From NCBI GenBank assembly GCA_025449845.1, contig JANWIP010000024.1, forward strand, positions 1 through 48,803: 48,803 nt of DNA, given 5' to 3'. How positions within the stretch are numbered: the stretch's first letter is position 1; each line of letters starts with the position of its first letter. Made by a program: the position numbers and the translations under genes. Source of the stretch: Solirubrobacteraceae bacterium. Lineage in GTDB: Bacteria; Actinomycetota; Thermoleophilia; Solirubrobacterales; Solirubrobacteraceae. Below, one piece after another: positions 1-48,803 of the stretch. The notes beneath the pieces are model-generated. The model did not search any database. It was given only the letters and a program-made list of their open reading frames with translations, and was not told the origin of the DNA.

Positions 1-426
<426 letters not shown>

Positions 427-523
427 CTGGCCACCTGGCCAAACCAACCCCGGCTCCTCTAAGCTCCCCGCTGGCGCGCATGGCGCCCAAGCGCGTTCAA
501 CGACCACCGGGAGCAGCCACGAG

Positions 524-670
524 ATGAGCCAGAAGACGTTCGTGATCGGCGTGGGCATGACCAAGTTCGACAAGCCCGGCAGCAAGGAGGGGGACTACTC
601 CGACTGGGCATATGAGGCCTGTATCGCCCGCCGGCGTCGTGAAGCCCGAGGCGAAACAGTGAAAAGGTGA
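524..670 (+). pseudogene. Thiolase (SCP-x/acetyl-CoA acetyltransferase type) N-terminal remnant
   Basis: A 48-codon frame starts at ATG 524 behind GGGAGCAGCCACGAG. Its first about 33 residues ([15 protein letters not shown], then a WAYEAC segment) look like the N-terminus of the lipid-transfer-protein/thiolase family, normally about 390 residues. After that the frame runs into RRRREAR and stops at 668-670, overlapping the GTG of the next gene. In another frame the end reads GVVKPEAKQ then stop, which could be the tail of the same or another gene. The simplest reading is an internal deletion that removed most of a thiolase gene placed upstream of a beta-oxidation dehydrogenase. It is not expected to be functional. 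Confidence 0.6.
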
Positions 671-1815
671 AGCGAACGATCTTCGAGTCAGAGCACCGCG
701 ACTACCGCGAGGCAGTGCGCGGCTTCCTCGCCGCCGAGGTAGTACCCCATCACGAGCAGTGGGAGCGCGAGGGGATCGTCCCGCGTGAGCTGTTCACCAA
801 GGCCGCGCGGCAGGGGCTGCTCGCGATGAGTGTCCCCGAGGCCTACGGTGGGGCGGGCGCAGCGGACTTCCGCTTCAACCAGATCGTCGTGGAGGAGGTC
901 GCCTACGCGGGCGTCGCCGGCAGCGGCCTAGGGATCACGCTGCACAACGACATCTGCCTGCCCTACTTCCTGGCTTACTGCAATGAGGAGCAGCGCGCCC
1001 GCTGGCTGCCAGGTATCGCCGATGGCTCGCTGATCACGGCACTAGCGATGACCGAGCCCGGGATCGGCTCCGATCTGGCCTCGATGAGCGCCAGCGCCCA
1101 GCTGCAGGGCGATCACTACGTGGTCAATGGCGCGAAGACTTTCATCACTAACGGCATCAACGCCGATCTCGTGATCGTCGCGCTGAAGACCGATCCGGCC
1201 GAGCGCCACCGCGGAATCTCGCTGCTGGTAATCGAGCGCGGCATGGAGGGCTTCGAGCGCGGCCGCAACCTGCAGAAGCTCGGGATGCACGCACAGGACA
1301 CGGCCGAGCTATTTTTCGCCGACGTCCACGTGCCGCTCACGAACCGCCTGGGTGAGGAGGGACACGGTTTCCGCTACCTAGTCGCTAACCTCGCCCAGGA
1401 GCGCCTGTCAATCGCGATTGCCGGCGTCTCGGCCGCGCAGGCTGCATTAGATTGGACGCTGACCTACGTCAAGGAGCGCAGCGCCTTCGGCCAGCCGCTC
1501 GGCTCCTTCCAGGCCTCGCGCTTCGCGCTGGCGGAGATGAAGACCGAGATCGAACTCGCGACGGCGTACACAGACCAGGCCGTCCTCGCACTGGGTCGCG
1601 GCGAGCTGTCCGCGGAGGACGCGGCGATGGCGAAGTGGTGGTGCACCGAGCTGCAGGGCCGCGTGCTCGACCGCTGCGTGCAGCTGCACGGCGGCTATGG
1701 CTACATGCTCGAGTACCCGATCGCGCGCGCCTATGCCGACGCGCGCGTCACCCGCATCTATGGAGGCAGCAATGAGATCATGAAGGAGATCGTCGGGCGC
1801 TCGCTCGGCGTGTAA
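667..1815 (+). CDS. Acyl-CoA dehydrogenase
   Basis: 382 residues, the usual length for this FAD flavoenzyme family, which oxidises acyl-CoA to enoyl-CoA in fatty-acid or branched-chain catabolism. Visible: the N-terminal helical domain, the middle beta domain with TALAMTEPGIGSDLASM (about 124-140) and NGAKTFITNG (154-163), and a C-terminal domain with ERSAFGQPLGSFQ and QLHGGYGYMLEYP. In the late segment RIYGGSNEIM a glycine sits where the MCAD-type catalytic Glu would be. The likely base is therefore E245 in AQERLSIA, as in the long-chain/isovaleryl type. The GTG start overlaps the stop of the thiolase remnant. An oxidoreductase follows 21 bp downstream, so the two are probably cotranscribed. 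The substrate cannot be told from sequence. Confidence 0.93.
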   Translation: MKRTIFESEHRDYREAVRGFLAAEVVPHHEQWEREGIVPRELFTKAARQGLLAMSVPEAYGGAGAADFRFNQIVVEEVAYAGVAGSGLGITLHNDICLPYFLAYCNEEQRARWLPGIADGSLITALAMTEPGIGSDLASMSASAQLQGDHYVVNGAKTFITNGINADLVIVALKTDPAERHRGISLLVIERGMEGFERGRNLQKLGMHAQDTAELFFADVHVPLTNRLGEEGHGFRYLVANLAQERLSIAIAGVSAAQAALDWTLTYVKERSAFGQPLGSFQASRFALAEMKTEIELATAYTDQAVLALGRGELSAEDAAMAKWWCTELQGRVLDRCVQLHGGYGYMLEYPIARAYADARVTRIYGGSNEIMKEIVGRSLGV

Positions 1816-1836
1816 AAGAGAGATGGGAGCCCGCTG

Positions 1837-2844
1837 ATGAGCGATCGCAACCGCCGCCTGGTCCTGGCCGAGCGCCCGACAGGCATGGTCGACGCGGAGA
1901 CCGTCCGCCTGGAGGACGCCGACGTTCCCGAGCCGGGCCCAGGGGAGGCGCTCGCGCAGGTCCGCTACCTCTCGATCGACCCGACGATCCGCACCTGGAT
2001 GGACGACGCTCCGGGCTACCTGCCGCCGATCGGGATCGGCGAGGTCGTGCGCAGCGGCGGCGTGGCTGAGGTGCTGAGCAGCAATAGCGAGCGTTACGCG
2101 CCCGGCGACTTCGTGTTCGGCATGACCGGCTGGCAGGACTACGTGATCGCCGATGAGGGCGAGCGCACACTCCAGGTTTTGCCTCCAGGCGTCTCGCCGA
2201 CCGCGGCGCTAGGCGTGCTCGGCGTCACCGGCATGACGGCCTACTTCGGCCTGATCGACGTCGGCCGCGTCAAGGAGGGCGACACCGTGGTCGTCTCGGG
2301 CGCGGCGGGCGCCACCGGATCGACGGTCGGGCAGATCGCCAGGCTCAAGGGCGCCGCCAAGGTGGTCGGCATAGCCGGAGGCCCAAAGAAGTGCGCCTGG
2401 CTGATCGATGAGCTTGGCTTCGACGCAGCGATCGATTACAAGAACGAGGACATCGCTGAGCGTCTACGGGAGACGTGCCCAGACGGGATTGATCTCTACT
2501 TCGACAACGTCGGCGGAGTGATCCTCAACGCTTGCCTGGCGCGTCTGGCGCTACGCGGACGGGTCGTGCTGTGCGGCGCGATCTCCTCCTATAACGAGCA
2601 CGAGCGCGTCGCGGGCCCCTCCAACTACTCCGCTCTGATCCTCAGGCGTGGGCGCATGGAGGGCTTCATCATCCTCGACTACTTCGACCGTTTCCCCCAG
2701 GCGCAGGCCGAGATGGCCGGATGGCTCGCCGCCGGCAAGGTCAAGGCGGCCGAGCACATCGTTGAGGGGCTACAGCACGCGCCCGACGCGCTGAATCTGC
2801 TATTCACCGGCGGCAACACCGGCAAGGTGATGGTGCGGGTCTGA
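1837..2844 (+). CDS. NADP-dependent zinc-free oxidoreductase (MDR; PTGR/CurA-like)
   Basis: 335 residues, typical for the leukotriene B4 dehydrogenase/curcumin reductase branch of the medium-chain dehydrogenase/reductase superfamily, which reduces activated double bonds with NADPH. An N-terminal GroES-like fold (1-130) contains RYLSIDPTIRTWMDD. The Rossmann domain carries GAAGATGSTVGQ (about 152-163) and later YFDNVGGVILNA. No structural or catalytic zinc cysteines are seen. The ATG follows a GAGAGATGGGAG-like Shine-Dalgarno region. Its position directly behind an acyl-CoA dehydrogenase suggests lipid or enoyl metabolism, but the true substrate is unknown. Confidence 0.92.
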   Translation: MSDRNRRLVLAERPTGMVDAETVRLEDADVPEPGPGEALAQVRYLSIDPTIRTWMDDAPGYLPPIGIGEVVRSGGVAEVLSSNSERYAPGDFVFGMTGWQDYVIADEGERTLQVLPPGVSPTAALGVLGVTGMTAYFGLIDVGRVKEGDTVVVSGAAGATGSTVGQIARLKGAAKVVGIAGGPKKCAWLIDELGFDAAIDYKNEDIAERLRETCPDGIDLYFDNVGGVILNACLARLALRGRVVLCGAISSYNEHERVAGPSNYSALILRRGRMEGFIILDYFDRFPQAQAEMAGWLAAGKVKAAEHIVEGLQHAPDALNLLFTGGNTGKVMVRV

Positions 2845-2845
2845 T

Positions 2846-2915
2846 CTAGCGGCTTTCGGACCTATATAAGACCACAGCCATCGCCGTCCGATTCCCGCTA
2901 GACAACGACCGCTAG
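2846..2915. promoter_or_regulatory. CCGCTAG repeats upstream of the alkylation-repair pair
   Basis: The gap before the Ada/AlkA gene holds CCGCTAG at 2895-2901 and again at 2909-2915 (14-bp period) and its inverse CTAGCGG at 2846-2852. Ada-type proteins often control their own operon after methylation, so this is a candidate operator. It is only a repeat pattern and could be chance. Confidence 0.3.
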
Positions 2916-2933
2916 GCGTGTCACGGTGTCCTG

Positions 2934-4448
2934 GTGGACTTCAACTCAGACAGCGTTTGGCGGGCGATCGAGGCGTGTGACCCGCGCTTTGATGGCTGGA
3001 TCTTCTGCGGTGTGAAGACGACCGGGATCTACTGCCGCCCGAGCTGCCCGGCGCGTACCCCCAAGCGCGAAAACGTCAGCTTCTTTGCATCGGCGGCGGC
3101 GGCCCAGGCAGCCGGCTTTCGCGCCTGTAAGCGCTGCCGCCCGGACGCAACACCAGGTTCACCCGAGTGGGACCTGCGCGCGGATCTGGTCGGCCGCGCA
3201 ATGCGGTTGATCGCCGACGGGGTGGTCGACCGCGAGGGGGTCAGCGGTCTCGCGGGCCGTCTGGGCTACACCGAGCGTCACGTGCATCGTCAGCTCGTGG
3301 CCGTGGCAGGTGCGGGTCCACTTGCACTCGCGCGCGCCCAGCGTGCACAGACCGCGCGCATTTTGCTGGAGACGACGACACTGCCAATCACAGGCGTGAC
3401 ATTCGCGGCGGGCTTTCAGAGCGTGCGGCAGTTCAACGCCACGATTCAGGAGATCTTTGCGATGACGCCAAGCACCCTGCGCGCACGGATGCAGAAAGGC
3501 GGGCGCCTGCAGGACAGCGAGGCACTGTCACTGCGCCTGCCTTATCGCGCGCCGCTGGAAGCCGAGGGACTGGTCGCCTTCCTGGGCCTGCGGGCGATCG
3601 CGGGCGTGGAGGAGGTGCGCGACGGCGCCTACCGTCGAAGTCTGCGCCTGCCACACGGTACGGGCGCTGTCGAGCTGCGCCCCGCGGACGGGTATATACA
3701 CGCCCGCTATTGGCTTGCCGATCTGCGCGACCTCGGCGCCGCGATGCAGCGTTCGCGCGCGCTGCTCGATCTCGATTCAGATCCGCAGAGCGTGGTAGAG
3801 GTCCTGGGCAACGAGCCGCTGCTGGGAGCGTTGGTGCGCAAGGCGCCCGGACGGCGCGTGCCAGGCACCGTCGATAGTCACGAGCTGGCAGTCCGCGCCG
3901 TGCTGGGTCAGCAGGTCTCGCTGCGGGGCGCCGCGACGCTGGCGGCCCGCCTGGTAGCCGCCTACGGTGAGGAGCTCGAGCGCCCGCTGGGTACGGTGAC
4001 GCATGTCTTCCCCTCAGCGGAGGCGTTGGCCGACATGGACCTGGCCAGCTTGGCGATGCCCGCGACACGCCGTCGCGCTCTGCATGCACTGGTGAGCGCG
4101 CTCGCGAGCAAAGAGCTGGTGATAGACGCCGGTGCGGACCGCATCGAGGCGCGTGGAGGACTGCTGGCGCTGCCGGGCATCGGGCCGTGGACGACGGAAT
4201 ACATCGCAATGCGCGCATTGGGAGATCCCGATGCCTTCCTGCCCAGCGACCTCGGGGTCCGTCACGCGCTTGAACAACTCGGCCGGCGCTCGCCGACGGA
4301 GAAACCGCTGAACGCCGAGCAGCTCGCCGAGCATTGGCGACCGTATCGGGCCTATGCCGTGCAGCATCTGTGGGCCTCGCTCGATCCGGCCGGACAAGCA
4401 AAACCCACACCGATATCCACAACCGACGCCGAGCAGCTTGCTGCCTGA
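2934..4448 (+). CDS. Ada N-terminal domain / AraC / AlkA-type DNA-3-methyladenine glycosylase fusion
   Basis: 504 residues in three parts. Residues 1-75 are the Ada zinc domain that takes methyl groups from phosphotriesters: C34 (the acceptor in GIYCRPSC), C38, C65 and C68 are all present. Residues about 85-185 are an AraC-type helix-turn-helix (RLGYTERHVHRQL, FAAGFQSVRQFNATI). Residues about 200-490 are an AlkA-like glycosylase with helix-hairpin-helix LPGIGPWTTEYIAMRALG and catalytic D439 in FLPSDLG. This is a methylation-activated regulator joined to a base-excision enzyme that removes 3-methyladenine and related bases. The start is GTG. The ogt gene follows 16 bp downstream, so the two form an alkylation-damage operon, perhaps self-regulated. 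Confidence 0.94.
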   Translation: MDFNSDSVWRAIEACDPRFDGWIFCGVKTTGIYCRPSCPARTPKRENVSFFASAAAAQAAGFRACKRCRPDATPGSPEWDLRADLVGRAMRLIADGVVDREGVSGLAGRLGYTERHVHRQLVAVAGAGPLALARAQRAQTARILLETTTLPITGVTFAAGFQSVRQFNATIQEIFAMTPSTLRARMQKGGRLQDSEALSLRLPYRAPLEAEGLVAFLGLRAIAGVEEVRDGAYRRSLRLPHGTGAVELRPADGYIHARYWLADLRDLGAAMQRSRALLDLDSDPQSVVEVLGNEPLLGALVRKAPGRRVPGTVDSHELAVRAVLGQQVSLRGAATLAARLVAAYGEELERPLGTVTHVFPSAEALADMDLASLAMPATRRRALHALVSALASKELVIDAGADRIEARGGLLALPGIGPWTTEYIAMRALGDPDAFLPSDLGVRHALEQLGRRSPTEKPLNAEQLAEHWRPYRAYAVQHLWASLDPAGQAKPTPISTTDAEQLAA

Positions 4449-4464
4449 GGTGTAAAGGAGTCAC

Positions 4465-4983
4465 ATGCCCACTCAAACTCCCTCCCATCAGCTTTTCTAC
4501 ACAGGCATTGAGAGTCCGATCGGCGAGCTGTTACTGCTCGGCGATGGCCACACCTTGCACGGTCTGTATATGCAAGATGGGCGCAAGCCGACAAGGATCG
4601 CGTCACAGTGGCAGCGCTCGGCCGCACCCTTCACCGATATAGAAGCGCAGCTAGGCGAGTATTTCGCCGCCGAGCGCTTCACATTTGACATTCCGCTCAC
4701 CATGAAAGGCACTGAGTTCGAGCGCAGCGTCTGGCAAGCGCTGCAGGAGATCCCCTACGGTGAGACCGTCAGCTACGGCGAGATCGCCAAGCGCGTAGGT
4801 CAGCCTTCGGCGGCGAGGGCGGTAGGTCTCGCCAACGGACGTAATCCGATTGCCGTGGTCGTTCCTTGCCATCGCGTGATTGGCGCGAACGGCACACTCA
4901 CGGGCTACGGCGGTGGCCTGGAGCGCAAGCGGCTGCTGCTTGAGCTCGAGCAAGGACAGGCCTGCCTGCAACTCACGCCTTAG
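4465..4983 (+). CDS. ogt: Methylated-DNA--protein-cysteine methyltransferase
   Basis: 172 residues. This suicide enzyme moves methyl groups from O6-methylguanine to its own cysteine. The active site is VVVPCHRVIG with C135. The preceding helix-turn-helix segment IPYGETVSYGEIAKRVGQPSAARAVGLANGRNP is complete, with the Arg finger and Asn hinge. AAAGGAGTCAC precedes the ATG. It completes the direct-reversal arm of the repair operon begun by the Ada/AlkA fusion. The last 11 bases overlap the 3' end of the nhaA fusion on the other strand. Confidence 0.96.
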   Translation: MPTQTPSHQLFYTGIESPIGELLLLGDGHTLHGLYMQDGRKPTRIASQWQRSAAPFTDIEAQLGEYFAAERFTFDIPLTMKGTEFERSVWQALQEIPYGETVSYGEIAKRVGQPSAARAVGLANGRNPIAVVVPCHRVIGANGTLTGYGGGLERKRLLLELEQGQACLQLTP

Positions 4984-6895
4984 CAACCGCGCGCGCACGG
5001 AACCGCGCGGCCTTGACCGTCTCGGTAAGCGTGGCGATGTCATAGGTCCCGTAATGCCGCCGTCCGTTGATGAAAAAGGTCGGCGTTCCAGAGACCCCGC
5101 TCTCATCGGCGCTGGCCACGTCTTCACTGATTCGTCCCGCGTGCGCCCGCCGTCGTAGTTCCTCCAGGAGGCGCTCGGCATCGAGCCCCAACCGCGCGGC
5201 GTAGCCCGATAGGTCACTCGCCCGCAGCTCGCCCTGATGCTCAAGCAGGATGTCGTGCATCTCCCAGAAGCTCCCCTGTGCGGCGGCGGCCTCTGAGGCC
5301 TCGGCGGCGATCTGCGCATGGGGGTGAACGTCGTTGAGCGGCAGGTGTCGCCAGACGTAGCGCACTTCGTCGCCAAGCGAGGCAAGGAGCTCGCGGATGA
5401 CCCCCTCGGCCTGCCCGCAGTAGGAACACTCAAAGTCGCCGTACTCGAGCAGCGTGATGCTCGCATCCTCAGGCCCGCGGATGTGGTCGCGCTGAGGGTG
5501 GACTTCCTCGGAGAGGTCAAGGATGTCCGCGGCGGTACCGGCAAGCTGTCGCGCGCGCATCCTCTGCGGCAGGTGCCGCACCACACGCAGGACGGCCCAG
5601 GCCAGCAGCGGCGCCAAAACTACGGAACCCAAAGCACCCAGCCGCGCCTCTTCCAGGCGCTGCCCGCTGAAGGCGAGGCTGGAAATCAGCAGCGAGACGG
5701 TGAAACCGATACCTGCGACGGCGCCTCCGGCGGCGAGCACCGGCGAGCTGAGCGGCGAGCGCGGCCCGCGCAAGGCCGGCCGCGAGGCGATCCAGGAGGC
5801 GCCGGCGATGCCCAGCGGCTTACCCAGCAGGTAGCCAAAGAGTATCCCCAAGGTGATAGGCGAGCGAAGTGCGTCATGGATCAAAGATCCAGTCACATGC
5901 ACGCCTGCATTGGCGAGTGCAAACAGAGGCACAATCAGGTAGCTGGTCCAAGGGTGAAGCCGATACTGCAGCCGCTCGTTAGGTGAGATCGCGGACTGGA
6001 TCTCCTGCTGGGCGGAGCGCGCCAACTCAGGTGTAGGCTGCTCGCGAAAGGAGCGCGTCAGCGCGGTCGCCCGCTCCAGGTCCTCGCGCGAGGGCGGGTA
6101 GGCACTCGTGGCCAGCCCGATGATGATTCCCGAGATCACGGGGTCGATGCCGGACTCAAACAGCGCAACCCAGAGGCCAAGGGCGCCAATAAAAGACACC
6201 GGACGAAGCCACTGCGGCGCATAGCGCAGCGCAAAGAGCACGCCGATAAATGCCAAGGCGATCACAAGCGCAAGGATCGAAACATGAGTCGTGTAAGCGA
6301 TCGCGATCACCAGCAGCGCGCAGAGATCGTCGACCACCGCCAAGGTGAGCAGGAAGACGCGCAGGCGCGTGGCCGAGCGCGGCGTGAGCAGCGCCAGCGC
6401 GCCTAGCGCAAAAGCGGTGTCGGTCGACATCGCAGCCCCCCACCCGTGAGCACCTGGGCCGCCGGCGTTGATCGCAAGATAGATCGCGATCGGCAGCGCC
6501 ATGCCGCCGATCGCGGCGAACACGGGAATGGTCAGCCGCCGGCGCTCGCGCAGCTCGCCGAGGTCGAGCTCGCGCTTGGCCTCCAGGCCGACGACGAGGA
6601 AGAAGAAGGTCATGAGCCCTTCGTTGACCCAGTGGCGCAGGTCGGCCGAGATTTCACCGCCTCCGAGCGTGACCGCGAGGCGGGTACCCCAGAAGGACTC
6701 ATAGGAGTGAGGCCACGGCGAGTTCGCCCACAGCAGCGCGAGCAAGGTGCCCGCCAGCAGCACGATCGCGCCGCCGGTCTCGGTGCCCAGGAAATCGCGC
6801 ACCGGCGTAGCCATGTTGCGCGCCCACGCGGTACGGCCGGCGTAGGCCGTGGCGTCCGCGCCCGGAACCTCTCCGTTGGCTTCGATCGCTGCCAT
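4973..6895 (-). CDS. nhaA: NhaA Na+/H+ antiporter with C-terminal thioredoxin/DsbA-like domain
   Basis: 640 residues from ATG 6895. Residues about 30-440 are a full NhaA membrane domain. STDTAFALG contains D159, the conserved pair D189-D190 (AVVDDLCAL) matches the ion-binding aspartates of E. coli NhaA, and K359 lies in GYLLGKPLG. Residues about 465-640 form a DsbA/thioredoxin_4-like domain with redox motif C490-S-Y-C493 and cis-proline loop SGTPTF (P605). The antiporter exchanges Na+ for protons at the membrane; this fusion occurs in Actinobacteria and what the redox domain does there is unclear to me. Earlier in-frame ATGs at 6946 and 6979 overlap the divergent DUF1697 gene, so I chose 6895. 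Confidence 0.9.
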   Translation of the reverse strand: MAAIEANGEVPGADATAYAGRTAWARNMATPVRDFLGTETGGAIVLLAGTLLALLWANSPWPHSYESFWGTRLAVTLGGGEISADLRHWVNEGLMTFFFLVVGLEAKRELDLGELRERRRLTIPVFAAIGGMALPIAIYLAINAGGPGAHGWGAAMSTDTAFALGALALLTPRSATRLRVFLLTLAVVDDLCALLVIAIAYTTHVSILALVIALAFIGVLFALRYAPQWLRPVSFIGALGLWVALFESGIDPVISGIIIGLATSAYPPSREDLERATALTRSFREQPTPELARSAQQEIQSAISPNERLQYRLHPWTSYLIVPLFALANAGVHVTGSLIHDALRSPITLGILFGYLLGKPLGIAGASWIASRPALRGPRSPLSSPVLAAGGAVAGIGFTVSLLISSLAFSGQRLEEARLGALGSVVLAPLLAWAVLRVVRHLPQRMRARQLAGTAADILDLSEEVHPQRDHIRGPEDASITLLEYGDFECSYCGQAEGVIRELLASLGDEVRYVWRHLPLNDVHPHAQIAAEASEAAAAQGSFWEMHDILLEHQGELRASDLSGYAARLGLDAERLLEELRRRAHAGRISEDVASADESGVSGTPTFFINGRRHYGTYDIATLTETVKAARFRARAVAKA

Positions 6896-6944
6896 CGTCA
6901 AGCGATTATCGCTTCGCGCTGCGGCGCTAGGCTTGACCTCGGCC

Positions 6945-9556
<2,612 letters not shown>

Positions 9557-9631
9557 AGCCATTCCAGGCGGAAGACGCCCCGCCGAAGCAGTAAGGTCCC
9601 CAAAATAAGGTTTCTTCGACGGGGGGTTGTT

Positions 9632-10837
9632 GTGCGTACTCGGATTGCAATTATTGGCCTGGCGGCATGCCTGATGACGGCGGCGCTGGCTTGCTCGGCA
9701 TTGGCGTCGACGTTGACGCTGGGCACCACGACGTTCCCTGCCGGAGCCACCCCCGGAGGGTGCATAACCAGCTATGCCTTCACGCAGGGCGCAACGGACG
9801 GGACATATCAGTACAAGGTCCCGCCCAGCGGTGGAAGGATCACCTCCTGGAGCACCAACACGACTGGCGGCGTTACCGAAACGTCGTTGACGTTGCTCCT
9901 GCTGCGCGGCGGCGGCAACGAATACAAGGTCGTCAACTTCGATCGTGAGACGCTGCCGAACCCGCTACCGGCCGGTGGCGTCGCGACGTTCCAGCTGCCG
10001 ACGCCGTGGACGGTGACCGGCGGGGAGCAGTTGGGCCTGTATGGCCCTGGGACCGGGGTCAACTGCTTCTACACCGGCGGCAGCACCCCGGCCGCCGATG
10101 TGCTCTCTTACGATATGACTGCGGCCCCCCCGGGCATTGGCGTCACCTACCCGACGACGTCGCTGGGGATGTTCCTGGTGAATGTCGCCGCCGAACTGAC
10201 ACAGAGCCTGGATGCCGGCATCACGGGCTCGGTGGCTCCTGCCACGATCACCGCGGGCGGCGCGTCCGAGTATGCCTTCACGGTCTCCAACAGCGGCGTC
10301 TCGGCCGCACCGGTGATCTTCACCGACGGAGTGCCGGCTGGCCTGACGATCCTCTCCGCTGTGGCGGGAGGCGGAGCGTGCACCACAGCGGGCCAGACTG
10401 TTAGTTGCACGATGCCGAACCTGGAAGCGGGTCAGAGCGCGCCGGTGTCGATCATCGTGGCGGCGCCGAACGCGGGCAGCTACAGCGACACGGCGACGGT
10501 CTCCGCGCTCTCGGGATCGCTTGCGGATACGAACCCCGCTAACAACACAGCCGCCGCGACACTCAACGTGAATGCCCCTGCGCTGGCACCAGTAGCGCCA
10601 GTGGTGCAGTGCAAGGTGGTGCAGCTCGCGGGAGCGCCGCTGTCGGTCGCCAAGCTGGTGATCCCGGCGTTGAACTGCAAGCTCGGGAAGGTCACGAGCA
10701 AGGCATCGAAGAGTGTGCGCAAGGGCTACGTGATCTCAACGACCCCGCGCTCAGGCGCCACGCTGGCGGCAGGCAGCGCAGTGAGCGTCGTCACTTCCTC
10801 GGGTCCCCCGAAGAAGCACAAGAAGAAAAAGCACTAA
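9632..10837 (+). CDS. Secreted protein with DUF11 domain, PASTA-like domain and lysine tail
   Basis: 401 residues from GTG 9632, behind a run of six G. Residues 1-26 are a Sec signal peptide (hydrophobic core, cut near ALAS). Residues 27-190 are a beta-rich unknown domain. Residues about 193-310 are a DUF11/CARDB-like Ig-fold repeat with YAFTVSNSGVSAAPVIFTD and the end motif DTNPANNTAAATLNV. Residues about 325-392 resemble a PASTA domain (GKVTSKASKSVRKGYVISTTPRSG). The protein ends in a KKHKKKKH tail. These parts suggest an exported, wall- or surface-associated protein, the basic tail perhaps binding anionic wall polymers. Function unknown. Confidence 0.8.
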   Translation: MRTRIAIIGLAACLMTAALACSALASTLTLGTTTFPAGATPGGCITSYAFTQGATDGTYQYKVPPSGGRITSWSTNTTGGVTETSLTLLLLRGGGNEYKVVNFDRETLPNPLPAGGVATFQLPTPWTVTGGEQLGLYGPGTGVNCFYTGGSTPAADVLSYDMTAAPPGIGVTYPTTSLGMFLVNVAAELTQSLDAGITGSVAPATITAGGASEYAFTVSNSGVSAAPVIFTDGVPAGLTILSAVAGGGACTTAGQTVSCTMPNLEAGQSAPVSIIVAAPNAGSYSDTATVSALSGSLADTNPANNTAAATLNVNAPALAPVAPVVQCKVVQLAGAPLSVAKLVIPALNCKLGKVTSKASKSVRKGYVISTTPRSGATLAAGSAVSVVTSSGPPKKHKKKKH

Positions 10838-10841
10838 CGCA

Positions 10842-12596
10842 TTAGGAAAGAGCGCCCCCCGCGGAAGCAGAGCCCTCCGCGGGGGAGGCGCCAACCCCGG
10901 GGGAAGCGCCCACCGAGGCGGCTCGGTGCAGCGCGATGGCCGCAGTGTCATCCGCGTGCGCGCCGGTCTGAAACTCATCGAGCGCGCGAGTGACGCGCTC
11001 GATGACAGCGGCGGCGGACCTGTCCCGGCCGAGATCCCGGAGCGTGTCAGACAGCCGATCCAGCTCAAAGCGCTCACCGCCCTGGCCACGCGCGTCGGTG
11101 ATGCCGTCGGTATAGGCGATGAGGGTGTCGCCGGCGTTCAGCGTGAGCGTGAAGTCCTGCCAGTGAACCTCGGAGAGCGCGCCGAGCAGCGGCCCGTACT
11201 CACCGACCTCCGCGACCCCCTCGGCGCCGATGCACAGCGGCAGGGGATGCCCGCCCGCCGCGAGCGTGACGGTCTCGCCGCGCAGGCGCAGACAGAGCGC
11301 GGTGCAGACCGAGAGCGCGGGGCGTTTCTTGAGAGTGCTGTCGACAAAGGCGAGCAGCTGCGCGGGGCTGGCAACAAACTCGGAGGCGGTGCGCACGGTA
11401 TGGCGCACAAGCGCGGTAAGCGCGGCAGCCTCGATCCCCTTGCCGGTGACGTCGCCGATCACGAGCATCCAGTCCTCGCCGACCGGCCAGACATCGTAAA
11501 AGTCACCCCCCACAAGCGAGGTCTCCAAAGCCGGCAGATAGATGCTGGCCAGCTCGTAGCCGGGTATCTCGGGTAGCCGCTCGGGCAGCAGGCTCTGCTG
11601 CAAGGTGCGGGCGATTGTGGAGCGCTCGCTGTAGAGCCGTGAGTTCTCGATCGCGACGGTGGCGCGCGCGGCGATCTCTTCGGCAAAGCCCTGATCGAAC
11701 TCGTCGAGCACGCGCTCGGACTCGGCGCTGACGAGCGTCATGGCGCCAAGGGTCCTGTCGCCGAGCCGCATGGGAACGATGAGCACGGAGCGAAACCCCA
11801 AGGCACGCAGCAGCTCGAGGTGGCGCTCATCAACGGCGGCCAGCTCAAGCATCTCCTGCGAGATCTCGGGGAAGAGCGAGGCTTCGCCGGTGTGCAGAAC
11901 GCGACCGATGCCCTGCTCGGGATCCAGCCGCTCGGGCATGTAGCGGCGAAGCTCTTCGGCAAGCTTGAGACGCTCGGGATCGACATGCGCGACGGCCACG
12001 GTGTTGCGTCCTCCGTGCCCATCGGCGAGATCCACGGCACACCAGTCGACGATGTCGGGCACGGCCAGCTCGGCGACGTTGCGCAGCGTCTGCTCGTAGT
12101 CCAGCGAGGAGGCAAGTACGGCGCTGGCCTGCGCGAGAAACTCGCTGCGCAGCTCTGAGCGCCGCTGCTCGGTGACCTCCTCGATGATCGTGATCGTGGC
12201 CTGCACCTCCCCCTGCTCATCCAGCAGCGGAGCGGCCTTGAGCAGGTTCCAGCGCAGCTGGCCGGTGACGCGGTGGACGGTGCGGATGAGTAGCGGCGGC
12301 GCGTCGGTCTCGCCGCGGAGGATGCGCACGGAGGGAATGTCATCCATGGCGATCTCGCGCCCATCGGCGGCGCGCACGATGTAGTCGCTCATGATGGAGG
12401 CAGGCGGGGTGCTGCGCAGCTCCTCCCAGGACTCAAAGCCAAGGTGCGCGATGGCGGCCTGGTTGGCGTAGAGGAAGCGGTGCTCGCGGTCGCGGATAGT
12501 GATGGCGTCGCTGAGCGAGCCAACGATGGCCTCGAAGTGCCGCTCGCTGCCCGGCAGCCCCCCATGCGGTTCGTCCATCGGCTGATTATCCGCCAA
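10842..12596 (-). CDS. PAS-GAF-PP2C (RsbU/SpoIIE-type) serine phosphatase
   Basis: 584 residues. Residues about 18-145 are a PAS domain (SDAITIRDREHRFLYANQAAIAHLG, then a PAC-like RWNLLKAAPLLDEQGEVQ). Residues about 150-320 are a GAF domain. Residues about 335-560 are a PP2C-like phosphatase with LQQSLLPERLPEIPGYELA, GGDFYDVWPVGEDWMLVIGDVTGKG and IAYTDGITDARG; its metal-binding aspartates are present. Such proteins dephosphorylate anti-anti-sigma factors in response to a sensed signal. No partner anti-sigma gene lies nearby, so the target is unknown. The C-terminus is a low-complexity Ala/Gly/Ser tail. The gene converges on the DUF11 gene with a 4-base gap. ATG 12578 is an alternative start. 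Confidence 0.9.
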   Translation of the reverse strand: MADNQPMDEPHGGLPGSERHFEAIVGSLSDAITIRDREHRFLYANQAAIAHLGFESWEELRSTPPASIMSDYIVRAADGREIAMDDIPSVRILRGETDAPPLLIRTVHRVTGQLRWNLLKAAPLLDEQGEVQATITIIEEVTEQRRSELRSEFLAQASAVLASSLDYEQTLRNVAELAVPDIVDWCAVDLADGHGGRNTVAVAHVDPERLKLAEELRRYMPERLDPEQGIGRVLHTGEASLFPEISQEMLELAAVDERHLELLRALGFRSVLIVPMRLGDRTLGAMTLVSAESERVLDEFDQGFAEEIAARATVAIENSRLYSERSTIARTLQQSLLPERLPEIPGYELASIYLPALETSLVGGDFYDVWPVGEDWMLVIGDVTGKGIEAAALTALVRHTVRTASEFVASPAQLLAFVDSTLKKRPALSVCTALCLRLRGETVTLAAGGHPLPLCIGAEGVAEVGEYGPLLGALSEVHWQDFTLTLNAGDTLIAYTDGITDARGQGGERFELDRLSDTLRDLGRDRSAAAVIERVTRALDEFQTGAHADDTAAIALHRAASVGASPGVGASPAEGSASAGGALS

Positions 12597-12755
12597 TTCG
12601 AGGTTTCCCGCACGACATCGATATCCTGCGCGAAGCAGAGTCCGCGGTGAAGCCCCCGCCGCTGTGATGTTCCCCTGGAGAGGGGCTTTTCAAGGTCAAG
12701 GCGCGCGTGCCGGTCGGCGCAGCCTGGCGTCAAGCCGTCCGTAGGAGCCGTTGCC

Positions 12756-14216
12756 ATGCCCGAGAGAAATCGCTGGATCGCCCTTTACGTGTTGTGCATC
12801 GGCATGCTGATGATCGTGCTCGACGCGACGGTGGTGAACGTCGCGCTGCCGTCGATCCAGACCGACCTGCACTTCACGCAGTCGAGCCTGGCATGGGTCG
12901 TGAACGCCTACCTGATTGCGTTCGGAGGCCTACTGCTGCTGGCAGGCCGCTTCGGCGACCTGATCGGCCGCAAGACGATCTTCATGGCCGGCCTGTGCGT
13001 ATTCACGCTGGCATCGCTGATGTGCGGCCTGGCGCAGAGCCAGGAAGTGTTGGTGATCGCACGCTTCGTGCAGGGCGTAGGCGGCGCGCTGACCAGCGCG
13101 GTGATCCTGGGCATGATCGTGACGATGTTCCCGGAGCCGCGCGAGCAGGCGAAGGCGATCGGCGTGTACGGCTTCGTGGCGAGCGCAGGCGGCTCGGTGG
13201 GCCTGCTGGCAGGCGGCGTGCTGACGCAGTCGATCAACTGGCACTGGATCTTCTTCATCAACGTGCCGATCGGCATCGCGACGGGCATCCTGGCCACGCG
13301 CCTGCTGGAGCGCGACAAGGGCATCGGCTTCAGCGCAGGCGCGGACATCCCCGGCGCGATCCTGATCACGAGCGCGCTGATGCTGAGCGTCTACACGATC
13401 GTCAAGCCGGCGGCGGACGACGGCTGGGGCTCAAGCCAGGCGCTGACGCTCGGCGCGGTCTCGCTGATCCTGCTGGTGGGCTTCATCGTGCGCCAGGCGC
13501 GCGCGGCCAACCCGCTGATACCGCTGCGCATCTTCCGCTCGCGCAATGTCTCGGGCGCGAACGTGGTGCAGATGCTGCTGGTGGCAGGCATGTTCGGCAT
13601 GTTCTTCCTAGGAGCGCTGTATTTGCAGCGAGTGCTGCATTACGACGCGCTGGAGATCGGCCTGGCGTTCCTGCCGGCGACGATCACGATGGGCATCCTG
13701 TCGCTGCGTTACACCGAACGCCTGATCATGACCTTCGGCGCACGCACGACGCTGATCCCCAGCCTGACGCTGGTCGCGGTCGGCCTGCTGCTGTTCGCGC
13801 GCGCGCCGGTGAATGGCAACTTCATGACGGACGTGTTCCCGGTGATGATCCTGCTGGGACTGGGCATCGGCGGCTCGTTCCCGGCGCTGATGACGCTGGC
13901 GATGTCGGGCGCAACGCGCGAGGACGCGGGCCTGGCGAGCGGCCTGGTGAACACCTCGGCGCAGGTGGGTGGCGCGCTGGGCCTGGCGGTGCTGGCGACG
14001 CTGTCGGCGACGCGCACGCGGGAATTGAGCGCAAGCGGCGTCGCGCACCTCTCGGCGCTGACGAGCGGCTACCACCTGGCGTTCGTGATCGCGGCCGGGC
14101 TGATCCTGCTGTCGGTAGGCGTCGCCGCGACGGTGCTGCGCACGGTCCCGATGCCCGCGATGGGCGAGCAGGCAGAGCAGGGCCGTAGCGAGCCGGCATA
14201 TTCCGAAGTGGCTTAA
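12756..14216 (+). CDS. DHA2-family MFS drug exporter (EmrB/QacA type)
   Basis: 486 residues with about 14 hydrophobic segments. Helix 1 has IVLDATVVNVALPSIQTDL, motif A reads AGRFGDLIGRKTIF, and the helix 5 region has a motif-C-like GSVGLLAGGVLTQ. It is a proton-driven exporter of small toxic compounds. It lacks the C-terminal winged-helix extension of the exporter at 7481. GGAGCCGTTGCC precedes the ATG. It is divergent from the phosphatase gene with a 159-bp gap containing only a small CCCCT/AGGGG hairpin (12672-12685). Codon use is very uniform, with strong C/G third positions. The substrate is unknown. Confidence 0.93.
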   Translation: MPERNRWIALYVLCIGMLMIVLDATVVNVALPSIQTDLHFTQSSLAWVVNAYLIAFGGLLLLAGRFGDLIGRKTIFMAGLCVFTLASLMCGLAQSQEVLVIARFVQGVGGALTSAVILGMIVTMFPEPREQAKAIGVYGFVASAGGSVGLLAGGVLTQSINWHWIFFINVPIGIATGILATRLLERDKGIGFSAGADIPGAILITSALMLSVYTIVKPAADDGWGSSQALTLGAVSLILLVGFIVRQARAANPLIPLRIFRSRNVSGANVVQMLLVAGMFGMFFLGALYLQRVLHYDALEIGLAFLPATITMGILSLRYTERLIMTFGARTTLIPSLTLVAVGLLLFARAPVNGNFMTDVFPVMILLGLGIGGSFPALMTLAMSGATREDAGLASGLVNTSAQVGGALGLAVLATLSATRTRELSASGVAHLSALTSGYHLAFVIAAGLILLSVGVAATVLRTVPMPAMGEQAEQGRSEPAYSEVA

Positions 14217-14220
14217 AAAG

Positions 14221-14247
14221 GAGAGGCTCCGCTTCGCTACGCCGTGT
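14221..14247. repeat. 27-bp repeat, copy 1, directly after an MFS gene
   Basis: The 27 bases starting GAGAGGCTCCGC and ending ACGCCGTGT occur here, 4 bases after a stop codon, and again at 48049-48075, 15 bases after the tmk stop. A short A-rich stretch precedes both copies. Possibly a dispersed intergenic or terminator-associated repeat. Only a weak hairpin can be drawn. Confidence 0.75.
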
Positions 14248-14387
14248 TGGTCGCGTGCTACGCACCGGCGCGCGCTATCGCCTACGCGGCGAGGCGCGGC
14301 GCGAGCTAGCGGTAAGTGCGACGGCTGTGAGTTGCCGGCTCGCCAGATCGGGTAGGAGGGGGATGATCCGATCAAGCGAGGAAACCA

Positions 14388-15362
14388 ATGACAGTCACTT
14401 TGGGAATGACGGACCTTGAGGTATCCCCGATCGCCTTCGGTACGTGGCAGCTAGGAGGAGACTGGGGCAGTTTCGATGAGAGCGAGGCGATCAGCGCGAT
14501 CCGCCACGCACGCGAGCTAGGCGTCAACTTCTTCGACACAGCACAGGCGTATGGCTTCGGCGCATCGGAGCAACTGCTGGGCAAGGCGCTGCGCGATGGC
14601 CTAGGCGCGCGGCGCGAAGAGCTGGTGATCGCCACCAAGGGCGGCCTGCGCATCGATGCCGAGCACGGCCTGGTCCGCGACAGCAGCCCGGCGTGGCTGC
14701 GGCGCGGCGTCGAAGAGAGCTTGCGTCATCTAGGCGTGGAGTACATCGACCTCTACCAGATCCACTGGCCCGATCCGAACACGCCGTTAGCGGCCTCGGC
14801 GCAGGCCCTGGAGGAGCTCGTGCAGGAGGGCAAGATCCGCCACGTGGGCGTGTCCAACTTCGGCGTCGCAGAAATGGCGGAGTTCGCGCGCACGCGCGCG
14901 GTCGAGACGCTGCAGCCGCCCTACCACCTGTTCCGCCGCGATATCGAGTCTGACGTATTGCCCTATACGCGCGAGCACGACATCGGCGTACTGGCATACG
15001 GACCCTTGGCCCACGGTCTGCTGACGGGAGCGATGGACGAGGACACGACCTTCCCCGCTGAGGATTGGCGCAGCAATAGCGATCTGTTCAATGGCGAGGC
15101 GTTCCAGCGCAACCTTCAGACGGTGCGGGAGCTGGAGAGTTTCGCGCGGTCACGCGGTTACAGCGTGGGGCAGGTGGCGATCGCGTGGACGCTGGCGAAC
15201 TCGGCTGTGCAGGTGGCGATCGTGGGCTCGCGGTCGATCCCCCACATCGAAGACAGCCTCGGTGCTCTGGAGGTGAAGCTCTCAGAGGAGGATCTGCAGG
15301 AGATCGGCGAGATCATGGCCGGTGCGGTGCCCGTCGCGGGCCCCATGCCGGAGACGACCTAA
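14388..15362 (+). CDS. Aldo/keto reductase
   Basis: 324 residues with the (beta/alpha)8 reductase signatures: NFFDTAQAYGFGASEQLLGKAL (catalytic Asp and Tyr), VIATKGG (Lys), YIDLYQIHWPDP (His), KIRHVGVSNFG, and the cofactor loop SVGQVAIAWTLANSAVQVAIVGSRS. The family reduces aldehydes or ketones, or works in reverse on sugars, using NADPH. Its convergence on galK suggests a sugar substrate, but that is only positional. It ends at 15362, and the 43-bp tandem repeats begin 9 bases later. Confidence 0.92.
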   Translation: MTVTLGMTDLEVSPIAFGTWQLGGDWGSFDESEAISAIRHARELGVNFFDTAQAYGFGASEQLLGKALRDGLGARREELVIATKGGLRIDAEHGLVRDSSPAWLRRGVEESLRHLGVEYIDLYQIHWPDPNTPLAASAQALEELVQEGKIRHVGVSNFGVAEMAEFARTRAVETLQPPYHLFRRDIESDVLPYTREHDIGVLAYGPLAHGLLTGAMDEDTTFPAEDWRSNSDLFNGEAFQRNLQTVRELESFARSRGYSVGQVAIAWTLANSAVQVAIVGSRSIPHIEDSLGALEVKLSEEDLQEIGEIMAGAVPVAGPMPETT

Positions 15363-15370
15363 GCACACCG

Positions 15371-15511
15371 GAGGCCACCAAGCTCACCCGGGTATACCTG
15401 GGAACCCACCCTGAAGGCCACCAAGCTCATCCGGGTATACCTGGGAACCCACCCTGAAGGCCACCAAGCTCATCCGGGTATACCTGGAACCCACCCTGAA
15501 GGCCACCGTGC

Positions 15512-15528
<17 letters not shown>
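15371..15528. repeat. 43-bp tandem repeat, 3 copies plus a diverged fourth
   Basis: Units are 15371-15413, 15414-15456, 15457-15498 (one G lost) and a partial diverged unit from 15499 to about 15528. Each contains the palindrome-like core CCGGGTATACC. The repeats lie between the convergent aldo/keto reductase and galK genes. There are no spacers, so this is not CRISPR. The CCGGGTATA core occurs once more, on the minus strand, at the galT upstream region (17625-17637). Confidence 0.9.
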
Positions 15529-16541
<1,013 letters not shown>

Positions 16542-16552
<11 letters not shown>

Positions 16553-17459
16553 GAGCGATCGCCTCGCGCAGCGCCAGCGATGACTCCTCAGGCAGCGTGT
16601 CGCCGATGAAGGTGCCGGCGCCCTGCTCGGAGCCGGCAAGATACTTGAGCTTCTCGGCGGTACGCAGCGGCGGATAGAACTCGACATGTAGGTGCCCCTG
16701 CCGCTGTCCATCGGTAGGCGCCTGGTGGACGACCATGACGTAGGGAAAAGGTCGCGCAAAGAGAGCGTCATATCCGCGCACGAGCCGCTGGAGACCCTCA
16801 GCGAGCAGCCGCAGCTCGGCGTCGGAGCAGTCGAGCAGGCTGGGACGGTGCTGGTGCATGACGAGATGCACCTCATAGGGCCAGCGCGCGGCAAAAGGCA
16901 CGTACGCAATGACACTCTCATTCTCAAACAGGACGCGGCGCCCATCCTTGAGCTCCTGGCTCAACAACGTGCACAGCGCGCACCCTCCGAGGCGCTCGTC
17001 GGCAGCAAGCTCAAGCCGCGGCACGGGCGGCAGAAAGGGATAGCCATAGATCTGGCCGTGAGGGTGGTGAAGCGTGACGCCGACCTCGACGCCGCGGTTC
17101 TCGAAGATGAGCACGTAACGCACATCCTCGCGCGCGCCAAGCTCCTGGTAGCGGTGACGCCAGACCCACATGAGCGCCTCGGCACGCTCGGGGGCGAGGG
17201 TCCCCAAAGAGCCCTGGTGACTGTCGCTGTAGACCACGACCTCAGCTGCTCCTTCAGGCGCGGAAAAGGCAGGGAAGAGATTGTCGAAGACTGCGATCTC
17301 GAAGGCAGGGAAGGGAATCTCTGTCTCCATCGCCCCCGCCGTAGCAGGCGTGGGGCAGAGCGGGCAGCGGTTCTCGGCAGGCAGGAATGTGCGGTTCTGC
17401 CGGTGCACGGCATAGACGACAGGTTCCCCGCGCAGCTCATTGAAGCGCTGCTCGCTCAC
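16542..17459 (-). CDS. galT: Galactose-1-phosphate uridylyltransferase
   Basis: 305 residues. The enzyme exchanges UMP between UDP-glucose and galactose-1-phosphate in the Leloir pathway. The active site HHPHGQIYGYPFLPP holds the nucleophilic histidine. CPLCP near residue 35 and CALC later fit zinc binding. The C-terminal HIT-like half has VHQAPTDGQRQGHLHVEFYPP. The GTG start overlaps the stop of a small upstream ORF (GTGA), and its own end overlaps galK, so the three probably form one transcript. No galE is visible in the window. Confidence 0.93.
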
Positions 17460-17626
17460 GCCTCTTCACGCTCTCGGAGCGTGTAGAGAATCAGCGCTCG
17501 ATTGTCCTCTTTGAGGTAGCGCTTGATGTCAAGCGGCCCATAAGCCGGAGGCTCATTCCGCGCCTCCTTGAGGCTCCCATGAAGGTCGCCTTCACCGATT
17601 GTACCTTTGCCCTCCATGCCCTGCAT
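17456..17626 (-). CDS. Small hypothetical protein upstream of galT
   Basis: A 56-codon frame (53 if started at ATG 17617) that ends in a GTGA overlap with galT. Its second half, GPLDIKRYLKEDNRALILYT, is charged and amphipathic and looks like real protein, unlike most shadow frames here. I do not recognise a family. A TATAT sequence (minus strand, about 17625-17632) lies immediately upstream of ATG 17617, which would give a nearly leaderless message. Translational coupling to galT is likely if it is expressed. Confidence 0.45.
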   Translation of the reverse strand: MQGMEGKGTIGEGDLHGSLKEARNEPPAYGPLDIKRYLKEDNRALILYTLREREEA

Positions 17627-17658
17627 ATACCCGGGCGCGGGAAATTCCTGACTAGGAA
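17625..17658. promoter_or_regulatory. Candidate control region between galT and the sugar ABC operon
   Basis: On the minus strand CCGGGTATATG (17624-17634) resembles a -10 region for galT and shares its core with the 43-bp repeats downstream of galK. Next to it lies an inverted repeat TTCCT-GACT-AGGAA (17645-17658), a possible operator for the divergent transporter operon. Confidence 0.35.
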
Positions 17659-17732
17659 AGCTCGTGTACGGGAAAGAAGGGTATGGGCGCTGCGTCGTCT
17701 GGCGCGGCCTCTCGATCGAGAAGGAGGCGGAG

Positions 17733-19004
17733 ATGTTCCACAAGACAGACCGGGTCCAGGAGGCCGTGGAGCGGCTTGAGCGTGGCGCTCCCACGCCCAG
17801 TGCCGACCCACCGGGCCTTGCACCCGGCTCAGCGGGCTTTACTGACCTCACGCCCAGTGCCGACCCACCGGGCCTTGCACCCGGCTCAGCGGGCTTTACT
17901 GACCTGTCGGCGCTTAGCAGCCCACGAGGTCTCAGCCGACGCGCGTTCATACAGCGCACGGCGGTGACAGGCGTTGCGGCAAGCACGGTCGGCACAGTGC
18001 TGGCGGCCTGCGGCTCAGGCAGTTCAGGCTCCTCCAGCGCGTCCTCGGGCGGCAGCAGCGAAGCTGTGTTTGGGGCACACCCGACGTACAAGTTCGTGTT
18101 CGTCAACCACGTAACGACCAATCCATTCTTCGTGCCCACGCAGTATGGGGCCGCGGATGCGTGCAAGCTGCTGGGCTGTTCCTACCAGTGGACGGGCAGT
18201 GAAAGCAGCAATGTCAATCAGATGGTCAACGCGGTCAACACGGCGATTACCAGCGGCGCCAATGGGATCGCGGTGGCGCTGATCGACCTGCATGCGTTCA
18301 ATGCGCCCGTTGAAGCCGCTTTGAAGGCGGGCATCCCGGTCGTCGCCTACAACGCCGACGCCCCAACAAATAAGCGCCTGTCATATATCGGCCAGGATCT
18401 GGAAAAGGCCGGTGAACAGATGGGCGAACGGATCGTCAAGGCGGTGCCCTCGGGGGATGTCGCGCTGTTCATCGCGACGCCGGGATCGGCGAACTTGCAG
18501 CCGCGCATCGAAGGGGCGCTGAAGGCGATCAAGGCATCGGGCAAGCCGATAACAACGCACACGGTCGCCACCGGCGCGGCGGTGCCAGGCGAGCTCTCGA
18601 CGATCGACGCCTACTGGATCGGCCATCAGAACACGAAGGGCATGTATGCGGTCGACGGGGGCAGCACGGAAAGCCTCGCGAAGGTCATGCAGAAGTACGG
18701 CCTGCCTGCCAAGGGCATCAAGGCTGGCGGCTTTGACCTGACCGAAAGTACGCAGAAGCTATTGCAGGAAGGCAATATCGAATTCACAATCGATCAGCAG
18801 CCCTACTTGCAGGGGTTCCTGCCGGTGCTGCAGCTGTTCATGTGGCACGTGTCGGGGTCGTTGACGGGCCCGGCCGAAACGGACACCGGCCTGAAGTTCC
18901 TCACCAAGGAAACGGTCGTTCCGTACGTTGAATCGAAGACGCGCTACGAGGGAACGTCCTCCGCGGTCAAGGTGGTGCCGATCAAGGCGGGCACCCCCGC
19001 TTAG
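17733..19004 (+). CDS. Sugar ABC transporter substrate-binding lipoprotein (Tat-exported)
   Basis: 423 residues from ATG 17733, chosen because AAGGAGG sits 5 bases upstream. The protein has an unusual cytoplasmic-looking leader of about 60 residues before the twin-arginine motif SRRAFIQRT (R69-R70) and lipobox LAAC (C93). The rest (about 110-420) is a type 1 periplasmic binding fold, with YKFVFVNHVTTNPFF, GIPVVAYNADAPT and YAVDGGSTESLAKVM, as in ribose/galactose-type binding proteins. Residues 21-39 and 40-58 are a perfect duplication of TPSADPPGLAPGSAGFTDL. A permease and ATPase follow. The divergent galTK suggests galactose or a galactoside as ligand (inference). Confidence 0.9.
   Translation: MFHKTDRVQEAVERLERGAPTPSADPPGLAPGSAGFTDLTPSADPPGLAPGSAGFTDLSALSSPRGLSRRAFIQRTAVTGVAASTVGTVLAACGSGSSGSSSASSGGSSEAVFGAHPTYKFVFVNHVTTNPFFVPTQYGAADACKLLGCSYQWTGSESSNVNQMVNAVNTAITSGANGIAVALIDLHAFNAPVEAALKAGIPVVAYNADAPTNKRLSYIGQDLEKAGEQMGERIVKAVPSGDVALFIATPGSANLQPRIEGALKAIKASGKPITTHTVATGAAVPGELSTIDAYWIGHQNTKGMYAVDGGSTESLAKVMQKYGLPAKGIKAGGFDLTESTQKLLQEGNIEFTIDQQPYLQGFLPVLQLFMWHVSGSLTGPAETDTGLKFLTKETVVPYVESKTRYEGTSSAVKVVPIKAGTPA
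17793..17906 (+). repeat. 57-bp tandem duplication inside the binding-protein leader
   Basis: Two adjacent 57-bp copies (17793-17849 and 17850-17906) differ only at the final base (C or G). The reading frame is kept, so 19 residues are duplicated. The near-identity, including synonymous positions, points to a recent duplication. Confidence 0.95.
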
Positions 19005-19019
19005 GCACGGGACCCGATC

Positions 19020-20156
19020 GTGGCGAACGTGACAGGGGAGCCGAGCGCTCCGCAAAAGCCATCCCCTCCGCCGGAGGGCCCAGCGTCTACGCGCCGGGCC
19101 CTCTGGCCGCCACGGGGGGAGCTGGCGCAGCGGGTGCTGTCGCTGCGCGAGGGAAGCATCATCGTGGTGACGTTGCTGGTGGCGGTGTATTTCTCGCTGA
19201 ACACGAGCAGCTTTCTGACGAGCGCCAACTTCAAGACGCTGTTGCCGTACTTCGCGCCGTTCGCGATCATGGCCTCAGGAGTGGTGTTCGTGATGATCCT
19301 GGGGGAGATCGACCTGTCGATCGGCGCGACGTACCTGTTCGCGCCATTCCTGTTCTACAAGTTGGCGCACGCCGGGCTGCCGCTGGTGCCGGCGGTAATC
19401 GTGGCGCTGATCGCGTGCATGGCGGTGGGCCTGGTCAATGGCTTCTTCACGGCGGTGGTGGGCATCAGCTCGTTCGTGGCGACGCTCGGCATGCTGTTCG
19501 CGCTGGAGGGGTTCACTTTGATCATCTCCCACGGTGAGCCGGTGGAGACGCCGGGTGCCCAGGTGACGACGAGTACCCACAATGTTGTGCACGTGATCAA
19601 CGGCGTGCACGTGACGCTGCCGACGACGGTCAATCACATCAGCACGTTTGCGCGCATCTTCGGCGCGGGCGTGTACTCGGAGTTGATCTGGGCGCTGCTG
19701 GTGGTGGCGATACTGCAGACGGTGCTGACGTTCACACGCTGGGGTCTTTACACCGTGGCGGTGGGCTCCAATAAGCTCGGCGCGGCGGAGGCCGGCGTGC
19801 GGGTGCGGCTGGTGATGATGCGCAACTTCGTCCTGTGCGCCTCAACGGCAGGTCTGGTCGGGATCCTGGAGGCCGTGCGCGCCTCCTCGGTGCAGCCCGA
19901 CCCGGCAGGGGCAAACGAAATCCTGTTCGAGGCGATCGCGGCGGCGGTGATCGGAGGCACGCTGATGACAGGCGGCTCGGGCACGGTGGTGGGAGCGCTG
20001 ATCGGCGCATTGTTCCTGGGCATACTGCACGACGGTCTGATCCTGCAGGGCGTGAACGCCAACTACTTGCTGTTCTATCTCGGCCTGGCGATCATCCTGG
20101 CGATGACCGTCAACGTGTACGTGCAGCGCGTGCGCAGGGGGGCCGGTCATGACTGA
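19020..20156 (+). CDS. Sugar ABC transporter permease (RbsC/BPD_transp_2 type)
   Basis: 378 residues with about nine to ten membrane segments after a proline-rich, cytoplasmic N-terminus of about 40 residues. The permease loop LFEAIAAAVIGGTLMTGGSGTVVGALIGALFLGILHDGL is typical of the ribose/xylose/fructose class of carbohydrate importers. It forms the membrane channel for the binding protein and ATPase on either side. The start is GTG 19020, 15 bases after the binding-protein stop. Its end overlaps the ATPase start by 8 bases. Confidence 0.92.
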   Translation: MANVTGEPSAPQKPSPPPEGPASTRRALWPPRGELAQRVLSLREGSIIVVTLLVAVYFSLNTSSFLTSANFKTLLPYFAPFAIMASGVVFVMILGEIDLSIGATYLFAPFLFYKLAHAGLPLVPAVIVALIACMAVGLVNGFFTAVVGISSFVATLGMLFALEGFTLIISHGEPVETPGAQVTTSTHNVVHVINGVHVTLPTTVNHISTFARIFGAGVYSELIWALLVVAILQTVLTFTRWGLYTVAVGSNKLGAAEAGVRVRLVMMRNFVLCASTAGLVGILEAVRASSVQPDPAGANEILFEAIAAAVIGGTLMTGGSGTVVGALIGALFLGILHDGLILQGVNANYLLFYLGLAIILAMTVNVYVQRVRRGAGHD

Positions 20157-20931
20157 GCAGATGCCCGATGACGTGCTGCGCGTCGAGAACATCGCCAAGC
20201 GTTTCGGTCCGGTAACGGCGCTGCGCGACGTCAATCTGCATCTGCGCAAGGGCGAAGTGCTGGGGCTGCTCGGCGACAACGGCGCGGGCAAGTCAACCCT
20301 GATCAAGATCCTTTCGGGCTTTCAGAAGCAGGACTCCGGCGAGATGTTCGTGCACGGCCAGCCATACGCACCCCGCAGCGTCGATGCCGCACGCGCGAGC
20401 GGTATCGAGACCGTTTACCAGGACCTGGCGCTGATCGACGAACTGTCGGTGTACCACAACCTGTTCCTGCGCCGTGAGAAGGTGCACCGGCCACTGCCGT
20501 TCCTGGCCAACCGCGAGATGAAGCGCCAGGCGCGCGAGGCACTCGATGAGATCGGGATCAACATCCCCCGGATCGACGTGGCCGTGGCCCGCCTCTCAGG
20601 CGGTCAGCGCCAGGCGATCGCGGTGGCGCGCACGGCCAACTCCGACGCCGACATTCTGCTGCTGGACGAGCCGCTGGCCGCAATGGGCGCCAAGGAGGGC
20701 TCGATGATCCTCGACCTCGTGGCGCGCCTGAAGCAGGAAGGGCGCGTGTCGATAATCATGATCCTCCACAACTACGTGCACGTCTTGCAGGCCTGCGACC
20801 GGGTGAGCATGATCCAGGACGGCGCGATCGCGCTGGACAAGCCCACGGCGGAGACCTCGGTGGAGGAGCTGACGGAGATAGTTGTCAATGAGTACCGCCG
20901 AGCAAGGCAGCAGAACGCGGCGCAGCATTAA
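20149..20931 (+). CDS. Sugar ABC transporter ATP-binding protein (single-domain, FrcA-like)
   Basis: 260 residues with one complete nucleotide-binding domain: Walker A GDNGAGKSTLIKIL, Q-loop TVYQDLALIDELSVYHN, signature LSGGQRQAIAVARTA, Walker B ILLLDEPLAAMG and switch ILHNY. Many sugar ATPases of this class (RbsA) have two fused domains. This one is the single-domain FrcA-like type and should act as a homodimer. In the D-loop region EPLAAMGAKE replaces the more usual EPTAALG. It is translationally coupled to the permease by overlap. Confidence 0.92.
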   Translation: MTEQMPDDVLRVENIAKRFGPVTALRDVNLHLRKGEVLGLLGDNGAGKSTLIKILSGFQKQDSGEMFVHGQPYAPRSVDAARASGIETVYQDLALIDELSVYHNLFLRREKVHRPLPFLANREMKRQAREALDEIGINIPRIDVAVARLSGGQRQAIAVARTANSDADILLLDEPLAAMGAKEGSMILDLVARLKQEGRVSIIMILHNYVHVLQACDRVSMIQDGAIALDKPTAETSVEELTEIVVNEYRRARQQNAAQH

Positions 20932-21051
20932 ATCGCTCGATCGCGCGGGCCGTGTACTGAAATGGGTGTGAGCCGAGCCGCTTGCGCGGGTAGGTGTAAG
21001 CGACAGCTGACTGCAGAGGACAGTTGACCATCGCGACCAAGGAGGCCAATC

Positions 21052-21747
21052 GTGGCTGATCTTCCAGCTGGAAAGTCGAAGCTGATCCAGTACCTAAATG
21101 AGGCGTATGGCACCGAGCGGCGACTGGAGGTCGCCTTGGAGGCTCACATCGGGATGGCTACGCGAAAGACCTACAAGAAGCATCTACGCGAGCACCTCAC
21201 GGAGACAAGGCGCCATGCTCGGGAGGTGTCCAAGCGCGTCAAGCAGCTGGGCGGTGAGCTTGAGAGCATGGATCTTCCCGGCCCCGAGGCGCTGGGCGGA
21301 GTCGCGCAGAGCGCGATTGCGGGGGCGCAGCGCGTGGCGGCACTGGCTCAGGGACCGCTGCACGCGCTGCGAGGCACGGGCGAGGAGGAGAAGCAGCTCA
21401 AGAACGCCAAGACCGAGTATGCCTCGGAGGCCGAGGAGATCGCCACCTACTCGGCGATCATCACCGTCGCGGAGACCTTGGGCGATCGCGATACAGCAAA
21501 GCTGGCGCGGGCGATCCTGCGCGAGGAGGAGCGGATGCGCTCGTTCCTTGAAAAGGAGATTCCGCGGATGGCAGCTGCGGTGGTGAAGGCCGAGGTCCCC
21601 AGCAGTGAGCGCGCAAAGCCGGCAGGCAAGCGCCGGTCTCCATCGAGCGCCGGAAGGAGAGGCTCGTCGGCGAAGAGCTCCGCGAAGAAGAGCTCGGCGA
21701 AGAAGAGGACTGCGACGGGAAGGGCCGCGCCCCGGAGATCGGCCTGA
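21052..21747 (+). CDS. DUF892 (ferritin-like) protein with basic Ser/Lys/Arg-rich tail
   Basis: 231 residues from GTG 21052, with AAGGAGGCCAATC upstream. Residues 1-180 look like the helical YciF/DUF892 ferritin-like fold: LIQYLNEAYGTERRLEVALEAHI, then HLTETRRHAREVSKRVKQLGG and a later ILREEERMRSFLEKEI, with regularly spaced Glu/His that could bind metal. Residues about 190-231 are a strongly basic tail with repeated SSAKK units, like the tails of histone H1-like or Dps-type nucleoid proteins. I infer a stress protein that may bind DNA through its tail. The 120-bp gap before it may hold its promoter; I saw no clear motif. Confidence 0.75.
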   Translation: MADLPAGKSKLIQYLNEAYGTERRLEVALEAHIGMATRKTYKKHLREHLTETRRHAREVSKRVKQLGGELESMDLPGPEALGGVAQSAIAGAQRVAALAQGPLHALRGTGEEEKQLKNAKTEYASEAEEIATYSAIITVAETLGDRDTAKLARAILREEERMRSFLEKEIPRMAAAVVKAEVPSSERAKPAGKRRSPSSAGRRGSSAKSSAKKSSAKKRTATGRAAPRRSA

Positions 21748-21814
21748 GGCGATCGTGGACTTGCCGGAAGCCCCCAGTCGCTCCAAGGTTGGCACGATCT
21801 CCCGCCTAAAGTGC

Positions 21815-22198
21815 TCAGTCACTCCACCAGTTCGGCAGGATCTCCCCGTCGCCCTTCACGTGCGGCCCGAAGGCTACGAGCTCAAGCCCGTCGGGGCCCG
21901 CCTCAAAGGCGCGGATGGTCTTGGGTGAGACGCGGATGGCGTCGAGGCGCTTGATCTCCACGATCTCGTTATCGAGCTTGATGCGTCCCGAGCCGGCGAG
22001 CACGAGGTAGATCTCCTCGGCCTGATTGTGGCGGTGCCCAAAGCCCTGGCGCTTGCCAGGGTTCAGGCGCTGATGGCTGAGCCCGGTGTCGGTGGCATCG
22101 AGATCTTCGCGGGCAAAGCGCGCTTCGCCGAGCTCGCCAAAGCCGCTCTTGGCGGCCATATCTTCGACATCCTCGATGTTCTTGATGGTGTGTGCCAT
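21815..22198 (-). CDS. Cupin-domain protein
   Basis: 127 residues with cupin motif 1 (HRHNQAEEIYLVLAGSGRIKLD) and a short motif 2 with IRAFEAGPDGLELVAFG. The His-x-His and Glu ligands of motif 1 are present; the motif 2 histidine appears absent, so metal binding may be weak or altered. Small single-domain cupins bind small molecules or act as isomerases. This one is divergent from a P450 across 68 bp containing G-rich direct repeats. Function unknown. Confidence 0.85.
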   Translation of the reverse strand: MAHTIKNIEDVEDMAAKSGFGELGEARFAREDLDATDTGLSHQRLNPGKRQGFGHRHNQAEEIYLVLAGSGRIKLDNEIVEIKRLDAIRVSPKTIRAFEAGPDGLELVAFGPHVKGDGEILPNWWSD

Positions 22199-22217
22199 GG
22201 CATTCGCTCCTCTGTTT

Positions 22218-22242
22218 CGGGGGGTTTGTCGGGGGTTTGGTC
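22218..22242. promoter_or_regulatory. GGGGGTTTG direct repeats between cupin and P450 genes
   Basis: The short divergent gap holds two adjacent GGGGGTTTG units with a 12-base period. A candidate operator or promoter element shared by both genes; no known consensus is recognised. Confidence 0.3.
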
Positions 22243-22266
22243 ACGCGGCCAGTTTTCTGTCAGGCT

Positions 22267-23658
22267 ATGTCGATGAACGCCAGCACACTTTCAAGCACGA
22301 CCACGCTGCCCGCCGGCCCGAGTGAGCCACCCATGGTGCAGACGCTGCGCTGGCTAACGCGGCCGATCTCCTTTCTTGAGTCCTGCCGGCGACGCTATGG
22401 CGATAACTTCAGCGTGAAGTTCCTCAGTTTTCAGAATCCCACGGTGATGCTGTCAGACCCCGAGGCGATCCGCGCGCTGTACTCCGAGCGCAAGCACGGT
22501 CTGCCGCCCGGGCGCAGCGTGGCGCTGATGCCGGTGATGGGCGCGAGCTCGGTGCTGTTGCTGGAGGGCAGCGAGCACCTGGAGCGACGCAAGGTGATGC
22601 TGCCCCCCTTTCACGGCGAGCGGATGCGCTCGTATGAGTCGATCGTGCGCGAAGCAGCCGAACGGGAGATCGAGAGCTGGCCGCAGGGCGAGGTCTTCGC
22701 GCTGCACCCGCGCATGCAGTCGATCACCATGGAGGTGATCCTCAGAGCGGTGTTCGGCGTGAGCGATGCGGAGCGTGGCAAGGGCCTGCGCGAGCTGTTG
22801 CCACAGCTGCTAGGCCAGAGCGCCTCCACGGGCTTGCAGCTGCGAGTACTGCTCTCCAATCGCTTTCAGCGCGGCGATCCGCTGGAGGACCTGCGACGCC
22901 TGACGCGCGACATCGACGAGCTGCTGCTGGCGGAGATCGCGGAGCGTCGTCTGGACCCGAACCTGCAGCAGCGCGAGGACATCCTCTCGCTGCTGATGAG
23001 CGCGCGCATGGAAGACGGCAGCGCGATGAGCGACCGCGATCTGCGTGACCAGCTGGTCACGCTGCTGTTGGCGGGCCACGAGACCACGGCCACCGCTCTG
23101 GCATGGACCTTCGACCTGCTGCTGCGCCACCCCGCGCAGTTAGCGCGCCTGACGGCGGAGGTGCAGGAAGGCGGCGAGGATACCCGCTCGGGCGCGGGCG
23201 AGTACATGCGTGCGGTGATCTCAGAGTCTCTGCGCCTGCGCCCTGTAGTCCCGCTTGCGGGGCGGCGCCTGAACGAGGACCTCGACGTGGGCGACTTGCA
23301 CCTGCCGGCGGGCACCGATGTCACCCCGGTGATGTGGCTAACGCACACGCGTCCCGATCTGTATCCCGAGCCTTACGCCTTTCGTCCCGAGCGCTTCCTC
23401 GACAATCCCCCCACAACCTACGGCTGGATTCCCTACGGCGGCGGCGTACGCCGCTGCCTGGGAGCCTCCTTCGCGGAGTTCGAGATGCGGGTCGTCTTGG
23501 AGACAGTGCTGCGCAGCCGCGTGCTGGAATCCGCCGACTCCCGCGCCGAGCGCGTGGCGCGCCGCAACGTCACCTTCTCCCCTCGCCACGGCACGCGTGT
23601 TCGCGCCGTCACACGCGTGACGCCTAGACGAGCGCCCGCGGAGCCGGTCGCGGCGTAG
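22267..23658 (+). CDS. Cytochrome P450
   Basis: 463 residues from ATG 22267 (ATG 22273 is equally possible; the open frame reaches back to 22192 but overlaps the cupin start). Motifs are complete: I-helix LLLAGHETTATALAW with the oxygen-activating Thr, ESLRLRP for the ExxR pair, a PERF-type FRPERFL, and the heme loop IPYGGGVRRCLGASFAEFE with the axial cysteine. The usual Phe at the start of the heme loop is Tyr. It resembles the CYP110-like bacterial group. No ferredoxin or reductase lies next to it. Substrate unknown. Confidence 0.95.
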   Translation: MSMNASTLSSTTTLPAGPSEPPMVQTLRWLTRPISFLESCRRRYGDNFSVKFLSFQNPTVMLSDPEAIRALYSERKHGLPPGRSVALMPVMGASSVLLLEGSEHLERRKVMLPPFHGERMRSYESIVREAAEREIESWPQGEVFALHPRMQSITMEVILRAVFGVSDAERGKGLRELLPQLLGQSASTGLQLRVLLSNRFQRGDPLEDLRRLTRDIDELLLAEIAERRLDPNLQQREDILSLLMSARMEDGSAMSDRDLRDQLVTLLLAGHETTATALAWTFDLLLRHPAQLARLTAEVQEGGEDTRSGAGEYMRAVISESLRLRPVVPLAGRRLNEDLDVGDLHLPAGTDVTPVMWLTHTRPDLYPEPYAFRPERFLDNPPTTYGWIPYGGGVRRCLGASFAEFEMRVVLETVLRSRVLESADSRAERVARRNVTFSPRHGTRVRAVTRVTPRRAPAEPVAA

Positions 23659-23669
23659 TCGTGCGCGAA

Positions 23670-23686
23670 GCCCCACTCATTGGGGC
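23670..23686 (+). terminator. Hairpin after the P450 gene
   Basis: GCCCCA-CTCAT-TGGGGC, a 6-bp stem with a 5-base loop, lies 12 bases after the P450 stop. There is no U-tract, so termination is plausible but not certain. Confidence 0.45.
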
Positions 23687-23743
23687 CTGAAGGACCATCG
23701 AGCAATTGAGGTTGAAAGGCGCGGATGCGGGTAGCAAGCCGAT

Positions 23744-23983
23744 ATGCCAACTGGAACCTCAATATTCCTGATAGCGGTAGGGGCCATTCTGCGTTACGCG
23801 GTCACCGCGACGGTCTCGGGCGTCTCGCTCCAGACGGTCGGCCTGATCCTGATGATCGTAGGCGTCCTGGGATTGGTGCTGTCCCTCTTCTACATGCTGG
23901 CCTGGACTCCACGACGCGCTCGCGTGGTGGGTGGCCGGCCCGTAGAAGCTGACCCTTACTACGAGGAAGCCCCGCCGCGCTGA
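23744..23983 (+). CDS. Small membrane protein, DUF6458-like
   Basis: 79 residues with two hydrophobic helices (about 7-24 and 29-51) followed by a short polar, acidic tail ending YYEEAPPR. The opening GTSIFLIAVGAILRYAV and the whole layout match the DUF6458 family of small actinobacterial membrane proteins of unknown role. It lies 85 bp after the P450 and is probably transcribed separately. Confidence 0.8.
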   Translation: MPTGTSIFLIAVGAILRYAVTATVSGVSLQTVGLILMIVGVLGLVLSLFYMLAWTPRRARVVGGRPVEADPYYEEAPPR

Positions 23984-24037
23984 AGAACCCAGCCTCGCTT
24001 TGCGTCACAAACTGCTGGCCTTCACGATGTACTGGTT

Positions 24038-24598
24038 GTGGGCGTCGATGATGACCGTGCTGATGAGGCGCTTCTTGTTGCGGGCAGGCGCGACGCGGAG
24101 GCGTTTGGGCTCTTCTACGGGCGGCGCGTGGACGCCGTGCTCGCCTTCTTCCTGCGGCGCACGGGCGACCGCGAGCTCGCTGCCGACCTGACCGCTGAGA
24201 CGTTCGCCGCGGCGCTGTCCGCCCTGCCGCGTTACAGCCCGCGGCGGAGTTCGGCGCTCGCGTGGCTGTTCACGATCGCACACCACAAGATGGCGGACTC
24301 GATCCGCCGCGGCCAGGTCGAGGACCGGGCGCGTAGGCGCCTGGGCCTCGAGCCGCTCGTATTCAGCGACGAGGACATCGAGCGCGTGGAGCAGCGAGCG
24401 GCGGCGGCGGACGGCGGCGCCGCGCTGCTCGAGCTCGAGCAGCTGTCCGCTGAGCAGCGCGGCGCGATCGAAGGACGGGTACTCCAAGAAACCGAATACG
24501 ACGAACTCGCCCGACGCCTGAGGTGCTCGGAGTCGGTGGTCCGCAAGCGCGTGAGCCGTGGGCTCGCTGAGCTCCGCACGAGAATGAAGGAGGCCTGA
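24038..24598 (+). CDS. RNA polymerase sigma-70 family (ECF-type) sigma factor
   Basis: 186 residues from GTG 24038. Region 2 covers about 15-90 (DAEAFGLFYGRRVDAVLAFFLRRTG, LTAETFAAAL, SALAWLFTIAHHKMADSIRRG). Region 4 covers about 125-183 (LEQLSAEQRGAIEGRVLQETEYDELARRL, then a recognition helix with SESVVRKRVSRGL). This is a small alternative sigma factor. The gene that follows after 2 bases encodes a one-pass membrane protein, the usual place for a partner or anti-sigma, although no zinc anti-sigma motif is seen in it. Downstream ATGs (24050, 24053) are less likely starts. Confidence 0.9.
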   Translation: MGVDDDRADEALLVAGRRDAEAFGLFYGRRVDAVLAFFLRRTGDRELAADLTAETFAAALSALPRYSPRRSSALAWLFTIAHHKMADSIRRGQVEDRARRRLGLEPLVFSDEDIERVEQRAAAADGGAALLELEQLSAEQRGAIEGRVLQETEYDELARRLRCSESVVRKRVSRGLAELRTRMKEA

Positions 24599-24600
24599 GG

Positions 24601-26352
24601 ATGGACGCGATGGACAGGTTCGGGCAGGAACTGGTGCGGGCCGGGGGCCGCCGATACGCCGGGCGGCGGGCGCTGCCAGCGCCCTTCGGCACACGCTTCG
24701 CGCGTACATCACCGCGACGTCGCGTATCCGCACATGTGCGTGTTGCACTCGTCGCGCTCGCGCTCGTGCTCGCCACCGCCGCGATCACGCTCGCGGCGAC
24801 TGGAGTGATCCTCACGGGCTCGCCGGTCGGCACGGTGCGTGCTCCGATCGCCACCGCCGGCGAGGGCATCCCGGTGGCGGGCGGCGCACGGCTGCTCTCC
24901 CTACGAGCGGCAGACCCGGCGGGCGGCCTGCCGTGGGGAATGCGGATCATCCACACCACACGCGGCCTCATCTGCGTGCAGATCGGCCGCGTCTATGACG
25001 ACCAGCTCGGACAGCTCGGCGTCGACGGCGCGTTTCACGACGACGGGCGCTTCCACCCCCTGCCCGCAGACGCGCTCCCAGACGTCCTCGCGAGCGCAGC
25101 CGGATGGATGACCGGAAACTGCGCGAGTCCGGGAGATATCTACGCGGGCGACAGCGTGGGGCTTGAGCTCAGTGCGGCCACCAGCCCCCGCCAAGGCGCT
25201 GGGGCGCCCGCCGATCGCCGCGAGATCTCCTTCGGGCTGCTCGGAGTGCACGCGGTGAGCGTCACCTACCGCGAAGGCTCGGAGACACGCACCCAGCCAG
25301 TGCTCCCGGGATTGGGCGCGTATCTGATCGTGCAGCGCTACACCAGCGGCAGGCCGCTGGGAAGCGTCAGCGAGACCGACGGCAGAGACGAACCGGGCAA
25401 CTACAGCTCACCGGCCAGCCCGAACGGAGCGCTGACCGTGATCACCTACAGCTACGCGGGACGGTCGTGTGTCGACCGGGGCAACCTGCGCTTGGCCTCA
25501 TGCGGACTCTCGGAAGTGCCGCCACCACGCCCGGCTGCGCTGCCCATCGTGCGCGAGCCGCTGCACGCACACCTGCACATCCACAACCACGTGATCACGA
25601 GCGCGCAGATCAGCTTCCACGCGCCTTACCCCGTCACGAATGCCGACGAGAACTACTCGGCGACGGCGCCGGTCTGTCGCCGCGGCCTCGCCGGAGGAGG
25701 CTCTGGCGCCAACGTCGCGCGCGGCGCGCTCGTGACCATACCCGTCGGGGGAGTTCTCTCCGAGGCATGCGGCCGGACGGTGAAGTTCACCGTCGAATAC
25801 GTCAGCTTCGCGGGCGGCCTGCCACAACCCACGCCCCTCGGCAGCATCACGATCCACGAGCCGCCCGGAACGCACCCCGTTCCACTACCGAGGCGCGTTG
25901 TCGAACAGGAGAGACGGTCCAACCCGACACGCAGCCTGCATGCGACGATTCATCTCACACTCCTGCCCCAGCCCCGCGCAGCGTGCAAGGCCGCGTTCCT
26001 GCTCTACCCGTGCTACAAGGGGGAGGTCGGGTTCACGGCTCCCTACGCGGCCACCTCTGCGGCCGCCTACTACTCCATCGACGGGTTCGCCACATGCAAG
26101 GCCGGTGGCCGCCCCGAAACCAGCTGGGATCTACGACGCAAGGTCAGGGCGCACGAAACACTCAGAACCATTTCGCTGGGGATCTTCGTGCTCACGCCCT
26201 CCTGCGCATCGAGCGAGGGGTTCGAAGTCATTTACCTGAACCAGCAGGGCCCCTCGGCCGGCGCACCCCACGAATCAGTCATCCTCGGCACCGTGACCCT
26301 GAGCAAGGCAACGCTACCCAACGGGCAGAACCCGAAGCTGCCCGCGGGATGA
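24601..26352 (+). CDS. Single-pass membrane protein with large extracytoplasmic part, partner of the sigma factor
   Basis: 583 residues. An N-terminal cytoplasmic segment of about 44 residues (basic, with FGTRFARTSPRRR) precedes one transmembrane helix at about 45-68. Roughly 510 residues outside the membrane follow, with scattered Cys (for example CASPGD, CVDRGN, CRRGL, CKAAFLLYPC) that could form disulfides. The end contains two similar beta-rich segments starting LHAHLHIHNHV and LHATIHLTLL. No catalytic motif is recognised. The gene lies 2 bases behind a sigma factor gene, so I infer co-expression and perhaps signal-dependent control of that sigma factor. Confidence 0.75.
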   Translation: MDAMDRFGQELVRAGGRRYAGRRALPAPFGTRFARTSPRRRVSAHVRVALVALALVLATAAITLAATGVILTGSPVGTVRAPIATAGEGIPVAGGARLLSLRAADPAGGLPWGMRIIHTTRGLICVQIGRVYDDQLGQLGVDGAFHDDGRFHPLPADALPDVLASAAGWMTGNCASPGDIYAGDSVGLELSAATSPRQGAGAPADRREISFGLLGVHAVSVTYREGSETRTQPVLPGLGAYLIVQRYTSGRPLGSVSETDGRDEPGNYSSPASPNGALTVITYSYAGRSCVDRGNLRLASCGLSEVPPPRPAALPIVREPLHAHLHIHNHVITSAQISFHAPYPVTNADENYSATAPVCRRGLAGGGSGANVARGALVTIPVGGVLSEACGRTVKFTVEYVSFAGGLPQPTPLGSITIHEPPGTHPVPLPRRVVEQERRSNPTRSLHATIHLTLLPQPRAACKAAFLLYPCYKGEVGFTAPYAATSAAAYYSIDGFATCKAGGRPETSWDLRRKVRAHETLRTISLGIFVLTPSCASSEGFEVIYLNQQGPSAGAPHESVILGTVTLSKATLPNGQNPKLPAG

Positions 26353-26417
26353 CGGCGGCGACGCCATGGTGCCTCTCGATCGGCAAATACGTAGTCGCGG
26401 GGGCGGCCTAAGCTGAC

Positions 26418-27260
26418 TTAAAGATCGAGGGTGATGCCCTGCGCCGCGACGATGACTCTGGGAGAAGGACCGCGGAAGCGCAGGGCCAGCTCGTCCAGGG
26501 CGTCGTCGGTGCGGGTGTGGCGGTGGTGGATGAGCACGACCGATCTGGCGTGGGCGCGCCGGGAGAGCTCGACGGCGTAGTCGGCCAGAGCGTGCCCGTA
26601 GACCGCTTCGGCGGATAGCTCCGCGGGAAAGAGCTGGGCGTCGTGCACGAGCACGTCCACATCCTTGGCCAGTTCGAGTGCCGCCGGGTGGTATTCGCCG
26701 AAACCATCCTCGCCCGGGCCCAGCTCGGTGGGGCAGTGGTCGGGAAGGTAGGCGAGCGCGGAGTGTCCGTCGCTCACGCGGTAGCCAAACGTGCGACCCC
26801 CCTTGTGCGGTATCTCGCGCGCGAGCACGGTGAAGCCCTGGATCTGCTGCCCTCCAGGGGCGACTGTGCCAAACGACCACTCGCCCCGCAGTTCGGTCGG
26901 CCTGATCGGGAAATAGGGCGGAGACATTATCCCGCAGAGCACTGCTGCTGCCCCATCGCCGCTCTGCTGCTCGGGGAGCATCACGGTGACGTTGGCGTCG
27001 GGGTGGTCGGCCGCGGAGAAGAAGGGCAGGCCGAGGACGTGGTCCCAATGCAGGTGGCTGAGCAGGATGGTTCCCGCGAACGGCGCGCCGTCCAGCAAGC
27101 CCGTTACGGACTTCAGCCCCGTGCCCGCATCGAGCACCAGAGTCGGCGCGGGGGCGCCGTCGTGAGCCAGCGCCAGGCACAGCGTGTCGCCTCCGTAGCG
27201 CACGAAATCGATGCCGGTGGCTGGGGTCGATCCCCGCACACCGCATAGGTGGACCTTCAA
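26418..27260 (-). CDS. Metallo-beta-lactamase-fold hydrolase
   Basis: 280 residues. The metal site HLHWDH (H69, H71, D73, H74) lies after a VLDAGTGLKSV segment, with later ligands in LVHDAQLF and VLIHHRHTRTDD. The opening MKVHLCGVRGSTPATG is typical of MBL proteins in the RNase Z/cyclic-phosphodiesterase-like group rather than of antibiotic lactamases. It starts 15 bases downstream of the CHASE2 cyclase stop on the same strand, so the two are likely one operon. MBL-fold class II phosphodiesterases degrade cAMP/cGMP, so a cyclase-phosphodiesterase pair is an attractive but unproven reading. Confidence 0.88.
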   Translation of the reverse strand: MKVHLCGVRGSTPATGIDFVRYGGDTLCLALAHDGAPAPTLVLDAGTGLKSVTGLLDGAPFAGTILLSHLHWDHVLGLPFFSAADHPDANVTVMLPEQQSGDGAAAVLCGIMSPPYFPIRPTELRGEWSFGTVAPGGQQIQGFTVLAREIPHKGGRTFGYRVSDGHSALAYLPDHCPTELGPGEDGFGEYHPAALELAKDVDVLVHDAQLFPAELSAEAVYGHALADYAVELSRRAHARSVVLIHHRHTRTDDALDELALRFRGPSPRVIVAAQGITLDL

Positions 27261-27275
27261 CCAGCTCAGCTCCAG

Positions 27276-29090
27276 TCAGGGTATGTCCGGGTCATTATGG
27301 CGAGCGCTCGGCTGCTGCGCGACGGACGCGACCGTCCAGACCGGCACCGCGGCGAGGCGTCCACGGATCTCAAGCTCGCCCACGAGGACGAGATTGTCGG
27401 GCGGACTCTTCATGCGCTCGCGGGTGGTGTCGGAGATGAACAGCATGTGCCCGCTGCCTTTGGTCATTCCCTCCAGGCGCGAGGCGGTGTTGGTGGTGTC
27501 GCCGAGCGCGGTGTACTCAACGCGCTGCTCGGAGCCGATGTTGCCGGCCATCACCAGGCCGCTGTTGATCCCAACGCCCATCATGAACTTGTGCTCATGG
27601 CCCTGCTCGGCGAGCCAGGAGTTGAAGCGCTCCAGTCGCGGGCCGATCATCTCGGTGGCCGCCGCCAGCGCCCGCTCGGCGTGGTCGGGCTGCTCAAGCG
27701 GCGCGCCAAAGACCGCCATGATGCCATCGCCCATGTAGGCGATCAGCGTGCCTCCGGCGCCCAGGATCGCCTCGGTCATCTCGTTCAGATAGCAGTTGAC
27801 GACCTCGATCACCCGCTGGGCCGGCAGCTTCTCGGAGAAGCTCGTGAACCCGCGCAGGTCGGAGAACAGCACGGTGCAGTCGCGTTCCACGCTGCCGAGT
27901 CGGAGGTTGTCATCGGCGCTTGCCACCACCTGGTCGACCACATCGGCGGGCACGAAGCGAGAGAACAGATCGTGCACGCGTTCGCGCTCGATCGTCTCGC
28001 CGACGTACAGCACGGCGAGCGTCCCCAGCGTGCCCACGGCTAGCGCGAGCAGCGGGTAGACGAAGGCCACGATCCAGCCATTCTGGAAGGCCAGCTGGGT
28101 GAGCAGCGTGAAGGCGATCGCCAGCCCCAGGCCGACCAGCAGCGCGCGCCATTGGTGTAAGCGCAGGCTGCCCAAAGGAACGGCGAGGCCGAGCAAGGCG
28201 ATCAGCAGGATGTTGACCCAGCCGGGCACGTCAGTAAGTGGCACGCCGCGCAGCAGCGTGGCCGTCGCGTTCGCCCAGATTTCCGGCCCCGACATCACGC
28301 CACTGCCGCTGGTCGCCGTGGCATGTACGTCGTGGAGCACCGGCGCGGTGGCTCCCACGATCACGACCTTGCCTTGGAAGAGACTGGGCGAGAACTCTCC
28401 TCGCAGCACCTGGGAGAAGGGAACCGCCTTGACGGTTTCGGGCGGCCCGGCGAAGTCGATCGGCAGCGTCTCGCTCTCGAAGCGCGAGGCATCGATCGGA
28501 CGGCCCGTTGCCGTTTCGCTCGCGGCCACGGCGAGGCTATGAAGGCTGTTGTAGGCGTAGGAAAAGCGGCGCACCACGCCGTCGGAGTCCTCGGTCAGCC
28601 GCGCATCGGCGGCGCGTGCTCCCAGTTCGTGCAGCAGGCTGCCCCCGCCGAGTACATCGGTGCCACCGCGCGGGTCCACTTCAAGAGCGGCCAGCACGGT
28701 TTTGCCGCGCGCCCTGCCGATCGCTTCAATCAGCGCGTTGTCATCGCGCACATCGGTTTCGTGGGTGAATTCGAGATCCATCACGATCGCCTTCGCGCCA
28801 GCGCGACGCAGATGATCGATGACCTGCGCGTCATAGCGGCGCGGGAAGGGGAACTCCGAGTGAAGCCCGGCGTTCGTGAGCTCCTGGAAGGTCGCGGGGT
28901 CGATCGCCACGAGCACCACGTTGGTGGGCGGGCGCTGTGTGCCGCGAATCGAAAAGCGCGCGTCGAGCGTCTGCAGTTCGGTGCGCCTCAGCAGATGTGT
29001 CGCGTAGGCGAGCACGCCCACGCTGCCGGCCAGAAGGGCGACCGCCAGCAGCGCCACTGCCTTGCGTCGTTGTCTGCGCGTGCCACCCAT
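27276..29090 (-). CDS. CHASE2-domain class III nucleotide (adenylate/guanylate) cyclase
   Basis: 604 residues. A first membrane helix (about 10-30) precedes an extracytoplasmic CHASE2 sensor (about 35-285, with LDARFSIRG, VVLVAIDPATFQEL and KVVIVGATAPVLHDVHATA). Three helices (about 290-365) and a short linker follow, then a class III cyclase domain (about 400-555). Metal-binding D411 (FSDLRGF) and D455 (MGDGIMAVFG) are present, as are the transition-state residues N534 and R538 (GDTTNTASRLE). The Lys that normally selects adenine, four residues before D455, is Ala451 here, and the second specificity position is T527. It should make cNMP in response to an outside signal; whether cAMP or cGMP is open. 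Confidence 0.92.
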   Translation of the reverse strand: MGGTRRQRRKAVALLAVALLAGSVGVLAYATHLLRRTELQTLDARFSIRGTQRPPTNVVLVAIDPATFQELTNAGLHSEFPFPRRYDAQVIDHLRRAGAKAIVMDLEFTHETDVRDDNALIEAIGRARGKTVLAALEVDPRGGTDVLGGGSLLHELGARAADARLTEDSDGVVRRFSYAYNSLHSLAVAASETATGRPIDASRFESETLPIDFAGPPETVKAVPFSQVLRGEFSPSLFQGKVVIVGATAPVLHDVHATATSGSGVMSGPEIWANATATLLRGVPLTDVPGWVNILLIALLGLAVPLGSLRLHQWRALLVGLGLAIAFTLLTQLAFQNGWIVAFVYPLLALAVGTLGTLAVLYVGETIERERVHDLFSRFVPADVVDQVVASADDNLRLGSVERDCTVLFSDLRGFTSFSEKLPAQRVIEVVNCYLNEMTEAILGAGGTLIAYMGDGIMAVFGAPLEQPDHAERALAAATEMIGPRLERFNSWLAEQGHEHKFMMGVGINSGLVMAGNIGSEQRVEYTALGDTTNTASRLEGMTKGSGHMLFISDTTRERMKSPPDNLVLVGELEIRGRLAAVPVWTVASVAQQPSARHNDPDIP

Positions 29091-29132
29091 GCCCCGCCTC
29101 GATGTTTCAGCCTTCGCCGATTTAGCAGGGGT

Positions 29133-29161
29133 CGATGCTAACTGCGAGGGCCGATGCTAAC
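29133..29161. promoter_or_regulatory. CGATGCTAAC direct repeats between cyclase and FecR-like genes
   Basis: CGATGCTAAC occurs at 29133-29142 and 29152-29161, 19 bases apart (about two helical turns), in the 96-bp divergent gap. A candidate regulator site controlling one or both directions. Confidence 0.35.
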
Positions 29162-29186
29162 CGACCGCTGTGAGAGGGTTCGCGGC

Positions 29187-30800
29187 ATGAACCGCCCCCG
29201 CCTTGGCTGCAAAGTGCTCCTATCGGCTGGCACGGCACTCGGCATCTGGCTGGCGGCGGCGGCGCCGGTAGGGGCGGTCACGATCGACACCCAGACCCGC
29301 ACAGTGACGGCGGCCCGCCTGAGTATGGCGTTCGGCGCGCTCGAACCCGACGTGGTGAGGTCTCTGCAATGGACCGACAGCGCCGGCACCCAGGGGGAAA
29401 CCCTCGTCGACAACACCGAAGAAGCTATCTGCCCGAATGCGCCTAAGGGCTATCCCGCGAACTTCTGGGGTGAGTCCTATGGGGACGGCTCGGCCGGCAC
29501 CAATCCGGAGCTCGTGTTCGGCGGCTCGAACGGAAGCTGGAGCAGTCCCGCCCCAGACCAGGTGCAGAGCAGCACCGAATACCCCGTGGGTTGCTCGAAG
29601 TACAAAGAAGCGGTGCCTGTCGGGACGACCTATACCTACTACGACACGCTGCCGCAGGCGAACGAGATCATGCTCAAGCGCACCTGGAGCTTTGCCCTCT
29701 CCCAGCGGCTGCCCGCGGCGGCGACGGGCTTTCGCGCGTACGTGCCTCAGTTGCCCCTCACGCACTATGGACAGGTTCTCTATCCCAATGCCGGCAGTCT
29801 TCAGACAGAAACCATCTCCCCCACGAACTGCGGCAAGTCCGCCTGCTTGAAGGAACTCTCCGGCGCTTGGTTCGCTATCAACGACGGGACGGCGGGCGAC
29901 TCCCAGGATGGCTCGGGGATGATCGTGCTGCGCGACGCGAGCGACATCCCTGGTGCCAAGCTGGCGATTCAAGGCACCTTCGTCGGCGCCGCCTTCCCCA
30001 ACCCGATCGCCAACTTGAGCTCGATCGACCTGCCGGTCCCGAATGGAGGACTGGGTGCGCCGATCACCGAGATCGAGTACCTCTGCTTCTACGACGCCAC
30101 GAGCTGGCCCCAGGCACAGCGCGAAGCGCTTCAGCTGCCGCCCGGCTGCGGGCCGCTGCCGAGCCCGCCCCAGGAAGGTGGCGGCGCCACCACCGTGCCG
30201 CCGCCCGGCAAGACTCCTCCTCCAGGGCCTGCCCCTGGACCGTCCCCGCCCGTGCTCGGCCATAGCTTCAACGTCGCGCGCGCCGGCGGCGTCGTGCTTG
30301 TCGAGCCGCCTGGCACCCACACCTTCACCCCGCTGACCCAGGCCCTGGAGCTGCCGTTGGGATCGATCATCGATGCGACGCACGGCAGCGTGAGCATCAC
30401 GACGGCCACGCCTGGAGGTGGCACTCAGACGGGCCAGTTCTTCGCGGGCAGGTTCGTGCTGACCCAAGGCCGCGACGGTGCTGTGGTGGCGACCCTGACG
30501 GGCGGCGATTTCAGTGTGTGTCCGACGGCCCGCGAGCGCAGGCATCTCGCGCATGCCAGCTCGGGGCACGCCTCGGGCAAGCACGTGGTGCGCAAGCTGT
30601 GGGCCAACGCGCATGGGAAGTTCTCGACCAAGGGCAACTACGCCGCGGGCGCCGTGCAAGGTACGGAGTGGCTGACAGAGGACCTGTGCGAGGGCACTCT
30701 CATCCGCGTGACGCGCGATCGCGTGGCGGTCACCAACCTCGTCAACCACCGCCACCTGACGGTCAAGGCGGGGCACAGATATCTCGCCAAGGCGCCATGA
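29187..30800 (+). CDS. Secreted protein with C-terminal FecR-like domain
   Basis: 537 residues from ATG 29187 (MNRPRLGCKVLLSAGTALG). An upstream in-frame ATG at 29154 would put a charged stretch before the signal peptide. A Sec signal peptide covers about 1-30 (cut near PVGA). Residues about 31-330 are an unknown beta-rich domain with several Cys. A Pro/Gly linker of about 40 residues (PPPGKTPPPGPAPGPSPP) follows. Residues about 375-535 resemble a FecR domain (LPLGSIIDATHGSVSITTA, AVQGTEWLTEDLCEGTLIRVTRDRVAVTN, TVKAGHRYLA). FecR-like proteins often sit beside CHASE2 cyclases, and this one is divergent from such a cyclase, so I infer a role in presenting an external signal. Confidence 0.78.
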   Translation: MNRPRLGCKVLLSAGTALGIWLAAAAPVGAVTIDTQTRTVTAARLSMAFGALEPDVVRSLQWTDSAGTQGETLVDNTEEAICPNAPKGYPANFWGESYGDGSAGTNPELVFGGSNGSWSSPAPDQVQSSTEYPVGCSKYKEAVPVGTTYTYYDTLPQANEIMLKRTWSFALSQRLPAAATGFRAYVPQLPLTHYGQVLYPNAGSLQTETISPTNCGKSACLKELSGAWFAINDGTAGDSQDGSGMIVLRDASDIPGAKLAIQGTFVGAAFPNPIANLSSIDLPVPNGGLGAPITEIEYLCFYDATSWPQAQREALQLPPGCGPLPSPPQEGGGATTVPPPGKTPPPGPAPGPSPPVLGHSFNVARAGGVVLVEPPGTHTFTPLTQALELPLGSIIDATHGSVSITTATPGGGTQTGQFFAGRFVLTQGRDGAVVATLTGGDFSVCPTARERRHLAHASSGHASGKHVVRKLWANAHGKFSTKGNYAAGAVQGTEWLTEDLCEGTLIRVTRDRVAVTNLVNHRHLTVKAGHRYLAKAP

Positions 30801-30823
30801 GAGCCCAAGGCGCCATGAGAGCC
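30788..30823 (+). repeat. 18-bp tandem duplication across the FecR-like gene stop
   Basis: Two adjacent copies of CAAGGCGCCATGAGAGCC (30788-30805 and 30806-30823). The first contains the stop codon TGA at 30798-30800. The second fills most of the 40-bp gap before the cyclic-nucleotide-binding gene. A small local duplication, probably neutral. Confidence 0.9.
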
Positions 30824-30840
30824 TTGCGTAAGGTGCGGCG

Positions 30841-31326
30841 ATGAGCGCCGACTTCGCGGCGAACTTCTTCAACTACGACTCCGTCGAGGTGCACGAGCGC
30901 TCTGAGCAGCTCGCGCTGCTCGCGGGCCGTCCGCGCTCAGACTGGGCGAAGGTCCTGGCCCACACCGAGACGCGCCGTTTCTCGCGCGATGAGACGATCA
31001 TCTCGGCGGGGGAGACCGACCGGGCGCTGTATCTGCTCACCGAAGGCACCCTCGGCGTGCGCCTGCAAGCGGACACCGAGAAGACCTTCAAGGCGATCGA
31101 TGCGCCGTCGGTCGTCGGCGAGGTGGCCTTCCTCGACGGCGGTCCTCGCTCGGCCACGCTGTTCGCGATCACGGACGGTGAGCTGCTGCGCCTGCGCATG
31201 GAGAGCTTCGAAACGCTCTCGGCGCGTGAGCCCGAGCTCGGGCGGGCGATCCTGTTCGATCTAGCGCGCATCGTCACCCAGCGCCTACGACTCGCCAGCG
31301 ATGTAATTGCACGGACGGGAGGCTGA
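30841..31326 (+). CDS. Stand-alone cyclic-nucleotide-binding domain protein
   Basis: 161 residues. One CRP/PKA-type beta-barrel occupies about 20-135, followed by a short C-terminal helix. The phosphate-binding cassette VVGEVAFLDGGPRSATLFA keeps E94 and R103-S104, which contact the ribose and phosphate of the nucleotide, so binding is likely. There is no helix-turn-helix, unlike CRP/FNR regulators; it should act on a protein instead of DNA. The redox gene starts 1 base after its stop, and a cyclase lies 1.8 kb upstream on the other strand. I infer that it controls the redox protein by cNMP binding. Confidence 0.9.
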   Translation: MSADFAANFFNYDSVEVHERSEQLALLAGRPRSDWAKVLAHTETRRFSRDETIISAGETDRALYLLTEGTLGVRLQADTEKTFKAIDAPSVVGEVAFLDGGPRSATLFAITDGELLRLRMESFETLSAREPELGRAILFDLARIVTQRLRLASDVIARTGG

Positions 31327-31327
31327 G

Positions 31328-33958
31328 GTGGCGAGCGCAACCCCAACCAATCCCTTCCCCAACTACACGCAGATGCGCCGGCGCCTGCCGCTGTGGGCCT
31401 GGCAGGCAGCTCGTGTGCTGAGTGTGTCGCTGGCGATTGGCCTCTGCATCCTGCTGCTGGCCAAACCTGCAACCGGACTGGAACTGTGGTGGAAGTTGGC
31501 GATCCCGCTGCTGCCGCTGCTGTGGCTCACGGCGCCGGGACTGTGGCGCAACATCTGTCCGCTGGCGGCCACCAATCAGACGCCGCGCCTGCTGCGTTTC
31601 ACGCGCGGGCTCACCATCCCCTCGTGGTATCGAGAGTACGCCCCGGTGGTGGGGATGGCGGCGTTCATCCTGCTGGTGGCCTCGCGTAAGCCGCTGCTGA
31701 ACACGAGCGGTGTGGCGACCGCCGTGCTGATCGGCGCCTCGCTGGCGGGGGCGCTGATCGGTGGCGTCGTGTTCAAGGGTAAGAGCGGCTGGTGCAGCTC
31801 GATCTGCCCGCTGCTGCCGGTGCAGCGCATCTACGGCCAGACGCCTTTCGCGACCGTTCCTAACTCACACTGCCAGCCGTGCGTGGGGTGCACCAAGAAC
31901 TGTTACGACTTCAACCCGCGCGTGGCCTACCTCGCGGACCTCTACGAGGACGACCGTCACTACACCGGCTATCGCAAGTTTTTCGTTGGCTGTTTTCCCG
32001 GATTGATTTTGTGTTACTTCACGCTGCCTGCGCACATCTCCGCCGGCTCTGACTACGCGCGCTTCGCGCTCTACATCGCGGCGAGCACCGGTAGCTTCTT
32101 TCTCGCCGAGACGCTGCTGAAGGTGACGGTTAATAAGATCACAGCCGTCTATGGCGCGGTGGCGATCAGTCTCTTCTATTGGTACAGCTCGATGGTGCTC
32201 GCCGGCACTCTCACGGGCAGCACCGGCACCGCCTGGTTTGTTTGGGGTCTGCGCGCGGTGGTGTGGACGCTCGCCGCGGTGTGGCTCGTGCGTACCTGGC
32301 GCAAGGAGGCCGTCTTTGTCGAGCAGGCCACCTCGCCGCCGCCGGTGCGCCTGGGCGAGGAGGCGCTCGATGCAGCCCGTGCTCAGCAGGCGGGCAATCC
32401 CGAGATCACCTTCGAGCCGAGCGGGCTGCGCCTGGTGGCCAAGCCCGGGGCGACCTTGCTCGATCTTGCCGAAAGCGGCGAGCAGTCGGTCGAGGCCGGC
32501 TGTCGCATGGGGGTCTGTGGCGCGGACCCGGTGTGCGTTGTCGCAGGAATGGAGCACCTCTCGGCGATCTCCGGCGATGAGCAGGCGACGCTTGAGCGCC
32601 TCGGGTATGCGGAGAACACGCGCATGGCGTGCTGCGCGCGTGTCAACGGACCGGTCACGATCTCGCTCACTCCCGAACGGGCCGGCGCCGTGGCGCCTAA
32701 GCGCGTGGAGGGATTTGAGTTTGACCCTGCTGTGGCGCGCGTGGTGATTGTGGGTAACGGCATCGCCGGTGTAACTGCCGCCGATCACGTCCGCCGCCGT
32801 CACCCGGACTGTCAGATCGATGTCGTCGCCAATGAGCCTTACCCGCTTTATAACCGCATGGGGATAGCGCGGCTGGTGTACGGCAGCTCGGCGATGGTTG
32901 GGCTCCAGCTGCTGCCCGACGCATGGTATGAGGAGAATCAGGTCACCTGCTGGCTGAACACATTCGCCACGGGTCTCGATCGTGAGCGTGGCGAGCTGAA
33001 GTTGGGCACCGGCGAGACCCTCTCCTACGACCGCCTGATCCTGGCGACCGGCAGTGACTCGTTCGTACCGCCGATCGAGGGCTACGGCGTGCCCGGCACC
33101 TTCGTCCTGCGCCGCGCCTCCGATGCCTTTGGTATTCGCACCTTTGCCCAGGAGCACCGCGCCGAGCATGCGGTGATCGCGGGCGGAGGGCTGCTCGGCC
33201 TGGAGGCCGCCTTTGCGCTGCACAAAATCGGCCTGCACGTCACGGTGCTCGAGCGCGGACCGACACTACTCTCGCGCCAGCTCGATGAGCGGGCGGCGGA
33301 GTTGCTGCGCGACTACCTCGAAGGGCTAGGGCTGCATATCTCGCTGGCTGTCGAGACCGAGTCGCTGAGCGGCGACGAGCGCCTGCGTGAGGTCCGGCTG
33401 CGCGATGGGCGCACGCTTCCTGCCGACGTCTTCCTCGTCGCGGCTGGGATCACACCGCTGATCGAGCTTGCCCGCGAGGCAGGGCTGGAGGTCGCCAAAG
33501 GCGTGGTCGTGGACGACGCTCTGCGCTCCAGCGACCCGCGGGTCTTCGCGGTCGGCGACGTCGCCGAGCACCGCGGGCGAACCTACGGCCTATGGCCAGC
33601 GGCGGTCGAGCAAGGCGAGATCGCCGCTGAGAATGCGCTCGGTGGCGAGCGCCTCTACGAGGGAACTGTGCCCGTGACGATGCTGAAGGTCGTCGGCGTG
33701 GACCTGCTCTCGATTGGGCGCTTTCAGGCCCAGGACGGGGACACCGCGATCGCGCTTGAGGACTCCGAAGAGCACAGCTACCGCAAGCTCGTCATCGCCG
33801 AGGACCGGATTGTTGGTGCGATTCTGATCGCACGCCAGCAGGACGCACCCCATGTCACCGCTGCCGTGAAGGATGGCCGCGATGTGTCGGGCCTGCTAGG
33901 GGCGCTTGAGCGCGGGGAGTGGGAGGGGCTGGCGGCGGAGGAGCCGGTCGCTGTGTAG
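31328..33958 (+). CDS. Membrane-bound redox fusion: 4Fe-4S membrane domain, 2Fe-2S-like domain, FAD/NAD oxidoreductase
   Basis: 876 residues from GTG 31328, one base after the previous stop. Residues about 25-335 are a multi-helix membrane part with NICPLAA (C77), WCSSIC (C156, C160) and a 4Fe-4S-like set C182-x2-C185-x2-C188-x3-C192, somewhat like NapH-type electron carriers. Residues about 355-455 are a ferredoxin-like domain with C392-x4-C397-x2-D400 and C403, C435, C436; an Asp stands where the third Cys is usual. Residues about 468-860 are a NirB/ferredoxin-reductase-like flavoprotein (FAD GNGIAG at 476-481, NAD loop GGGLLGLEAA, FAVGDVAEHRG). It likely moves electrons from NAD(P)H to a membrane or extracytoplasmic acceptor. 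Partner unknown. Confidence 0.85.
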   Translation: MASATPTNPFPNYTQMRRRLPLWAWQAARVLSVSLAIGLCILLLAKPATGLELWWKLAIPLLPLLWLTAPGLWRNICPLAATNQTPRLLRFTRGLTIPSWYREYAPVVGMAAFILLVASRKPLLNTSGVATAVLIGASLAGALIGGVVFKGKSGWCSSICPLLPVQRIYGQTPFATVPNSHCQPCVGCTKNCYDFNPRVAYLADLYEDDRHYTGYRKFFVGCFPGLILCYFTLPAHISAGSDYARFALYIAASTGSFFLAETLLKVTVNKITAVYGAVAISLFYWYSSMVLAGTLTGSTGTAWFVWGLRAVVWTLAAVWLVRTWRKEAVFVEQATSPPPVRLGEEALDAARAQQAGNPEITFEPSGLRLVAKPGATLLDLAESGEQSVEAGCRMGVCGADPVCVVAGMEHLSAISGDEQATLERLGYAENTRMACCARVNGPVTISLTPERAGAVAPKRVEGFEFDPAVARVVIVGNGIAGVTAADHVRRRHPDCQIDVVANEPYPLYNRMGIARLVYGSSAMVGLQLLPDAWYEENQVTCWLNTFATGLDRERGELKLGTGETLSYDRLILATGSDSFVPPIEGYGVPGTFVLRRASDAFGIRTFAQEHRAEHAVIAGGGLLGLEAAFALHKIGLHVTVLERGPTLLSRQLDERAAELLRDYLEGLGLHISLAVETESLSGDERLREVRLRDGRTLPADVFLVAAGITPLIELAREAGLEVAKGVVVDDALRSSDPRVFAVGDVAEHRGRTYGLWPAAVEQGEIAAENALGGERLYEGTVPVTMLKVVGVDLLSIGRFQAQDGDTAIALEDSEEHSYRKLVIAEDRIVGAILIARQQDAPHVTAAVKDGRDVSGLLGALERGEWEGLAAEEPVAV

Positions 33959-33974
33959 GGCGCTCGATGAGTGG

Positions 33975-35180
33975 TCAAGGTCCCAGCGTGCCGATGGGTA
34001 TGACGGCCACCCCGTCCTTGCGGCGGTAGCCGTAGCCGGTCGCGACAATGACCCCAAGTAGCGCTGGGTTGCCACATCTCGCCGTGTCGATTCGTGCGGC
34101 GAACCGCAGCAGGCTTTCGGCGGCATCATCGATCTGCCCCTGACCCAGCTTCACCTCAAATGCCATCCAGCGACCGTCGCCCGTCTCGACGATCGCGTCG
34201 ACCTCGAGACCGCCGCTGTCGCGGTACTGCGATACCCGCGCGTCGAGCGCCTGCGCATAGATGCGCAGGTCGCGCACGACGAGCGACTCGAACAGGAAGC
34301 CGAGCAGGTTGAGATCGCGCAGCAGTCGATCGGGTGTCGCTCGCAGCGCCGCGACTGCCAGCGATGGGTCCACGAAGTGCCGCTTGGGTGCCGTGCGAAG
34401 CCGGTGCTTGGAGCGCAGGTGCGGCGCCCAAGCGGGCTGGTCCTCGATGATCATGAGCCGCTCCAGTGCGGCGAGGTACTCACGTACCGTGTCGTCCTTC
34501 AACGGGCCTTCGGCGCCGCCGGTATCCCTGGCAAGCGTTGTCGCCGCAGCGTGGGTGGCGATGTTGCGCGCGAGACTCGCCAGCAGTCGCTCTACGCGGC
34601 CCGGATCGCGTTTGGTCGAGTCCAGACGCGCGACATCGACGCGGGCGATCTCCTGCAGATAGTCGCGCATGGCAAGCAGAACATCCGGGGCGCTGTGACC
34701 GCGGAATCCTGGCCATCCACCCAGCGCGATCTCTTCGGCGAGATCCGCGACGCTCAGCCCCGGATCGGCGCTTTGACTCATTTCACCACCAAGCAGTTCA
34801 CTCAGCGAGATACTTCCGCTGCTGCGGCCCGCCTCGAAGAGGCTCATCGGACGCATCCGCAGGCGAGTGATACGCCCGGCGCCCGTATGTCGTGTGATGT
34901 CGTCAGGAGGTACCGCAGAACCGGTCAGGATGAACTGGCCGGGGTCAAGGCGGTCGTCGATCGCCCTGCGCACGTGGTTCCAGATTGCCGGCTCGATCTG
35001 CCACTCGTCGAGGAGCCTAGGCGTGGGACCGTCTAGCACGAGCGCTGGATCAACCGCAATCGCCTGTCGTGCGTTGGTATCGACATCGAGCAGAACCTCG
35101 CTGGCCGCAATTTGCCTGGCAGTGACCGTCTTTCCACAGGCCTTTGGTCCCTCGATGACGACGGCCCCAACGGCGCTCAA
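33975..35180 (-). CDS. AAA-type ATPase with DUF4143 C-terminal domain
   Basis: 401 residues from TTG 35180. Visible: Walker A EGPKACGKTVTARQ, Walker B-like RLLDEWQIEP, sensor ILTGSAVPP, and in the DUF4143 half a nuclease-like end SGGLEVDAIVETGDGRWMAFEVKLGQG, with the D-x-n-E-x-K pattern of PD-(D/E)XK folds. The role of this widespread, often mobile family is unclear. The true start is uncertain: the in-frame codons upstream read YQPRVVDHELAARL, which is how the family usually begins, but no ATG/GTG/TTG precedes them before an in-frame TAG at about 35290. The 23-bp repeats cover exactly this region. Confidence 0.82.
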   Translation of the reverse strand: MSAVGAVVIEGPKACGKTVTARQIAASEVLLDVDTNARQAIAVDPALVLDGPTPRLLDEWQIEPAIWNHVRRAIDDRLDPGQFILTGSAVPPDDITRHTGAGRITRLRMRPMSLFEAGRSSGSISLSELLGGEMSQSADPGLSVADLAEEIALGGWPGFRGHSAPDVLLAMRDYLQEIARVDVARLDSTKRDPGRVERLLASLARNIATHAAATTLARDTGGAEGPLKDDTVREYLAALERLMIIEDQPAWAPHLRSKHRLRTAPKRHFVDPSLAVAALRATPDRLLRDLNLLGFLFESLVVRDLRIYAQALDARVSQYRDSGGLEVDAIVETGDGRWMAFEVKLGQGQIDDAAESLLRFAARIDTARCGNPALLGVIVATGYGYRRKDGVAVIPIGTLGP

Positions 35181-35246
35181 GCGTGCCGCGAGCTCGTGAT
35201 CGACGACCCTTGGCTGATAGCTAAAGGGGAGAATGCGCTTATTGTA

Positions 35247-35315
35247 GCGGGGAGAAAGCAGTCTATCCAGCGGGGAGGAAACAGTCTATTGAGCGGGGAG
35301 AAAGCAGACGTCGGA
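35247..35315. repeat. Three 23-bp direct repeats at the 5' end of the DUF4143 gene
   Basis: Units 35247-35269, 35270-35292 and 35293-35315 all start GCGGGGAG(A/G)AA; the first two also share CAGTCTAT. On the minus strand units 1 and 2 each contain TAGACTG, so they may multiply a promoter-like element. They are adjacent with no spacers, so they are not CRISPR. Confidence 0.85.
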
Positions 35316-35562
35316 ATCGCATGCTTGCCGAGTCCTCCGGCGGCCCAGTTGCTTGGATGCTCGATCATGCGCCGGGCCTGATTTCAGCGTGGTTGAGATC
35401 CAGGGCATCCCCGGATAGCGTCCGCGTGGGTTATGGCCCTACAGATCGTACTACCAATTTGCTACCGGGCGGAAGCAGAAACGGGCCTATTGGGGCCGAT
35501 TTGAAGCGACGCCACCCAAGTCCGAGCCCGCCCCAAACCCAAGTACCCATGCGCTTTCCGTA
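35316..35562. other. Gene-free stretch before the element boundary
   Basis: I see no convincing coding frame, RNA or repeat here. It is chromosomal sequence between the 23-bp repeats and the left attachment site. Confidence 0.5.
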
Positions 35563-35606
35563 AGAGCCGACGCCCGGAATCGAACCGGGGACCCCTTCAT
35601 TACGAG
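35563..35606 (-). repeat. Left attachment site: 44-bp copy of the tRNA-Thr 3' half
   Basis: The 44 bases are identical to 38555-38598 and cover the tRNA-Thr gene from the anticodon to the 3' end plus two bases. Sequence diverges at once on both sides. This is the duplicated attachment core left by site-specific integration into the tRNA gene. It is not a functional tRNA. Confidence 0.93.
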
Positions 35607-35626
35607 AGGCTTCTGAGGTGTCCTGT

Positions 35627-35646
35627 TTTGGCTTTGTAAAGCCAAA
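35627..35646. repeat. Near-perfect 9-bp inverted repeat inside the left element end
   Basis: TTTGGCTTT-GT-AAAGCCAAA lies 20 bases inside the left attachment core. It could be a terminator for transcripts leaving the element or a recombination-related structure. Confidence 0.6.
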
Positions 35647-35692
35647 TAAGGTGAGGCCGGATCGGGTTGGAGGACCACATATCTGCCGAGTT

Positions 35693-35713
35693 GGGGACAT
35701 GGTTCGGGACACG
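35693..35713. promoter_or_regulatory. Candidate integrase arm-type site, left end
   Basis: GGGGACAT...CGGGACACG at 35693-35713 matches CGGGACAT...CGGGACACG at 38478-38497 near the other end, in the same orientation. Paired motifs at both ends of an element are what arm-type integrase sites look like. Confidence 0.5.
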
Positions 35714-35739
35714 GTTTTTGGGTCTCGCGCGGGATCGGC

Positions 35740-35765
35740 TAGACTGTGACCACAAGGTGACCACA
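35740..35765 (+). promoter_or_regulatory. Promoter/operator of the toxin-antitoxin pair
   Basis: A TAGACT sequence (35740-35745) resembles a -10 box. Two direct copies of GTGACCACA (35746-35754 and 35757-35765) follow with an 11-base period, one helical turn, ending on the antitoxin ATG. Toxin-antitoxin complexes usually repress their own promoter at such repeats. Confidence 0.5.
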
Positions 35766-36022
35766 TGCTCAAGATGAAGAATGTAGGCGTCCGCGAGTTC
35801 CGCGACCACGCCACCAAGTACCTTGCCGGCCCCGAGCCCGTCGCCGTCAATCGGCATGGGCGGGTGATCGGCTTCTACATTCCGCTGGAGCGCGACGAGG
35901 ATGAGGTACGCCGCGCCGTCGCGAAGCTCGGCGAGGCAGTCGAGCAGGTGCTCGGCGAAACCGGCATGACCGAAGATGAGCTGGCCAGTCTCTTCGATAT
36001 GCGGCGGCCGCTCCCTGAATGA
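35765..36022 (+). CDS. Antitoxin, Phd/YefM-like
   Basis: 85 residues. The N-terminal half has the Phd/YefM pattern VGVREFRDHATKYLAGPEPVAVNRHGRVIGFYIPL, the DNA-binding fold. The C-terminal half (EVRRAVAKLGEAVEQVLGETGM) is a charged helix expected to wrap the toxin. AAGGTGA lies 4 bases before the ATG. The stop overlaps the toxin start (ATGA), the usual order and coupling of such operons. It lies inside the tRNA-Thr element and could stabilise it. Confidence 0.87.
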   Translation: MLKMKNVGVREFRDHATKYLAGPEPVAVNRHGRVIGFYIPLERDEDEVRRAVAKLGEAVEQVLGETGMTEDELASLFDMRRPLPE

Positions 36023-36468
36023 TCGTCGTCGCTGACGCGAGCGTGCTCGTTGGCGAGCTGTTGCGCAAACGGGGCCGGGAGCTGTTTCTGCACCCTGCCC
36101 TCTATGTCGTCGTGGCAGAGGATCAATGGAGCGAGACCGAGCACGAGCTGTCTCGCCGTCTCGGCCTCATGGAGTCCACAGGACGCTTGACCGCCGACGC
36201 GAGGTTTGCTTTGGAGCAGGCCATCCACGCCCTGGTCGAGGCACACGGCATCGAGATCGTCGCTCGCTCGGTATACGCATCCTTTGAGACAGTCGCGCGT
36301 CGACGGATTCCCCGCGACCCCCAGGACTGGCCCACCGTCGCCTTGGCGCTCCTGCTCGACGCTGCGATCCTGACCGGCGACCACGACTTCCTCGGCTGCG
36401 GTTGCCCCACGTGGACTGTCGAAACGCTCCAGCGCGAGCTGGAGACCTCGGAGAAGAAGCGGACGTAG
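36019..36468 (+). CDS. PIN-domain toxin (VapC-like)
   Basis: 149 residues. PIN-domain acids are visible: VADASVLVGELL (D6), a middle E-rich segment with WSETEHEL, RDPQDWPTVALAL (about D105) and ILTGDHDFLG (about D125). VapC-type toxins are Mg2+-dependent ribonucleases, often cutting tRNA or rRNA. The antitoxin here is Phd-like rather than VapB/AbrB-like, a mixed but known pairing. The next gene on the element, a relaxase fragment, converges on it with an 18-bp gap. Confidence 0.87.
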   Translation: MIVVADASVLVGELLRKRGRELFLHPALYVVVAEDQWSETEHELSRRLGLMESTGRLTADARFALEQAIHALVEAHGIEIVARSVYASFETVARRRIPRDPQDWPTVALALLLDAAILTGDHDFLGCGCPTWTVETLQRELETSEKKRT

Positions 36469-36486
36469 GGCCACAGCTGCCCGCGT

Positions 36487-37167
36487 TCACCGTGCGCGTT
36501 CGTGTTCGTGTCCGGGGCGGTCGCGGAGTGGGGGTTGGAGCCAGTCGGGCCGGGTGGGGTCGGGTAGCTCTTGGTAGATGAGGCTGGGAGTATGGGCGCG
36601 GCTGTTGCGCATGTGCTGCGCGAGGCGGGTGGTGCGGCCGGTGTCCTTGCCTTCGCTGCCGAGCTCGTCGCGTGCGACGTACCAGTCGGTGCCGTGGCGG
36701 GCGCGGGATGCCTCGACGTACGCGGACTCTCTGCTCGTCTGCCAGCCGCCGGTGACGACGACCGTGCGGTCTACGGTCGCTCCCTGCTGGCGGTAGATGT
36801 GCTGCGCGTATGCGAGGCGCAGGATCTCGAGGTCCTCGCCGTCGAGCGTCACGCGGCGGCCGCTTCCGTCCAGCGCGACGGTCGTCTGGCCTTTGAGGCT
36901 GAGGTGGGTGATCTCGCCACGGGTTCCGTTCTCGACGCGGGCTGCGCCTGGCGGCCGGTGCTGAGCGGTGAATGCGACGTGGTCGCCTTGGCGTAGCCCG
37001 TAGTGGACGGTCTCCAGGGGGATCTCGTGTTCGCCGAGTTCTCCGTGTTGGGCGCGGAGGTGTTGCGCGCGGGCGTTCAGCCGGTCGATCTCTTGGTTTG
37101 AGGCGTCAGCGATCAGCGCGACCGCCTTGACCCCGTGCTGTTGGGTGAGGGCGTGCCAGCGTTGCAC
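36487..37167 (-). pseudogene. TraA/MobF-type relaxase-helicase, C-terminal fragment
   Basis: About 226 residues remain of a protein family normally around 1000 or more. They contain the late motifs of a RecD-like SF1 helicase (motif V: YAQHIYRQQGATVDRTVVV; motif VI: SAYVEASRARHGTDWYVARDEL). The relaxase domain, Walker A and helicase motifs I-III are missing. The frame reads on upstream past GTG 37167 (CRAEACGTAVQRW) to the junction with the integrase 3' side at about 37200. The deletion must have removed the larger 5' part. It marks the element as a degenerated conjugative or mobilizable element. Confidence 0.82.
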
Positions 37168-37183
37168 GGCTGTCCCGCAGGCT

Positions 37184-38485
37184 TCAGCCCGACACAGGAC
37201 CTATGCTAGTTCCGCAGGAGTTGGCGCCCTCACACACCGATGCGATCACTGGAGCCGAGGAGTGATGTCGTAGCATTATCCGAGTAACTTGCACGGGCCT
37301 ACGCAGCCACCGCTTGCTCGCCATGCTGAACGCCTCGGCCACGAGCCGCGCGTCCTCCTCGCGCGGCTCGTAGTGCAGATACCGCATGGTGGTCTGGATG
37401 TCGGCGTGGCCCATCCACTCCTGCACGCGGCGGATGTCGGCCTTGGCGATCATGCGAGTGCCGAAGGTGTGGCGCAGGTCGTGGAACCGCAATGAGCGCA
37501 GATCCGCACGCTTCAACGCGGCCTTGTAACGGCGGCGAAGCGCCGAGCCGTCGAGGAACCCGCCGACTTCGCCGGGGAATACGAGATCGTCCTCGGCAGT
37601 GAACAGCTCGCGGTCGGCCAGCCGCGCGAGGGCTCGGGCCACGTCGGGGGCGAGTGGGACCGAGCGCACCTTGCCGGATTTCGGTGCGGTCAGCGCGCCG
37701 GCCGCGTAGCTTGCGCGCACCCGCACCACCGAGCCGGCGAAGTCCACGTCGCGCCAGTGCAGTGCGATCAGCTCGCCCAGTCGCAGGCCGGTGAAGGCGG
37801 CGGTCAGGAAGATCGCGGCGTCCTGCTCGCTCTCGGCCGCGCGCACCAGCGCCCAGACCTCCTCGGGGCTGAAGACCTCGATGTCGCTGCTGCGCGTAAG
37901 CGGTGGCTTCTCCACGTCAGCCGCCGGGTTGAGCGGCAGCCCGTGGACCTTGTGCGCGCGCTGGAAGATGCCGTGGAGGAGCACGAGCGCCTTGCGGCGG
38001 CTGCTGGGCTTGCCCGACATCCCGGCCAGCCACGCTTCGATGCCCTCGCTCATGACGTCCTCCAGGCGCATCCCGCCCAGGGCGGGCACGATCTGCGCAT
38101 CAACGATCCAGCGGTAACCCTGCACGGTGGAGGGCTTGCGTGCCCGGTCGTGCTCGATGTAGCGCAGGTACTCCTCGGCGGCGCCGGCCACCGTCGCGCC
38201 CGTGCGGACCATGCCGGGCAACTCGCCGCGCCGCGCCTGCTCGAGCACCTCGCGCAGCCATTCCTCGGCCGTGCGCTTCGTGTAGCAGCCGGCGGGCGGA
38301 CGACCACGCTCGGACCACGCCGGCCCGATCCGCTTCTGCACCTGGCGACCGTCGGGTAGACGGTACTTGGCATACCACGCCGGCCCGCGCGTGCGCTCGA
38401 CGCGGAAGACGTGCCCACTGATGGGGCGCTGCGTTGTCGAGCTCGTACCTGCCATGTCCCGAAAGCTACCACGATCTCGGGACAT
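37184..38485 (-). CDS. Tyrosine recombinase (phage-type integrase)
   Basis: 433 residues (423 if started at ATG 38455). An N-terminal AP2-like arm-binding segment (HVFRVERTRGPAWYAKYRLPDGRQ), a core-binding SAM-like domain (about 105-190) and a catalytic domain (about 205-385) are in order. The catalytic residues are present: Arg in TGLRLGELIAL, HxxR in RFHDLRHTFGTRM, His in MGHADIQTTMRY and Tyr in YLHY. It would integrate and excise the element at the 44-bp tRNA-Thr core. A C-terminal extension of about 50 residues after the tyrosine region (ending IGPVSG) looks frayed and may result from the neighbouring deletion. Confidence 0.93.
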   Translation of the reverse strand: MSRDRGSFRDMAGTSSTTQRPISGHVFRVERTRGPAWYAKYRLPDGRQVQKRIGPAWSERGRPPAGCYTKRTAEEWLREVLEQARRGELPGMVRTGATVAGAAEEYLRYIEHDRARKPSTVQGYRWIVDAQIVPALGGMRLEDVMSEGIEAWLAGMSGKPSSRRKALVLLHGIFQRAHKVHGLPLNPAADVEKPPLTRSSDIEVFSPEEVWALVRAAESEQDAAIFLTAAFTGLRLGELIALHWRDVDFAGSVVRVRASYAAGALTAPKSGKVRSVPLAPDVARALARLADRELFTAEDDLVFPGEVGGFLDGSALRRRYKAALKRADLRSLRFHDLRHTFGTRMIAKADIRRVQEWMGHADIQTTMRYLHYEPREEDARLVAEAFSMASKRWLRRPVQVTRIMLRHHSSAPVIASVCEGANSCGTSIGPVSG

Positions 38486-38497
38486 ATCCGGGACACG
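38478..38497. promoter_or_regulatory. Candidate integrase arm-type site, right end
   Basis: CGGGACATATCCGGGACACG, matching the left-end motif at 35693-35713. It overlaps the upstream ATG of the integrase, so the integrase may also repress its own gene from here. A reverse CGGGACAT copy lies at 38453-38460. Confidence 0.5.
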
Positions 38498-38527
38498 TTA
38501 CGATTTCAGCGTTGGCCCCTTACGAGG

Positions 38528-38552
38528 AAAAGCCCATGTTTACAGGGCTTTT
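38528..38552 (-). terminator. Terminator after tRNA-Thr, supplied by the element
   Basis: On the minus strand AAAAGCCC-TGTAAACAT-GGGCTTTT forms an 8-bp stem just past the tRNA 3' end. It lies on the element side of the attachment core, so the element appears to bring its own terminator for the tRNA it occupies. Confidence 0.65.
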
Positions 38553-38556
38553 ATAG

Positions 38557-38629
38557 AGCCGACGCCCGGAATCGAACCGGGGACCCCTTCATTACGAGTG
38601 AAGTGCTCTACCAGCTGAGCTACGTCGGC
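38557..38629 (-). tRNA. tRNA-Thr, anticodon CGT
   Basis: A complete 73-base cloverleaf: acceptor GCCGACG/CGTCGGC with discriminator T, D-arm GCTC..GAGC, anticodon arm CTTCA-CTCGTAA-TGAAG with anticodon CGT (reads ACG), T-arm CCCGG-TTCGATT-CCGGG. CCA is not encoded. Its 3' half is the integration site of the adjacent element; the gene stays intact. Confidence 0.96.
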
Positions 38630-38845
38630 GAAATGCCTGCTAATCGGCCTTTCGACGCCTCTTAGCCGGCAGCATTTTGGATGCTATACGCCCACCTGTG
38701 GGCCCATCCTGCTGCGCGGTAGGGGGTCATCGATGAGGTTGAGAGCAGCGACATGGCGTCAAGCTTAGCCGCTTGGAATTGCTCATCGAGCATCGTGGCG
38801 GGTTAGTCGACCGCAGCCACAGATGACGCGCACTCGCAGGAGGTA

Positions 38846-38876
38846 GCGCTGGCGACCCTGCCGGGGTCGCCAGCGC
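38846..38876 (-). terminator. Strong hairpin after the SRPBCC gene
   Basis: GCGCTGGCGACCC-TGCCG-GGGTCGCCAGCGC is a perfect 13-bp stem with a 5-base loop, placed 8 bases past the SRPBCC stop. No U-tract follows on the minus strand, a common form in high-GC bacteria. Confidence 0.75.
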
Positions 38877-38884
38877 CTGATGCT

Positions 38885-39334
38885 TCAGTCCCAGCGGCTG
38901 ATCTCGCCGCCTGGATAGGCGTTGAAGCCATGTCCCTCAGCTCCGGACTTGAGGCTCATGAGGTAGCAGGCCCAGTTGGTCGAGCAGCCATTCATGAACT
39001 CGTTCTCCTGCTGCCAGTCCTCGTGGCTGAACAGCAGCGTGGTACCCCCGTCGTCGCGGGGTTTGAGGGCGTAGGTGATACGGGTGTCGATCCAGTCGCG
39101 GGGGCCGTCGATGCACCGCCAGACGATTTGTTCCGGGCTGCGTTCGAGGACCTCGAAGGTTGCGGCGGGGTTGGCGGGGTCGCCGAAGTAGACGGACAGC
39201 TGCCCGCCGATCTCCTCGTCGCCGGCGACTGGCTGGCCCGTCCACCACTGCTGGATCCCTTCCTTGGTTGCTGCGAGTTGGTGCACGCGCTCCGGCGGCG
39301 CGTCGATCGAGAGGCGGTGCAGGATATTCGGCAT
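38885..39334 (-). CDS. SRPBCC (AHSA1/START-like) domain protein
   Basis: 149 residues with the SRPBCC opening NILHRLSIDAPPERVHQLAATKEGIQQWWT, the middle strand motif EQIVWRCIDGPRDW and the closing long helix with NWACYLMSLKSGAEG. These small helix-grip proteins bind hydrophobic ligands in a central cavity. AAAGGAG lies 7 bases before the ATG. It sits beside YCII/DGPF genes and an ECF42-type sigma factor, a set often found together, so it may belong to that regulon. Confidence 0.9.
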   Translation of the reverse strand: MPNILHRLSIDAPPERVHQLAATKEGIQQWWTGQPVAGDEEIGGQLSVYFGDPANPAATFEVLERSPEQIVWRCIDGPRDWIDTRITYALKPRDDGGTTLLFSHEDWQQENEFMNGCSTNWACYLMSLKSGAEGHGFNAYPGGEISRWD

Positions 39335-39505
39335 TGTGTGTCTCCTTTGTGCGTGGGTGGTTGGGGTCAGGTGGTGGTGGACGCCTCGGTGGCCTCGACC
39401 ACCAACGCTGGTTTCGGCACGGGCGACATCGCCGTGGCAGCGAGCGCCCCAGGGAGGGCAAAGGCGCAGCAGACCAGAGCGCTGGCTTGCGCGCCCGTGC
39501 GCCTG

Positions 39506-39820
39506 CTACATCGCAATCGCTTCGTAGACGTCGACTGCGCCGCCGATCTCGAGGACCGGGCAGCTCTTCGCAAGCTCGACCGCCGAATCGAGGCTGTCGG
39601 CCGACACGATCGAGTAGCCGGTCAGGCCCCGCGAGCCCCCATCGCTGACCGAGCCGCCCGAGCCGACGGTCTTCGCGGTCCCCATCGCGGCGCCGCCCTC
39701 GACGACGGCCGAGCCGAGCTCTCCGAACCACTGACCCCACTTGGCATACTGCGCGTTGCGCTCGGCCTCGTCGGCGGCCACACCTTTGCCGCCGCTGTAC
39801 GCGAAAACGTAATTCGCCAT
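39506..39820 (-). CDS. YCII/DGPF-related protein (first copy)
   Basis: 104 residues from ATG 39820 (MANYVFAYSGGKGVA), which has GGAGCAGGAG just before it. The open frame continues upstream, but that part is non-coding. It resembles the YCII-related fold, with WGQWFGELGSAVVEGGAAMGTAKTV and GYSIVSADSLDSAVELAKSCPVLEIGGAVDVYEA, though the DGPF motif itself is not kept. The family is small, possibly an acid/base enzyme, and its function is unsettled. It is divergent from the second DGPF gene with a perfect inverted repeat between them. Confidence 0.88.
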   Translation of the reverse strand: MANYVFAYSGGKGVAADEAERNAQYAKWGQWFGELGSAVVEGGAAMGTAKTVGSGGSVSDGGSRGLTGYSIVSADSLDSAVELAKSCPVLEIGGAVDVYEAIAM

Positions 39821-39889
39821 CTCCTGCTCCCTTCGGTCGCGGCCGGCGCGGATGCCAGCCCTTTGCTTTGATGACGAACAGCCGACCCC

Positions 39890-39932
39890 CAGACGGACAC
39901 TGCGATCAAGAAACCGCCGAAGTGTCCGTCTG
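39890..39932. promoter_or_regulatory. Perfect 12-bp inverted repeat between the divergent DGPF genes
   Basis: CAGACGGACACT (39890-39901) and AGTGTCCGTCTG (39921-39932) are separated by 19 bases, about 70-80 bp from the start codons on either side. The symmetry fits either two divergent promoter elements read by the neighbouring ECF42-type sigma factor, or a dimeric repressor site. Confidence 0.6.
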
Positions 39933-40009
39933 AGCGGGCGCCGCTCGTCTAAGAGAAAAACCGGCAGCTCGAGAAGTGAGCGCGAGAAGAGCGCGAGAAA
40001 GGAGCGCAG

Positions 40010-40354
40010 ATGAAGTACGTACTGCTGAACTACACCAAGGCGGAGACGGCCGGGGAACGCCGGCCACGCGAGATGCACCCCGCGGTCGCCGCGGTCCTGG
40101 AGCGGCCTGATGTGAGCGGCTGGGTCCGTCTGCAGCCGGCCGAGTCGGCGACGACCCTCAGGCTCGAGTCGCGAAAGGTGCTCTTGACCGACGGCCCGTT
40201 CGTTGACAGCAAGGAGTTCCTCGCCGGCTTGATCCTGGTCGAGGCTGAGAACCTCGACGGCGCACTCGCCGTCGCCGCCGAGCTGCAGGAGCTCGACGTC
40301 ACAGCGGCGATCGAGGTCCGTCCTGTGCTCGAGCAGGAGCTCGGGGGTGCTTGA
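40010..40354 (+). CDS. YCII/DGPF-domain protein (second copy)
   Basis: 114 residues. It has the DGPF-family features: [13 protein letters not shown] at the start, the name-giving [35 protein letters not shown], and a short C-terminal strand ending [21 protein letters not shown] precedes the ATG. Its last 8 bases overlap the start of the ECF42-type sigma factor, which means coupled translation. Family members are usual neighbours of this sigma group and are thought to be connected to its signal or output. Confidence 0.92.
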
Positions 40355-41546
40355 AGACGTCTTTCGCGATCAGTGGGGACGCGTGCTCGCCACGCTGGTC
40401 GGCGTTCTCGGCGACATCGAGCTCGCCGAGAACGCAGCACAGGAAGCGTTCGCGCTGGCCGCCGAACGGTGGCCTCGCGACGGTCAGCCCGAGAACCCGA
40501 CCGGTTGGCTGATCGCCACTGCTCGCAACCGCGCGATTGACCGCATCCGGCGCGAGCGGACACTCGCGATCAAGACCGAGCAGCTGAAGCGGGAGCTGCG
40601 AGAAGGATCGGAGGAGACGATGGACGAGACGGCGACGTTCCCGGACGAGCGGCTCGAGCTGATCTTCGCCTGCTGCCACCCGGCGCTCGCGCTCGACGCA
40701 CAGGTCGGACTCACCCTGCGCACGCTTGGCGGCCTCTCAACCGAGGAGATCGCGCGCGCCTTCCTCGTCCCGTTCGAGACGATGAGCAAGCGCCTGACAC
40801 GCGCCAAGCACAAGATCCGCGACGCCGGCATACCGTTTGCCGTCCCGCCCGACCACCTGCTGCCGGAGCGCCTCGACGCCGTGCTCGCGGTCATCTACCT
40901 GATCTTCAACGAAGGCTGGGGCGAAGGCCGCGTCGACCTCTCAGCAGAAGCGATCCGCCTCGGCCGCTCCCTTGTCGAGGTCATGCCCGACGAGGCCGAA
41001 GCGCACGCCCTGCTCGCGCTAATGCTCATCAACCACGCGCGCAGCGCTGCACGGTTCCGAAACGGCGAGCTCGTGCTGCTCGACGACCAGGACCGGTCGT
41101 TATGGGACCAGCACCAGATCGAGAAAGGCCGGGAACTGCTCGAACACGCGCTCACCCTGCGCGGGGACGGGCCTTACATCATCCAGGCAGCGATCGCCGA
41201 TCTCCACTGCCAACAGCCACGCAACTGGGAGGAGATCGCGCTCCTCTACGAGAGGCTCGAGCACATCACCAGATCGCCGGTCGTGACGATGAACCGCGCG
41301 ATCGCCGTCGCCGAACTCAACGGACCCGAAGCAGCACTCGCCCTGCTCGACCGCCTCGAGCTCGACGACTACCGCTACTACCACTCCACACGCGCCGACC
41401 TCCTGCGACGCCTCGGCCGCGACGATGAAGCGCGCGCTGCCTACGCACGCGCCGTCAAGCTAACCGAGCCAGGGCCGGAGCAACGGTTCCTAAAGAGCCG
41501 CCTCGCCGGCCTCTCCGACAGCGCCGAACAACACTCAGACTCATAG
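40347..41546 (+). CDS. ECF42-type RNA polymerase sigma factor with C-terminal TPR-like extension
   Basis: 399 residues from GTG 40347. Region 2 covers about 5-75 ([56 protein letters not shown]). Region 4 covers about 110-165 ([37 protein letters not shown]). The remaining about 225 residues form the long helical extension of this group ([52 protein letters not shown]). There is no membrane anti-sigma gene. In this group the extension itself controls activity. The coupled DGPF gene supports the group assignment. Confidence 0.93.
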
Positions 41547-41626
41547 GTAGTCAGCGGTGGACGAGCATGGCGGCGTTCGGCCCGCACCGGCCGTCCAGCT
41601 CTTGAACTGAGAGCGGAATCCTGCGC

Positions 41627-42190
41627 TCAGGAAAGGAAGCGTCCTCGCTTGGGGGTGAATGGTGCGCTGAGGTCGTCCTCGGTGAAGGGCCCCTCGGCGG
41701 TTCCGGTGGTGGCGTATCGGTAGAGGGCGACTACGAAGGTTTGGCGTACAACGCTCTGTGCGGCCAGGATCGCCACCAATGCCAGCCCAGCGAGGGGCGC
41801 CCACATCGCGATCCGTCCCACACGCCCGTAGGCGACCGCAAGCGCCTGCCTTGTGCTCAGCGGCTGTCCTTGGAGCGCCGAGACTGCGGCCGCCGCGATT
41901 GCGGTGTTGATGAAGACGCTGACGAACGTCAACGGATAGGCCAGTAGAGCGGCCACAAGCAAGATATGCCCGCGCGAGACCCTGGCGCCGGAGAAGACCC
42001 CGCCGAGGACCAGCAACAGGGCAAAGCCGGCCAGGCCCGCGAGGGCGCCGAGGACCGCGAGTCCCTTCAGCGTGTCGTCGTAGCCCACGACCCGCCACGC
42101 TGCGCGCGTCAGACGCCACGAGCGGGCGATCCGTCCCTCGCCCGACGCAAACGGCGTCCCCTGTAAGCGCTCAACAGTCACAGTCCCCAC
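41627..42190 (-). CDS. DUF6159-like membrane protein, apparently internally shortened
   Basis: 187 residues with four hydrophobic helices. It starts IARSWRLTRAAWRVVGYDDTL and continues with LTFVSVFINTAIAAAAVSALQG and the end TFVVALYRYATTGTAEGPFTEDDLSAPFTPKRGRF, all of which fit DUF6159. As I remember the family it is about 260-290 residues long, and a middle block with a VPVLVLEG-like motif and two helices is absent here. I therefore suspect an in-frame internal deletion. Function of the family is unknown. GTG and ATG codons near the start leave the exact N-terminus slightly open. Confidence 0.75.
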   Translation of the reverse strand: MGTVTVERLQGTPFASGEGRIARSWRLTRAAWRVVGYDDTLKGLAVLGALAGLAGFALLLVLGGVFSGARVSRGHILLVAALLAYPLTFVSVFINTAIAAAAVSALQGQPLSTRQALAVAYGRVGRIAMWAPLAGLALVAILAAQSVVRQTFVVALYRYATTGTAEGPFTEDDLSAPFTPKRGRFLS

Positions 42191-42247
42191 CTAATCGGAC
42201 AACGAGACGAGTTTCGTTAGCCGCCACACGCCAACACCAGCAATCAA

Positions 42248-42272
42248 CCCCGAATGGCAGCCGCGATCGGGG
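42248..42272 (-). terminator. Possible terminator of the second toxin-antitoxin operon
   Basis: CCCCGA ... TCGGGG, a 6-bp stem with a 13-base loop, lies about 70 bp past the toxin stop and is followed on the minus strand by TTGATTG. Weak. Confidence 0.35.
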
Positions 42273-42343
42273 CTTCTTACACTCGGCCCAGAATGGCCCT
42301 TGACGCCGGTGGTTTGGCAGGTGGGTAGTCGTGCCGTGACGGG

Positions 42344-42724
42344 CTAGTCGGCCGCGAGCACATCGGTGAGGTCATCGATGATCGCGAAGTCACTTGCATT
42401 GTGAGTGAGCAGAGCGACGCCGTGAGTGTTGGCGGTGGCGGCGATCGCGAGATCAACAGCGCGACGGCGTGGCTTTCCACCCCGTGCCTGCACTGCGGCT
42501 GCCAGGCGTCCCCACTCTCGCGCCACCTCTGCAGTAATCGGCAGCGGCTGGAAAGCCGCCTCTACGGCACCCAGCCGCTGAGTGCGCCGCGCACGCTCAT
42601 CATTGTCGGTTGCCACCAGCACGCCAAAATGCAGCTCTGCGAGCGAGGCCACGCTGATGGCTCCCTCGATATCGTCAGGTGCCTGGTCGCTGATGAGGAC
42701 CGAGGTGTCCAGCAGCGCGCGCAT
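42344..42724 (-). CDS. PIN-domain toxin (VapC)
   Basis: 126 residues with a complete PIN active site: MRALLDTSVLI (D6), ISVASLAELHFGV (the conserved Glu), RRRAVDLAIAATANTHG (Asp) and LLTHNASDFAIID (Asp). It should be a Mg2+-dependent endoribonuclease, like VapC toxins. The antitoxin gene ends 3 bases upstream, so they form one operon. It is not similar enough to the PIN toxin of the tRNA-Thr element (36019) to be a recent copy. Confidence 0.93.
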   Translation of the reverse strand: MRALLDTSVLISDQAPDDIEGAISVASLAELHFGVLVATDNDERARRTQRLGAVEAAFQPLPITAEVAREWGRLAAAVQARGGKPRRRAVDLAIAATANTHGVALLTHNASDFAIIDDLTDVLAAD

Positions 42725-42727
42725 CCT

Positions 42728-42970
42728 CTAAGCGAAGGGGTCTCCGAGTGCAGCCGGAAAGCGATGGAGATCTTCGGCCAACGTTTGGGGCGGGGGGCTT
42801 TGCCACACGGCGCGCAGGTCGCTGCCCGTGACCCACTGTCGGCGCTCCGCGGGGCCGAGTTGTGCCACTGGCCGACCAGCGACCGTAATCACGATCTGCT
42901 CGCCAGCCTCTGCTCGGCGCAGAACCTCACCCACGTTGTTGCGCAGCTCCTTCTGAGGGATAGTCGCCAT
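42728..42970 (-). CDS. Antitoxin, Phd/YefM-like
   Basis: 80 residues from ATG 42970. The frame runs open far upstream, but the part beyond 42970 is antisense to other sequence. The Phd/YefM pattern IPQKELRNNVGEVLRRAEAGEQIVITVAGRPVAQLGP covers residues 4-40. The C-terminal half (LRAVWQSPPPQTLAEDLHRFPAALGD) should neutralise the toxin encoded 3 bases downstream. It pairs a Phd-type antitoxin with a VapC toxin. Confidence 0.9.
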   Translation of the reverse strand: MATIPQKELRNNVGEVLRRAEAGEQIVITVAGRPVAQLGPAERRQWVTGSDLRAVWQSPPPQTLAEDLHRFPAALGDPFA

Positions 42971-43052
42971 AGGGCCCCACGGTAGCAGAAGTGCTACCTG
43001 GGCCAGTTGCCGCTGCGGAACGAAGGGGCCATGGCCAGCCGGTGGCACCCGA

Positions 43053-44960
43053 TCAGCCCCCCGCGCCCAGCTCGCCGAGCGCGCGCAGCAAAGACTCCCC
43101 ATGCTTCTCACAAAAAGCAGGCCCGATACCACGGATCCCCAGCAACTCATCAAGACTCGCAGGCCGCTGGCGCAGCGTCTCCTCCAGGGCCGCGTTAGTA
43201 GCCACGGTGTAAGCCGGCTTCCCTTCCGAGCGCGCAAGACGCCAAGCCTTGAGAACCTCAAACTCGCGCTCATCCACCGGCGGCAACGGCTCACCCTCAG
43301 GCCCGTGCGTCCCGCCGCCCCCAGCTCCCACGCCGCCCCCAGCCCACCCACCGCGCCGCCCGGTGCCCGCCCGCGCAGCCGGCTTGTCAAGCGCCCGCGC
43401 CACGGCCGTAACCAACTCGCCGTCCGCCTCGCAGACATCGCAGCAGCGCCCGGTGGGCCGCCCCTCCTCGTAGTCCCCGAAGTGATCGAGGATCTGCCGC
43501 CGGCGACACTGCTCGCCATTGGAGATGAAGCGCTCGATCGCCCGATAGGACTCCCAGCCGCGGTCCTTGGCGGCCTTGATCGCCTGGTAGGCCTTACGCG
43601 GATCGCCTTCGCCGGTGAGCCGCACGCGCAAGGCCCCCCGATTGCCCGGCGCGAGCTCCACGGCCCCGGCCCGCTCGGCGATCGACATGAGGATGCGCTC
43701 GCGCTCATCGGGCAAAGCAGGCCCGGCGCCACCCCCCTGGCTCTCATCCCCATGCCAGCTCGGCGAGAGCGTCGCCACGCCATCGCTGGCGTGCGCGCGC
43801 AGCGAGCCGACGTAGGCGCGCACATCTTCCACGGTCGTATCGCGCTCGGTGTTGAAACGGATCAACCGACCCAGGTCCATGCGCGCGGCAAGCAGCAAGG
43901 CTCTGGCAGGCTGCCCATCGCGCCCCCCGCGCCCGGCCTCCTGGTAGTAGGCCTCAAGGCTCGTGGGCAGCGCCCAGTGCGCGACGGTGCGCACGTCGGC
44001 CTTGTCGACGCCCATGCCAAAGGCATTGGTCGCAACCACCACGTCGGCCTCGCCCTGCATGAAGGCCTCTTGGCTCGCGCGCCTGTCCCGAGGCGCCATG
44101 CCGGCGTGGTAGGCCACAGTCGCAATACCGCTGTCGGCCAAAAGCGAGCGCACCTCGTCGGTGTCCTTGCGCGTGCCGCAGTAGACGATCGCCGGCAGCG
44201 CATCGGCTTTCCCCAAGACATGCAACAGCGCCGCGCGCTTACGCGTGACGGCCCCTTTGCCTTCGACGGTCACCACATCGAAGACGAGATTGGGCCGATC
44301 GAAGCCACTGCGCACCGATACCCACTCGCGCAACCCCAGGCGCTGCGCGATCTCCTGCGCCACGCGCGGGGTGGCCGTAGCAGTAGCCGCCATCACCGGC
44401 GGCCTGCCAAGCGCCTCGATGGCCCCCTGCAGGCGCAGGTAGTCAGGCCGGAAGTCATGCCCCCACTCGCTGACGCAGTGCGCCTCGTCAACGACGAACA
44501 GCGCGACCTTGCGCCGCGCGAGCGCATCGCGGAAGGCGCTTGAGGCAAAGCGCTCAGGCGCGGCCAGCACCAACTGCGTCTCCCCGGACTCGATGTCCAG
44601 GAGACCCCGGTGGTTGTGCCCCTCCTCTTGGCCGCTGGCGAGCATGGTGGCGTGCACGCCGCTGTCCTTTAGGCGCCGCCACTGATCGGCCATGAGCGCG
44701 ATCAAAGGGCTGACCACCACGACCAATCCTTGCCCAGCCAAGGCGGGCAGCTGGTAGCAGAGAGACTTGCCCCCGCCGGTGGGCATCACCACGAGCGTGT
44801 CGCGCCCTTGCATGGCCGCGACCACGGCCTCGCGCTGCCCGGGCCGGAAGGCGCGCAGGCCAAAGCGCTCGAGCAACTCCTCGGGGCTCGCGATTGAGGA
44901 CCCCGCGAGGTCCGAGGTTGGTTGGCGGGGTGTCTGCGTGTCGGTGCTCAACATCGACAT
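43053..44960 (-). CDS. recQ: ATP-dependent DNA helicase RecQ
   Basis: 635 residues (633 from ATG 44954). All SF2 motifs are present: RPGQREAVVAAMQGRDTLVVMPTGGGKSLCYQLPAL (Q motif and Walker A), VVDEAHCVSEWGHDFRPDYLRL (DEAH), ATATATPRVAQEI, and GMGVDKADVRTVAHWALPTSLEAYYQEAGRGGRDG (motifs V/VI). A zinc-binding segment follows (QCRRRQILDHFGD...CCDVC), then a Gly/Pro-rich linker. An HRDC domain ends the protein (FEVLKAWRLARSEGK, LLGIRGIGPAFCEKHG). It unwinds 3'-5' in recombination repair. The winged-helix RQC part is short, so this is a compact RecQ. Confidence 0.95.
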   Translation of the reverse strand: MSMLSTDTQTPRQPTSDLAGSSIASPEELLERFGLRAFRPGQREAVVAAMQGRDTLVVMPTGGGKSLCYQLPALAGQGLVVVVSPLIALMADQWRRLKDSGVHATMLASGQEEGHNHRGLLDIESGETQLVLAAPERFASSAFRDALARRKVALFVVDEAHCVSEWGHDFRPDYLRLQGAIEALGRPPVMAATATATPRVAQEIAQRLGLREWVSVRSGFDRPNLVFDVVTVEGKGAVTRKRAALLHVLGKADALPAIVYCGTRKDTDEVRSLLADSGIATVAYHAGMAPRDRRASQEAFMQGEADVVVATNAFGMGVDKADVRTVAHWALPTSLEAYYQEAGRGGRDGQPARALLLAARMDLGRLIRFNTERDTTVEDVRAYVGSLRAHASDGVATLSPSWHGDESQGGGAGPALPDERERILMSIAERAGAVELAPGNRGALRVRLTGEGDPRKAYQAIKAAKDRGWESYRAIERFISNGEQCRRRQILDHFGDYEEGRPTGRCCDVCEADGELVTAVARALDKPAARAGTGRRGGWAGGGVGAGGGGTHGPEGEPLPPVDEREFEVLKAWRLARSEGKPAYTVATNAALEETLRQRPASLDELLGIRGIGPAFCEKHGESLLRALGELGAGG

Positions 44961-44985
44961 GAGAGGCTAAAGCGCTCTCCGGTCC

Positions 44986-45681
44986 CTATCCGCGCCCGCG
45001 CCGCCGACCAGGCTCGAGCAGCGCGCGCGCCAAGCGGCGCTGCGCGCGCGAGACCTCGGCGGGGGTGAGCTTGGAAGGCTGCTTTTCCAGGTGCTCAACG
45101 AGCATCCCGGCAGGCACGACGCGCACCCCCTTGCGCCGGGCGAGCGGCCGATCCACCCACGCGCGCGAGTAGACGACAAGCGGCTCCACGGGCATGCCGG
45201 TGACCTGCTCCACGAGCCGCCGCTCGGCCTGGGCCTGGGCGAGGATCGCTCCGTGCACGCGCCCCACGCGCACGGGCCCGGGGTGGCTCTTGGTCTCGAC
45301 GGTGAAAACCCCGGCGGGCCCGATGGCGATGTGATCCACGTTGCCGTGCCCCAGGTTGGCATCGTGGATCACCCGCCAGCCGCCGCGCCGTGAGAGCCCT
45401 TCGAGGATGCCGCCGACCTGCTCTTCGCCGGTGGCACCGCGATCGTGGCGGTCGACGAGCGGCAGCACCCAGCGGTAGACGGCGAGGATGGCGGCGAGCA
45501 CGATGATGTCGCCGCCCATGAAGACCGGGTCGTGCCAGCCGAAGCCGCGGCCGAGCAGCGCGGTGGCGACCGCGAGCACACCCAAGGCGACCAAGGTGCG
45601 CATACGCAGGCGCCTGACGATCCCCCGAGAGTGCTCGCCGGGCGCGCGTGTCGTTGGGTCGTAGCCGTAGCAGTAGGACAA
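44986..45681 (-). CDS. Membrane-anchored NERD-domain protein
   Basis: 231 residues from TTG 45681 (AGAGGGG upstream), or 205 from ATG 45603. Two hydrophobic helices (about 28-45 and 53-72) precede a NERD domain (about 80-200): GATGEEQVGGILEGL, VIHDANLGHGNVDHIAIGPAGVFTVETKSHPGPVRV (the D and E-x-K of a nuclease-like fold), and PLVVYSRAWVD. NERD resembles PD-(D/E)XK nucleases, but activity is rarely shown. It lies 25 bp upstream of recQ on the same strand, so a DNA-related role is possible. Confidence 0.85.
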   Translation of the reverse strand: MSYCYGYDPTTRAPGEHSRGIVRRLRMRTLVALGVLAVATALLGRGFGWHDPVFMGGDIIVLAAILAVYRWVLPLVDRHDRGATGEEQVGGILEGLSRRGGWRVIHDANLGHGNVDHIAIGPAGVFTVETKSHPGPVRVGRVHGAILAQAQAERRLVEQVTGMPVEPLVVYSRAWVDRPLARRKGVRVVPAGMLVEHLEKQPSKLTPAEVSRAQRRLARALLEPGRRRGRG

Positions 45682-45873
45682 GGAGATACCCCTCTAACGA
45701 CATCGGCTGCTTGACGGAGCATCCTTTAGCCATCTGTTCGATGACGGGCCTTCGCCCGCCGACCTTTTCCTTCCAAAATGCGACGAGCGCGGCGACATCT
45801 TCTAAAGCCAAGCCGGCCTCGGGCCGAGGCAATAAACAGACCGTGGGCATCCCTTCGAGCCCGGTTTCAGCGC

Positions 45874-46287
45874 ATGTCTGCTTGCTCTCCACACCAGTTC
45901 TCAGCCCCCGCGACACCCGAGGTCTCGCTGCTGCTGAGGGCTCACTCAGAGCAGCACTGGCTGAGCCGCGAGGTGGTGCCGGTGGTGCGCCAGCTAGATA
46001 CGCGCGAGGAGCTGCCTGAGGAGCAGCTGCCGGCGGCGCAGGCCTATCTGGAGGTCGTCTGGAGCGAGGCCGTGCGCCGCGCGGGGGACACGGACAAGGC
46101 GCTGACGTGCCTGGATCTGACGCTGCCAGCGCCCGAGTCCCCCGAGTGCATCGCGCTGGCCGCCCGCGCACGGCGCTATCGCGCGGCGGTGCTGGTGCTG
46201 CGCGAGATGCTTCTAAGGCGCGTGGCGCCGCTGCTGGCGGCGGCCTACCCCACGGCGCCGTGGGCGAGCAACTCTTCAAGCCTGTAG
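45874..46287 (+). CDS. Hypothetical helical protein
   Basis: 137 residues from ATG 45874 (MSACSPHQFSAP); the open frame begins at 45778 but the earlier part looks non-coding. The body is all alpha: VSLLLRAHSEQHWLSREVVPVVRQL, QLPAAQAYLEVVWSEAVRRAGDTD, ALAARARRYRAAVLVLREMLLRRVAPLLAA. Codon choice is strongly G/C at third positions. I do not recognise the family. Its last 43 bases overlap the holB 3' end on the other strand. Confidence 0.65.
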   Translation: MSACSPHQFSAPATPEVSLLLRAHSEQHWLSREVVPVVRQLDTREELPEEQLPAAQAYLEVVWSEAVRRAGDTDKALTCLDLTLPAPESPECIALAARARRYRAAVLVLREMLLRRVAPLLAAAYPTAPWASNSSSL

Positions 46288-47366
46288 GCAAGCGCCTCCA
46301 GCGCAAGCTCCTCGCCGACGTTCAAGGCCAGCCGCCGACGCGAGGCGGCCACCAGCTCGACACCAGCGAGCAGCCGCGCCGGCGCGCGGCCGGCGGCATC
46401 CTCTGAGAGCTCGCGCGAGCGATCCACGGCATACACGAGCTCAGGCGCTCCCTCGGCGACGCACCAGACATCGCGCAGCCACAGCTCGGCGAGCCCCAAG
46501 GCGAGGTCGAGCGTGCCCGTACGCTCGCGCCGTTCGATGCGCCGCTGCGCCTCCCCGGCCTCGCGCTGCAGGCGCTTGCGCTCCTTGCTGGGCACGAGCT
46601 CAAGCTCCTGCTCGCTGCGCGCGAGCGCCTGCTCGCCGGCGAGCACGCCGACCCCCTTGGCCTGCTCAAGCACCCCGAGCCAGGCGCGCTCGGCGGTACG
46701 CCCCGCAAGCGCCCCACGAGCAAACCCCTCGGCACTCCCGCGCAGCGCCTGCCCGGCGTCGCCGCTGAGCCAGGCGGCGAGCCCGGCGTCCCCCAAAGCG
46801 AGCCGCGAGCAGGCGCGCGCCAGCAGACGGTCCCCAACATCCAGCCCCTGCTCGATGCGCAGCGGCGAGAGCGGATCGAAGCGCACGTGCTGGCAGCGCG
46901 AGGCAACGGTCGGCAGTACATCGCCAAGCCCATGCGTGAGCAGGATGAGGTGCGCAAAAGCAGGCGGCTCCTCAAGCGTCTTGAGCAGCCGGTTGGCGAC
47001 CTGGTCGCTCATGGTGTGCGCCCCCTCGATCACAAAGACGCGCCGGGAGCTCTCAAAAGGCGTACGCGCGACGGCCCCCACAACGGCATGCTCGATATCG
47101 CCGACAAGCATTTCATTGGCCCCCGAAGGCACGACCCAGGTCAGATCAGGATGCGCACCGCGCTGCACACGCTCGGCGACGGCCACCTGATCGGAGGCCC
47201 CCTCGGCGAGCAAGGCCGCGGCCAAGGCCCGGGCCACGGCGCGCTTGCCGGTGCCGGAAGGCCCATGAAAGAGATAGGCATGCGAAGCGCGCCCGCGCGG
47301 CGGCCAGGCAGGCTCAAGCACAGCCCGGGCATGAGGATGGTGCTCAAGAGCGACGGGCAGCTGCAC
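46245..47366 (-). CDS. holB: DNA polymerase III subunit delta' (clamp-loader subunit)
   Basis: 373 residues from GTG 47366 (VQLPVALEHHPHARAVLEPAW); a TTG at 47399 is possible but leaves 2 bases to tmk. AAA+ features: SHAYLFHGPSGTGKRAVARALA (P-loop), DIEHAVVGAVARTPFESSRRVFVIEGAHTMSDQVANRLLKTLEEPP (the sensor/DExx-like region), and the SRC motif VASRCQHVRF. The cysteines of the usual zinc module are not seen. As part of the clamp loader it helps place the beta clamp on DNA. It lies head-to-head with tmk, which is commonly in the same orientation elsewhere. Confidence 0.88.
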   Translation of the reverse strand: MQLPVALEHHPHARAVLEPAWPPRGRASHAYLFHGPSGTGKRAVARALAAALLAEGASDQVAVAERVQRGAHPDLTWVVPSGANEMLVGDIEHAVVGAVARTPFESSRRVFVIEGAHTMSDQVANRLLKTLEEPPAFAHLILLTHGLGDVLPTVASRCQHVRFDPLSPLRIEQGLDVGDRLLARACSRLALGDAGLAAWLSGDAGQALRGSAEGFARGALAGRTAERAWLGVLEQAKGVGVLAGEQALARSEQELELVPSKERKRLQREAGEAQRRIERRERTGTLDLALGLAELWLRDVWCVAEGAPELVYAVDRSRELSEDAAGRAPARLLAGVELVAASRRRLALNVGEELALEALAYRLEELLAHGAVG

Positions 47367-47401
47367 GCAGCCATGGTAGATGCCCGTTACCGTGCGCAAG
47401 C

Positions 47402-48034
47402 GTGCCGAGCGGCAAGCTGATCACGATCGAGGGCCTGGATGGGGCGGGCAAGACGACGCTGGCGCAAGGCCTCATACGCGAGCTAGGCGCGCGAATGAAA
47501 CCTGGCGCCCCCCCGCCGGAGCTGCTGCGCGAGCCGGGCGGGGTAGAGCTATCCGAGCGCATCCGCGAGCTGGTGAAAGACCCGGCGATGCGCGTAGGCG
47601 CGCGCGCGGAGGCGCTGCTGTACGCGGCGGCAAGAGCGCAGCTGGTGGAGGAGCTCCTGACCCCCTTGCTGGCAGCAGGCACGACGGTGTTGCTGGATCG
47701 CTTCGTGGACTCCTCGCTGGCCTACCAAGGCGCGGCGCGGGGCCTGGGCATCGAGGCGGTGAGAGCGATCAATGCGCTGGCGACAGGCGGCCTGACCCCC
47801 GATCGCACGCTGCTGCTGCGCGTGTCCCCGGGCACGGGCCGCGAGCGCCAGAGCGAGCGCGGGCGCGAGCCGGACCGCCTGGAGCGCGAGGGCAATGACT
47901 TCTTCGCGGCGATCGCCAGCGCCTACGACGAACTGGCCGGCGCGGAACCGCGGCGAATCCGCACGATCGACGCCGAGCAGGCATCACAAGCGGTTCTGGC
48001 CGCGGCGCTGGCCGAGTTGGAAGACCTCTTCTAA
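47402..48034 (+). CDS. tmk: Thymidylate kinase
   Basis: 210 residues from GTG 47402. Visible: P-loop ITIEGLDGAGKTTLAQGL, the substrate motif LREPGGVELSERIREL, the DR(Y/F) motif LLDRFVDSSLAYQGAARGLG, and a lid segment RERQSERGREPDRLEREG. It phosphorylates dTMP to dTDP for DNA synthesis. Only 35 bp separate it from the divergent holB, so the promoter must lie partly inside holB coding sequence or the message is leaderless. A copy of the 27-bp repeat follows its stop. Confidence 0.96.
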   Translation: MPSGKLITIEGLDGAGKTTLAQGLIRELGARMKPGAPPPELLREPGGVELSERIRELVKDPAMRVGARAEALLYAAARAQLVEELLTPLLAAGTTVLLDRFVDSSLAYQGAARGLGIEAVRAINALATGGLTPDRTLLLRVSPGTGRERQSERGREPDRLEREGNDFFAAIASAYDELAGAEPRRIRTIDAEQASQAVLAAALAELEDLF

Positions 48035-48048
48035 AAAGGCTTTAAAAA

Positions 48049-48075
48049 GAGAGGCTCCGCTTCGCTACGCCGTGT
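48049..48075. repeat. 27-bp repeat, copy 2, after tmk
   Basis: Identical over 27 bases to 14221-14247 and placed the same way, shortly after a stop codon with an A-rich stretch before it. Confidence 0.75.
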
Positions 48076-48142
48076 GGGCCGCGGCTGGGGAGCCCTAACG
48101 GCAGGCGCGAAACGCGGCGCGGCGCACTATCGGACGGTTAGC

Positions 48143-48421
48143 ATGCTGTCCATGAGCACTCCCGCCGTGCCCCAGCAGACGCAGCTGATTATTCATCACG
48201 CCTCTACCACCTCCGGGGCCGGAGGCCTCTCCACGGAAGCGCTCGTGGCGGCGGTGCTGGCAGGTCTCGTCATCCTCGCCTGCATGGCATGGGCGCTGGC
48301 GCGCTGGTGGGCATATGAGCCCCATTGGCTGCCCTCCGCGCGCCACTCCTGCGCCGAGGCAGGTCTGCGTCTGTCGGCCACCTGGGGCGAGCTGCGGGAC
48401 TGGATGCGGCTCGGGCACTGA
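48143..48421 (+). CDS. Small single-pass membrane protein
   Basis: 92 residues from ATG 48143 (89 from ATG 48152). A polar N-terminal segment with many Thr/Ser is followed by one membrane helix at about 33-54 (ALVAAVLAGLVILACMAWALARWW) and a short C-terminal part with two Cys/His-containing stretches (ARHSCAEAGLRLSATWGELRDW). No family is recognised. The reading frame is open upstream to 48074, but that stretch includes the repeat and looks non-coding. Confidence 0.6.
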   Translation: MLSMSTPAVPQQTQLIIHHASTTSGAGGLSTEALVAAVLAGLVILACMAWALARWWAYEPHWLPSARHSCAEAGLRLSATWGELRDWMRLGH

Positions 48422-48510
48422 AGCTCCTACAATTTAAAACGTCCGTCCGCCCCGAGCGGGACCATGGTCGACCCCCTACGAACAGACCCGGACGGCGAAG
48501 GAGCAAGGCC

Positions 48511-48803
48511 ATGCAGAGGACCCCGCAGCCCACCAAAATCGAGAACCTGACCCCCGGCGAGGCACTGTCGGTAGAGCGTCTGTTCACGACCCCCGGCACG
48601 CATCCCTTTGATGCGGTGGAATGGGAGCTGCGCGACGCGCGCATCGGCCACGGCGATCGTGTGGCGTTCGAGCAGCGCGACGTGGAGTTCCCCGCGAGTT
48701 GGTCGCAGAACGCGACGAACATCGTCAGCCAGAAGTACTTCCGTGGCCAGCTGGATACGCCGGCGCGTGAGCACTCGGTGAAGCAGATGATCGGCCGCGT
48801 GGC
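48511..48803 (+). CDS. nrdJ: B12-dependent ribonucleotide reductase, N-terminal part (3' end outside window)
   Basis: 97 codons are visible from ATG 48511 with AAGGAG 8 bases upstream. The N-terminal wording WELRDARIGHGDRVAFEQRDVEFPASWSQNATNIVSQKYFRG and the GQLDTPAREHSVKQMIGRV segment match class II (adenosylcobalamin) NrdJ, which reduces ribonucleotides to deoxyribonucleotides. The 89-bp upstream gap contains CCGTCCG and CGGACGG in inverted order about 50 bases apart, but I saw no cobalamin riboswitch. Its place after tmk groups two dNTP-supply genes. Confidence 0.92.
   Translation, partial: MQRTPQPTKIENLTPGEALSVERLFTTPGTHPFDAVEWELRDARIGHGDRVAFEQRDVEFPASWSQNATNIVSQKYFRGQLDTPAREHSVKQMIGRV

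Follow-up and report, generated by a model that had tools for sequence, protein, structure and literature searches.

Can a cyclic nucleotide control electron flow through a membrane enzyme directly, by way of a binding protein encoded near its cyclase? This question is raised by five adjacent genes in the window, the 48,803-nucleotide stretch of Solirubrobacteraceae contig JANWIP010000024.1 analyzed here, which the original prediction had assigned to one pathway. The five genes were found at the positions claimed, in the claimed order and spacing and with their key residues intact. A CHASE2 cyclase would respond to an external cue by making a cyclic nucleotide, with a secreted protein perhaps taking part in the sensing. 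A small cNMP-binding protein, the presumed reader, would sense the nucleotide; as a regulatory subunit it may open or close the electron path of the redox enzyme upon binding, and an MBL-fold hydrolase may end the signal. As judged from sequence, we give this reading of the locus as a signal-to-redox relay (CHASE2 cyclase, cNMP, reader, membrane redox enzyme) an even chance of being correct.

The CHASE2 sensor and class III nucleotide cyclase (27276..29090, minus strand) matches CHASE2 (PF05226) and Guanylate_cyc (PF00211), both above the Pfam cut-off. Residues D411, D455, N534 and R538 are kept in 120/120 listed homologues; we take D411 and D455 to be the metal Asp, a role already proposed for them, and N534 and R538 to be the transition-state residues of class III cyclases. 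The canonical Lys or Glu found at the base-selecting position of the aligned solved cyclases is absent. The position is occupied by Ala451 (of the 120 listed homologues, 66 have Ala here and 54 have Ser) and for this reason cAMP and cGMP are not distinguishable as the product. Divergent from the cyclase gene, across a 63-bp gap in which a search for a CRP-like site gave only two imperfect inverted repeats, lies the gene of a secreted 548-aa protein (29154..30800, plus strand), whose sequence shows a signal peptide. Its earlier name, FecR-like, is not confirmed, because no family reaches E 10 in Pfam and NCBIfam gives no match. A match to its C-terminal domain was found near 68 of 101 CHASE2 hits, and the module formed by the CHASE2 cyclase and the secreted protein is common in the window's family.

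The gene of the MBL-fold hydrolase (26418..27260, minus strand) lies 15 bp behind the cyclase gene. Its product, a candidate cyclic-nucleotide phosphodiesterase, has a PF12706 (Lactamase_B_2) fold and the motif SHLHWDH at residues 68-74. In both respects it resembles the atypical class-II phosphodiesterases Rv1339, YhfI and C. glutamicum CpdA, for which PMC9293780 gives the PF12706 fold and a [T/S]HXHXDH motif, one that is not exclusive to these enzymes. Unlike them, it stays far below the cut-off of NCBIfam model NF041851 (32 of 400 bits), and RNase Z models score slightly higher. The MBL gene and CHASE2 were found on one contig, no more than 7 kb apart, at just 5 of about 26 places, the window among them, which speaks against the simplest form of the proposal.

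On the output side, the stand-alone cNMP-binding protein of 161 aa (30841..31326, plus strand) has cNMP_binding (PF00027; 61.9 bits for a cut-off of 27.5) as its only Pfam domain; no HTH was found, in keeping with the predicted lack of a DNA-binding domain. Residues E94, R103 and S104, singled out earlier in the binding cassette, do not vary among the 21 sequences of alignment A2, one of which is the window's; with the phosphate-binding Glu and Arg (E94 and R103) present, the protein is predicted to bind cNMP. One base past its TGA (31324-31326), and with GGGAGG just upstream, the GTG at 31328 starts the gene of the membrane iron-sulphur flavoprotein (31328..33958, plus strand), a rare gene present in 8 of 146 genomes of the window's family. 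The protein consists of a membrane/4Fe-4S-type N-terminal half, Fer2 and an NADH-FAD reductase. Fer2, Pyr_redox_2 and Rubredoxin_C all exceed the Pfam cut-off, so that the Fer2 and reductase parts of the proposed 4Fe-4S/2Fe-2S/FAD protein stand, while the 4Fe-4S domain is represented by a sub-threshold Fer4_5 match only (17.2 vs 22 bits). Seven Cys in the N-terminal half show no variation across 44 sequences, and comparison of the membrane domain with the PDB gave no useful match. In its helices with Cys motifs, the weak Fer4_5 match and the NapH match of a free-standing relative, this half resembles NapH/NosR-type membrane ferredoxins; it differs from them in that the matches remain under every cut-off and no fold match was obtained. 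The C-terminal half is similar in fold and sequence to BphA4/TodA-type NADH:ferredoxin reductases and to the reductase half of NirB but, unlike these, is fused to Fer2 and a membrane iron-sulphur domain and lacks a nitrite-reductase half. NirB, the name that some sources give to relatives, was rejected as only its reductase half matches (318.5 vs 578.35 bits, profile positions 1-390 of 794). Electrons would pass from NADH to FAD, to the [2Fe-2S] centre, to the membrane iron-sulphur centres and finally to quinone or an extracytoplasmic acceptor.

The pairing of reader and redox enzyme is no accident. At E 1e-20, 1785 redox relatives were counted among 7998 scored. A scan of genome contigs returned at least 80 loci, of which 75 (L014-L088) were dropped for having no match to the membrane domain and five (L009-L013) were kept. 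Eleven neighbourhoods of full-length redox relatives were listed, from Chloroflexi, Streptomyces, Nocardia and the window's own family; this count leaves out L013 (a free-standing N-terminal domain), L098 and L106 (partial match) and L096 and L099 (short, at contig ends). A cNMP-binding gene directly adjoins the redox gene in 8 of these 11 neighbourhoods, and in the remaining three an FHA domain is fused to the redox protein. Rare adjacency of reader and redox genes had been named in the original prediction as evidence against it; the opposite was seen. With a shared length of the longest contig as proxy, 17 among the 34 nearest redox relatives are apparently co-located with a listed cNMP relative, and CHASE2 relatives are also apparently co-located with redox or cNMP relatives; doubtful cases are contigs of 3,353, 3,594, 7,170, 17,971 and 2,607, where identities or sources disagree or the contig is too short.

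In a rival reading, the small protein is a structural or assembly subunit that keeps the cNMP fold for protein contacts and on which no cyclic nucleotide acts, the cyclase being a chance neighbour after an insertion. At five loci, L100-L104, the pair lies behind a kinase gene, the fetched stretch shows no cyclase, and the reader's barrel is shortened, with part of it missing; CHASE2 loci of the same genus also lack the reader/redox pair. However, even L100-L104 keep the phosphate-binding Glu and Arg without variation, and class III cyclases of three unrelated kinds adjoin the pair. Two of them are non-CHASE2 cyclases, one in Streptomyces L010 and one in Chloroflexi L009, where it lies 25 bp upstream of the reader. 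We consider a purely structural role rather unlikely.

Only 3 of the 11 listed neighbourhoods (window, Chloroflexi and Streptomyces) have a class III cyclase at a distance of up to about 6 kb, and a Ser/Thr kinase gene is near the redox gene in 8 of them (cut off in two). These counts would fit an enzyme that most lineages drive through Ser/Thr phosphorylation, with the window's cyclase link as a lineage-specific and little conserved rewiring, but the three cyclase-linked loci are spread over distant groups and we hold this to be unlikely. As relatives carry a kinase gene and, in some, a predicted phosphate-reading domain, one redox enzyme may be wired to different alarm signals.

The local link from cyclase to reader is supported by CHASE2 loci elsewhere. 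A cNMP-binding gene was found near 31 of 93 other CHASE2 loci (none was seen at 62) compared to 0 of 40 control stretches. The 31 readers include 17 CRP-type regulators, 6 MFS, 3 patatin, 2 HD and 3 bare proteins, and 25 are encoded on the cyclase strand; coupling of CHASE2 to a redox enzyme was seen at the window's locus only. The genome carries five PF00211 hits (four besides the window's cyclase) and three PF00027 hits (two besides the reader, one in an ORF that is CRP-like by eye), so that the cyclase-reader wiring need not be private. The cyclic nucleotide might then have a global CRP-type regulator as its main target, with the reader answering to the overall pool of the cell instead of to the window's cyclase. 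Both these hits and the share of CRP-type regulators among CHASE2-linked readers favour such an arrangement. In contrast, the pair is placed directly behind the secreted partner of the module, and, among CHASE2 relatives on long enough contigs, the four closest are, by the proxy, mostly co-located with the pair; action through the overall pool appears improbable.

Combined, the data do not support five genes forming one conserved system but a CHASE2/secreted-protein module together with a reader/redox pair that elsewhere joins other cyclases or kinases. The lineage of the window may have gained the pair behind a pre-existing module. The signal-to-redox relay is likely real and modular, although the rarity of the redox gene, the 62 CHASE2 loci with no reader and the noncanonical base-selecting residue count against it. 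More tentatively, with confidence short of even, we propose that the redox enzyme family is an output socket for interchangeable inputs (cNMP via a separate reader, Ser/Thr phosphorylation via a fused FHA domain) and that in the window it is plugged into a sensor module whose outputs elsewhere are transporters, phospholipases, HD enzymes or transcription factors; electron flow would then be gated by second messengers directly, without transcription.

The nearest published counterpart is a Campylobacterota gene cluster of a CHASE2 adenylate cyclase, a phosphodiesterase, a FecR-domain protein and a TPR protein, as given in PMC9239204. The window likewise has a CHASE2-class III cyclase adjoining a secreted partner and a candidate phosphodiesterase. 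It differs from the cluster, as described there, in that its secreted protein has no FecR match, in that no TPR protein was found by Pfam search among the ten proteins of 21815-35180, and in the addition of a cNMP reader and a redox enzyme. Of the set said to have no described counterpart, the CHASE2-cyclase/FecR/phosphodiesterase part is already published. Our literature search, of open-licence papers, found no redox output and no cNMP- or FHA-linked redox enzyme; PMC5498481, where CHASE2 appears solely as part of a construct name, was left aside. As with the cNMP-domain effectors (CRP and the MFS, patatin and HD proteins), the reader is encoded beside a CHASE2 cyclase; unlike in these, it forms a protein by itself and has a redox enzyme as its predicted output. 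If cAMP or cGMP does control NADH-driven membrane electron flow directly, this would add a new output to those of the messenger in bacteria, within the literature searched. Because the enzyme is found either with a cyclase and a cNMP reader or with a kinase and an FHA reader, nature already offers a comparison by which the idea can be tested, and the neighbours of CHASE2 cyclases provide a search rule for local, non-transcriptional cNMP targets.

Misbinning of the contig was not supported, as the window does not depart in GC or tetranucleotide pattern from the range spanned by 12 other stretches of the genome (mean tetranucleotide correlation of 0.70, 0.76 and 0.68 for the window's thirds and 0.65-0.77 for the genome's own stretches); the test is only moderate because one stretch from another genus (L103) also gets 0.68. 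Plasmid carriage found no match in a plasmid collection. A tRNA-Arg call at 31647-31746 lies inside the redox gene and was taken as false. In the mechanical ORF list the redox gene starts at TTG 31307, within the preceding gene.

The window is a junction of two modular sets, a sensor/cyclase module with varied cNMP outputs and a redox enzyme with varied readers, and their joining at this locus supports probable local signalling to the predicted redox target. Gene calls and Pfam searches confirmed the order and spacing originally predicted for the five genes (26418..33958). The MBL hydrolase gene is located on the minus strand, 15 bp behind the CHASE2 cyclase gene. On the plus strand, the gene of a 548-aa secreted protein is followed after a 40-bp gap by that of a cNMP-binding protein of 161 aa (the reader) and, after a 1-bp gap, by that of an 876-aa redox protein, whose GTG start at 31328 is preceded by GGGAGG.

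The association of reader and redox genes was analyzed in the 11 neighbourhoods in which the redox gene is full-length (the window, L009-L012 and L100-L105). A cNMP gene directly adjoins the redox gene in eight of them: the window, L009 (Chloroflexi), L010 (Streptomyces) and L100-L104, five loci from one genus of the window's family (probably Solirubrobacteraceae, the group of its named relatives) in which the L102 and L103 proteins are near-identical. In L100 (10469-16089), a single cNMP-binding gene is flanked by two redox copies. In the remaining three (Nocardia L011 and L012, and L105), an FHA domain is fused to the redox protein. A class III cyclase was found near the redox gene in 3/11 neighbourhoods, the cyclase beside the pair belonging to the CHASE2 type in the window, to the AAA-TPR type in L009 and to the response-regulator type in L010. 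The proposal that the five genes form one pathway is therefore supported for the reader/redox pairing but not for a single conserved set, as two modules are joined in the window.

A Ser/Thr kinase gene is present near the redox gene in eight of the 11 neighbourhoods, as identified by Pfam (L103, L104, L105, L011 and L012), by similarity (L100) or by C-terminal similarity only, the gene being cut by the contig end (L101 and L102). The kinases accompany the FHA fusion in three loci and a cNMP-type reader in five. The match between writer and reader is clean for cyclase-cNMP and kinase-FHA combinations, but it is broken by the five kinase-cNMP loci, in which the reader barrel is shortened with Glu and Arg retained. 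FHA domains are carried by 7 of the best 120 redox relatives; in the four that were read, the domain is N-terminal (P0023, P0054) or C-terminal (P0067, P0072), and these different placements suggest that FHA was gained repeatedly. In a wider but weaker check, equal size of the longest contig was used as a stand-in for presence on the same contig, with the best 120 relatives per search. Among the 34 closest redox relatives, 17 had this size in common with a listed cNMP relative, as did 19/120 overall. With the same limit of 120, the CHASE2 search had sizes in common with redox relatives (331,367; 335,180; 587,282) and with cNMP relatives (7,324; 129,935; 335,180; 501,479; 587,282); further equal sizes in this search (2,607; 3,594; 7,170; 17,971) may be due to chance. 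As P0023 matches a cNMP relative in this way, FHA and cNMP readers may occur together.

In agreement with a reader devoid of a DNA-binding domain, Pfam detected PF00027 alone and no HTH. The binding-cassette residues E94, R103 and S104 are invariant across 21 aligned reader sequences, the window's included; in a second set of 11 readers (Chloroflexi, Streptomyces and kinase-linked relatives included), E94 and R103 are invariant and S104 is not. The predicted metal residues of the cyclase, D411 and D455, are kept in 120/120 homologues listed, as are N534 and R538. The base-selecting position is Ala in 66 and Ser in 54 of these homologues, and therefore the nucleotide product cannot be predicted. 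The MBL hydrolase has a motif in common with the atypical class-II phosphodiesterases described in PMC9293780, a motif that is not exclusive to them.

Both sequence and predicted fold (PDB 4emi, target-normalised TM 0.90, 28% identity) identify the C-terminal half of the redox protein as a BphA4/TodA-type NADH-FAD reductase. This half is preceded by a Fer2 domain with invariant C392, C397 and C435, in which the third usual Cys is replaced by an invariant Asp400; the same Cys-to-Asp exchange is probably present in E. coli SdhB. Residues 1-340 are predicted to form eight long helices (counted by hand), and seven Cys (C77, C156, C160, C182, C185, C188 and C192) show no variation across 44 sequences. 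Of the 4Fe-4S/2Fe-2S/FAD composition first proposed, the Fer2 and FAD reductase parts were recovered, the 4Fe-4S part corresponding only to a Fer4_5 match below cut-off and the invariant Cys. Given this domain layout, electrons would pass from NADH to FAD, [2Fe-2S] and membrane iron-sulphur centres. The N-terminal domain occurs in 8/146 genomes of the family, 9/232 of the order, 7/399 drawn from the class and 2/396 drawn from the phylum, the window's own genome being included at each rank. It is also found as a free-standing membrane protein with a weak NapH match in an Anaerolineaceae genome (L013, 9983-11074). By eye, the relative P0068 has a second Fer2-like stretch, and P0071 and P0100 have ~220 additional hydrophobic residues N-terminally. 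A literature search found no description of a redox enzyme linked to cNMP or FHA.

A CHASE2/PDE/FecR/TPR gene cluster is already described in Campylobacterota (PMC9239204). In the window's family, CHASE2 is present in 73 of 146 genomes, and 74 of them encode the C-terminal domain characteristic of the secreted protein (FecR-like in the original prediction). For at least 68 of 101 CHASE2 matches, this domain is on the same contig at a distance of up to 6 kb, a lower bound as the best 150 secreted-domain matches were counted; this applies to at least 51 of the 73 CHASE2 genomes. In seven same-genus loci from six other genomes (L168, L169, L170, L171, L173, L174 and L177), the two genes are divergent in five and on the same strand in two. 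The redox gene is absent from all seven, and also from the 20 same-genus genomes listed as having no match. Because the same-genus loci keep the CHASE2/secreted-protein pair without the redox gene, the reader/redox pair was apparently added to a module that already existed. Compared with the secreted protein, the MBL gene (28 matches listed, in 25/146 family genomes) is less tightly bound to CHASE2: it adjoins the cyclase gene in the window, but only five contigs, window included, have CHASE2 within 7 kb. Next to a CHASE2 locus in genome G110, a pair of partial MBL matches (contig C51, 48071-48438) looks like a decaying hydrolase gene copy.

The idea of local readers at CHASE2 loci was prompted by four loci (L168, L169, L172 and L176). 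With a local cNMP profile, a reader was detected in 31/93 CHASE2 loci, window excluded, versus 0/40 controls, which were 14-kb stretches taken across 11 genomes (Fisher p = 3e-6, which overstates independence because CHASE2 loci are related). The prompting loci also seeded the profile, and dropping them gives 27/89. Controls came from better assembled genomes. The case stretches had a smaller mean length (93 stretches, 1.08 Mb together), a bias against finding readers at CHASE2 loci. Among the 31 loci, the reader is on the same strand as the cyclase in 25 and within 3 kb in 29. By Pfam, 17 are CRP-type, six MFS + cNMP (L269 falling below the MFS cut-off), three patatin + cNMP, two HD + cNMP and three bare or otherwise unannotated, some loci having two readers. 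By coordinates, the window's genome is the only one of the eight family genomes with a redox gene to carry it at a CHASE2 locus.

Mycobacteria are known to have patatin and MFS proteins with a fused cNMP domain; a literature search on such fusions found no paper. Near CHASE2 cyclases, MFS transporter, cNMP-binding and patatin domains are combined in one chain in L252 (10514-13999) and L248 (11606-13999). The cNMP domain is fused to patatin in L169 (9229-11154) and to an HD_5 domain in L176 (6773-7975) and L214 (5236-6456); in L169 and L176, the fusion gene separates the CHASE2 cyclase gene from that of the secreted partner, all on one strand.

Just downstream of the redox gene, a 44-bp direct repeat corresponding to the 3' end of tRNA-Thr (38556-38629) is present at 35563-35606 and 38555-38598, and the ~3 kb between the copies hold an integrase-like ORF (37184-38485, by eye), features indicative of a small repeat-flanked integrated element. 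At 24038-26352, the gene of an ECF-type sigma factor is followed after 3 bases by that of a 583-aa protein, possibly the anti-sigma partner, for which Pfam gave no match and in which a membrane segment was seen by eye.
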